Part shown: positions 1 to 55,000 of the stretch, piece by piece
Layout of the letters: each line of letters opens with the position of its first letter
Numbering within the stretch: the first letter of the stretch is position 1
Source: Tubulanus polymorphus
Lineage: Eukaryota > Nemertea > Palaeonemertea > Tubulaniformes > Tubulanidae
DNA length: 55,000 nt
Assembly (NCBI RefSeq): GCF_964204645.1
Contig: NW_027437478.1
Span: forward strand, 1 to 55,000
Direction: 5' to 3'
Translations under genes and position numbers: made by a program
The notes under the pieces: generated by a model
What the model saw: the letters and a program-made list of their open reading frames with translations, nothing else
The model's database searches: none
What the model was told of the DNA's origin: nothing

Positions 1-310
1 CATAAGTCATCGTTCGTCATAAATGCCGTTCCAAAAAAAAACAGGAAACAACAAACCAAATAAATGTACAAAATTACACATTATCGCAAGTTAATGATAA
101 CCAGGAATTCGAACAACCGTATTGATACGATATCATCCACTTAGTTTTAACTAGAGAAAATAGTCAAGAATTTCACAAAAAAATTGTCACATAAGATTTG
201 AGATCATTAATAGGAACATGAAATGACCACAGCGTCAGTACACCAAATGCGAGATTCAATACAAAGATCACCAGATCTCATTCATGAGATGTTAGTTACG
301 CAGACTGAGC

Positions 311-390
311 ATGGACGTATAAACTAGATTAGTACGTCTATATATATTATACGTCTATATATATTATAGACTCTTAGTTTATACGTCCAT
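311..390. repeat. Hairpin with AT-rich stem
   Basis: ATGGACGTATAAACT (311-325) is the exact reverse complement of AGTTTATACGTCCAT (376-390). The loop contains ACGTCTATATATATTAT twice. ATGGACG occurs again just after the stem. Confidence 0.85.
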
Positions 391-548
391 GGAATGAGCA
401 TGGACGGTAGAACTACATGAAATGTAATAAATAATACAAATATAAAAACCACACACGTATTACAACGTAGATTTTAACTTGTACAACTTTTTGCTGCATG
501 GGTTAGAGATATAGCGTATTGAATGTTTATATTCCTTTTTAGGCCATA

Positions 549-803
549 TAATATGGTGGCTGATTCGGACCATACTATAAAATTTTCTGTACGGCTAGAG
601 CAACGATACAAAAATTTCCATATTGGCCCTTTTTTTGGTTTTTTTCGCGCGAGAATTCAAAACTTTTTGAAGTCTTGCGCGAGAAAACCAAAAGTTTTGA
701 GATCTCGTGCGAGAGAACCACAATGTTTTGAATTCTCGCACGAGAAAACCAAAAAGGGCCAATGTGAAATTTGTTAGTATGCCCCGAATCAGCCACCATA
801 GTA
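549..803. mobile_element. Foldback/MITE-like element
   Basis: The ends are inverted copies around ATGGTGGCTGATTCGG. Nested inverted copies of ATTGGCCCTTTTTGGTTTT and GCGAGAATTCAAAAC sit inside. There is no coding capacity. The apparent short ORFs here are frames through the stem. Confidence 0.75.
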
Positions 804-1352
804 TAAAAACACGTACAGCATAAGTTCGGAATAATAATTGTAGAAAACCATGCAAAAATTGTTTGTTTCTCATCAGTTTCATTTTCCGCACGCGTCAAAA
901 AAGTTCGTCGGTATAAAAATGAAAAAATGCATATCCCGCAGACAGAAATCTGGTTTCGTTTCTTTTTTAAACTCTCCCCTACTTTTTGTTTTTCTTCACG
1001 GTTGCTACCCAATTGTTACTTAGCAGGAGTAATTTGATAACGAAGTGCAGCTTTACATTACATCATGATACATGGTCTTTAACGCCTAAATTTCCCTAAT
1101 TAAAAGATAAAGAATAGTCGCGTGCCCTCATCACTTATGGAATTTGATTTGGAATATGGCTTATCATTTTTCTCTTTTTTTCAAAAGCAATGTAAAAATA
1201 AATAAAATATCCTTGCACTGATATATTTGATAAGCCTATATCTTACTATTAGAGATGGGATCATAACGATCATCTTTTTATCCAAAAGATCTTTTTTCTA
1301 TTTCGATATGTATATTGTTATCAATTGGGTAAAAAAGCTATTTCGTCATCAG

Positions 1353-1509
1353 GTTGAGGAAATATTGTTTAGACCGCATTTGCAATGCCCGTCTTCGGTG
1401 AACGAGTCGCAGAGATTTGAATGTACCGTTCAACTTGTTCAAGGCGTCAAAGCTAGAAAACTGGAAGTTGATCTAGATGACGGCACCGTACTGAGATTCG
1501 ACAATCAAG
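1353..1509 (+). CDS. Polycystin exon 1 (first in window): PKD-repeat segment
   Basis: It starts after CATCAG and ends before GTATCC, phase 0 in and phase 1 out. The reading includes CPSSVNESQRFECTVQL and a DLDDGTV turn, typical of the B-C strands of a PKD repeat. Confidence 0.8.
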
Positions 1510-4500
1510 GTATCCGAAAATGACAAATTTTCAGCAACTCAATCGATACTGGGACCGGTTGCTCAAAGGTTGGTTAAAATAACCGGTGGATAAGTCCCTA
1601 ACCATCGGTTAGTTAACCACAGGTTAAATTCAGTTCCTCAAAACCTCGGTTTGCCAATCGGTGGGTCAGGTTCCTTAACCAGTGGTTAAATCATTAATTC
1701 ACTCGTTGGCCCAATTTTCATATGCCCTGTCGCACTTTGAATGGAGTCTGTTTTGATTGATAATGACAGAAAAATTGAAAAAAAAGGAAACCAATTTTAG
1801 AGAAAAAATAATAATACTTGATTGAATACTTGATTGAAACGTAATGTTGTGGTGCGAATTCTATCTGTGCCTCTTCCAAGGTCCTCTCTTTCAAAATGCA
1901 ACCTTTCTCTTCTAACTTTCTAATTCTTGAGCAACCCAATTTGACCGACGGTTAAAAGTTTGACCAACCTTTGAGCAACCGTTCCTAGGTATATGAAAAT
2001 CACTCACTAACTCACTAACTAAACTCACTAACTGACAATTTGACTGAATTGCGTTGAACATACGATCAATTAAATAACGTAAAACGTCTTCAGAAAAACT
2101 TGACACATAAGTTAAGGTCTAAGTAACTACCTGACCTAATAAAGCATGTACCGAGGCGGCTAGTGCTTAAGCAAACCCATGGTCACTCAAATCCTCAAAA
2201 ATGCTATAGAGTCTAGAGCAAACTAATTCTATTGTTTTATGTTCTTTCCATTATCTGATCTAAATTGCAGAGTCAACCGTGTTCTCAGTGGGAACGACCG
2301 AATGTCCGGAAAACAATTGCACAACTGCAAGCATCGAGAAAAAGCATTATCTACTTAATGATATCATTAGATATCACGGCACCATAGGACAATATGAGAT
2401 AGACGTTGGAAAAATCGGGGATTTCACATTCGAGGTGAGGTTTATATTTTATTAATGCACGGCAATCCATCATCGATGAAAAACCGAAATCAAGGACCCG
2501 ATATCATAATTGTCTGTTATTATGATCACTTTTCATTTCTTATCTAACCTATTCAAAATTTCTCCCAAAATTGATTAGGGAAAAAGGGCGCTGAAATCCC
2601 CTAATTAAGAAACTACTTGGTTTAGGGTTTAGGAAAAATTAAGTTTATTTGAAAAAATACTACTGTTCTTCAGTGACAAATCCTGACGAGATGTAATTTT
2701 GATGGCGCTGACATTTCAAATGTTCAAAGCTTTTGTTTTTAACGATAGATTATGTAACATGAATACATAATAACCATTCTTGAGTAATTTTAGCTTTAAT
2801 GAGTGATGGATTATACTGAAATATGAGTGATTGAAAAGCGCAAATTGGAAGGAATTTTCACATCGCGTGTATATTATCGTTTAGATACAGCGGCCCAATT
2901 GCCTTCTACCTTGGAAGGTGTTTTGTCTCTATTCGTACAGTTGCATCGACCCTGTTTTAACGCAATGCTCGAAAACTGAATCAGTCTGGGCTTTGAAATG
3001 TCAGTCGCCATCGGTGTACAGTTTCCAAAAGAAAGCATGCGTCGACAGCGCCGGGAAAGTGAAGATTCAAAGCTATTTCAAGAATTACGATAAAGTACAC
3101 AGATTCTTCAGGACGGTCGTTTCTATTTCGCAATCGATATCGAAGCCCGGTAGACAGACGTTTCAGATAGTGACTGGTAACACTACCGTTGAGCCGGGCG
3201 ACGTCATCGTTGTTCAAAGCCCGAGTGTGACGCTGAGAAAGTTTCCGATCACTGCATATACCTCCGTACGCGGGAATAACGTGGCATCGAAACACTCAAC
3301 ACGCGATTACCGGATAATGGTTCAAGCTCATTTTCTTCGCGCTCTTGAAGTGCGATTCGCTCACACCTATACACCACAATCAACGAAGGATACGTTCAAC
3401 GTGACCGCTTCGGTGTTCGGCGGTGAAAATTCAACGGTGACCGTCAACGTTCTTGTGCCGATTAGAAATGTGAAGATTGATTCACCTGCCGCCGGTAGGT
3501 TACACGCAGACGATATGTATCAAATAACAGTGCAACAGCATTCATCACCAGGCCTACTTACTAACAGATACACACTATCCGTGCTAGATGGCTGACGGGA
3601 GAAATCCCACAATAATTCTGTCAAAAGATGAAAAATTCTTGAATAGAAGATTATATATGTCGAGAATTTTTATATATTCTGCTGTTTCATTTTGTTTCTC
3701 AGTACGCCTGATGATGGCTAAACGTTGCTCAAAATATATACCGATCCATTCAAGAATTTTTCATCTTTGACTGAATTATTGTGGGATTTCTCTCGTCTAC
3801 TTACAAACAGTTCATGAACTGAGAAAACCTAATTTCTTTCTTTCATCGAAGCAAAAACAAACGAAACAGTGACATTCTCGATACCGCCTCATTACGGCAG
3901 TGACGTGAAATATGTTTGGAAATTCTCCGCGAACGGTTCAGCGACGAATGAAACTACCGAAAACCGAACTACTCGTTCGTACACAAAATCGGGCACCTAC
4001 GACGTGTCTTTGAATGCCATGAATGATGTCAGTTTTGAAGGAGTTTCGGTAAGTATAAAAATGGGCACTTCCCGCCATCTTGTCCCTGCGCTCGGAAAGC
4101 AAAACAAAGATAAATTGATGCCATTTGTGGTTTGCCCACAATTGTAATCTTTTGTATATTTTTATATATTATATATTGAAGAAAAGCCGATTTGAGGGTT
4201 CAGAGACTTTCTGCCTCACGCAGAACTGACTGCTATTTGAGAGTATTTGCTACTCATTTAGAGGAGTTCTACTTCTCCCAAAAAATATCAAATTACTCTC
4301 AAAATCCGAGAACGTCTATTTTCAATTAAATCGCTATTTTTGGTATCGAGTAACCATCATTTGTTTGAAAACTTCTACGTTTAGAGATATCAGGTAACAG
4401 TCACTCACATAATCTTATATATCCCGACAAGACATTACGTCTATGTACAGTCATTTGATTGGCCAGTGGTTCGTCACACGTGCGGCAATAATATGCTACC

Positions 4501-7500
4501 TAATATGGGGATTTAGAAAGAAACTACTGGGGCCGGTCTTATAGAATTGTATTACCTTTAACCCGGGGGCTTACTTAATTCATTTTCGATTGAATTAGCC
4601 CCAGAATTAAAGGTAATACCGGTCTATAAAATCGGGCCCAGGGATATATCTTATTGGATATCTCTAATAAAGTATCGTCACGTGATCTTTACCTTTCAGA
4701 AACAAATCATAATTCAAGACGAGGTTCTGCAGTTGACGGTGAATGCAAGTAAACAATTCATCAAATTGGGTGACTCCGTTGAGGTAGCCTGGTACATTTC
4801 TCAAGGTATATACTATTGACTTATCTCTTGTGAAAAATCCCTGAAATCTTAATTAAGTACATCAAGGAATGAGTGCTCAATCTGTGCTCGGCAAAATATA
4901 GGTACTGATGTTGAATGCGTAATGACGATGGAAGCTGATAAAACGGTTAGGATCAAACCTGGAACTAATGAATCGCAACAAAGTCATAACGGTAGATATC
5001 ATAAATTTATTAGTTAATAGGCTCTCCGACAATGAAGATATTATTAATTACAAAACGATAATGCTTGATTCGATCTCGGATCTCGGAATCAGCAAATCAT
5101 CTTTGCGTTAACAGTCCGGGAGCCCAGCAGAACATTTAGCGTATAGACGAACTGGTTACCAATGACCGAAACCATTGTACATGGCAAATCTTTCAAAGAT
5201 CCATTGGTAAAAACCAGAGTCTGGCATTTCATGACTCCTGTATTTACCTCATGGGACCCGCCAAACTAGGGGTAAAAACTGATTAAAACAAAATTTTCAT
5301 AGGCACCCATCACTACCAGTTGCATTCGAACGTCTTACTAAAGTGATCTGGGCTCCTGGATTATGATATGTAATATCTCAATGTATCATAGGAATGGGCG
5401 GAACACTGGTTTATACATACGCAACACCTGGCAGCAGAACTGTAGTGGTAAACGCGACTAACATGGTCAGCTGGCAAGTGGCAAACTTCACCGCATATGT
5501 ACAGGCACCTGTTGGAAAACTGACGATGGAATCGCCAGTAAACGTGGCTGTTGATACGTCGAGAACGCTGACTTTCACGACAAAGACTGGGACAGAATTG
5601 ATATTGAACGCCACTATCGACGGCGTTTCAATAGCCGATGTTTCGTTGTTGCGAACAACGCCGACCATCAAAGGAAAAATCGTTATTCCGGGCCAGAAAA
5701 ACGTCCACAACTATACACTTAATTTGACCGTCTACAACGATATAAGTGTTTCAACAGCCGTTTCGATGATAGAAGTCGACGTGCCTTTTACGGACACGGA
5801 GGTCCTTTCGGTGGACCGTTCGTTCGCTCCGACGGCCGAGGATGTGAATGTTACCGTAGCGCCGGTAACAGCCACCCGGGTAACTGCACAATACGAGTTT
5901 GGAGACGGGACGCCGTCGGTAAACGACTGGTTCCAATCTAGCGACAATACGACCGTCTCTACGTTGCATCGATTTTCTAATCCGGGCAACTTTACGATCA
6001 AAGCTACGCTGAAAAATCCGCTCGGAAGCGTGTTCAGGGAATTCGCGGTTCTCGTCCAACATCCGGTGAGAGCGATCAATTTCTCGTCGAATTCGCCGCT
6101 CGTTTTGCAACGTGATAAAAAAACTGACTTGCTGATACCGCTAAAAGGTAAATGTTTCAGCCGAATTGATTTGTGTTTTTAAAAATTTTCTATCTAAATG
6201 AAGTGTATCAAAACTGCTAATTCGTGCAAACCAACTATGGAATGTTGACCGTTTTTTTCCAATTGTATCTATCTTACGAAACTTAACGAATCTGACGGTG
6301 ACATTTGCACCCATCCATTTTAGGAATGGTAGGGACGAACTTCATTGCTGCTGCTGGAATCCCGTTCCCAACGGATCCTATGTACGCAATTTGGGTAGAC
6401 GATTATAATCTAACAGACAACGGACCTTTCACCCTCGACGACCGTCGAATCAACTTCACCATTAACGAGCCAGGAACTTACCTGGTGCACGTGAATATTT
6501 CCAATCTAGTTAGTTTCCTCAACTACACACATCGAGTCGAGGCGGATATAAAGATAGACAGCGTCAAATCCGCCTATTTTGGAGTTAATATCGCCAAAAT
6601 CGGTGAAAACCTCAAGTTTGGAGCGACGGTTATGGGAGGATCACGGGTAAAATTGATTTTCGAATTTCAAGACGGATTGAACGAAACGGTTGACGCCGAA
6701 GTCGGCAAACTCAAGCAAGTGCAACACGCTTTTCAAACGGATGGCCAGTTTCTCGTCAACGTGACGGCGGTAAACAGCGTCAGTGTGTTATCAACGACGA
6801 ACAACATCCCGATGGTTATTCAAATCCCAATCGATCACGTGGGGTTGCATTTCATTACAACAACTAACGCCCCGATCCAGGAAATACCCCAAGGCGCCAC
6901 CTACAACGCAAAATTCCAAGTGAAACTGGCAGAAAATAAACCTTTCCCGACTAATTCAACGTGCGCGATTGATTTCGGTGACGGCGAAAATGTAACGGAA
7001 TTGATCGGCCAAAACGCCGCGCTCGGTCGAAGGAAAAGAAGGAGTTTAAGCCCTTCATTGTGCACAGTAGCTGGTGGATGCGTTTTGATAGAAATTCCAC
7101 ACGTTTATAAAAACGGTAATCCATTTCAAGTTCGGGCAAACCTCACCAACGCTGTCTCGCAGAAATCTTTGAATATTACGGCCAACATATATGCAAAAAT
7201 TGTGAACTTAGGCTTAAAGATCATGTATCTCGATCCCTATATCCCTGGATCGGATAAGTTGCGCGGTGGTTGGATGTTAAACGGTAAACCGAATGCCTAC
7301 CCGACTAGTTATGGAATCTATGGCGTTGCCACGCGCGACTGGGGCTCGCACATGCATTTAACGTGGAAATTCGGCGCAAAAACCAACGCCGTCATCTACA
7401 ATAATCTAACATCGAGTGAACACGTGTTCAACACTCCGCAGACGATCGCGGTGGAGCTCTCGGCCTCAAACGTATTGAATGCTGCCACGGCACCGGTGCA

Positions 7501-10500
7501 AACCATCGAACTGAGATATCCCGTGGGCGATATTAATCTAATCGTGGACCCAATCGTTATCAGGAATACGAGTATATCAGCGACATTGAAACTAGGAAAT
7601 AACGCCGAAGGAGCTTGCTATTATATAGATTTCAAAATTGCTACGCCTTGTCGGGAGTACATGTACGGCGACGCCGCATCCTGTCAAAGCGGCGAACACG
7701 GTTCAAAAATAGCCGCTATAGCGCCTGATTGCAAGAAATTCTTCACTGCCAATGAACGCAGTCAATATAGCAATGGTATACAGTTGCCGAAAATGAAAAT
7801 GATGACGGCCGCTTTTTATTCCGTTATACTGGACGCGGTAAACGTCGTTAGTCGTCGGACTTTACCGATCCCGTTAGTAGTTACCCGCGGGCCGTGTTAT
7901 CCCCCGAATGTCACTCTTCAAATCCCGGACGTATGCGCGAATATGCGATATCCTGACTGTGGGGACTATCGAAGATACCCAGGCGCCTTCGGCGTGCTAC
8001 GATCGGAGAGTCTCGTCGTAAATTCCGTCCCGATTCTGAATTGTACTTCGTCGAAAATCGCCAATTACACTTGGACCATTTTCAAACAGGAAAACGGCGA
8101 GTTCGTCGAGATGACCGAAGACGAGTTGAACGGTACTGTACTATCGTCTTCTAGTTTGCGTATGATTTACTTCGCGCCTCGGTTTTTCTCGTACGGGAAC
8201 TATCGGCTGGAATTGAACGTATCCATGCACGAAGAGCAGGGTATTTTCAAGGTTGTGTCTGGTGACATTTTCGTAATAAGAACGCCGTTAGTCGTCAACA
8301 TCAAAGGCGGCTACGAGACAACTATGAAATGGTTCGCTAACGTGACGGTGTCCGTCGGTGATTCTACCTACGATCCCGACGATCCGGATAGAGACATGTC
8401 GAAGTTGAAATTCGATTGGTATTGCAAAAAATACTGCGAAACTTTCGCCACATATGACCAGTATTTTAACGTGATGAGTGAAGGGAGGTTGTGTAATCCA
8501 GGGGATTTGACTCCGTTATTAGATGCGGCCAGCGCCAGCCAGTCCAGTAGACCACTCACCACCGTCGGATGTGTCAAATACGCAGATGAAATACAATATC
8601 CAGGTAGGAATTGATTCTAGAACATATAAAATGTATGTACATAATGAATGAATGTGTACTGTAATTCATAATGAAAACAGCAGAAACGACGAATTTCCTT
8701 TTAAGAAATCCGTTCTCCGTTTTGGCGCCCGCACCAAAACAACAACAAAAAAACGAATTCTCTCTAAAAATCCATCCTGGCCATAACATCTAGTGTGTTT
8801 GGTCCTTTCGACCCTTGAAAACCGATGGAACTGGTATCTTATCTACGAACAGTTAGAATTCCCTTTTTACAACTGCAGGTTTAATGTATGACGCAAAAGG
8901 CAAACGTATCGATACGGCCAGCTTCGTAGTTGATACCGCTAACTGGAACGAAGCTTTCAACTTAACGTTGAAACTCATGGTACTGAAATATGACCCGTTT
9001 TGGGGCGGCCTGAGAGCAGCGTATTTTGAGCAGTCAGTATCAGTGGTTAACGGCGACCCACCTGACATCAAAATGATGTAAGTGTTATCTTTGTAGTACG
9101 AATACAGTTAAGTCCCCTTCGTAGGACGTCTACCTTGTCCGCCGTAGATCCCCAAGCGTACGCGGCTAAATCTGACATTAATAGGCTTTAAACCTTTCAT
9201 TACAAGGGTTTTTTTTAAATTTTTTTTCAATAACAAAATAATTGCTTCATCATATCAGCCTCGATTTTAAATCTAGAAACTTTCACAAGTTACTAATTCA
9301 TCGTATTCATGATTTCTTTTGCTCCTAATTCATTATACTTTGATTTATCCTATTTGTTGTTCTGTAATTATATATCTACTAAAGTTATATTCATCTTAAT
9401 TTCTAGATCTCGTGATTTGAAAAAATTTATTTCTTCCGACATTTGATTCAAATTCATTACAACTTTTTGCTTATTTTATGCAGTCCTTCCGAGGTTTTGT
9501 GTGGAAAATACTCAAACAATAATTTTATTTTAAATACGAATTTCCGTTCCCTTCCGTTTTAAAACGTCCAAAATAGCTCATTTTTATTTTTTCCCTTCGT
9601 TCTCCCACTTTTTTGAAAAAAATCCCTACTCCGAGTAACTAAAAACGGCCTCGATATCACACATGTAAACTGTACGGAATCGATGACGTTTCTCAAAAAA
9701 AACTTCAAGACACATTTTCGGTAATTTCTGCAAAACCTTTGCGTAAATTTTGGTAATCGTTTTTGTTTTTAGATGTGTTACGAACTGTCAAACTAAAATG
9801 AATCCCAGCAGCCGATTTTCAATAGGAACGACCATCACAAATTTCCCGGGGCTTCGCGATTTCGGTTTCGAGTAAGTTTATACGACCCTTCTCCAATCAT
9901 AGGTAATGATAATCAAATCATTCGATGTTTTCCAGATAATCCGAAGTAATAGGTAACAAACTGGATAAGGCGTGAAGATACACAACATCCGTATAAGATA
10001 AATATGCGGGAGAAATCCCATAATAAATTCAGCCAAAGGTCATAAGTTCTGGAATGGAAGTGTATATTACAGTTGTGTTGTTACAGCGCACATGATAAAT
10101 AACAGTGGCCCCTACTTCGTCGGCGCCAACAAAGTAAAATGCGACGACTAAGATGGATTTTCGCGAGAACGAATGCTCAAAACACGTCTACCTATCATGA
10201 CGCAGCTCTGCAGAGACTAAGGCGCAAGGTATCCGATTGGCTATTGAACAGCTGCGAGCGCACGTGAAGGTTTAGTGATAGATGGCGCCAGTGCGTGGTC
10301 CTCAGTCTCTCGTCGCGTAAATACAATTATCCACCATTCGATGGACAATTTCCCTCAATTTGAGCAACGTTTGGGCTAAAGACTATTCGCAATCATCAGT
10401 ACGTCTGAACCAATTCGGAAGGAGTTTTGCTAATCGCTTTAGATATTTGGCTGAATTATTGTGGGATTTTTCACGTACATATACGTGTGGGATATATGTT

Positions 10501-13500
10501 GACATGAAAAATCGCATTTTAGCTGGACGTTGAGAAAAGTGAAAATCCAAGGTCACACAATCCTTTTCCAAACAATTGCGCTAAACGATTGGGCGAAATC
10601 AGTGCCCACTGGTATCACGCATGATTACATTTCTATATACCCAGCTGTAGATGGCTATTTCAACAATTTGAGAACCGATCAAGATGCGAGATACGCGCTA
10701 TTAGTGCAGTCGTGGAGGACAGCAAACCCGAAAATCAAAGGTATAAAATCATCGTGTCTATCTTACTTTAATTCGGCTTGGCTGAATGGATATTTGTGGT
10801 TTTGTCTTTAGGTCAGTTTCTGGCATATAACCTATGATGAGAGGGCGCCAAAACAGCATGATCATGGTTTCCAAATGAATGACTCTGTCAATATTTAATT
10901 TCCCGAAGCGTCCACATACTGATATTCACTACTGCACACTAGCTTCATCAGAAAACAAAATCAGTTTAAGAGAGCTACGTCTTTCTCTTAGGGCCTAAAT
11001 GTTCCTTTTTTGCATCTGCTTGTGCCCTTTTGAAATGGTGTCTGTATTGAAATCTTGGACCGCTAGTATCTTCGGTCTAGAAGGCCCTAGGAAGAGATAG
11101 CAAACTAGTCGGCGGACGTTTGGTTCATGTGATTGGAAATTTATACGAGGTTTAATACGTCATTCTCAACTCCAAACATGAGAATCTTAACTGATAACTT
11201 AGTTGACCTCAGATATAACTTCAAAACGGATCCTGTTAGTTTTTCTTTGCATCGATAGGAAAGGCCAGTCTGCCGTTCGAGATAAACGATACTCCGAAGG
11301 AAGGGATTTGCGGTGTGGATCCGCCTGAAGGAACGGCAATCGGTACAGAGTTTAACGTTTTCTGTAGTAAGGATTGTAGCGATCAGGACGGTCCACTTCG
11401 GTACAAGATCGCTTACAGGGTAAAGCCTACAGATGATCCCATTTGGATTTACGACGGTGAGATATGATATTTAAAACACTTTTTCCACGAAAAAGATTCT
11501 TCTGATATAATGACAGTGGTTACTTAAGCTGATGACCGACATTGTTCAAGCAATATAAACGTCAAATAATGGCTGCGTCGTAGCAATCATCACGAAAATA
11601 CATTTTTCTTTTGAATTAGAAACAATTGAAAATCAAGTATCATTTACAATCCCGACAATTATACTGACTGTTATTGTATTGTAGATCTATCATACGATTT
11701 TAAGATTGTAATTTCGGAGTGTAATTTTACTTAGGTTTTCAATTCAATTTCAGGCAACAACGCGACGATGGAAAAACCCTCAATGTTACCGACAGGTTTA
11801 GTGTCTAATGACTATCACTTAAATGTGACATTGCGTTGTTTAGACCGGCTGGGTGCCCTTACTGATATGTTCCTTTCAGTCAAAGTACGTCGTGATTTTT
11901 ATGAAATAAAAAACCTGATTTGTTGGTGAAAACAGATCGTTTGTACATGACGTCATCACACGTTCATTGTACGTCATGATTGGCCATTCATTCCATTGAA
12001 AATCCCGGAAAAGCAACACAATTTTAAATGTATATTTGGATTTAATTGATTTTAAAACTATTTAGTAATTTAGTTAAAATAGCTATACGACGTGGCTTGG
12101 TCGTGTGTATAGCTTGTGTCTTAGTAACAATTTAAGACAGCATGTGATTGCACGGGCATGGTCTGCATTATAGCAATTCTTATATATTCCACTTCAACGT
12201 TGTTTTCTAAATCTTAAAGCCGCGCTTTCGTAAGTCCAGCAATATAAACCACCTAATACTTTTACAGGTGCTGCCACCTACGCCTAAAACTATCGCCAAT
12301 ACTCTGTCTAAATGGTCAGTGGTTGAAGCGAAGATTCAGGATCAATTGGCGGCAGCTAATCTTGCAGGATTCGCTCAGTTCATTGGTTTATACGGCGGCT
12401 ATCTGAATAACGAAGCGGCCAGTGATGATGCACAGTTCAACGATTGTAAGCATTCTTTACACGATGGCACATAAAGCCTATTAAATATTAAACGGATCGC
12501 ATTAGTTTTAGGGTGTCCTCAAATTCTAACACGACATTGACACGGTTGGATATGGAGGTTTTGAGCCATTTGTTTTTCTTCTGTTGAATCTTTAGCAGCA
12601 TTCATATCGTTTATACGACTGGAATTATGAAATTCATTTTGATAATAAGGGATTGGAGATCTGTTATTCGTTTCTTGTTTATTTTACATAAACAGATTTG
12701 AATTCGCTGAACCAAACGTTTGATGCAGCGAATATACCACCGAGGAACGAATCCCTTCTTGCCAGACAAAAAGTGAGAGAAAAGGTAATCCAGTGGTAAT
12801 CCATTGAGGATTTCAATACCGGTATCATCCGTAACCATATCCCGTCCTACCAAATCAAGTAAGCCCTTTGTTCAGGGTTGACATTTGACCCGACATTACT
12901 GGGCTGATCTAAGCCCAATTAATGAGCACGGTTTGGACGACTGATACTAACAACTCCGACGAGGATTTGAAAATGTTCTTGGACTTGTCCCAACTGACAA
13001 CTTGATAAATACCAAAAATTTGGCATCGGTCTCACTCCGATGACGCATGATTTATTTTTCAGTATCGTGAATTAGTTGTGGGCGAATATACAGCAATAAC
13101 GCCTCCTACTATCGGCGTTTTGAACCAGCTAGCTTCAGCGTTAGGTGTAGTAACAGCGCGTCATGACGAGTTATCCATTAGAACGATTGTAAGTTGTAAC
13201 GAAACGATTTTATCTAATTGAAACCCTTTCGGTGCTGACTAATCAATACCTTCTAGTGCGGTAGCCAGTGCGGCGTACTAACAAAGTCCATTATCGATTT
13301 ATACCCCGCACTGCGGTGTAGACGCACTGAAAGGTTTCATCAAGTTTGGTTATATAAATATAGTTTATTTTCAAGAGAAGTTGGTTGGCGAGTAAAAGTA
13401 ATCGAAAAAAGAATCTCGCGGGTCGAAATTCAGTGAACCTCTTTAATACCCATTATGCTTGCGTCACTAAATAAGGTCTACAGAAAACAGTTCCAGTTTA

Positions 13501-16500
13501 CTTATAAGTTTTCCATCTTCTTTTGATGTCAAATAGGAATTGCTTTACGCAATACTGACGGATTACTGTCATATGTCAATTCAACGCGCGGGTCAAGTTG
13601 AAAGTTCCGCCGAAGACATTGAGAGCGTTAGCAGGTTTTTACTGGAAGTGGTCGGTAGGTTATTTCTAAGATTGTACACTATAAACTATACTGAACATTA
13701 TTCCTTTCCGATTGTATTCAACTCAAACGTAAAACTCATATCAATTTACTACTGGCTTCAAGCGACCAGACCCTATTAACCAAATGATCATCATTTCTGA
13801 TACGACGACAAAAATTAATGCTTGATTCAAATTTGAACTGCGAGTGTGGAAGCAGCTCTTGGGCCACGGGTCTGCGATCGAATTCAAGTTCTTAATTGGC
13901 TTTTGTTTCTTTTCTCTGATCTAAGGTTTCGAAGATTTATCTTAGTATAATGGGTCTATTCAATTTAGGAAATGCGGCTATTGGTGCTGGAGAGGTCAGC
14001 AAAAATGCGCAAAAAGAAATTGCCATGTATGAATCGATGTTGAATCCGAATAGTAAACAACAAAATACTCCTCCAACAAGAACTTTGTCTCGGGCTGAAT
14101 TACAGAAAGAAATGCTAAAACTGGATGATGTTGTAAATACGGTATGTAATTAACTGTTTTAACGGCTGAGTCAAAAGTATTCATTGACACTGTTGAACGC
14201 CGTCGATAAGCCTTCCAACGCGGTCGTTCAAAGATTCATTTCTTACGATGATGGTAAAGCGCGAAAGTCCAACGCATCTAAAAAAACGCATGTAATTTCT
14301 GCGAAGGTTTAAATGTGAGATAAAGCCACACGTTTTGACTATCCAGTACATATAGCCTCAAAAGGCTATAATGCAAATTCGGTTACAAGACAATAGGATA
14401 TACATGTACGTATGGCCAACATTTTGCTAGGGGTTAGAAGACAATATGAGGTTTATACACAAATGACAAAAAATCAATCGTTTGTTCAACTAATATTTTG
14501 CATGACGCGACTTTCCAATAGACATGTTTATGTTGTTATGATCGTTTTAGGCTAAACAGTATATTCTGGATTTGGACACATTAGTTAAATCTTGTATGGT
14601 TATGATTGTGATGCAACGAAAAGTTCCCGGCGACGAGCCAAGCGTTATGACAACAGCATCAATGAGTATGAGTCTGGAAAAGAGGTTTTCTGGAGAGCTA
14701 TCCAAAAGTACGTAATATCAAAATGTTCGATTTATTACTATTTGAATCGACTAATTGAGTTTCTTTTTGCAATTTAGAACCTATCACGCCTGGCAGGAAA
14801 AACTCGAAGGATAAAATAGATTTGCCTAACCCTTCGTTGATAGTCGGAGAAGGGAATGACACGACTTACTTTGTAGAGTCAAAGGTTCGTATTAGTGGAA
14901 CATCAAAAGCTCTAAGTATACAATTTCTCCTATATTTTGTCGGATATCAAAAATGTATGTTAACACGTTTTCGTGTTCTTCGTATTTAAGTGTCTTTCAA
15001 TCAGTTCAAACATTTATACGTTTTCGAACAACACCGGTAACAACGCGGCAACCAAACCCAAGGAAGTGACGTCAGGACTACTGTCGTTAGATATGAGAAA
15101 TGAAACCGGTGACCCGATGATCGTTGGCGGTCTGCCAGACCCGATCGTACTAGTTATCGAAAGGAAACGAAACGGCGTAAATATCGTAGCAAAGAAACTG
15201 TTGATAATGTTAATTAGTAATATCAGATATTGCACTTTATCATGTTTTTTTTTTAAAATGTACTTAGATTCCAGATATAAGTGTTGTAGAATCGACGAAG
15301 CCTAATGAGGAAATGCTGATCCATACTATAACGGTACCACTTGACGCAACGCTCGGCATTGAAGTTGTATTAAGTGAAAACGCCACGGACCTCGTCAACG
15401 GCACAACAGAATCGACTACCAACAACAACACGCAGCAAGCCCCAACTACAAAGTTGTCTTCAATTTCAAATAGCACGACTTCAAATACGGTTACATCCTC
15501 GAGTTCCAGCGTTACTTCTCCGAGCGCTGCAACTTCCAGTAGTACTCCCCGAACTACTTTACCAAATTACAAGATTTTTAAGACTCCAGACCAGACATTG
15601 GACACTACTTCATTCAATGTAACTGATGTAACCAATGTTACCACTTTCGGCGCAACAACTGCCGGTATTACCAATACCAAAACTATTGTCACTGGGACAT
15701 CTGCAACTGTGACTTCACTGACAAATTCAACTCCGTCGATAAATCCAAAAATTAATGTTACTACAACAGCCCCGATGAAAGGTACTCACACTCCTTTTTA
15801 TTGTCATCATCTACACAATCTACGAACGGTCGGAGTTAACTTGATTTGTAATTACGGTTGTTATCAGCGAAAGTTTTTTTAAAGCGTTGATTTGAATTCA
15901 TGGATGAAAGATTATGATATCGAAGAACATGAACTTTGTCAATGGTGCAACCGATATCATTAGACTTAAACATTTCAGGTCACGTAGTAAGCGTGTGAAT
16001 ACACATTTCTGAATTGTTTCTCAATTTTGTTAAAGATCCTCCTGGTGGTTTTGTTCTTTCGGAGAATATAACGAGATTCGTCGTTTTCGTCAAAGTCGGT
16101 TCACGTCCAACTGTTTCTAAACATGATTTCAACTGCACGCTGCCCTTTCATGCTGAAACTGATGTGAATGGCTCTACAGCAGCAGAAAGGGATCTGAATA
16201 CATGCTTGTTCCACAACATTCTAAATGGGTAAACGATGTATTGACACCAAGTATTGATTGTTCTGCATAAGCTTAACAGTTTTAATCCAAAATATTTCAA
16301 GTCATTCTTTGCGCGAGTAAGTTTTCGATTTAATCAGATATTTTAACCTGCATATCATACTGAACGACTTTTTTCTTGCAGAACCGATAAACCAGTTTAT
16401 GTTGGCATCAAGGCTTTGAATGGAACTATAGGTTAGATGCCCGATTCTATGACGCAAGCATGCATTTCTTGAAAATTTATTCCGAATTCTTCAAGATACC

Positions 16501-19500
16501 GTCTACGATTCGTTTGCAGATCCTGCCAATGCAACTGTCGATGATTACAAGGAGGCTATGTACAATGCATCATTTTTCACTGCTGATTGCTTGTACTGGA
16601 ATACAAAGACCGAAGAATGGTCGAATGCTGGCTGCACGGTAAAATATCCTCTTGGAAACCCCTCTTACTTCATCTGACGTGGAATACGATTTTTGAGGAA
16701 GCTCCCCGAAGTCAAAATTCATTCTGGATCCTAGTCATAATCAATATCTAGTTTTGACTGGCCGCCCTCCTTTGTTCTGAGTAAAATCCACTTGAAGTAT
16801 TCTTTCGTTCTTGACTCGAGGCGCTGGCCACCAGTCAAATTTAATAACCCTCCCATTTACCGCCGCCCCCACCTACCGCCAATGTATATCTCAATACAAA
16901 TACATAGTAAAACACCCCGATATACCGCCATTCACTCTCCATATAGTCAAAATCGTTCTGAACCGATGTGGCCGGTATACCGGGGGTTGGCTGTAGTTTG
17001 AAATCTCTGGCGCTAATCGTATCTATGTTCTACCACAGGTTGGTGACCTAACTACTAGTGATAGCACGCAGTGTAAATGCACACATTTGACGACGTTCGG
17101 GTCGTCTTTTACGATTCCTCTACCGAAAATAGATTTTAGCGGCGGATTTCTCAATCCTAACGACAATCCAGTGGTGTTCGGTACGATGGTGTCTCTACTA
17201 TGTTTATACTTAATTCTACTGATCTGGGCTGTTAAAGCCGACAGAAAAGATCTCGTAAGGGTAAGGTTTCAGAAATTCACAATAACAAGATATGTTCTGG
17301 ACCGATAGTTGCACAGTCAAAACCCTAAAAATGTCTGTCAAAATCTCTAAAAATGTTATTTGAGTATTTGAGACAACATGGCCTTGATGGTCGTATCTAA
17401 CCCTTCACTGTGTTACTGACGCATAGTTTTACATTTGTAGTTGATGTTGTGTAAAAATGCTTTTTAACGAATTATCAATGGATAGTATTAACATCATTAT
17501 ACCTATTTTTCGATAGGCTGGTTCCACGCCGCTGCCGGATAACGATCCCCGAGATAAATACATTTATGAAATACTCGTAACTACAGGAGAAGCGAAAGAA
17601 GCCGGTATTGTGAACGAAATCCAACTCGTATTCCCTTTGAAAGTTCCTTAGATCTATCACCTGACTTACGTACGTGTTTCCTGCGGTACCTCATGTGTTT
17701 ACATTTTCAGGTACGACAGCTCAAGTATCGTTTGTATTGACCGGTGAAGATGGTGATACGGGTCCCAGAGTTTTAATGGATGAGAAAAGGAAGGTTCTTC
17801 AAAAAGGCGATGTTAATTCGTTCATTATGGTAGTGCCGAAACCGCTGGGAAACTTAGCGCACTTACGGTAATACGTTCTAATACATTAAATCATTTCTAA
17901 ATGAAATTCTATCAACATCTGAATTAGGAGAACTAAGCGTTTCTTACTGTCAAGTGTAGATCTTCGATACCATACTGTCTTATTCAGTTTCTCCTAATGA
18001 TAGAAAGTTAATTTTGAAATGTATCATTCAGTATTTGGCACGATAATGGTGGCAAGAATCCGTCTTGGTTTTTCAACCAGATGCAAGTAACCGATATTCA
18101 AACTCTGGATAGATATCTGTTCATTTGTGACAAATGGTTGGCCGTAGAACAAGAAGACGGTTTGGTGAGTGTCATTCCAATTCCTTCTTCTCCACTGGGA
18201 CCTTACGTGTTGTTTTGCCTAAGCATTGTAAATACTGATACATGTATAACCAAAATATGTTCTTAGCTGCAACAGTTCTCATCAAATAAGCACTGATAAG
18301 CAAGAAATGATCCGAAATATACGTAGATTGCTTTTTGAAACGTGAGCAGTACGGATGGAATTAGCAATGGGCCAGACCTTGCAAGTTATGGTTAATATAA
18401 ACGTTTTTAATTAATTATTTACTACCTACGTAATAACGTTTAAAACTAGTAGGCCTTAATGGACCCTTAGCATTAATGAAGCAATCGTCCACTCGAGATA
18501 TGTCGATGCGTTTTTTCAGATCGACAGAATAATTCCCCTAGCGGGAGACATCGAGATGAAAGCCTTCAACTATCTATTCTGGTCGAAAACTCGCAAAGAC
18601 CTCTCCGACGGGCATATTTGGTTATCGGTTTTCAAAAGACCTCCGAAAAGCAACTTCACCCGCGTTCAGAGATTGACGTGTTGTTTAACCCTCGTCTACG
18701 TGTCGATGATGGCCAGTTTGACCTTCTACAAGGCGATGGCGATGCGGCAAAACGTCACGCAAATTGTCATCGGGCCGATCAAGTTTACGCTCGAGCAACT
18801 GGTCGTTTCTATCCTGGCGTCGTTGATAATCGTACCGGTGAATGTGTTTATCGTGCTGCTGTTCAGGATGTCCGGTCCCTGGCCACCGAACGCCTGTGGC
18901 AAATGTTGTCGCAACAAACGCGTGTGCGACTCGAAATACAGCGAAATGAAGTCGGACCAGGCTTCGGAGGCGATGGAAATAGAGTTGCAAAACGAAAAAG
19001 AGTATCTAGATACAGGCACGTAAATACCTAAATCAAGCCCGTTTTGACTGGAATTTAGCTACTTATCTTACTAATCATTTGTACTTATTTACGGTTCAGG
19101 CGAGAGAAAATCCGCGACACCATCGCGACGACCTTGGAAAGATTCCCAAACCAGTCAGAAAATCAGCTACACGGACGCATCGGGCTACGGGAAAATACCA
19201 GAATCACCGAAAAAAGACGACCAGAAAAAGAAGAAGAAGAAAGTGGTTTTGCCGTGGTGGTGTGTGATTGTCGGCCATACGCTTGCATTTATTGCCGTGG
19301 CAGTGAGCTTCTATTTCGCGAACATGTTCTCCAAAGACCTCGGGTTATCAGGCTCTAAGGAGTGGATTGCATCATTTGGAGTTTCTCTCATCCAGTCGAT
19401 CATGCTTCAACAACCGATTAAGGTACCGTAGTACATTCACCATAGTATATTCTCACGTGGGTTCGAACTTTTTGCATTTTTTTTTACTTTTGTGATGAAG

Positions 19501-22500
19501 TGTTATCACATCTCTATGCATTGATTGCCATTATTATGTTTACATTAATTGTATGTAATTTATTATGCTTAGATAAATAAAGATTAATATATTTCTTTTT
19601 TTTCGTTTTTTCATTCAGTAGATGAATGATCGTTTCATTGTCATTTCACTTCCCTTGACATTTTTCAGGTTTTGTTTTTGGCCCTTCTTTACGCCCTGAT
19701 CATCAAGAAACCCGACCTTGAGGAACCGGACGAGAGCGAGTACGACAACAGCCTCAAGGACAACGAGGAGTGGTTGCACGATCCTTACTGCAACTCGCCT
19801 GATATTAAAGAAAAAATCGCTCGATATAAAGCCATACCACTGCCACCGGACGAGGAAGAACTTAAAGCTGCCAGGGATAAGAGGTACGTACGAATGAATA
19901 CAATTTAGGCAATAGAGATAAATCAAAACAAATCAAGTCAGATGACAGCCTCGATAAACTGAAGACATATATACATGGTGAGGAACTAAAAGCTACCTGG
20001 AATAAGAGGGAATAGACTGTAGGCCATTCCAATCATGGAATCAAGAATCCATGTTCCAATAAAGATGACAAAGGCAGAGATAAATGGTATTCACACTTAG
20101 GACCAAATGCTTTTTAGTCGGAATCGTAGTAACAGTTCATTTGTTGTTTGGTTTAAACGCTAAGCAGCCAGTTAAAACGCGGTTCCTCAGCCGTAAGCGA
20201 AATTTAACTCATGGTTAGAATGACATACATAAATATTTCAGTTCTTTTCCCCGATCCTACCCGCAAAACTGCAACCTTGTTCTTTGTCGTGTTAACATGG
20301 TCAATTCTCATCTCTTTTAGGCTTAAGGAAATCGAAATGGTGAACATTATCTGGGAGATCATATTCTACACGATATATGTTGGAATTCTGATGGTTTTGT
20401 CTTATGAAAATCGAGATACGAGATCTCACTATTTCTATAAAGACATAGAGAACATCTTCTACAACGATAGATACACCAGAAACAACACCGTTGGAACTTA
20501 TGCCTTATCCGCCGTGAGTTTTTTTATGGTTGTGAGCAATTGGATCGTTTTTAATACCCTCTAATAAACCCTTAAACTAATGAGATGCCTCTTTGTAAAA
20601 AGATCCAGATTCCGAAATTCGAAGATATGATAAACTTGGAACTTATCAAACTTGCATACGGATTTGTGAATAGCTAACTTCCGCAACAAATTCTAAATAT
20701 ATTTAATTGGAATTCATTTAATCACAGATATAATACCAGAGCTCGAAACCACCCCAGAATCTAGGCCCGCGAAACTAGCATTTTCAATAAGCCGTTCCTC
20801 TGTAAAGCTCCTTCAATTTGGCAAAGCCAACCTGCACTTTAAATCCGCCCCAACTATCAGCACCCTCGTAAGTAGTAAGCTGCTTGATTGATGTACACTT
20901 TAAAATATATTTTCATTCAGAGAGACTTCTGCATGACATAAATTTATCTTCATTTTTCATCGTTTCATCCCTTTTCATTTCTTTTATTTTATTTGTTCGT
21001 TTTTATGTCGAGGTGCCTGAACATCCTTTTAAATACAGCCTTTATTGCTCTACTCGGACTCCTGTCACTTCAATGTCTGTAACCTATTTTGTTTTAAGGT
21101 ATTCATTTTCTACATATTGATGGTGACAAGTAAACTACTATACTATACTATACTCTACTATGAAATACTCAGCATTTCGGGGTATCTTATTTCTTATTTT
21201 CTTATGATACGTTTTCATCGGTCACTTTCGTTGCCTGTTTCTGCAGGTGAGGAATTTCGATCAGTTTTGGGATTACGCCGAAAAATCGCTGGTGCCTGGA
21301 ATGTTCGGGTACGATATGTTCCCGGGTGATGATTGGTACAAATATAAGAATTACATCGTTGATCGACAGGCGTTGAGAGTCTGCGTTCCACGTCTACGTC
21401 AGTTACGAACAAAACCTGGTAAGTTTTCCTGTTTTGGCTAAATCGCTATTGGTTCTAAAAGATACAACTCATATGTTCATCGGTAATCGAGAACAGTTGC
21501 TTTAATTTCGTTTCCAAATAAACTTTTTACGTACTTATACATTCATTTTAGTAGTAAATATCGTTTTAGTCGCATGTAACTCGAGATTAGATCAGTTATT
21601 TGGTGATGTGTGCCGGCCTAGCTATAGTATGTTTAGCCAAGAAGAAGGGAATTACAAAGCTGGATGGATTCCCGTTAATAAATCAGGTGAATACACGCCA
21701 TCTGGAAAATGAGTAACTAATTCAATATGCAAAAAAGATATTAATGTATGCATAGTGCGTAGTTCCAGCCTGAAAGTGAATTCCATCGCTCCTTCGAGAA
21801 ATGATGGCGGATGCCGTAACCCCCCCCCCCCCCGTATAAAATGCCCGCATTAATGATTCGAATGAAATCAATTCTCTCGACGTCAATTTTAGATTTGGAC
21901 GTTGTTTATATTTTCTTGAATTTACATGTAGAGATTTCGATATTCTAGATCCAAACGATAAACCGGATTATGGGTTCGGTTACTCGTCGGCCTGGAAACT
22001 CAAGGGTTCGCCTACGTCTGGGAAATTTGCCACGTACTCCGGTGGCGGTTACGTAGTGAATTTGGGAACGCAGCCGAAACAAGCTCTGCGCACTCTAAAA
22101 ACGATTAAAGCTGGAAACTGGTTGGATAAGAATACAAGATGTATCATCATCGAGTTTTTGCTTTACAACAACAACGTTCGCTTGTATGGTGTGGCGTTTC
22201 TCCTCGTGGAATTCCTAAATAGTGGAGGTAATCACATACATAGTGAATATATAGAGGAGCTTATAATTATTGATGCAATATGGCTGCGCCCGATCAATGG
22301 ACTACATTACAGTCCTGACTATAGACAGTTGTAAATCAAGGTTATCTGTCGACAAAAACTCCAATATTGTTTTCCTATCAAATTCAAGATTCATTGATTG
22401 CATTTTTATATAAGTATATTTTATTTCATATTTGAAAGATATCGAATTTTGTCTATGTGTATGAGCCCGTAGTAGCCACCATTATATATCACGAAGCCCG

Positions 22501-25500
22501 TTGAAAACGTGTTGAGATGAACAAATATCGAAAAAAACCAATTGTATTCCCAATTAAAAAATCCATATCACGATTGATGCATTTGTTTAAGTCAGAATCG
22601 TGCTCTCAATTCAGGGGCGTTTACAAAGTATAAAGTGACAGTAATGCGCCTGGAGAAAGGAATGACACCGACGAACTCAGTGATGTTCTTTTTCCAATTC
22701 ATTTTTCTCGGGTTCTTGATCTACTTCGCGGTGCGCGCTTCGAAGAGACTGCGGAAAATCGGTCGACGTCAATATTTTAATGTAAGTATAAAATGTGTGA
22801 ACATATGAAGATTAGAACGGAGACGTAATTTTTTTGCATCGGATGCAATGTTAATTTTGGCCCGAATTCTGAGTCCTTTAGCTTCCTACTGGTTTGCCAT
22901 TTCTCATTACAATTTGTGATGGGTATTCTTTGGAAAGGGATGTTTTATACCTGAGACAGGTATTTTTCATCAGCCAATTATGACGCAATTGGCGGCCATC
23001 TTGGTGTCACCAGTACTCATTCGTAAGTTGGAAAAAGTTTTTCCACATTATATTGATACCTAAGCGTATTTTGCTACCACAATCAATTAGAAAGTTGTAG
23101 CTCATAACGTGTTCTATGATTGTGGTGAGTTTCAAGGTAATTGGATTTCGTATATGGCCACCAGGGGGCGTTGAATAATACAATATCTTAGCATTTCTTT
23201 ATTATATTCGTATCAATGCATATTTTGTAAACACAATCAATTGGAAAGTTGTAGCGCATGACATCATCTATGATTGTTGCGAGTTTTAAGGACATAAGTT
23301 TTTCTATATGGTCACCAGGGGGCGTTGAACAGTAGAATAACTTAGTATTTCCTTATTATATTGGTACCTAGGCATATTTTGTTACCATGATCAATTGCAA
23401 AGTTGTAGTTCGTGACATATTCTATGATTGTGGTGAGTTTCGAGGTCATTGGGTTTTGAATATGGTCACCAGGGGGCGTTGAATAGTAGAATGACTTAGT
23501 ATTTCCATATTAAATTGGTAACGAGGCATATTTTGCTATCACAATCAATTACAAAATCGTAGCTGCTGACATGTTCTATGATTTTGGTGAGTTTCAAGGT
23601 CATTGGATTCTGTATATGGTCACCAGGGGGCGTTGAATATTGGAATTGTTAGATTGTTGAGCATTTGAAACCACTTCCCAAGTGGGCATGGTGTCCCTGG
23701 GCCCGTAGTTTTCGAATAACTCACTATCTAACTATTCGTTATCTGGCTTTTGACGCCTTCAAAACGGTTACAATATTGTTTATAATGACATCCTGCGTTA
23801 TAGAAGGCGTTCTGTTTAAAGTCGATGTGCACAACGTCATCAATATTCGCGTTGCAAAATAAGAATTAAAACTGTGAATTTTGGAATTCATTTCTGTTTA
23901 GATATATTTCATGATTCTCATTTTATTTTTGATAAATTTCAATAATTAGTTTTTAGAAGATGCGGACTAAGTCATCAATACATCGGTGTTAGACTGGTTG
24001 CCAGTCAATTCAATTCATTAATCGATATATTAAAATCCGATATGACTTTCTTGATGCTTGATATTGTATGATTTATATCGTATTATTTTTTGTCGACAAT
24101 ATTAAAAGCAATATATGCGTTATTTTAAGGCGTCAATAAACGTTCAAGTTCGTTTTCTTTACAGTCATTTTGGGATGTTTACGAGTTTGCGGTGATACTC
24201 ATGGGATTTGTGGCCATATTCATGCAAATAGTGAGATTCTTCGGGGCGTACGCGATGGCTGAAATGATGGTGGACAGAACCAAATTCATAAATCTTGACT
24301 ATGTCGTTTTGTACGACGAGGTAATTTTCACAGAATACAACTAACGAAATGAGGAAATGATAAACTATGTAACGTTTGTAATAAACCATTTTACAGTTGC
24401 TAGCCGCCATTTTGTTAGGGTACTTTTGTCCCGTATTGTTGGGTCGTTTTTTTCTCTTTTTAAAAACTATCCGTGATGTGTGTTGTATCATATTTCATCT
24501 GTCCATGGATGGATTTTGACAGTTTCAGCAACATTCAAACCGCATAAATCTCTAGTTTTCAGTTATGTAAAAATCATTTTTCAAATTTGCAACAATGCGA
24601 CATGAGAGCGATATAAAAATATGCGGTCAGTTTTTTCTGTGCGCATAGAAATCAAGGGTACTGAACTTTGAAGTTCGTTATTTTCAGAAATAATTTTCTA
24701 AAAAATCCAAGCATTTCAAGAACTGTGCGCATAAATGCCCTCTTTCAGGTGAACTTTGAAATGTTAAGATATCTTGCCTAGTTTTTTTCCTATGGCACTT
24801 TACCTGCAGCGCATGTATTGTCATTCCGAGATTCGGCGCTGTTTTCTTAGCGCGTATTTCAGTATATGGGTGTTATTTTTTTCATTTTTACTACACTTGT
24901 CTCTACGGAAAATGGTTTTAATTGTTGGTACTAGTATCAGGTTTGAATATAACGGCATTAATACTGTATTCCGTTCTCCGGAGCTAGTTCGTAATGGCTG
25001 TATTGGTAGCCGCTTTTACAGCAGGCAGAGGCTTACGTACATGCACCCAAGAAAACCCAAACTATCCCTCTTTTGTTGTAAATGCAATCCACACACTTCT
25101 TGCGTTTTTGTGATGGTAGATGTCACTTTTTACTTTTAATCACCTGTGTCTGACATTAGGACTTGATACTTGATATTTCACCACCAATGCAAGGAAACGT
25201 TTTCCTATATTTTCTTCCCGAGCAAATCAATCTTGTGTGTACTTAAGTAATAGGGTTTTAGTTGTTTCAGGCCAAAGGTCGAACGGTCGAGCTCGTAAAA
25301 AATGAAAAAACATAAAAATAATAACAATTTCTACTTGAATTACTCGCAAAACTCATAAAAATGAACAATAATTCTCGCACACTCGAATTTATTTTTCATT
25401 TTCTACTCGCTAGAAGAAAGTGTGAGTAAAGTGTGAGTGAAATAATTCATAAATCATTGAATATTTATATGCGTTGAGTTCATTTTAATAAAAGTTTTGT

Positions 25501-28500
25501 TATTAAAATGAAGAAAGAAGAAGAACCCAACTTTAAAATCGAAATCAATGAAACCAATAAATCATTTTCACAGTTTTACATTAAAAATTATATTTCAGCA
25601 ACAAATTTAGTGTCCGCAAGGTATTATAAAATCGATAATATTACTATGATTAATCAAATATCATCAAATGAAACATATTTACTTACTGAACTAGTAGATA
25701 CTTTTGATAATGGCGTTAAAAATCCTAAAATATTCAATACAGTTTTAAATTTTAAAGGAACTTTAGATGAAAACATAATTAATATTCTTAAAACTCCTTT
25801 CAATGAAAGAAATGATGATATAATACTTTCAAAAGATTACAATGATTTGATTAACTTAAGAATTGAAAAAAGACAATTATATTATTTCAATTTTGATAAT
25901 AAACAAATTATCTATAATGAAAATTCATCAAATATTGCAGTTCAATGTAATTTAGATGATGAATTTAGAAAATTCAATCCTAATGAAAAAGTGCATTGTT
26001 ATTGCGGAGGTAAATATTTAAAATCACATAAATCAAAGCATTATGAAACAATTAAACATAAAAACTGGCGTAAAGAGTAACAATTCTACAATATAATTAT
26101 TGAATTGAGTTAAATGATTTAAATATCTAATAGACAGTTGAAATGATAAATATTTTGACAGTTGAAATGATAAATTGTTTAACAGTTGAAATGATAAATA
26201 TTTTGACAGTTGAAATGATAAATTGTTTGACAGTTAAAATGATAAATATTTTGACAGTTGAAATGATAAATTGTTTAACAATTGAAATGATAAATATTTT
26301 GACAGTTGAAATGATAAATTGTTTGACAGTTGAAATGATAAATATTTTGACAGTTGAAATGATAAATATTTTGACAGTTAAAATGAAAATTGTTTGACAG
26401 TTGAAATGATAAGACAGTTGAAATGATAAATATTTTGACAGTTGAAATGATAAATATTTTAACAGTTGAAATGATAAATTGTTTGACAGTTGAAATGATA
26501 AATTGTTTGATAGTTGAAATGATAAATATTTTAACAGTTGAAATGATAAATTGTTTGACAGTTGAAATGATAAATTGTTTGACAGTTGAAATGATAAATA
26601 TTTTAACAGTTGAAATGATAAATTGTTTGACAGTTAAAATGATAAATTGTTTGACAGTTGAAATGATAAGACAGTTGAAATGATAAATATTTTGACAGTT
26701 GAAATGATAAATTGTTTGACAGTTAAAATGATAAATTGTTTGACAGTTGAAATGATAAATATTTTAGCAGTTGAAATGATAAATTGTTTGACAGTTAAAA
26801 TGATAAATTGTTTGACAGTTGAAATGATAAGACAGTTGAAATGATAAATATTTTGACAGTTGAAATGATAAATTGTTTGACAGTTAAAATGATAAATTGT
26901 TTGACAGTTGAAATGATAAATATTTTAACAGTTGAAATGATAAATTGTTTGACAGTTAAAATGATAAATTGTTTGACAGTTGAAATGATAAGACAGTTGA
27001 AATGATAAATATTTTGACAGTTGAAATGATAAATTGTTTGACAGTTAAAATGATAAATTGTTTGACAGTTGAAATGATAAATTGTTTGACAGTTGAAATG
27101 ATAAATATTTTAACAGTTGAAATGATAAATTGTTTGACAGTTAAAATGATAAATTGTTTGACAGTTGAAATGATAAGACAGTTGAAATGATAAATATTTT
27201 GACAGTTGAAATGATAAATATTTTAACAGTTGAAATGATAAATATTTTGACAGTTAAAATGATAAATATTTTGACAGTTAAAATGATAAATATTTTGACA
27301 GTGAAAATGATAAATTGTTTGACAGTTAAAATGATAAATTGTTTGACAGTTGAAATATTTTAACAGTTGAAATGATAAATATTTTGATAGTTGAAATGAT
27401 AAATATTTTGACAGTTGAAATGATAAATATTTTGACAGTTGAAATGATAAATATTTTGACAGTTGAAATGATAAATTGTTTGACAGTTACATAAGTTACT
27501 AGATAAAGTAACTTATTGTTTTTTTATTTAAATCTTTTTAATTTCTATTCACGCTATTGGTTAACAAGAATTGACTAGAATTCAAATAGATTTAACAAGA
27601 AATTCAATAACTTTAACTGTTAGTATCACTCTAGTATTATTTCATTGTTTCTCTTACTGAATAAGCCAACTAACTAATATCACTCTTGTATTATCCTAGT
27701 CAAGTGTAAAGAATTTATAATATCATACTTGAATGAATTAAAACATAAATTACTTCTGTTACTTCATTTTCAGAAATAAAGCATAATATGTATTCAATAC
27801 CATTAATATGTATTTAATACATGGTATTAGGGTATCTAATAGGGTATCTAATACATGGTATTAGGGTATCTAATAGGGTATCTAATACATTGATACCTCA
27901 ACCCTCATACATTTCAACTAATATATTTTATATTTTCAACCAATTTAACAGTCTTATTCTCAATTTGAATTATATAGTTTATCATCTAATTCATGAATAT
28001 ATTTATGATTTCTCAAACTCTTTTTATTTTTATATCTTTTATTACAAATTTCACAACACTTAATATTATTCAATCTATCTGAAATATAATTCATATTTTC
28101 TATTAATTCAGTGTATCTAATTTTACAGCAATCATAGAATTCTAACAACTGTTTTATACTATAAACTGAGAATGAAAATAAACCTGTAAGCATAATAATT
28201 GATTTAATATTCTGTTGATTTTTATATATTAGATGTAATAAGTTTAATATATTTTCACTCATTTTTATAGTCAAAATATATGAAATTAAAAGACGCTGTT
28301 TTAATCCTCTCAATCATTTTCTAAATTAACTTTTTTATTCTTTTTATTTCTGTGATTGTTTCCATTTAACTTCTTTAATTTTTTACTCAATTTATTATTT
28401 TCATTCATCAAATCTTTTGAAATATTTTCATAGTAAAAGTATAATGCCGCCAATATTAAACCTCCAGCAACTAAATAATGTTTCAAATCACTTTTCCCAG

Positions 28501-31500
28501 TTGGAATGAAACCATCCATTTATTTAAGAGAAAAATTAAACAGTTTATAAAATATTTGCTAGTTTTTAATTAAATATTTTATAATCATTTTAAAAATATT
28601 AAACTTTTAAATGATTAAATCAAATAACAATTAAATTTACGGCCAAACAATTTATCATTTCAACTGTCAAACAATTTATCATTTCAACTGTCAAAATATT
28701 TATCATTTCAACTGTTAAACAATTTATCATTTTAACTGTCAAACAATTTATCATTTCAACTGTCAAACAATTTATCATTTCAACTGTTAAAATATTTATC
28801 ATTTCAACTGTCAAACAATTTATCATTTCAACTGTCAAACAATTTATCATTTCAACTGTCAAAATATTTATCATTTCAACTGTCAAAATATTTATCATTT
28901 CAACTGTCAAAATATTTATCATTTCAACTATCAAAATATTTATCATTTCAACTGTTAAAATATTTCAACTGTCAAACAATTTATCATTTTAACTGTCAAA
29001 CAATTTATCATTTTAACTGTCAAAATATTTATCATTTTAACTGTCAAAATATTTATCATTTTAACTGTCAAAATATTTATCATTTCAACTGTTAAAATAT
29101 TTATCATTTCAACTGTCAAAATATTTATCATTTCAACTGTCTTATCATTTCAACTGTCAAACAATTTATCATTTTAACTGTCAAACAATTTATCATTTCA
29201 ACTGTTAAAATATTTATCATTTCAACTGTCAAACAATTTATCATTTCAACTGTCAAACAATTTATCATTTTAACTGTCAAACAATTTATCATTTCAACTG
29301 TCAAAATATTTATCATTTCAACTGTTAAAATATTTATCATTTCAACTGTCAAAATATTTATCATTTCAACTGTCTTATCATTTCAACTGTCAAACAATTT
29401 ATCATTTTAACTGTCAAACAATTTATCATTTCAACTGTTAAAATATTTATCATTTCAACTGTCAAACAATTTATCATTTCAACTGTCAAACAATTTATCA
29501 TTTTAACTGTCAAACAATTTATCATTTCAACTGTCAAAATATTTATCATTTCAACTGTCTTATCATTTCAACTGTCAAACAATTTATCATTTCAACTGTT
29601 AAAATATTTATCATTTCAACTGTCAAACAATTTATCATTTTAACTGTCAAACAATTTATCATTTCAACTGTCAAAATATTTATCATTTCAACTGTCTTAT
29701 CATTTCAACTGTCAAACAATTTATCATTTTAACTGTCAAACAATTTATCATTTCAACTGATAAAATATTTATCATTTCAACTGTCAAACAATTTATCATT
29801 TCAACTGTCAAACAATTTATCATTTCAACTGTTAAAATATTTATCATTTCAACTATCAAACAATTTATCATTTCAACTGTCAAACAATTTATCATTTCAA
29901 CTGTTAAAATATTTATCATTTCAACTGTCAAAATATTTATCATTTCAACTGTCTTATCATTTCAACTGTCAAACAATTTATCATTTTAACTGTCAAAATA
30001 TTTATCATTTCAACTGTCAAAATATTTATCATTTCAACTGTCAAACAATTTATCATTTCAACTGTCAAAATATTTATCATTTCAATTGTTAAACAATTTA
30101 TCATTTCAACTGTCAAAATATTTATCATTTTAACTGTCAAACAATTTATCATTTCAACTGTCAAAATATTTATCATTTCAACTGTTAAACAATTTATCAT
30201 TTCAACTGTCAAAATATTTATCATTTCAACTGTCTATTAGATATTTAAATCATTTAACTCAATTCAATAATTATATTGTAGAATTGTTACTCTTTACGCC
30301 AGTTTTTATGTTTAATTGTTTCATAATGCTTTGATTTATGTGATTTTAAATATTTACCTCCGCAATAACAATGCACTTTTTCATTAGGATTGAATTTTCT
30401 AAATTCATCATCTAAATTACATTGAACTGCAATATTTGATGAATTTTCATTATAGATAATTTGTTTAGTATCAAAATTGAAAATATTTCAAATATTAAAA
30501 TATTTTAAATATTAAAATATTTCAACTGTCAAACAATTTATCATTTTAACTGTCAAACAATTTATCATTTTAACTGTCAAAATATTCATCATTTTAACTG
30601 TCAAAATATTTATCATTTTAACTGTCAAAATATTTATCATTTCAACTGTTAAAATATTTATCATTTCAACTGTCAAAATATTTATCATTTCAACTGTCTT
30701 ATCATTTCAACTGTCAAACAATTTATCATTTTAACTGTCAAACAATTTATAATTTCAACTGTCAAAATATTTATCATTTCAACTGTCTTATCATTTCAAC
30801 TGTCAAACAATTTATCATTTTAACTGTCAAACAATTTATCATTTCAACTGTTAAAATATTTATCATTTCAACTGTCAAACAATTTATCATTTCAACTGTC
30901 AAACAATTTATCATTTTAACTGTCAAACAATTTATCATTTCAACTGTCAAAATATTTATCATTTCAACTGTCTTATCATTTCAACTGTCAAACAATTTAT
31001 CATTTTAACTGTCTAACAATTTATCATTTCAACTGTTAAAATATTTATCATTTCAACTGTCAAACAATTTATCATTTTAACTGTCAAACAATTTATTATT
31101 TCAACTGTCAAAATATTTATCATTTCAACTGTCTTATCATTTCAACTGTCAAACAATTTATCATTTTAACTGTCAAACAATTTATCATTTCAACTGTTAA
31201 AATATTTATCATTTCAACTGTCAAACAATTTATCATTTCAACTGTCAAACAATTTATCATTTCAACTGTTAAAATATTTATCATTTCAACTATCAAACAA
31301 TTTATCATTTCAACTGTCAAACAATTTATCATTTCAACTGTTAAAATATTTATCATTTCAACTGTCAAAATATTTATCATTTCAACTGTCTTATCATTTC
31401 AACTGTCAAACAATTTATCATTTTAACTGTCAAAATATTTATCATTTCAACTGTCAAAATATTTATCATTTCAACTGTCAAACAATTTATCATTTCAACT

Positions 31501-34500
31501 GTCAAAATATTTATCATTTCAATTGTTAAACAATTTATCATTTCAACTGTCAAAATATTTATCATTTTAACTGTCAAACAATTTATCATTTCAACTGTCA
31601 AAATATTTATCATTTCAACTGTTAAACAATTTATCATTTCAACTGTCAAAATATTTATTATTTCAACTGTCTATTAGATATTTAAATCATTTAACTCAAT
31701 TCAATAATTATATTGTAGAATTGTTACTCTTTACGCCAGTTTTTATGTTTAATTGTTTCATAATGCTTTGATTTATGTGATTTTAAATATTTACCTCCGC
31801 AATAACAATGCACTTTTTCATTAGGATTGAATTTTCTAAATTCATCATCTAAATTACATTGAACTGCAATATTTGATGAATTTTCATTATAGATAATTTG
31901 TTTATTATCAAAATTGAAATAATATAATTGTCTTTTTTCAATTCTTAAGTTAATCAAATCATTGTAATCTTTTGAAAGTATTATATCATCATTTCTTTCA
32001 TTGAAAGGAGTTTTAAGAATATTAATTATGTTTTCATCTAAAGTTCCTTTAAAATTTAAAACTGTATTGAATATTTTAGGATTTTTAACGCCATTATCAA
32101 AAGTATCTACTAGTTCAGTAAGTAAATATGTTTCATTTGATGATATTTGATTAATCATAGTAATATTATCGATTTTATAATACCTTGCGGACACTAAATT
32201 TGTTGCTGAAATATAATTTTTAATGTAAAACTGTGAAAATGATTTATTGGTTTCATTGATTTCGATTTTAAAGTTGGGTTCTTCTTCTTTCTTCATTTTA
32301 ATAACAAAACTTTTATTAAAATGAACTCAACGCATATAAATATTCAATGATTTATGAATTATTTCACTCACACTTTACTCACACTTTCTTCTAGCGAGTA
32401 GAAAATGAAAAATAAATTCGAGTGTGCGAGAATTATTGTTCATTTTTATGAGTTTTGCGAGTAATTCAAGTAGAAATTGTTATTATTTTTATGTTTTTTC
32501 ATTTTTTACGAGCTCGACCGTTCGACCTTTGGCCTGAAACAACTAAAACCCTATTACTTACTTAATAGAAAGTATTCATAGAAAGTAGCTGAAAATTTGC
32601 CCGACCCCATTTGTCCAGCTTTTTGACCACTTCTCCATCCATCTAATTTCAGTAGATTTTTATGTAAATTAATTGATAGACTACTGATTTAAATGGTCAT
32701 CATACTCGATTTTGAGTGTTATATTTCTTTTCTTCTTCCATCTCGATATAGGCCTATATATTCTCTTCCCACGCGCATCTTCGAATACGTGATCAAAATG
32801 CTGCTCAGTCTCACTGCTAAAACTGGTCAAAAAAATCCCTTAAACTCCGACATCTCTAATGTCTTCGATCTATTATTGCATAAATGACGTAATATTAAAA
32901 CCTGATACTCGTACCAACAATTAAAACCATTTTCAATTTCCATTAAAACCAGACAAGTGTAGTAAAAATGAAAAATAACACCCATATACTGAAATACACG
33001 CAAAGAAAACAGCGCCGAATCTCGGAATGACAATACACGCGCTGCAGTTAAAGAGCCATAGGAAAAAAACTAGGCAAGATATCTTAAAATTTCAAAGTTC
33101 ACCTGAAAGAGGGCATTTATGCGCACAGTTCTTGAATTGCTTGGATTTTTTTAGAAAATTATTTCTGAAAATAACGAACTTCAAAGTTCAGTACCCTTGA
33201 TTTCTATGCGCACGGAAAAAACTGACCGCATATTTTTATATCGCTCTCATGTCGCATTGTTGCAAATTTAAAAAATGATTTTTACATAACTGAAAACTAG
33301 AGATTTATGCGGTTTGAATGTTGCTGAAACTGTCAAAATCCATCCATGGACAGATGAAATATGATACAACACACATCACGGATAGTTTTTAAAGAAGAGA
33401 AAAAATGACCCAACAATACGGGACAAAAGTACCCTAACAAAATGGCGGCTAGCAACTGTAAAATGGTTTATTGTCATATGTTTGTATAATGTTATCTGTC
33501 TATATTTGCAGTTGTCGGTTTATTTACTCGCAATGATCGTATTTCTATCGACACTTCAAGGGCTGAAACTACTGCGATTTAACAAAAGGATTTGCGCCCT
33601 GGCTTTGATGATGAAGTGGTTGTCCTGGCCACTAATGCGATTTATGGTCGTGTTCTTGGTTCTGTTTTTCGGATTTGTTAGTTTGTGTCACCTGAAGTTC
33701 ATGGTCCGTTTGAGAGAATATTCAACGTTCATTGCTAGTATGGAGACATTATTGAACATGATGTTAAGTAAGTGTTATTACTAGGATCTCACTGAATGAT
33801 GTTCTACTATAGGGACATAGGTTCAGAGGGTTCCATCCGGAGGACATTGATTTGGGTGCCACCCATTCCGTCTCTATCAAAGCCCAACGAACGCAGCACT
33901 GGGAAAACGGGTGATAGAAACATGTTTCTGGCGTTTCTCTTGATCACTAGCGTTTACAAGAAACGATAAACATTGTTTCGGGAAAAGATGTTTCCGAGGT
34001 CAAACGTGTTTTCGTTTGTGGGCTTGAAGCACAAAAGGGAAATACAACAGGGAAACACAGGAAACATGTGCTTCCTGTTTCTGTGCTTCACCGCGTCGTG
34101 TACGTCGCGCTTAAGTGATGGGGAGGGGGTCCATTTTGAGGTTTCCGAATCGACCATTCTCACGCCCAAATTATTCAATTTTATAACGTTTCAATTCATT
34201 GTATACCTCCATTCTAGATAAATTCAATTTCCGACGAATGCAGGCAGTCAGTCCCGTGATGGCTCCGTTAATGTTCGTGGCATTCGTTATCATCGTAAAT
34301 TTCATGATGGTTAACTTCATGGTTGCGATCATTTTGGAGGGCTACACGTACGCGATGGATTGCATAGCTGGACAAGCGAACGAGTATGAAATTGTGGATT
34401 TTATGATGCAATCATTCAAAAAAGCCATCGGTATGACTAGAATAGAAGGGAACCCTACAGAATGCCGGTTGGAATATTTGGAAGGTAAACTGGATTTAAA

Positions 34501-35574
34501 TCATTTTAACTTATTCATTGTGGATATTTCAGGTAGAGTAAATTATACAGAGTAAAGTAGTTGAAATAATTAAGATCTATTTATTTCTTGGATACATTTA
34601 TCTACATAATGCTAGCTTGATATATGGTATGATCTTTATAGCATATCATCAACATTAATTGAACTATAACAATCCAACGATAAACCCAACATTTTCAAGT
34701 TCTGCGGCTGTTTGCGAAATTGGATTTGTTAGTTTGTGTTTGTAAGACAGGATTTAAGTTCTACAGTACATTTGCAGATTGGCTTTATTCGAAACTAGTT
34801 TCATAGTTCTTGAACTAATTTGACTAGAACCTAGATTATCGGTCGTGGGTTTTATTTATATATGGAGTCTCACTAATCAATTATTCACTCGAGGAACTAG
34901 CTTCGAAATACGTATACTATAGGTTGTTTAATTCCTCGAGAAGCATGGTGAAATATGAAAGAAATATTCCCCAATGGTTAAAATCAGTAAATATACGTAA
35001 AATGTAAACAAATACACGCAACATTCGTATACGTATATACCAAAAGTATTCCATTCATTCTCATTCACCTGATGAAGCTTCTATGCATTAGTAGCGAAAT
35101 CTCGTGCGTCAAATTAATAGATAACCAATATAGTTACTACTCGTCTCGTTATCTATACCAAAAGTAGTATAATGACCAATTCTACAAATTTCAGTTTATA
35201 ATCTAATTTTCAAAGCAACTTATCCTCATGAACTGAATGTTTATACATTTCCCTCACAGATTCCTTGCATAGTTTTTATTAGAACATCTTTTGAATTTGA
35301 TAAACAGTTTCTGCTGTTCTTCAACCTCAAACAACATCCATTGATCTTCCTCCTTACACTGAGGTATATGTGGATTTGATGTTTTCGATTTACAGGAGCC
35401 CAAGATAGCGCGGATGAGAAGTGCCGCGAGCTTTCGAACCGAGTCGATTTGATCATCGACAGGCTGGAGAACTACATTAAAAAACAAGCCGACAGCAAAG
35501 ACGTAATGGCCGAACTGGAGGAAATGAAGAAGTCGTCGGAAAAATCTAAAAAACGAAATATCATCATCAGTTAA
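1353..35574 (+). CDS. PKD1-like: Polycystin-1-like receptor/channel protein, 3' part of gene, 41 exons (5' partial)
   Basis: A giant membrane protein of the polycystin-1 family. Members are receptor-like subunits that pair with TRPP channels and are cleaved at a GPS site. I joined 41 exons by GT-AG boundaries (one GC-AG); every junction keeps phase and the total is 10653 nt, or 3550 codons plus TAA at 35572-35574. Domain order is PKD repeats (exons 1-8), REJ module (8-22), Ser/Thr-rich insert (22), GAIN/GPS (23-26), first helix (26), PLAT (27-29), further helices (30-32), polycystin extracellular domain (33-37), channel-like helices (37-40) and a charged coiled-coil tail (41). This order is diagnostic of the family; paralogue assignment (PKD1, PKD1L, PKDREJ) is open. 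The upstream LRR/lectin part is outside the window. Exon 3's acceptor and the exon 30 donor are the least certain junctions. The intron after exon 38 is inflated to about 9.2 kb by nested mobile elements. Confidence 0.95.
1556..1981. mobile_element. Inverted-repeat element in intron after exon 1
   Basis: CGGTTGCTCAAAGGTTGGTT (1556-1575) matches the reverse complement of 1962-1981 with at most a mismatch. The interior is full of GGTTAA/TTAACC words. It is a non-coding MITE-like insertion. Confidence 0.7.
2271..2434 (+). CDS. Polycystin exon 2: PKD-repeat/Cys-containing extracellular segment
   Basis: Acceptor AAATTGCAG, donor GAG|GTGAGG. Phase 1 in and 0 out, uninterrupted for 55 codons. It contains the paired cysteines of TECPENNCTTAS and ends GKIGDFTFE, a PKD-like final strand. 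Confidence 0.8.
2891..3494 (+). CDS. Polycystin exon 3: extracellular PKD-repeat segment
   Basis: It is open in one frame through Cys-containing sequence (CSKTESVWALKCQSPS) and PKD-like strands ending VLVPIRNVKIDSPAA. The donor is GCCG|GTAGGT, phase 1. I placed the acceptor after GATACAG because it keeps phase 0. A better-looking acceptor at 2940 (TATTCGTACAG) would need a different upstream phase, so the 5' end is uncertain. Confidence 0.7.
3594..3797. mobile_element. MITE copy 1 (ends GGGAGAAATCCCACAATAATTC)
   Basis: The two ends are inverted copies over about 50 bp, one side with GGGAGAAATCCCACAATAAT and the other with ATTATTGTGGGATTTCTCTC. It lies in the intron after exon 3. A relative lies at 10006-10475. 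Confidence 0.85.
3852..4048 (+). CDS. Polycystin exon 4: PKD repeat
   Basis: The sequence KYVWKFSANGS followed by SYTKSGTYDVSLNAMNDVS matches the PKD-repeat pattern (W-x-F/G-D, Y-x-x-x-G-x-Y-x-V-x-x-x-A-x-N). Donor TCG|GTAAGT, phase 0 out. Confidence 0.9.
4529..4639. mobile_element. Small foldback element
   Basis: A 111-bp near-palindrome. GGTCTTATAGAATTGTATTA with CCTTTAACCCGGGGGCT on one side pairs with AGCCCCAGAATTAAAGG and TAATACCGGTCTATAAAATC on the other. It lies in the intron after exon 4. Confidence 0.8.
4700..4805 (+). CDS. Polycystin exon 5: PKD-repeat beginning
   Basis: Acceptor CTTTCAG, donor CAAG|GTATAT, phase 0 to 1. It reads KQIIIQDEVLQLTVNASK and then VEVAWYIS, the first strands of the next PKD repeat. 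Confidence 0.85.
4902..4991 (+). CDS. Polycystin exon 6: PKD-repeat middle
   Basis: A short exon of 90 nt, phase 1 on both sides, with donor AACG|GTAGAT. It reads TDVECVMTMEADKTVRIKPG and links the half-repeats in exons 5 and 7. Confidence 0.75.
5392..6147 (+). CDS. Polycystin exon 7: PKD repeats
   Basis: A large exon (756 nt, phase 1/1). It has the PKD signatures VYTYATPGSRTVVVNATNMV, YEFGDGTPSVNDW and HRFSNPGNFTIKATLKNPLG, plus numerous N-x-S/T sites. Confidence 0.95.
6324..8603 (+). CDS. Polycystin exon 8: PKD repeats running into REJ module
   Basis: The largest exon (2280 nt, phase 1/1). The first half has more PKD repeats, for example FEFQDGLNETVDA and HAFQTDGQFLVNVTAVNSVS. It also has a dibasic stretch, RRKRRS (about 7028-7048), that looks like a furin site but is not at a domain border I can confirm. 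From roughly 7890 the Cys-rich text (RGPCYPPNVTLQIPDVCAN) marks the start of the REJ module. Confidence 0.95.
8879..9077 (+). CDS. Polycystin exon 9: REJ module
   Basis: Phase 1 to 2, donor ATGAT|GTAAGT. It ends with the YFEQSVSVVNGDPPDIKM stretch, matching the REJ pattern before the IxCxxNC motif at the start of exon 10. Confidence 0.9.
9078..9772 (+). other. Polycystin intron 9, nothing recognised
   Basis: 695 bp of AT-rich intron with T-runs. I see no repeat pair or coding segment in it. Confidence 0.7.
9773..9871 (+). CDS. Polycystin exon 10: REJ module NC motif
   Basis: It begins CVTNCQTKMNPSSRF, the conserved Cys pair and NPS.RF motif of REJ modules. Donor TCGA|GTAAGT, phase 2/2. Confidence 0.9.
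10006..10475. mobile_element. MITE copy 2, longer relative of 3594-3797
   Basis: Left end GCGGGAGAAATCCCATAATA and right end TATTGTGGGATTTTTCACG are inverted copies that match the ends of the element in the intron after exon 3. The interior is longer and unrelated by eye. It sits in the intron after exon 10. Confidence 0.75.
10523..10740 (+). CDS. Polycystin exon 11: REJ module
   Basis: The codon split with exon 10 gives FDWTLRKV, equivalent to the Y/F-x-W-x-L strand of REJ. The exon ends YALLVQSWRTANPKIK, phase 2 to 1. Confidence 0.9.
11259..11456 (+). CDS. Polycystin exon 12: REJ module Cys-rich motif
   Basis: GICGVDPPEGTAIGTEFNVF followed by CSKDCSDQDGPLRYK is the typical REJ C-terminal Cys signature. 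Phase 1/1. Confidence 0.92.
11754..11884 (+). CDS. Polycystin exon 13: REJ to GAIN linker
   Basis: Acceptor CAATTTCAG, donor AAA|GTACGT, phase 1 to 0. It contains the strand YHLNVTLRCLDRLGALTD. Confidence 0.85.
12268..12445 (+). CDS. Polycystin exon 14: helical juxta-REJ region
   Basis: It opens VLPPTPKTIANTLSKW and continues as an amphipathic helix-rich stretch. Phase 0 to 1, donor GATT|GTAAGC. Confidence 0.85.
12696..12784 (+). CDS. Polycystin exon 15
   Basis: A small exon, phase 1 to 0, between AAACAG and GTAATC. It reads LNSLNQTFDAANIPPRNESL and then ARQKVREK. Confidence 0.8.
13063..13188 (+). CDS. Polycystin exon 16
   Basis: 42 codons, phase 0/0, acceptor ATTTTTCAG, donor ATT|GTAAGT. 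It includes ITPPTIGVLNQLASALGVVT. Confidence 0.85.
13537..13654 (+). CDS. Polycystin exon 17
   Basis: Acceptor CAAATAG, donor GTCG|GTAGGT, phase 0 to 1. It encodes a helical stretch ending RFLLEVVG. Confidence 0.85.
13969..14141 (+). CDS. Polycystin exon 18
   Basis: The acceptor TTCAATTTAG is the only nearby site with the phase 1 that exon 17 needs, although the frame stays open further upstream. It reads NAAIGAGEVSKNAQKEI and then LSRAELQKEMLKLDDVVNT. Confidence 0.8.
14551..14707 (+). CDS. Polycystin exon 19
   Basis: Acceptor CGTTTTAG, donor AAAA|GTACGT, phase 0 to 1. It starts AKQYILDLDTLVKSCMVMIV. Confidence 0.85.
14778..14884 (+). CDS. Polycystin exon 20
   Basis: Phase 1 to 0, between AATTTAG and GTTCGT. 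It reads KPITPGRKNSKDKIDLPNPS and ends YFVESK. Confidence 0.8.
14991..15176 (+). CDS. Polycystin exon 21
   Basis: Phase 0/0. The acceptor CGTATTTAG... is read as TTTAAG|TGT because the AG at 15014 would break phase. The donor is GGC|GTAAAT. It contains GNNAATKPKEVTSGLLSLDM. Confidence 0.75.
15268..15781 (+). CDS. Polycystin exon 22: Ser/Thr/Asn-rich mucin-like insert
   Basis: Phase 0 to 1. It begins with ordinary strand sequence (HTITVPLDATLGIEVVLSEN). It then runs for about 120 residues very rich in Ser, Thr and Asn, with repeated N-x-T sites (FNVTDVTNVTTF). It looks like a heavily glycosylated stalk between the REJ and GAIN regions. Confidence 0.88.
16036..16228 (+). CDS. Polycystin exon 23: GAIN-like domain
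   Basis: Acceptor TTGTTAAAG, donor GG|GTAAAC, phase 1 to 2. It includes GFVLSENITRFVVFVKVGSR and CTLPFHAETDVNG. Confidence 0.82.
16382..16431 (+). CDS. Polycystin exon 24: GAIN-like micro-exon
   Basis: A 50-nt exon between TTCTTGCAG and GTTAGA, phase 2 to 1, reading TDKPVYVGIKALNGTI. It is supported by phase and by strand-like sequence joining exons 23 and 25. Confidence 0.75.
16496..16638 (+). CDS. Polycystin exon 25: GPS motif first half
   Basis: It ends ADCLYWNTKTEEWSNAGCT, the C-x-x-W/Y...W-x-x-x-G-C core of a GPS motif. Donor ACG|GTAAAA, phase 0 out. Confidence 0.95.
17039..17260 (+). CDS. Polycystin exon 26: GPS cleavage site and first transmembrane helix
   Basis: CKCTHLTTFGSSF carries the H-L/T autoproteolysis tripeptide. 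It is followed by the hydrophobic helix VVFGTMVSLLCLYLILLIWA and a basic cytoplasmic anchor, KADRKDLVR. Two overlapping donors (GTAAGG twice) sit at the 3' end. The one at 17261 keeps phase 0. Confidence 0.95.
17517..17604 (+). CDS. Polycystin exon 27: PLAT domain start
   Basis: DKYIYEILVTTGEAKEAG is the first strand of the PLAT/LH2 domain, which follows the first helix in this family. Donor GCCG|GTATTG. Confidence 0.93.
17711..17867 (+). CDS. Polycystin exon 28: PLAT domain
   Basis: It includes VSFVLTGEDGDTGPRVLMD and FIMVVPKPLGNLAHLR, characteristic PLAT strands. Phase 1 to 2. Confidence 0.95.
18032..18164 (+). CDS. Polycystin exon 29: PLAT domain end
   Basis: IWHDNGGKNPSWFFNQMQV followed by FICDKWLAVEQEDG is the conserved C-terminal half of PLAT. 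Phase 2 to 0, donor TTG|GTGAGT. Confidence 0.95.
18520..19015 (+). CDS. Polycystin exon 30: cytoplasmic loop and membrane helices
   Basis: GHIWLSVFKRPPKSNFTRVQ is the conserved post-PLAT segment. Helices LTCCLTLVYVSMMASLTF and LVVSILASLIIVPVNVFIVL follow, with a Cys-rich cytoplasmic run between. The frame hits TAA at 19021 unless spliced after GATACAG. The only phase-matching donor is GC (AG|GCACGT). Confidence 0.88.
19100..19422 (+). CDS. Polycystin exon 31: Lys-rich loop and helix
   Basis: It begins with a polar, Lys-rich loop (SPKKDDQKKKKKK). A helix, WWCVIVGHTLAFIAVAVSFY, and the conserved KEWIASFGVSLIQSIMLQQP segment follow. Phase 1 to 0, donor AAG|GTACCG. Confidence 0.92.
19669..19883 (+). 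CDS. Polycystin exon 32: helix end and cytoplasmic loop
   Basis: VLFLALLYALIIKKPDLEEP completes the helix. An acidic loop and PLPPDEEELKAARDKR follow, matching the pre-TM6 loop of the family. Phase 0 to 2. Confidence 0.92.
20321..20513 (+). CDS. Polycystin exon 33: helix and start of polycystin extracellular domain
   Basis: IWEIIFYTIYVGILMVLSYE is a membrane helix. It is followed by NRDTRSHYFYKDIENIF, the conserved beginning of the TRPP-type extracellular domain. Confidence 0.93.
21247..21418 (+). CDS. Polycystin exon 34: polycystin extracellular domain
   Basis: NFDQFWDYAEKSLVPGMFG is the conserved F-W-x-Y motif. The exon ends RQALRVCVPRLRQLRTKPG, phase 0 to 1. Confidence 0.95.
21570..21686 (+). 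CDS. Polycystin exon 35: polycystin extracellular domain
   Basis: CNSRLDQLFGDVCRPSYSMF carries the conserved C-x-P-x-Y-S pattern, followed by W at GWIP. Phase 1/1. Confidence 0.93.
21949..22227 (+). CDS. Polycystin exon 36: polycystin extracellular domain
   Basis: It has YSSAWKLKGSPTSGKFATYS followed by GGGYVVNLG, then WLDKNTRCIIIEFLLYNNNV. These are hallmark motifs (YxGGGY, W-x-D-x-x-T-R) of TRPP proteins. Phase 1/1. Confidence 0.97.
22615..22781 (+). CDS. Polycystin exon 37: end of extracellular domain and helix
   Basis: VMRLEKGMTPTNSVMFFFQF leads into the helix FIFLGFLIYFAVRASKRLRK. Donor AAT|GTAAGT, phase 0 out. Confidence 0.93.
23047..23645 (+). repeat. Four-unit tandem repeat, period about 154 bp, each with CACCAGGGGGCG
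   Basis: Each unit runs through a poly-A/T start, ACAATCAATT..AAAGTTGTAG, TTCTATGATTGTGGTGAGTT and ATGGTCACCAGGGGGCGTTG. The GC-rich words lie near 23159, 23313, 23467 and 23621. The array lies in the intron between exons 37 and 38. Confidence 0.9.
24165..24320 (+). CDS. Polycystin exon 38: channel-like helix
   Basis: SFWDVYEFAVILMGFVAIFM is the conserved F-W-x-x-x-E/D-x-x helix. It is followed by FINLDYVVLYDE, typical of polycystins. The donor GAG|GTAATT opens the intron that holds the nested elements. Confidence 0.95.
24380..24960 (+). mobile_element. Outer foldback element, left arm
   Basis: From AATAAACCATTTTACAGTTG through GCTAGCCGCCATTTTGTTAG to GGTACTAGTATCAGGTTT, this arm is the inverted counterpart of 32888-33472, with scattered mismatches. 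The arm is about 0.58 kb. ORF-like frames inside it have no recognisable product. Confidence 0.88.
25240..25245. repeat. Target-site duplication TACTTA, left
   Basis: The six bases directly before 5'-AGTAATAGGG. They are repeated exactly at 32559-32564. Confidence 0.9.
25246..26130 (+). repeat. Terminal inverted repeat, left, non-array part
   Basis: Holds the terminus, a leader with GTGAGT/ACTCGC words, a TATA-like ATATTTATATGCG about 35 bp before the start codon, the 190-codon gene and its short 3' flank. It is the mirror of about 31674-32558. Confidence 0.9.
25508..26080 (+). CDS. 190-aa protein encoded in the left inverted repeat, C-terminal zinc-finger-like motif
   Basis: ATG at 25508, TAA stop. 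The protein is 190 aa, intronless, Asn/Lys/Ile-rich and unlike host codon use. The N-terminal 150 residues are of unknown fold, with alternating strands suggested by FKIEINETNKSFSQF and LLTELVDTFDNG. The C-terminus has HCYCGGKYLKSHKSKHY followed by ETIKHKNW, a C-x-C-x(n)-H-x(n)-H pattern. From memory, similar CxCGG...H...H tails occur in uncharacterised proteins of giant viruses and Polinton-like viruses; this needs a search. An identical copy lies in the other arm, so the element carries two doses. A DNA-binding or terminal-repeat-recognition role is only a guess from its position. Confidence 0.8.
   Translation: MKKEEEPNFKIEINETNKSFSQFYIKNYISATNLVSARYYKIDNITMINQISSNETYLLTELVDTFDNGVKNPKIFNTVLNFKGTLDENIINILKTPFNERNDDIILSKDYNDLINLRIEKRQLYYFNFDNKQIIYNENSSNIAVQCNLDDEFRKFNPNEKVHCYCGGKYLKSHKSKHYETIKHKNWRKE
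26131..27489 (+). repeat. 24-bp minisatellite, left arm
   Basis: The unit is GAAATGATAAATATTTTGACAGTT or its variant with AAATTGTTTGACAGTT. Variant units alternate in long ordered blocks. Shortened 17-bp units (AAATGATAAGACAGTTG) recur as block boundaries. Read rightward, each block spells MINILTVE/MINCLTVE octapeptides ending MIRQLK-stop. Confidence 0.95.
27790..27895. repeat. Short GGGTATCTAATA repeats at centre of the element
   Basis: GGTATTAGGGTATCTAATAGGGTATCTAATACATG is repeated about twice, with TATTTAATACATGG and TGTATTC words before it. GGTAT/ATACC symmetry makes it partly palindromic. It lies just beyond the 3' end of the C2H2 gene. Confidence 0.7.
27960..28262 (-). CDS. 100-aa C2H2 zinc-finger protein, centre of the Polinton-type element
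   Basis: ATG at 28262-28260. The frame stays open upstream to 28313, but only from a TTG, so I use the first ATG (MSENILNLLHL). It has a hydrophobic stretch (IIMLTGLFSFSVYSIKQLL), then a classical single finger, CEICNKRYKNKKSLRNHKYIH, with C-x2-C-x12-H-x3-H spacing. It lies 47 bp downstream of the 69-aa gene, same strand. Function unknown; nucleic-acid binding is expected from the finger. Confidence 0.6.
   Translation of the reverse strand: MSENILNLLHLIYKNQQNIKSIIMLTGLFSFSVYSIKQLLEFYDCCKIRYTELIENMNYISDRLNNIKCCEICNKRYKNKKSLRNHKYIHELDDKLYNSN
28310..28519 (-). CDS. 69-aa small membrane protein, centre of the Polinton-type element
   Basis: ATG at 28519-28517, TGA at 28312-28310. The short polar N-terminus (MDGFIPTGKSDLKH) leads into a single hydrophobic helix, YLVAGGLILAALYFYY. 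A strongly basic Asn/Lys-rich tail follows. It is intronless and AT-rich like the rest of the element. I do not recognise the family. A small single-pass virion or membrane protein would fit a Polinton-like element, but that is inference. Confidence 0.55.
   Translation of the reverse strand: MDGFIPTGKSDLKHYLVAGGLILAALYFYYENISKDLMNENNKLSKKLKKLNGNNHRNKKNKKVNLEND
28632..30236 (-). repeat. 24-bp minisatellite, right arm, inner block
   Basis: The inverted counterpart of the left array with the same two unit types and the same 17-bp boundary units. Several whole blocks (for example 29361-29549) match left-arm blocks unit for unit. Confidence 0.95.
30225..30482 (-). pseudogene. Third, 5'-truncated copy of the 190-aa gene inside the right array
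   Basis: Carries the 3' flank, stop (30287-30289) and the last roughly 60 codons, including the zinc-finger-like tail. It breaks off near the YYFNFDNKQ region, where GTATCAAAATTG is followed by A/T-rich array-like sequence. It lies 1437 bp from the intact right copy, and neighbouring array blocks show the same offset, so it came with a tandem duplication. Confidence 0.85.
30515..31673 (-). repeat. 24-bp minisatellite, right arm, outer block
   Basis: A second run of the same array, separated from the inner block by the truncated gene copy. Blocks at 31120-31380 and 29683-29943 are near-identical at an offset of 1437 bp. Confidence 0.95.
31674..32558 (-). repeat. Terminal inverted repeat, right, non-array part
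   Basis: The inverted copy of the left terminus with the second 190-codon gene. The gene sits exactly 262 bp from the element end on both sides. Confidence 0.9.
31724..32296 (-). CDS. 190-aa protein encoded in the right inverted repeat (identical copy)
   Basis: The mirror image of the gene at 25508-26080, with the same 190-residue translation and the same 262-bp distance to the element end. Complete identity of the two copies implies a young insertion or ongoing homogenisation of the arms. Confidence 0.8.
   Translation of the reverse strand: MKKEEEPNFKIEINETNKSFSQFYIKNYISATNLVSARYYKIDNITMINQISSNETYLLTELVDTFDNGVKNPKIFNTVLNFKGTLDENIINILKTPFNERNDDIILSKDYNDLINLRIEKRQLYYFNFDNKQIIYNENSSNIAVQCNLDDEFRKFNPNEKVHCYCGGKYLKSHKSKHYETIKHKNWRKE
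32559..32564. repeat. Target-site duplication TACTTA, right
   Basis: The six bases directly after CCCTATTACT-3'. They match 25240-25245 in direct orientation. Confidence 0.9.
32888..33472 (-). mobile_element. Outer foldback element, right arm
   Basis: The reverse complement of the left arm at 24380-24960, including CTAACAAAATGGCGGCTAGC and CAATACGGGACAAAAGTACC. Without the inner insertion the outer element would be about 1.77 kb with a spacer of about 0.6 kb that differs on the two sides. I could not find a clean target duplication. A TA next to CAGTTGC at each end would fit a Tc1/mariner-like origin. Confidence 0.88.
33512..33767 (+). CDS. Polycystin exon 39: channel-like helices
   Basis: It resumes after the 9.2-kb intron at TTTGCAG, phase 0, with LQGLKLLRFNKRICALALMM and helix FMVVFLVLFFGFVSLCHLKF. 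The K-L-L-R-F-N motif is strongly conserved in the family. Confidence 0.95.
34218..34484 (+). CDS. Polycystin exon 40: S6-like helix
   Basis: APLMFVAFVIIVNFMMVNFM, then VAIILEGYTYA, is the last (S6-like) helix. A cytoplasmic segment with FKKAIGMTR follows. Phase 1/1, donor GAAG|GTAAAC. Confidence 0.95.
35396..35574 (+). CDS. Polycystin exon 41: C-terminal coiled coil and stop
   Basis: Acceptor GATTTACAG. CRELSNRVDLIIDRLENYIK shows hydrophobic heptad spacing, consistent with the C-terminal coiled coil used for TRPP pairing. It ends in a Lys/Ser-rich tail and TAA at 35572-35574. Possible AATAAA signals follow at 36047 and 36259. Confidence 0.93.
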
Positions 35575-38106
35575 ACGCTGAAAGATTTAAGACATTTCTT
35601 ATAGTATCGTTTGAATAACTGCACATTATGTTGATAATAATTCTATTTGCATTGCTCGAAAACGATGAAGTGAAGTTGACCTGATATATCCAATAACTCG
35701 ACTGATCCTCGGCTCAGTCAGTCGCTACGGGATGGTAGTGTGAAGGGATCCGTTGAGAAGGCTCCGACTCGACCATTTACTCAGTCAGTCACTACAACGG
35801 ACAGTAGTGTAAGAGGCCCGAATCATTTACAAAACATACTTTACCTTCCATTAACATTATATTTGCATTGAACTTGAGTGTTTTTTTTGCTCTAAGTGGA
35901 CCGGTATGAGTCCATATCCGTTAAAAATCTGTTTTCATTATTGATCGCTCTTGCGTCGTGTAAATATTTTCATAATTTATGCAATCTACAATTCTCAATG
36001 ACTAATTTTTCATTGCAATGTATTTTAAAAATTTGCTTCTTCTCGAAATAAATGCATGAAATTCAATATGTTGGAATTTGATTTTCCACGTTAGAATCGG
36101 GCTAAATCGATCAATATTCGTCCGACGATACAACACTTGAATTATATCATTGTTTTTGCCTCTTATGAATAGTTCATGAGATTTATGTATCCACAATTGA
36201 ATACCAGGTCGAATTTTAATCTACGATTGATGATGAGATAATTTAACCATTTTCAAAGAATAAATCATCGAATGTATTTTCTATCGACAAGGATTATATA
36301 AAGCAACTGAGTATTTTTATTTGTATCGTCCAACAAACACAAGGCAAGGTCTGCTCCGGCGTACTGGTTGAGCGATATTGAGTAAGAAGGAGCCTATGGA
36401 AGTTGAAAAATAGCATATATATAACCCATTAGACATCTCAGATATTTGGGTAGAATTTCATATCACCCAATATAGGCACTCGCGTATTATGCGATTCATG
36501 AGTCAAGACTCCGTGGACCGTTGTTGCATTAGTTTAGTGTTAAAATCTAATAAACATCTTGAGGATTTGATTAGTAATATCTCCAATAGCTTTGATTCAT
36601 GAAGTCTTTTAGGTTAAAACTGACCAATGTTATCACACAAAGCCCTAGCAATGAAATAAACAACATAACGCCTTATGAGATCTAGTTTCTAGGGATTTTA
36701 TTCGAGGTTTTTTAACTGTAATTAAATCAAATGTATATTAAGAATATACGTAACAACCTACAGACATCTCCGTGAATAATTTATACATTGAAAACCAATC
36801 TAACAATTATGATAAGTGGAAAACTAGAATTGAATTGAAATATCCGATTAAGTACACAGGGAATTGAATATGATTGATATGTTTTTCACCTAGTGTGACA
36901 ACGCTTCAGCCGTCTACAAGTGGTACTTTTCATACAAACTAATAGCTGTTTGTACCGCGTCTAGTGCGCACCATCACATATTGACAGGTTGGATGTGCCC
37001 ACCATGGCAGGGTTTCGTTCCGGGGCAGAGTTTCAATTCATCACTGTAAGGATTTGTTCGATAAATCCTTCGCCGTAAGCGCAATTAACAATGACCAAGC
37101 AACTTTTTACCAGGCCAGATAGTCCATGGACATAAAGAGAACATAAAAATGCCATCCCCTCTCTCCACGCCTGAACAGTTTGGGCTATTCGACGTGATTG
37201 ATAAGCCCCTGATCACTAAAGAATAATGGGACACTGGCACTAACAGATGGCGCATAAAAACATTGGGTCATTCGTAATGAAAATCAGTTCATTTTCAATG
37301 AAAGTTAGTTGATTTTTAGGCTTCCGTCCCCGACATTTATCAAACGAGGCATCGAATAGATATACGATTCCCTTTCTCACTCAGTGTATGTTACAGATTT
37401 CACTGAAAATTTAGTTAATAATCGGAAAAACTTGCTCGAATTCAGTCTCCAGCGAATTCAGGGTCCGATCTAAGCACTTGTCCGATTGCCCGGGACAAGT
37501 ATATACACGACGTTTGAATGCAATATATATATATTCATTTCAACGATTAAATCTTTGTAGAAAAATGGAATTATCCTGTTGTGCAAAGAAGAAAATATTC
37601 AAGATCATCAAATTACATATAGATTTCAATTTGACGAATGGTAAAAATCTATATCTTCAAAGGTTAATTTTCAAGAATATCTTCAAGGAGTCCTATCAAT
37701 TTTTTTTTTCAGTCGAACGAAAAGAAAATCGTTTTAACTTTTTCATGTATTACAGATTTTTGCCTTTTAATCAGCGGGGATATTTTATTCTAAATTTCAA
37801 TAAGGAGTAGTGCAGTTTATGGAATTTTCTCTTTAAATCTAAAATTGCTTTGGTAAATTAAACTTTTATTGTTCTCGCTACAATTGATCTCAAATTGTTA
37901 CCAAAAAAGATAATGATAACAAATCTGAAATTTCATTTATTTCTAAATGACCAATTTCAAAGAATAAAGAAACATATTTCAAAGAAACATATTTTGCGAA
38001 GCCCAAATGGTGTCCGGGGGAAGAGAGCGCCATAAAACAGCGCAAACCCATGTTGACAGACGACAGCAGGTCTACAAGTGACAGACGACAGACGGAACAT
38101 AGCAGG
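35575..38106. other. Polycystin 3' flank and intergenic DNA
   Basis: No exon recognised. AATAAA at 36047-36052 and 36259-36264 could end the polycystin transcript. Short ORFs here lack codon bias or domains. Confidence 0.6.
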
Positions 38107-39130
38107 ATGAATCAGTTACAGATTATGTTTACGGTCGCGACAGCTTTACTGGTTCTGTTTGCTCAGGGTGAGTTTGTATTTTAGCCAGCCCCACAATATA
38201 CTGTCCACTTCAAATGCAGCTTAATTCGTAAAAACTCATTTCATCTCAATTGTTTTTTTTTATTTCATCTCATATCATCTTCGTTTTCGACAACAGTTGT
38301 TTAAAGTCTGACATGCCACTCTCGTGTGTATAAAAGCCGTTATAAGGCAGAATATAATACAATGAAACAGTTCGCTATTGACGGTAAGTATTTCATCTAA
38401 TTTTTTCTAAATCTCAGTTATCCTTATTTTCAGTGACAGCAACTGTAATGAGATGCTACGATTGTGAATATCATAAAGACGGTTATAAGGCAGTATATGA
38501 TGCGATGAAACAATTTGCTATTGACAGTAGTAAGTTTATCTTTATTCGCATTTTTTAATCGAAATCAATATAGATGTAGACATTTTCAATGGAGTATTGT
38601 GACGCATCTTCCTAACAAGCGGAGACAAAATAACGACGCCCAACTTAAAAACAAACTTACTGGCGTCATTCGTGCCTAATCTGTTGAGCCCCCCGACACT
38701 TAATTTGTTTCATCTGTTTCAGTTCTTTTGAAAAGAAACAACTCAAACGACATCGGAAAACGGTCATATTTTACCGACGGCTGTGAAACCAGCGATGATG
38801 TTCATAGCACAACGTGTCCCCTCAGCCGCGGTTATCAGTGCGGGGTAAGTAATGATTTACAGTAATCGCCCCGGTGAATTTCGTTGATACGTTCATCGGT
38901 TTCAGAATTCGTTACTGTTCGTTTCATTTCAGAAATTGCAATACGAAAGTTCAGTGTTTATTCGGGGCTGTTTCAAAAATTGTAAAAGCGAATATCCTCT
39001 ACCAAACAGCACTAAGTCTGTTGAACCGAAATGCTGCACCACCGACGAATGCAATAGCGCTTCCATCTATAGTATAGATATGATAATATTCGTTATGGTT
39101 GTTTCCGGTGTTTGGTTGTTTTCTAGATAA
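38107..39130 (+). CDS. Ly6/uPAR-like three-finger protein, probably GPI-anchored (4 exons)
   Basis: Exons 38107-38167, 38434-38529, 38723-38844 and 38933-39130 join in phase (1, 1, 0) to 158 aa. The first exon is a signal peptide (FTVATALLVLFAQ). The mature start MRCYDCEYHKDG and the end KCCTTDECNSAS give the Ly6/uPAR signature: an initial C-x-x-C and a terminal CC....CN. Cys residues between (GCETSD, TTCP, YQCG, GCFKNC) complete a three-finger set. A C-terminal hydrophobic run, MIIFVMVVSGVWLF, after the last Cys fits GPI attachment. Such proteins act at the cell surface. The ligand cannot be inferred. Confidence 0.88.
38331..38386 (+). pseudogene. Fossil duplicate of the 3' half of Ly6-like exon 2
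   Basis: ATAAAAGCCGTTATAAGGCA, continuing to TTCGCTATTGAC and a GTAAGT donor, copies the end of exon 2 (38479-38535) at about 85 percent by eye. It has no matching acceptor or Cys pair, so it is probably not spliced in. Confidence 0.8.
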
Positions 39131-41078
39131 GTGAAATTCGAGACCGAAAGTTAGGTTGCTTTTTAGGCTGACTATTTATTTTCAAACCTGGTTCTTCATC
39201 ACTCGATAACGTTTATAGTTCACTACCACAATAGCAATCAGAATACAGAGGGTGCAGAGTTTGCAACATTTTAAACAGATTTTTCTGAAATCAATTTTCT
39301 TCATGGATGCGATCAAACTAAGACATCGAAATAACGAAGGATGTAAATGGAGCGGGTCCATTTCATAGTTAATCGTCCTTCAAAAGAGCTGTGTTTCTCA
39401 GTGAAAAGAATAGGAAATTATAGTACCCGACGAAGAGCAAAGCTATACCCACAAAATTACAAAACACTTTCGGATAGATGTGTATTGAGAACGCTGATCT
39501 CGTGTGACCATCCAAACTTTGGATGCGACAGCGAAACAAAATGCAAGACGCAGTTTCGCTTAGAGTTACAAACAGTAACTGTCAAAGTATCGTAATCGCT
39601 TATTCTTTTGTAAGGCGTAGATACCGACCAATTAGCATGTGCCGCTAATAATCACAACCAACCCAGTCAGTTTACCTCTCGTAGACTAAAAGAACCAACT
39701 GAACACAGATCTAGTTATAATGTACATGTGATAGGATTCATGAATTACTGACACACGAAATCAATCAATAGATCTTTTAGTTGCACCAAAACACTTATCA
39801 TCAATCGGTTAATTACCAGTATTTGGTTGATGCTTTCCAATTATAATGTATTTCATATAATCGATCTGTAAATTACCAGTATTTGGTTGATGTTCTTCAA
39901 AATACAAAATGTATTTCATTTGTAAAATTTTCATTTGAAATGCTGATTATATAATCTGTACTCAATAAAGTAAATGCCTGTAGCGCATAGTGAGTAAACT
40001 GTGTAACATCAGAGATCTGACTCAATTCATTAATTTTCACCACATTTCACGCCATACCTGACTGGTCACTGGTCAACATTCCTGACTTCTTGCCTTTTGG
40101 TGGAACGACGGCGAAGATGATAAAGGTGGCGCCAGGAGCTGGTCAATTATCGGCAAGCTACAAGTCCGGGACACAAAAGATGGCGGCTTTTGACAAAGTT
40201 GACTCCTGGAACAGATTGGGGGAAATTCTACCTATTTTAAATGGCATTTTCAATTATCACTCTATCTACTTTGCTAGTACGCCTATTATCATATTGTAAA
40301 AATGAAATGTATATCTGCAAAATAGTTAAGCCGTTAATTTTGATTGGCCGAGGGTATGGGATTGATAACAAAAATGGTTAAAGAATAATTCTAAAACCCA
40401 TAAAATCCCGAGGAAAACTATTTACATGGGATGGACAGAACTTGGAAAGTTGTTGTAGGAAGTCTATATTCGGGATTGGAAACTTCCGAGGAATCCTCAG
40501 ATGATTGGATTCGAACCGTTTACGGTATGTTCCATTGCGCATGTCTATTGCACGCGACAGAACAATAATCTCCCGTTCGATATGGCTTCGATGTTTGACG
40601 TGAAAGATGAAACTAGGAAAAGATTTTCATATTTGAGTGTTTTGCGAGTTGATATCGATATTGTTTATAGGTAATTCGATTTTCAGACTTATTTCCCGTT
40701 CGCATTGCTTTGTGGGAGATTTTATAACAGTTGATTTACAGTCGGGCTCAGTTAAACCTCGTCTCAAAAGAGAAACCACTGTCACAGTATTTAATACCGG
40801 CCGGACGCCTTCAGGTTTAATTCACTGGTCTGTCAGAAATATCTCAGCGAACAAGAATGTAAAAAATGGCGTTCGTTGCCGTACAGCCAGACACAGCTGT
40901 TAGCGACAGCTGGAAGACACGCCCACACATCGGTCACACCTACAGGTATCAGCTCTCTTACTGAACATGTCAAGTTGAAAGTTATATCTTTTTTTCTGGC
41001 GTTTCTAAACTGTTTAATTTGTTTTTTCTTATCCAGATGAACCGAATTACTTGTTATTGTTGGGATTGGGGTCTCATG
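39131..41078. other. Intergenic, no gene recognised
   Basis: AT-rich, with a local direct repeat (AATTACCAGTATTTGGTTGATG near 39814 and 39871) and an AATAAA at 39964 that may serve the Ly6-like gene. Small ORFs show no domain. Confidence 0.6.
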
Positions 41079-41285
41079 CAGTTGTTTGAGTGGAGGATTG
41101 GGAACCAAGAGGTCCCTAGATCGAAACCACCTGGCGTTGGCTGTCGAGACACATGCATGGACTCAGCTCTGGTAACTCTGTCAGGTTGTGAGCCTTAACA
41201 ACCTATAAAAAGGCCTTGGCCGTCTCTTAAGAACCACTAGGGTTACAGTGGTACTAGCTGCTGGGACGAAAAACTCTTCTTATTA
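41079..41285 (+). mobile_element. Possible tRNA-derived SINE
   Basis: GTTGTTTGAGTGGAGG resembles an RNA polymerase III A box. AGATCGAAACC, about 40 bp downstream, fits a B box. GC-richer unique sequence follows, to an AT-rich end. No flanking duplication was confirmed. Confidence 0.4.
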
Positions 41286-41639
41286 CATGCTAGGTGGCGT
41301 TACGGCAATATAAACTTGTCCTATGTATTGGATACCGTCTGAAACAACTGGAAGCTCGTAAGTATCACCTGCTAAGAGGTTCCCGGGTACTTGTAAGTAA
41401 TATCCGCACACCCCTTTCTGGAGAACTGTAAACTTCGAATCGTCAATGAAATCAATACATCACTAAATTCATTTCTAATGCCAAAAGAATTATTTATTTG
41501 TATTTTCAAGCACTGATACAAATTTGAATCGTATAGAACAAGGAAACGCGAAACCTACAGAATTAGAACATACATCTTCTAGTATAATGCGATGCTGGTC
41601 AAATTATCCATCATTTCTAAATACTTTTTCTAGTTTTTT

Positions 41640-42140
41640 TTAATTTTTTTTCAATGCATTTTTCAGAGATTTCAAATTGTTTCTTAGATCTTTGGCATTT
41701 TTTCTTACGTAATCGATAATCAGCGATTTGCCTTGTTTTGACTGAAATACTTTCGCCAAAACGCTAGGTAGTTGTGAACCTTTTAACTTTAGATCGTCCA
41801 AGATCTTGCTGTTGACGATAGTTTCGCAATCTAATTTGCTCAGTGGTCCCGATATGGCCTTGCCGTAATGTTCGACAGCAAGAGATGATACCTGTCGATG
41901 AAACCAAACACATAATTGAAAATGCTATTTCCCGGAAAGCCCTTTAAATACAATACTGAGATTATAAGAATATTAAGAGGTTATAGTGAGTGTAGCTGCG
42001 ATGGATTAACACACGTGATAGGATTGAAAAAACGCTTTTTGACTATACAGCTTTTTCTCTTTATAGACAGATATTTACCTTGCGACATGTGCTTTCATCA
42101 ATGGCATCGGTTGAAACCCAGAAAACCGCCAGAAAAACCA
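41640..42140 (-). pseudogene. Secreted-peptide gene copy A, start codon deleted
   Basis: Exon 2 (41640-41891) is intact to its TAA, with GPLSKLDCETIVNSK and the C-terminal AKDLRNNLKSLKNALKKN. The exon 1 remnant (donor after 42079) still reads AVFWVSTDAIDESTCRK, but the 29 bp that hold ATG in copy B are missing, deleted between CAGTTTT direct repeats. A TGA lies upstream in frame. It could be rescued only by another first exon. Confidence 0.75.
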
Positions 42141-42639
42141 CCAAAAAACTGTAATCAGATCATAGAAATAGAGACTGGTTTCCGGCAGTGTCAGAACTGG
42201 AGACTGGTCCCCGGCTGTTTCAGAACTACAGATATCATGAGTGATCTTACCTATTTAATGTGTGTTGAGATTTAACGTGATATCAAAGCGACTGACGAAT
42301 GTTTCAGTTGTCGATTGAATCATGCGAGTTTTATACATATTTTGGGCTGAATAATATTTGATCAGAAGTTGCTGAACGGCTTCACATTAAACATCCCACT
42401 CAGTAGATCTAATACCAACTATTTACAGGATCGAGATTCGATTATTTCTGCTTTGTTTAATCTGTCTGCATCTGTTTTTCTACTGTATATTGCTGGAAAT
42501 TTGAAGGACGATGGAGGTTTTACATTTTCAATCCACAATTCCACAAAAGAGTCAAACTTATTGATAATAAACTCATTTTAACTAAACCCATAAAAGATAA
42601 ACTCATTTTAACTCTTTAGTCAAATTCAACTGAACTTAG

Positions 42640-43210
42640 GTATTTTGTCCAGGACAGTGTAAATGGATCCTAGAAACAAGTCTGGAAGTGTGGAACTTGG
42701 TCAAAAACTGTAGAAGTAGGTCCAGAACTGGATCTATTATGCGGCTTTCATGAATTATATTTATGGGCTTTCAGGAATATTATTGAGCTTCAGTTATTTC
42801 AGTGGTTAAACTATAGCAACAAGTAATGTACGGAAACTGGAGTTCATGGCCAGTGTCGCTATTATCAGACAACCTGCGTTTATGCTTGCGTCACACAACA
42901 GTAAGAAGATTTTAACAGAAACCCGATGCTGGAGAAATGACACAACCGCAACACTGGTTAACATTAGCAACCATACCAGATCCACAACACTGTCGAAGTA
43001 GGCCTAGAAATGTGGACCTGGGTCCACAACTATGAAGTAGGTCCACAACTGTGAAACTGGGCCCATAACTGCAGAAGTAGGTTTAGAAGACAGTGTGGAA
43101 CTGGGTAATCATGTCGAAGAAGGTCCAGATTACTGTGGACTGTAGAAGTATGTCCAGAAGTGTGGAACTGGGTCCACAAATAGAAGTGGGTCTAGAAGTG
43201 TGGAATTATG
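42640..43210 (-). repeat. Degenerate minisatellite, unit 1
   Basis: Imperfect repeats of GTCCAGAACTGTGGAACTGG and GTCCACAACTGTAGAAGTAG, in roughly 20- to 40-bp periods. Apparent ORFs through it are repeat artefacts. Confidence 0.8.
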
Positions 43211-43236
43211 TAAGTTTCTGAAAGCAGCCTTTGAAC

Positions 43237-43238
<2 letters not shown>

Positions 43239-43330
<92 letters not shown>
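43239..43330. repeat. (AT)n microsatellite, about 90 bp
   Basis: Uninterrupted TA dinucleotides. Both sides carry inverted copies of a LINE 3'-end fragment (see findings). Confidence 0.98.
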
Positions 43331-43333
<3 letters not shown>

Positions 43334-43367
43334 TAGTATTTAGTAATCTAGTAATTTAGGGGGATAC

Positions 43368-44710
43368 ATCATGGAGGTTCAAAGGCTGCTTTCAGAAACT
43401 TACATAATTTGACAAGAGTATTTTTTGGGGAATTGAAAAGGGTTATCAGTTTATAATGACTAGGTCTTGTTAAACAGAATTGTGGTAAGCACTGTGATCT
43501 TAGAATTGTATATTCTGGACATTCAAATAAAAAGTGATATTCATTTCCAATTACATTTTAGTTGCATTTTAAACAAAATCTCTGGTTTTGAGGTGTATTA
43601 CTATATCTACCGGTTTCAATCGGTAGTTTGTGATTACTACATCTAAACCGGCACAATGTGCGTCGCAATGAAATAGGGAGGTCATGCAAATATGGTTCGA
43701 ACTTTAGTTCAGTTTTGATCATAGAATACATTAGTCCTTTTGAGCTGTTACGGCAATCGGCCCTCCATTTTTGAGTAAATTGGTCTTGAAGACGCTGTTT
43801 GATCAATTCACCAATAAGTTCAGGATTTACTCGCTCGTGATTTACCCAGTAGTTCATTAAACCACACTCTTCTAGGGTGCATTTTATATAACTTAACCAC
43901 TTGGTTGTTTTTCCATGGAGCAAGTGCATATTAAAAAGCATTTTATACATTTGACCCGATAATGTCGATACATCATTCCATAAAAGCTTTGCCCAGAACT
44001 TAACCATTTAACTCTTGATGATTATCGCAAGCGGGGTTCTACCTAATTCACCATAGACCATATAATTTGGGGTAGACCGGTTTAGATGTAGTAAATATTT
44101 ACAAAAACGCAGGTGGTATTTCTCTAAAATAGCAGTTGATTCGTAACCCCATATTTCACATGCATGCGTAAGGATTGGTTCGACCATAGCATCAAAAAGT
44201 TCTAAACCTACGTCTGTATCTAAAGAGTACTGTTGGACCTTTTTCAAGACAAAAAATAGAGCTTTATTTGCTCTTTCCCCAATTTTCTTTCGACATTTTG
44301 CAAATGTACCAGTGTAATTAAATAATATTCCTAAGTAGACAAATTCGTCAACAACTTCGACTTCATGTTGGTGTATAAAAAAAGTTGGTTTTAATCTTGT
44401 TTTCCTTTTTTGGAATATTAGTATTTTAGTCTTTGCTGGGTTGATTTTCAATTTCCATAGGTCACAATATTCAGACAAAGAATCAAGTGCTAATTGTAGG
44501 CCTTCCATCGAGTCTGATAAAATGAGGGTATCGTCTGCATACAAAAGCACTAAAAGTCACAACCAGAAATTTACCTCATCATTATTATCAATACATACAC
44601 TTTGACAGCCTTTACTCAATAGAAAGTTTTCAAGGTCGTTTACATATAGACTAAAAAGTAGTGGGGATAGGTTATCTCCCTGCTTGAGACCAATATGACT
44701 ATGAGAAGTC
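43368..44710 (-). pseudogene. 5'-truncated LINE relic: reverse transcriptase C-terminal part
   Basis: Read leftward from about 44710, one frame gives IGLKQGDNLSPLLFSLYVND, then the catalytic YADDTLILSDS, then FVYLGILFNYTG and a long thumb/connection region. It ends with FCLKCN and EYHFLFECPEY, the Cys/His-like tail of non-LTR ORF2 proteins. Three in-frame stops interrupt it: TGA just before YADD, TAA at 44008-44010, and TAA at about 43555. There are no frameshifts. The endonuclease and the 5' half of the RT are missing. The clade (CR1/Rex/RTE-like) is undetermined. Confidence 0.88.
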
Positions 44711-46446
44711 CTTCAATTTGAAGAATGAAAGTTTTATATATTTGATGGGCGCTGTTATAACATATGGATTAGGGAGTCTAAAATTCAGTTCAAAGATTGA
44801 AAATGAACTTATTTTGACAGCGGAAACCTACTGCTCGTCAGGCCATCTGGTGGGATAGCAACTTTGTATGTACCTCAGTTATATATATTGTACCTAGGTT
44901 ATATTCAAATCCACCATTAATTATTCGTATCAATTAGACGACAATGATAGGTTTAATCAAATCCCCTCTCTATAGGAAACAATACAAGTCATGTCTAGAA
45001 GTTTCTGCCACATTTTGAATTTGTCGAAAATCTGCATGATTAAAAATTGCAAAAACGGGGGGGACTGAGGCAGTCTAGGGGTACCGTCTGACTAAGCCCC
45101 GGACGGTGTTGAGACAAAATTATGTTTAAACGCTGATATTTGAGTTCACACAGTTCACTTGTCCCTAACGCTAGCACGGTATATACCCCACGAGCAAACA
45201 AGCGATCATTTAGACAAACGTCATATTGTGTTACAAGATTATTTCGTTAATCTTTTTCATTCGAACGAAATGTTTTCGTGGGAACGGCATTTTTTTCGTT
45301 CTAACGAAAAGTTCCTCGTGGGAACGACACGTTTTTCGTTCGAGCGAAATGCTTGTTTTTTTATGGTAGCCAATTTCCCCTAACCCCTTAATCTATGGAC
45401 GAGGTGGTTATACAGATTATCAAGGAGATCAGCGCCATTTGTCAGTCAAAGACCGATTCCGTGACTACCTAATATCCATTAAATCCTCCTAATATATGTT
45501 ACTAACCCTTTATGTATAGAAAGTAGCCGAAATATTGTATGATTCTCATTTTGTTTCAATGATTACGTTGATTATAATGGAATGTTACCTGAATCGAGCA
45601 TAAGATTAACTACTTGTGGATCGATCACGCATTTGGAATTATAATCTAACACCCCAATGAAGTACCCCCCTTTAAAATCACGTGAGCACCGCCCTTTACG
45701 TTCATGTCATGTATATGACATTCCGGTCGAAAACTCCGGTCGAGAATTCCTTCTTGTAAGAATAAATAAGGATAATAATATAAAATCCCATTAAAATATT
45801 CAAAAGACACGACGTTTCGATCTCACCCTAGAGATCATCGTCAGGTGTGACGATGATCACACCTGACGATGATCTCTAGGGTGAGATCGAAACGTCGTGT
45901 CTTTTAAATATTTTAGATTTAATAAATAAATTCTGGTTTTTAAATTCTTTTAATCAGTAAATAGTGGGATTTTATATTATTATCCGTTCAACACGTTTGA
46001 GTGTGGTCATCGTTCTATCAAATAAGGATATTTTTTCATCGTGTCACCTCCGGGGGCAAGGCAGAGCATACTGTTGATATTACAACCAAACCCGACATAA
46101 ACCGCAATCTTTAAAATCACCTTCATTTCACCTTGAAAAACTGCATTATACAATCGCATTTCAACAGTTCCTGCATTTGCGCAGATTCTTTTACAGCAAT
46201 ATTGTTATTCAGAAAATCTAGACTATATTGCAGATCGAATTCGATCAGGCGCAAGATTGAATTCTACACTAGCTCTCAATCGAATAATTGTGTAATACAA
46301 TGTGTAATCAGTTGTTATGACTTGCAACAGAATATGACGTTTGTCTAAATGATCGTGTGTTTGATCACGGGATATATACCGTATATACCGTGTAAGCGTT
46401 AGGGGACACGTGAACTGAGTAAACTAAAATACCAGTGTTAAAACAT
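44711..46446. other. Duplicated flank and repeats, no gene
   Basis: Contains block X1, alternating AACGAAA/TTTTTCGTT words near 45255-45350, and the palindrome at 45803-45905. Short ORFs here have no domain. Confidence 0.6.
45803..45905. repeat. Near-perfect 103-bp palindrome
   Basis: AAAGACACGACGTTTCGATC followed by TCACCCTAGAGATCATCGTC and AGGTGTGA is mirrored, after the loop CGATGA, to GTGTCTTTT. Weaker flanking symmetry extends it: AATATAAAATCCCA before and TGGGATTTTATATT after, near 45776 and 45965. Confidence 0.9.
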
Positions 46447-46714
46447 CACCTGCTAACAGGTTCGCGGGTACTTATCATATGCCCACCGGTTTCTGGGGGA
46501 ACTGTAAACTGCGAACCGTCAATGAAATCAATACATCACTACATTCATTTCTAATGCCGATTAAGAATTATTTTTTCGCATTTTCAAACATTGACACAAA
46601 TTGTAATCGTATAGAACAAGGAAACGCGAAACCTATAGAATTAGAAGATAAATTTTCTAGTATGATAGAATGTTGCTCGAATTATCCATCATTTCCATGG
46701 CATTTTCTGGTTTT

Positions 46715-47259
46715 CTAGTTTCCCAGTTGTTTCAAGGCTGTGATCAAAGATTTCAAATTTTTTCTTTGATCTTTCACATTGTTTCTTGCGAAATCGATAA
46801 AGTTACAACAGTGTAAATCATGATTATAAGAATACTAACATGTTATAAATAATTGGCACTATTTCCAGTCTTGAATATAATTGCGTAAAATATAGATGCG
46901 TAACAATATAGATCTTAAACAACAGTTATTATTTGATTCTAACGTTTCGGGTTGAATACTTAAACCCATCTTCAGAGATTTGTTTCAGATACTGAGAGGT
47001 ATTTCCGTTAATTCGACTTTCCATGAGGAATATATACTGCACGTTGGACCAAGGATGTTTGCAGACTTTAGGTTCATGAATGTAGCTGCGATGGATTAAC
47101 TCTTCATATGACATACGATCGAAGAAACGCTTTGACGATACAGCGTTTCCTCTTTATAGGCAGATATTTATTTTCCTCGCTACATGTACTTTCATCAATG
47201 GCATCGGTTGAAACCCAGAAAACCGCCAGAAAAACTAACAAAAAACTGATCAATTTCAT
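46715..47259 (-). pseudogene. Secreted-peptide gene copy B, donor lost and exon 2 truncated
   Basis: Exon 1 (47176-47259) has an intact ATG and signal peptide (MKLISFLLVFLAVFWVSTDA). The donor GT seen in copies A and C is GA here (GAG|GAAAAT). Only the last roughly 28 codons of exon 2 remain (46715 to about 46800), ending ALKQLGN-stop. Confidence 0.78.
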
Positions 47260-47814
47260 GTTGTCTCTGGAAAACTGCAATCAGATCATAGAAATAGAGA
47301 GTGGTGTCCGGCAGTGTCAGAACTGGAGACTGGTCCCGGCTGTTTCAGAACTACAGATATTACCTGTATGATGTGTGTTGAGATTTAACGTGCTGTTGAA
47401 GTGACTGACGAATGTCTCATTTTGTCGATTGAATTCTGCGAGTTTTATACATATTTTGGGATGAATAATATTTGATCAGAAGTTGCTGAACGATTTCACA
47501 TTATATATCCCACTGAGTAGATTCAATTCCAACTATTTACAGGATAGATTCGATTATTTTTGCTTTGTTTAATCTGTCTGCCCCTGTTTTTCTACTGTAT
47601 ATTGCTGGGAATTTGAAGGACGATGGAGGTTTTACATTTTTCATCCTCACATGAATAAAATCTTGTAAAAGGCTTGTTTATGAACTGTATATTCAAATAT
47701 TAACCAAATTGCATCCGGTTCCACAGTTCCACAATTCCACAGTAAATCTAGTAATTGAAAATGAACTCATTTCAACTCTTGACTCAAGTAAAACCAAACT
47801 TAAGAACTTTGTTC

Positions 47815-48310
47815 AGGGCTGTGGAACTGGTTCCTAAGTAAGCAAGTCCTGAAGTGTGAAAAACTGTAGAATAAAATATAGGTCCAAAACACGGTGTATC
47901 TGGATCAACAACTGTAGAAGTAGGTCATGAAGTGTGGAACTTGGTACACAACTGTAAAAGTAGGTACAGAACAATGGAACTGCGTCGACAACTGAAGAAA
48001 GTAGGTCCAGAATTGTGGAACTTGCTCTACAACTGTAGAAACATGTCCAAAACTGTGGAACTGGATCCAAAACCGTAGAATGGGCCCAGTACGGAACTAG
48101 GTCGACAAGTAAGGAAGGTGCATTCCTGTGGAACTCGTTCCAAAAATTAGGTCTACACCAAGACTGTGGAACCGGGACAACTGTACTAAGAAAGTTTTCA
48201 GAACTTGGTCCAAAACTGTGGAAATGGATCCAAAACTGTGGAAATGGATCTAGTTTTATGGAACTTGGCCCAGGAGTATCGAACTGAAAACTGTGAAAAA
48301 CTGTGGGATT
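47815..48310 (-). repeat. Degenerate minisatellite, unit 2
   Basis: The same repeat family as 42640-43210 (AACTGTGGAACTTGGTCCA and AACTGTAGAAGTAGGTC words), in the same orientation. Confidence 0.8.
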
Positions 48311-49149
48311 GGCTCTCTTGGAAAAGTTCGAAGTTTTGACATAAGAATCTATTCTATATCGTGTGTTTTCTGTATATGCAGTTGAAATTTACGCGATCTT
48401 GTTCAATTCAATTTGGGGAAAATCGGCGAAAAAACTAATTACGCCAAACGTTTTAACAGTCGTAAATATCAATAAAATCATTGATTGTATTGATCACGAG
48501 TTAGGTTCTATTCAAACCGACTATTGATTATTCGTAGATGATGGCTTTGATCAGATACCCTCCATAGGAATCATCCAAGTCATATGTAAAAGTTTCTGCG
48601 ACATTTTGATTTGCCCGAAAGAATCTGCATGATAAAAATTTTTAACTTGAGAAAATGTAAAGAATTTTTAACTGTATGACAGTCTAGGGGTACCGTCTGA
48701 CTACGCCGCGGACGGTGTTAAGACGAAATAATCTTCTGACGCTGAAATTTGAATTTACACAGTTCACAAAATAAAGAATAATAAAAATGAAAAAAAATGA
48801 TAATAACTTGTCCGTAACCCGAACAGACAGAGTATCATCAAACACACGACCATTCAAACTTATTGTATTGCAAGGCCGCACTTATTACACATGTTTTCGA
48901 TTATACTATGACCCCGATAGCTGGTGTAGAATTCGACCTTGTCCTGATTGCGCTCGATCAGTAAAAATAGTCTATATTTTCTGAATCACAAAATTTGTAT
49001 TTAAAAATGCGGAAAGGCGATTGTATAATGCAATTTTTCAAGGTGAAATGAAGTTGATTTTAAAGATTGCGGTTTATGTCGGGTTTGGTTGTGGTTTTTT
49101 TTAAACTTTTGTCCGATCGAAATGTTTTGCGACGTAGAAACTAAATAAT

Positions 49150-49620
49150 TTTTTCCAGTTCCACATTGTGGACCTAATTCTATAGTTGCAGAGCTAATTC
49201 CTCAGTTCGGGTCATATATCTACAGTTATGGACCCAGTTCAAAATTTCTGGATCTACATCTACAGTTATGGACCCAGTCAAAACTTCTGGATCTAATTCT
49301 ACAGTTGTGGACCCAGTTCAAAACTTCTGGACCTACATTACAGTGTGTGGACCTTTTTACACAGTCCTGGTCCTACTTCTTGAATTGTGGACACAGTTCC
49401 AAACTTCTGGACCTATACTTATTCAGAAAGTTGTGAATCAAGATCTAAGTGTGCTGGGCATACTTCGGCAGCTTCGGACCCAGTTCAACACTTCTGGACT
49501 TGCTTATCTAGGGTCTAATTCCACAGTCCTGGACAAAGTTCGGTTGAATTTGATTCAAGGGTTAAAATGGATTCATTTTCGTCAAGTCGACTCTTCTGTG
49601 GAATTGTGGAACCGGGCGAA
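49150..49620 (+). repeat. Degenerate minisatellite, unit 3 (complement)
   Basis: The complement of the same family (TGGACCCAGTTCAAAACTTC, TCTACAGTTGTGGAC), as expected for the inverted unit. Confidence 0.8.
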
Positions 49621-50083
49621 GTTTGGTTAATATTTGAATCTACAGTTCATATTAAGTCTTTTACAGGATTTTATTTCATTGTGTGGATGAAAAATGTACA
49701 ACCTCCATCGTACTTCAAATTTCCAGCAACGACTGTAAACAAATCACACAGATTGAACATGGCAAAAATAATCGAATCGATCCTGTAAATAGTTGGAATC
49801 AAATCTATAGTACAGTGAAGTGCTAATTCCGAGGCCGTTCAGCAACTTCTGTTTAAATATTATTCAGCCCAATGTATGTACAAAACTCGCAAGATTTAAT
49901 CGACAAAATGAAACATTCGTCGGTCGCTTCAACAGCACGTTAAATCTCAACACACATCATACAGGTAAGATCATTTACGCAAAATATCCATGTTCTGGCA
50001 AAGTCGGGAACCAGTCTCCTGTTCTGGCTTAGCCGGGAACCAGTCTCTATTTCAATGATTTGATTGCAGTTTTTGGAAACAAC

Positions 50084-50820
50084 ATGAAATTGATAAGTTT
50101 TTTGGTGATTTTTGTGGCGGTTTTCTGGGTTTCAACCGATGCCATATATGAAAGTACACGTAGCAAGGTAAATATATGTCCATGGTGAGGAAACGCCGTT
50201 TGTTAATCGTCGAAGCATTTCGTCAATAATGATCCAATAATCCATCGTAGCTTAACTTATGAACCTAAAGTCTACAAACCTCATTGGTCCTATGTGCAGT
50301 TGATATTCCTCATGGAAAGACGAATTAACAGAAATAACTATCGGTATCTGAAACAAATCTCTGAATATGGGTTGAAGTATCCCACCCCAAACGTTAGAAT
50401 GAAATAGTAGCTGTTGTTTTGGATCTATATTGTGGGTTTTTACGCAATTCAAGACTGGAAAAAGTCGCAATTATTTATAACCTCTTAGTATTCTTATAAT
50501 AGCGATTATCAGTGTTGTATTTGAAAGGTTCACCAAAGAAAAAGCATTTTCAATTGTGTTTGTTTGATTGGCAGGCATCATCTCGTCCTTTCGAGTGTTA
50601 CGACAAGGCCATATCGGGACCACTGAGCAAATTGAATTGCAAGTCTATCGTCAAACGCGATATCAAGCACCTACCAGGTCGACAAGGTGACTTTTCGCCG
50701 AGGGTCTTCAATTCTAGAAAGGGCAGCTCGCTGACTAATGATTTCGCAAGAAACAATGTGAAAGATCTAAGAAATAATTTTAGATCTTCGAGAACAGGCT
50801 TGAAACAAATGAGAAACTAG
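50084..50820 (+). CDS. Small secreted basic peptide, intact copy C (2 exons, 109 aa)
   Basis: Exons 50084-50167 and 50575-50820, phase 0 junction (AAG|GTAAAT; GGCAG). MKLISFLVIFVAVFWVSTDA is a clear signal peptide with likely cleavage after DA. The mature part is about 89 residues, very Arg/Lys-rich, with two Cys (FECYDK and KLNCKS). It contains the block KAISGPLSKLNC shared with copy A and ends DLRNNFRSSRTGLKQMRN. I do not recognise the family. A small cationic secreted peptide could be a defence or signalling molecule, but nothing in the sequence decides it. It is the only copy of three with all signals intact. Confidence 0.7.
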
Positions 50821-51810
50821 AAAACTAGAAAATGCCACGGAAATGATGGATAATTCGAGCAACATTCTATCATACTAGAAGATCTATGTTCTAATTCTAA
50901 TTCAGTTCTAGGTTTCGGGTTTCCTTGTTCTATACGATTCAAATTTGTGTCAATTATTTGTTTATAAATGCAAATAGATAATTCTAGTCGGCATAAAATG
51001 AATGTAGTGATGTATTGATTTCATTGACGGTTCGCAGTTTGCAGTGCCCCGGAAACCGGTGGGCAGATGAAACGAGTTCCCAGTTGTTCCAGACGGTGTC
51101 CAATGCACGGGAAAGGTTTTTTCAAGGGAAGCATTACGGGTAAGGGAGTTAGTGGGTCGATATCCTATACCAAAATTGACTAGACCAACCAATAAAAGTA
51201 AATGGGAGATTTTGAATGAAGCCTGAGGATAATTCCACCAAATCTATATCAATAATTAGCTGGCCAGACAAAGAACTGAATTTCCGTCACGAAGTATAGC
51301 TGTTTAATATTAACTTAGTTTAATTTCATTCTCTAAATTGCGAGGGATCCTGCCAATGATTACATACGTAAGTATTTGGACCAGGACGGCATTGAGAATC
51401 TTCAACTTTTGACAACACATGAGGACAGTTGATGGCTTAGTTCGGCATACTCAGATATTAAACCAGATCACCAAAGTGATACTGATGGGACTAGTTTCAT
51501 TGTACCTATCGTTTCGACTCTTAATCATCAGGCCTTTTCTGAATGTAATGAACTTTCTCCAAATATCCCTATCAGAGAAGGAAAAAGTTATCATCGGGAA
51601 AACTAGGCGTTCGCGCGATCACTATCGTTATTTGGGAGATGAAGGCATAGGTTGTACATTAATTTAGTTATTCATCGTGTCAGTTCATACTAAGAAGAAA
51701 GATACTCACAGGATAAAGAAATTGAAAGAAAAAACAAAAATGTTACATGATTACAAATGGACCAATACTATAATCACACAATCGATACAAAAAACATAAT
51801 GGGTTTGTTG
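50821..51810. other. Intergenic between peptide gene C and BHMT 3' end
   Basis: Tail of the inverted duplication unit, then unique AT-rich DNA. The ORF at 51419-51667 has no domain that I recognise. Confidence 0.6.
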
Positions 51811-51904
51811 TTACAAAAGAATGAGTTCCTTTTCTGAGTTGTAAGCAGCGCTGTTTGGACGACCGGTTTTAGGGATTAGATTCATCCAATAATCTCTACC
51901 GTGT
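51811..51904 (-). CDS. BHMT: BHMT exon 8
   Basis: Acceptor TTATTGCAG, phase 2 in. GRDYWMNLIPKTGRPNSAAY fits the conserved YW...GRP region. TAA at 51813-51811. Confidence 0.8.
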
Positions 51905-51990
51905 CTGCAATAAATATAAGAGCATGATATATAAAGAGACGCTTCCGCGCAATATGGATACTGGTCAGGATTATCCGGCTATCGGTTTAC

Positions 51991-52088
51991 TTTTGACGAT
52001 CATGTTCATATACACTCTGTCAATATCCAGCCGCGAATGGTAAATTATGATCTTTTCCGGGTGGTCTGAATCCTCGTTCCTCGGACAA
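51991..52088 (-). pseudogene. BHMT: BHMT exon 7 with in-frame TGA
   Basis: Acceptor AATTACAG. LSEERGFRPPGKDHN matches the family's ERG-F-x-PP motif. TGA at 52022-52020 is the 23rd codon. After it the frame continues (QSVYEHDRQ) to a GTAAAC donor with the phase 2 needed by exon 8. Confidence 0.7.
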
Positions 52089-52175
52089 CTGTAATTATAA
52101 TGGGAATTATCATGCGAATGGATTTCCCAATGTGATTTGGATATCGAAATGCAATGCAACATTTCGTGTACAAAC

Positions 52176-52306
52176 CTCTTCGGCCATTTCACGAATATGA
52201 TAACTCTCGAATCCGCAACATCCTCCGATGTACCTCACTCCAAGTTCATAAACTTTACGGGCATAGTCTCTACATTCCCAACGAGTAAGAATGCGTGGTT
52301 CCATCG
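52176..52306 (-). CDS. BHMT: BHMT exon 6
   Basis: [20 protein letters not shown], then [20 protein letters not shown], including the GGCC zinc-ligand pair. Phase 1 to 0, donor GAG|GTTTGT. Confidence 0.92.
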
Positions 52307-52376
52307 CTGAAAATGAAAAGCATCTAAATATTACTTATTTCAATATCGAGACGATCCTATTGTTATTTCAGCTCAC

Positions 52377-52565
52377 CTAACAAGTACTCGGGTAGTTGAG
52401 AATATCCTTCAACTAGATACTCAGTTTCAGGAGAAAGGAATCCGATTGGCTGCATCATCAGAAATGGAGATAAACCAGCTTCATTCAGGGCATCTTTCAT
52501 CAATTTCATCGTTTTCAGTTGCGGGTTATAATCAAACTGGCAATTTAAACCCACAATATCGGCCC
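52377..52565 (-). CDS. BHMT: BHMT exon 5
   Basis: GADIVGLNCQFDYNPQLKTM carries the first zinc-ligand Cys. The exon ends YSQLPEYLLG, phase 1/1, donor TTAG|GTGAGC. Confidence 0.92.
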
Positions 52566-52728
52566 CTGGGTGATTGAAAACAAACACCTACGATTATGAT
52601 TTAATAAACTTTGCACGACATTGAAACATGTTTGAAAAATAACACATATCAGGAGGGATGTAACCATTGAGTGAAGGAATGATATTACACCTCGTTTAGC
52701 CATTCTAACTGCACATTCTCCTGCACTG

Positions 52729-52732
52729 ATTC
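52729..52732. repeat. LTR target duplication ATTC, left copy
   Basis: Matches 53333-53336. Confidence 0.8.
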
Positions 52733-53332
52733 TGTTGTGGGGGTCCTCTTTCCCAGTGTCCGGGTGACGTGTGTTGACCACCTGCGTTGTTTGCGTTTCA
52801 CCAGCGTAGTTCCATGGGGTTCTTCTCATAAATTAACTACAACTAGCTTCTTCTATCGATCCAGATCTTTATTCTTATACTCTCTTCTTACAATCTTCCT
52901 AGCACGTCCCCTCTAGTTCTAACCACTAGCTCAACCGACCCAGCTCTACCGACCAAGCTTTCGACCCCACTGCATTAAAACCCTCCCTTTTTATACTTAT
53001 TCTTCCTTCGCTCGTGACGTATATTTCCACACCGCTTGGCCTCATCGCCAGAGACGTCTTATTCTATTACTACAGTCCTACTGGCCATGTAAATCATTTC
53101 TACGTGTGTTATACGTCACGAGCGCTAAATTTATAACTCAACTTTCCAGAGCTCAAGGCTGCTGCTATAACAAGCTTTCCCACGTAGACACCCACGTCAC
53201 TCTCACCTATCTTCTATGCTTCTCTCTTATGTGTGACGTAAGTATTCACGTAGGTCGCCTGCTAACCGCAACTACTGCCTTGAACTCCGGCTTATTTCCC
53301 ACTGTCTAAATAGGTAATTTATTACTCCAATA
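52733..53332 (-). mobile_element. 600-bp solo LTR inside BHMT exon 4
   Basis: Ends in minus-strand sense are TATTG...CAACA, a near-perfect TGTTG/CAACA terminal pair. The direct duplication GAAT sits on both sides (53333-53336 and 52729-52732). It contains a TATA box TATAAAAA (52995-52988, minus) and AATAAA (52873-52868, minus) in the order expected for an LTR. No internal retroviral-type genes or second LTR are seen. Confidence 0.85.
52988..52995 (-). promoter_or_regulatory. LTR TATA box, directed into BHMT exon 4 3' part
   Basis: TATAAAAAG on the minus strand, upstream of the LTR's AATAAA and of an ATG at 52829 that is in frame with BHMT ISAGEC. Confidence 0.6.
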
Positions 53333-53336
53333 ATTC
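53333..53336. repeat. LTR target duplication ATTC, right copy
   Basis: Matches 52729-52732. Only one copy is needed to restore the BHMT exon. Confidence 0.8.
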
Positions 53337-53565
53337 CATCCATACACCCAACTGGACCTATTCTCATCGTACACGCTATAGGTTTGTTGTATTTCTTCAT
53401 GACATCAATCGCCCATTCCATCTCTTCGATTGAACAGAAAAACTGGATTCGAAAAGTATATGTATACATTCTACAGTGTTATACAAAAGTTCGATTTGTT
53501 GATAGGGAAATTCCAATGTAAAATACCAATGAATACCATCTTTGTCTTGAATAGTAGAATTTTAC

Positions 53566-53757
53566 CTCCGCTATAAAGAAATCGACATCCTTTTCTTTGA
53601 ACACTTGGCATTGCTTTTCGAATTCTGCTTGAACTGCTGCCTTCCCTTTTCCAGCTGTATATGTCGGTGTAGGCGACAAACCTCCGCAAACTAGTAGATT
53701 GTATAATGTGGCAACATTACGTGCAAGATCGCACGCCGCGTGGTTTATTTCAGAGGT
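53566..53757 (-). CDS. BHMT: BHMT exon 3
   Basis: 64 codons, phase 0/0, donor GAG|GTAAAA. It includes EINHAACDLARNVA, GGLSPTPTYTAGKGKA and VFKEKDVDFFIAE. Confidence 0.9.
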
Positions 53758-53871
53758 CTAAGATGAATACATTATAGATATGTACATCATTACCAAAGAA
53801 CTAACCATTCAGTACAATTTGTGTCACTGAATAGTTGAATAAGAGTGAGATAGATAAAGACCACAACCTAC

Positions 53872-53984
53872 GTTATAATTTTTGGCCGACTCACTACATT
53901 GAAGCATTCCATCTGTCGCGTGAAAGGTGAATGCTTGCATTACATCAGCTCCAGCTCGAGCAAATTCTTTGTGTAAACCACTGA
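53872..53984 (-). CDS. BHMT: BHMT exon 2
   Basis: Acceptor TTTTTCAG, donor AAC|GTAGGT. It reads LHKEFARAGADVMQAFTFHA. Phase 1 to 0. Confidence 0.9.
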
Positions 53985-54225
53985 CTGAAAAATGGCAAAT
54001 TAATGATTTTTCTTTTATCGGCTAATCCCCGTTTTGACTTGAAGATAACCCAACGGTTATTTTAAAGGACTTTTTTTCTGGCAGATGCCTCGTAGTTCGT
54101 CATTGTTTAGATTCAAAATGATGCCCACGAAACTATAGATTTTGTTGCAGGCAGGAAGGTGTGCTAAAATTGATCGGGTAAAGTTGGGCTGTGAATAGAA
54201 TAAGTCACAAACATGTAAAACCTAC

Positions 54226-54370
54226 CGGCGTCAGGATGTTCTAGAACGCATTCAGGAGTATACAGCCCAGCAGTCACATATCCTCTTTTTTCGAATGTAT
54301 TCATGTAACAACCGTCGCCAATGATTATGCGTTTTGCTAATATCTCCAGTATATTCGGTTTAGCTGCCAT
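54226..54370 (-). CDS. BHMT: BHMT exon 1
   Basis: ATG at 54370-54368 and donor GCCG|GTAGGT. It carries the N-terminal GDG and EKRGYV motifs of the family, followed by [11 protein letters not shown]. Confidence 0.9.
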
Positions 54371-55000
54371 ATCTAGTATTTTGCAAATAAGGCCACCTTG
54401 AATCGTTTAACGTTTGACAAAGATTTCCAAACTGGTCTATGAATTTTACAGAAAACACATTCTACTATTAGGTCAACCATCGTTGTCCCATTTGATGGTT
54501 ATAGAAATTGATTGCCTTGATATACATGTCACGCGTATATTCTGTTGTTGTTGTATGAGGTTCCGTCTAGGCAACTTGAATGAGAGTTTTCATGTATATC
54601 AAATCATTAACTGGACCGTTGCCATTGGGAAATAGATTTCCCCCAAAAGTTGCACCTGTTCACGGTGACGAATATCCGCGATATCATAAGCTGAGATCCT
54701 GCCCTTTCTGATGATATCGACGAACACTATCAAGTCCATTCAATTTGCTTGATCATGTACAGTGGTTTATTAAGGTTTTTATTGGTTCATACGAAATTCC
54801 TGGATGCTGCGGGGACCTGCTGTTTGAGGGATGATTTCTCAAGGATTCTAGATTTTGGCAATTTGGTCGGAAGCCTTCATGAGTTGATAATTATATAATG
54901 TGGTTTTGTACGATATAAATTAGTTGCATCATATCTATAGAACTAATTACTGGATGTAATTAATCTATACCGCTGTTAATTCGTCGCTGATTTTAATATG
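54371..55000. other. BHMT 5' flank
   Basis: No exon recognised upstream of the ATG. Promoter elements could not be identified with confidence. Confidence 0.5.

What the first reader, a model, noticed from the sequence alone, without database searches (positions are those of the whole stretch)
25246..32558. Undescribed-looking Polinton-type element that lacks every standard Polinton gene
The sequence shows 5'-AG termini, a perfect 6-bp duplication TACTTA and very long inverted arms. Known Polintons/Mavericks have these ends but encode polymerase B, integrase, ATPase, protease and capsid in 15-40 kb. Here 7.3 kb carries only a duplicated 190-aa gene, a 69-aa membrane protein and a 100-aa C2H2 protein. 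It may be a satellite of a full Polinton, a compact relative, or a distinct parasite of the same integrase.
Basis: partly seen in the sequence, partly recalled or inferred. Interest (0 to 1): 0.92.

Follow-up and report, generated by a model that had tools for sequence, protein, structure and literature searches.

The report
Coding satellite of an animal Polinton
A ribbon worm's genome holds many small virus-like elements that carry their own genes but appear to depend on larger relatives, Polintons, to move, much as satellite viruses depend on helper viruses.

Summary
Observation confirmed. The element (25246-32558, 7,313 bp) has AG...CT ends, a TACTTA duplication and long identical arms; empty copies of the repeat it interrupts carry TACTTA once. 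The genome is taken to be the nemertean Tubulanus polymorphus.

21 of 23 elements read at both ends, helpers included, have perfect 6-bp duplications. Two 17.7-17.9 kb Polintons share the terminal 193-254 bp at 93-97%; the C5 one encodes integrase, A32 ATPase, polymerase (by motifs) and a double-jelly-roll capsid protein. 113 scored integrase copies are 96-100% identical.

The small elements are not simple deletions: 12 of 13 lack BLASTN matches to helper interior. Their three genes show in-frame purifying selection (dN/dS about 0.35, 0.19, 0.15). Two have gene starts resembling helper gene starts. An element with a helper left end and a satellite right arm, with a perfect duplication (middle 8.5 kb unread), shows recombination.

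Best reading: a helper-dependent, gene-carrying satellite, working like a transpoviron but no member of any named family tested. Dependence and packaging are inferred.

The parts
25240..25245 (.). left copy of 6-bp target-site duplication TACTTA
   Evidence: single TACTTA in empty sites
32559..32564 (.). right copy of 6-bp target-site duplication TACTTA
25246..25499 (+). left terminal 254 bp shared with helper Polintons (C4 helper 93% over 1-254; C5 helper 97% over 1-193)
32305..32558 (-). right terminal 254 bp, inverted, shared with helper Polintons
25246..26389 (+). left inverted arm, perfect part inside the element
31415..32558 (-). right inverted arm, perfect part inside the element
25483..25510 (+). 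promoter-like motif TTTTAATAAAA-N14-ATG at the start of gene190, of the type seen at the helper polymerase start
25508..26080 (+). gene190 (190 aa; N-terminal part of unknown fold, C-terminal CxC...H...H pattern), left copy
31724..32296 (-). gene190, identical right copy
30287..30482 (-). truncated third copy (3' part) of gene190
   Evidence: I17: 25885-26389 vs 29978-30482
26133..27488 (+). 24-bp tandem array (GACAGTTGAAATGATAAATNNTTT)
28644..31671 (-). 24-bp tandem array, opposite orientation, interrupted by the truncated gene190
28310..28519 (-). mem69 (69 aa, one moderately hydrophobic stretch)
28520..28543 (-). promoter-like stretch before mem69, of the type seen before the helper capsid gene
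27960..28262 (-). zf100 (100 aa, moderately hydrophobic stretch and a C2H2-like pattern below Pfam cut-off)

Best explanation
The element is an integrated copy of a helper-dependent, gene-carrying satellite of a Polinton that is, or very recently was, active in this worm. The helper is a 17-18 kb Polinton with integrase, family-B polymerase, packaging ATPase and double-jelly-roll capsid protein. The satellite presents the same terminal ~200-250 bp, so the helper polymerase can replicate its linear DNA and the helper integrase can insert it with a 6-bp duplication. Its genes are switched on by helper-type signals: gene190 with the polymerase-type motif, mem69 with the capsid-type motif. The arms are copied from one another during replication, which keeps them nearly identical, duplicates gene190 and sometimes makes the whole element a palindrome. 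Purifying selection on its three proteins means each copy gains from its own products, as expected if genomes pass singly through particles or cells rather than only as a pool of copies in one nucleus. Shown: shared ends, duplications, selection (as an estimate), likeness of gene starts, a recombinant element. Inferred: dependence on helper enzymes, packaging, and what the three proteins do. My guess is that gene190 and zf100 bind DNA or the termini and that mem69 is a particle or exclusion protein acting at membranes.
For: Shared ends with two full-size Polintons; both variants of the outermost 20 bp occur in a helper and in satellites. Perfect 6-bp duplications in 21 of 23 elements. Helper genes and capsid fold. 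Helper integrase: 113 copies scored of 2,103 candidates, all 96-100% identical, 99 of 113 without a stop. gene190 inverted pairs among the 150 listed of 285 matches: 31 of 32 are 0.96-8.9 kb apart and none of the 32 encloses a listed integrase. dN/dS in frame 0.35 / 0.19 / 0.15 against 0.74 and 0.73, 0.63 and 2.31, 3.58 and 1.68 in shifted frames. Matrix from 15 helper ORF starts: mem69 is reached by 0 of 700 helper non-start ATGs and 0 of 1,693 host ATGs, gene190 by 3 of 700 and 0 of 1,693. Recombinant C6:15622364-15640398 with duplication AGCCTG. Arm identity over the first 250 bp 0.976-1.0 in 15 of 16 elements (two of them helpers) against a mean of 0.924 between elements.
Against: No dependence was observed directly; there are no transcript, particle or mobilisation data. 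Some elements with helper genes also carry gene190 (C6 with duplication read but its middle 8.5 kb unread; C8:2.48 Mb probable; L023 a decayed neighbour), so gene190 is not strictly satellite-only. zf100's gene start matches weakly (1 of 95, 13 of 700, 2 of 1,693 and 60 of 4,332 controls reach it). The two motif classes were defined after looking at the upstream sequences; only the 15-start matrix was unselected. gene190 has no detectable relative and no usable model. Pairwise dN/dS values are not independent. One of 23 elements (L037/L038) has no duplication and a left end without AG; L027 has 5 of 6. The 24-bp arrays are unexplained.
Confidence: 0.72

Rival explanations
1. Ordinary non-autonomous Polinton: an internally deleted or end-capturing copy mobilised in trans by helper integrase, whose ORFs are captured passengers with no role.
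For: Non-autonomous elements sharing ends with an autonomous copy are the usual outcome for DNA transposons (recalled). Sizes of the 13 complete small copies vary from 1.6 to 7.3 kb, and some copies have damaged or missing genes. L015 has a helper central piece in its middle.
Against: All three genes show in-frame purifying selection with shifted-frame controls. The gene set recurs in many elements. 12 of 13 complete small elements have no BLASTN match to helper interior. Two gene starts resemble helper gene starts.
Confidence: 0.15
2. Not a parasite but a partner: the small element is a second genome segment supplying functions that the helper needs or benefits from (divided genome or mutualism).
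For: Both end variants occur in both kinds; a recombinant with helper genes and a satellite arm exists; satellite gene starts look like helper gene starts.
Against: Most helper copies seem complete without it: 110 of 113 listed integrases have no listed gene190 within 20 kb (the gene190 list is partial, 150 of 285 matches), and the C5 helper has its own replication, integration and capsid genes.
Confidence: 0.08
3. An independent mobile family that uses another recombinase and only by convergence has AG ends and 6-bp duplications.
For: gene190, mem69 and zf100 have no recognised relatives in the searches made.
Against: The terminal 193-254 bp is 93-97% identical to full-size Polintons, including both variants of the outermost 20 bp, too much for convergence.
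Confidence: 0.02

Closest known systems
Polinton / Maverick (adintovirus-like) elements
   Same: 5'-AG ends, 6-bp duplications, long terminal inverted repeats; the C5 helper found here has integrase, family-B polymerase motifs, A32 ATPase and double-jelly-roll capsid protein.
   Different: The window element has none of these genes; it has three unrelated ones and 24-bp arrays, in 7.3 kb.
Non-autonomous DNA transposons / Polinton-N elements (the latter recalled from Repbase, not checked here)
   Same: Share ends with a full-length element in the same genome and lack its enzymes.
   Different: Carry a recurrent gene set under purifying selection with helper-like gene starts; not simple internal deletions of the helper.
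Transpovirons of Mimiviridae (PMC7031253, PMC11071308, passages seen)
   Same: About 7 kb linear DNA with inverted ends of 380-520 nt and an encoded membrane protein, dependent on a larger virus; share regulatory elements with their partners (abstract of PMC11464507).
   Different: Transpovirons encode a Tlr1-like helicase with polymerase domains and live with giant viruses of protists; here no helicase, an animal host, chromosomal integration and a Polinton as the partner.
Virophages (e.g. mavirus; features recalled)
   Same: Small DNA element that exploits a larger virus and can integrate in the host genome.
   Different: Virophages keep their own capsid and replication genes; none here.

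Membership tests
Polinton/Maverick | 6-bp target-site duplication | tested here: met
   TACTTA; empty site with one copy; 21 of 23 elements
Polinton/Maverick | 5'-AG...CT-3' ends with long terminal inverted repeats | tested here: met
Polinton/Maverick | encodes protein-primed DNA polymerase B | tested here: not met
   no such ORF in the element; in the C5 helper by motifs (DFES, DANNLYG, NNAFYG, YLDTDS), while no Pfam polymerase model hit that helper protein
Polinton/Maverick | encodes RVE-type integrase | tested here: not met
   absent from the element; present in the C5 helper (rve 2e-09)
Polinton/Maverick | encodes A32-type ATPase and jelly-roll capsid proteins | tested here: not met
   absent from the element; in the C5 helper Pox_A32 1.8e-11 and capsid fold E 4.7e-17, TM 0.63, to PBCV-1 capsid
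Non-autonomous Polinton | shares ends and duplication size with an autonomous Polinton of the same genome | tested here: met
Non-autonomous Polinton (deletion type) | interior derived from the autonomous element | tested here: not met
   12 of 13 complete small elements without BLASTN match to helper interior; L015 has a helper, mostly intergenic, piece; L010 gave 5 tblastx lines that I did not examine; gene190 no better than shuffled, 162 of 300
Satellite of a mobile element or virus | needs helper enzymes to replicate or move | not testable with these tools
   inferred from shared ends and gene starts
Satellite of a mobile element or virus | own genes without helper homologues, maintained by selection | tested here: met
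   selection (pairwise estimate); no convincing helper homologue (blastp; tblastn, where weak AT-rich matches down to E 0.006 appear; shuffle test for gene190 only)
Transpoviron | Tlr1-like helicase with polymerase domains | tested here: not met
   no large ORF in the element
Transpoviron | partner is a giant virus | not tested
   a Polinton sharing the ends was found instead
Virophage | encodes its own major capsid protein | tested here: not met
   no such ORF

The most novel reading that the evidence does not exclude
This is a satellite virus of an endogenous Polinton virus in an animal. It is a hyperparasite with its own selected genes that borrows the helper's replication origin, integrase, promoters and particle, is transmitted as single genomes in helper particles, and recombines with its helper. 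That would put a virophage/transpoviron-like tier of parasitism inside animal nuclei.
Probability: 0.4. Interest if true: 0.92.

Novelty: new variant of a known kind. Interest (0 to 1): 0.76.

Why it matters
Polintons are seen as ancestors of many eukaryotic DNA viruses, but whether animal Polintons still live as viruses is open. A population of small elements that share their ends and gene-start signals, keep genes under purifying selection and recombine with them is indirect evidence of a virus-like cycle with single-genome transmission: proteins acting in trans inside one nucleus would not be kept intact copy by copy. It gives a testable animal system for hyperparasitism so far known to me only from protist viruses.

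Tried and rejected
Relatives of gene190: none at E <= 0.001 in the 5.8-billion-protein set (414 candidates) nor in IMG/VR by sequence or alignment; mem69 and zf100 none in IMG/VR, and they were not searched in the protein set. Pfam's one hit to gene190 is below its cut-off and mem69 has none; PHROG hits at E 0.0025 or worse are taken as chance. gene190 fold: mean pLDDT 36.5, unusable, so no fold search was made with it. gene190 as a relative of the helper's 113-aa protein: hhalign probability 0.3, rejected. gene190 as a piece of helper polymerase: a tblastn hint at E 0.006 without composition correction vanished in a shuffle test (162 of 300). The C3 16.7-kb copy was first taken for a Polinton; it is a satellite with a reverse-transcriptase element in both arms. 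Whether end type follows the gene190 tree: 4 changes, shuffled mean 4.9-5.0, no starred branch, inconclusive. C8:7.05 Mb as a recombinant: not shown. Species by COX1: no match in the assembly. Capsid relatives in IMG/VR: no pattern match.

Literature: library searches. The exact phrase 'non-autonomous polinton' had 0 papers. None of the titles listed describes a gene-carrying satellite of a Polinton; lists were cut at 15-25 rows where longer, and subscription papers are mostly not held. Papers seen only as passages: PMC2871265, PMC11071308, PMC6431247, PMC4028283, PMC7031253, PMC11464507. AG ends and 6-bp duplication as Polinton traits, and Repbase non-autonomous Polintons, are recalled.
Full report
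What is there. The element spans 25246-32558. TACTTA lies on both sides, the ends read AG...CT, and the arms are identical over 1,144 nt inside the element. Roughly 4 kb is a 24-bp tandem repeat in opposite orientations on the two sides. A 190-aa gene (gene190) lies in each arm, with a truncated third copy on the right. In the middle are a 69-aa protein (mem69) and a 100-aa protein (zf100) with a C2H2-like pattern below Pfam's cut-offs; both are only moderately hydrophobic (highest 19-residue means 1.27 and 1.48). The element sits in a 1.76-kb repeat with its own 584-bp inverted ends, of which L064 is an uninterrupted copy. The flanks joined with a single TACTTA match without interruption at 40 of 40 scored places (86 candidates; 301 or 300 bases, 94-100%), and the junction was read in two of them. 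Insertion with a 6-bp duplication is therefore shown.

Where it is. The held genome G000 has 267.8 Mb in 77 contigs. A polycystin-like ORF of the window had one match at E <= 0.001, an uncharacterized protein of Tubulanus polymorphus, 98% identical over 50% of the query, on a contig of 27,379,721 bases, exactly the length of contig C4. The host is taken to be this palaeonemertean.

The family. A search with the terminal 265 bp gave 61 matches, many in inverted pairs (40 of 1,638 candidates scored). Both ends were read for 23 elements: the window, 12 small copies fetched whole, the C3 copy, six pairs of fetched ends, two full-size Polintons and one recombinant. 21 of 23 have perfect 6-bp duplications, L027 has 5 of 6 and L037/L038 has none. 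Two further fetched end pairs were left out: L043/L044, where I could not place both ends, and L045/L046, whose ends lie beyond the fetched stretch. L017, which looks like an allelic or assembly twin of L016, and L018, L021-L023, L025 and L026, read at one end only or with a damaged end, were also left out. gene190 has 285 reported matches (150 listed) and zf100 150; these are lower bounds. From the 150 listed gene190 matches 32 inverted pairs could be formed; 31 are 0.96-8.9 kb apart and one 19.2 kb; 21 enclose a listed zf100 and none a listed integrase. A 24-mer of one end type occurs 1,420 times and a 42-mer of the tandem repeat 1,414 times, reversed controls 0 and 0; the 24-mer count takes in both kinds of element and inner copies of the ends.

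The helpers. Two of the paired matches are 17.7 and 17.9 kb long (C4:21374685-21392401, C5:16072654-16090558). In the C5 copy, read in two pieces, Pfam finds an integrase (rve 2e-09; a chromodomain match is below its cut-off) and an A32-type ATPase (1.8e-11); a 1,341-aa protein has family-B polymerase motifs. No Pfam polymerase model hit it, so that assignment rests on motifs and context. A 415-aa protein has 928 relatives, up to 77% identical, and its model (pLDDT 88.7) matches PBCV-1, iridovirus and mavirus major capsid proteins (best E 4.7e-17, TM 0.63, rmsd 7.0) and viral capsid proteins in BFVD. The C4 copy was not run against Pfam; it is 94% identical to C5 over the 8.2 kb compared, its capsid protein is 98% identical, and its polymerase frame is split near the start into 108- and 1,222-aa ORFs. 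I did not identify a protease. 113 integrase copies were scored of 2,103 candidates, all 96-100% identical, 99 without a stop, so helpers are numerous and recent.

Satellite against helper. The first 254 bp (C4) or 193 bp (C5) are shared at 93% and 97%; the other matches are short, mostly AT-rich stretches and repeats of the terminal sequence. Two variants of the outermost 20 bp exist, one with the C5 helper, the window and several satellites, the other with the C4 helper and other satellites: 19 and 28 of 49 ends read, 2 other (the 49 include four helper ends, the C6 recombinant's right end and L023's). 12 of 13 complete small elements have no BLASTN match to helper interior (E 1e-6). L015 has about 500 bp, 81-93% identical, from the helper's central, almost wholly intergenic region at its own centre. 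L010 gave five tblastx lines that I did not examine. gene190 resembles no helper protein beyond chance.

Selection. Pairwise Nei-Gojobori ratios in frame are 0.35 (gene190, first 141 codons, 28 distinct sequences), 0.19 (zf100, 8) and 0.15 (mem69, 9), against 0.73-0.74, 0.63-2.31 and 1.68-3.58 in shifted frames. Only matches covering 90% of the query were used; copies with stops, 4 of 36, 2 of 11 and 0 of 13, were dropped; sources were the window and loci L009-L034 and L051-L062 without L017 and L026. An earlier run (fewer loci, 152 codons of gene190, copies with stops kept, only pairs with dS over 0.03) gave 0.35, 0.25 and 0.14. Pairs are not independent, so this is an estimate and not a formal test.

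Gene starts. Upstream of 15 helper ORFs two ATG-proximal patterns stand out by eye. A matrix from all 15 starts, not selected by class, was set against 95 other satellite ATGs, 700 helper non-start ATGs, 1,693 host ATGs and 4,332 simulated ones. The numbers reaching mem69 are 0, 0, 0 and 0; gene190 0, 3, 0 and 8; zf100 1, 13, 2 and 60, which is weak. With the two classes chosen after looking, gene190 scores with the polymerase class (0, 0, 0, 4) and mem69 with the capsid class (0, 2, 0, 1). A strict form of the polymerase-type pattern occurs at gene190 starts in most satellite loci, at several helper starts and 0 times in 47 kb of host DNA; L020 and L026 lack it, and L012, L019 and L023 have off-start matches.

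Recombination and replication. C6:15622364-15640398 has a plain helper left end with the start of the polymerase region (L065) and, on the right, helper capsid, ATPase and integrase genes followed by a satellite arm with 24-bp array and gene190 (L024), with AGCCTG on both sides. The 8.5 kb between the two fetched stretches was not read; the matching duplication indicates that it inserted as one unit. A second, C8:2.48-2.50 Mb, has a gene190 arm at one end and a helper end at the other; its outer left end and duplication were not read. L023 has a satellite end next to decayed helper sequence, far end not read. Arms within an element are 97.6-100% identical over the first 250 bp in 15 of 16 cases (L027, whose arm is only about 140 bp, 85%), against a mean of 92.4% between elements; L015 is a complete 6.1-kb palindrome (98.4%); in C3 a reverse-transcriptase element sits in both arms at 99.6% identity. 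Arms are thus copied from one another, as a linear, end-replicating genome would allow (inference).

Mechanism. The likely cycle is: helper expression; satellite genes switched on by the same signals; copying of satellite DNA from the shared ends; integration by helper integrase; possibly packaging in helper particles. Only the ends, duplications, selection estimate, likeness of gene starts and recombinants are shown. That each copy keeps its own genes intact argues for single-genome passage and so for a particle stage (inference).

Comparison. By tested features the element is not a Polinton (no polymerase, integrase, ATPase or capsid), not a transpoviron (no helicase) and not a virophage (no capsid). 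It works most like a transpoviron: about 7 kb, inverted ends of 380-520 nt and a membrane protein in those (PMC7031253, passages). Nothing like it surfaced in the listings of nine library searches, which do not cover most subscription journals.

On rereading the calls I corrected the arm length, the unread middle of the C6 recombinant, which tests were made on C5 only, the Pfam status of the finger and chromodomain, and the terms of the first selection run. None of these changes the odds given.

Noticed in passing
window 24380-25245 and 32565-33472: The satellite is nested in a 1.76-kb repeat with 584-bp inverted ends; all 40 scored genome matches run across the insertion point without it. I did not look for genes in that repeat.
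   Followed up: partly
L033/L034 (C3:18761173-18777846): A reverse-transcriptase/RNase H element sits at mirror positions in both arms of a satellite, 99.6% identical, making a 16.7-kb near-palindrome.
   Followed up: partly
L015 centre (about 2790-3290 of the element): About 500 bp, 81-93% identical to the helper's central, almost wholly intergenic region, lies at the centre of a fully palindromic satellite; may be a cis-acting element.
   Followed up: no
L051-L060 and alignment A2: gene190 varies in a 15-16-residue linker repeat (one to three copies of an I-x-x-QC unit), and one variant (L051) has a different C-terminal finger.
   Followed up: partly
L029 left flank, L031 left flank, L065 1-1833: Full-size Polintons are themselves inserted in other Polintons.
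   Followed up: partly
L032:4772-8797: Helper polymerase has finger-like patterns at its N-terminus with the same H-x5-H spacing as the gene190 finger (read by eye), and an Endonuclease VII match just above the Pfam cut-off.
   Followed up: no
G000 C1, first 100 places: End 24-mers often occur as inverted pairs about 165-430 bp apart: the end region carries an inner inverted copy of itself.
   Followed up: partly
window 6302-8614 (gene extends on both sides): Polycystin-like ORF (REJ, PKD) on unplaced scaffold C61, 98% identical to a protein encoded on chromosome-size contig C4: haplotig or recent duplicate.
   Followed up: no
L016 (C14) and L017 (C2): Same-length insertion with complementary duplications on an unplaced contig and a chromosome in opposite orientation: looks like an allelic duplicate in the assembly.
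   Followed up: no
window 23036-23646 and 44008-44556: 154-bp tandem repeat (4 copies) and a reverse-transcriptase fragment.
   Followed up: no
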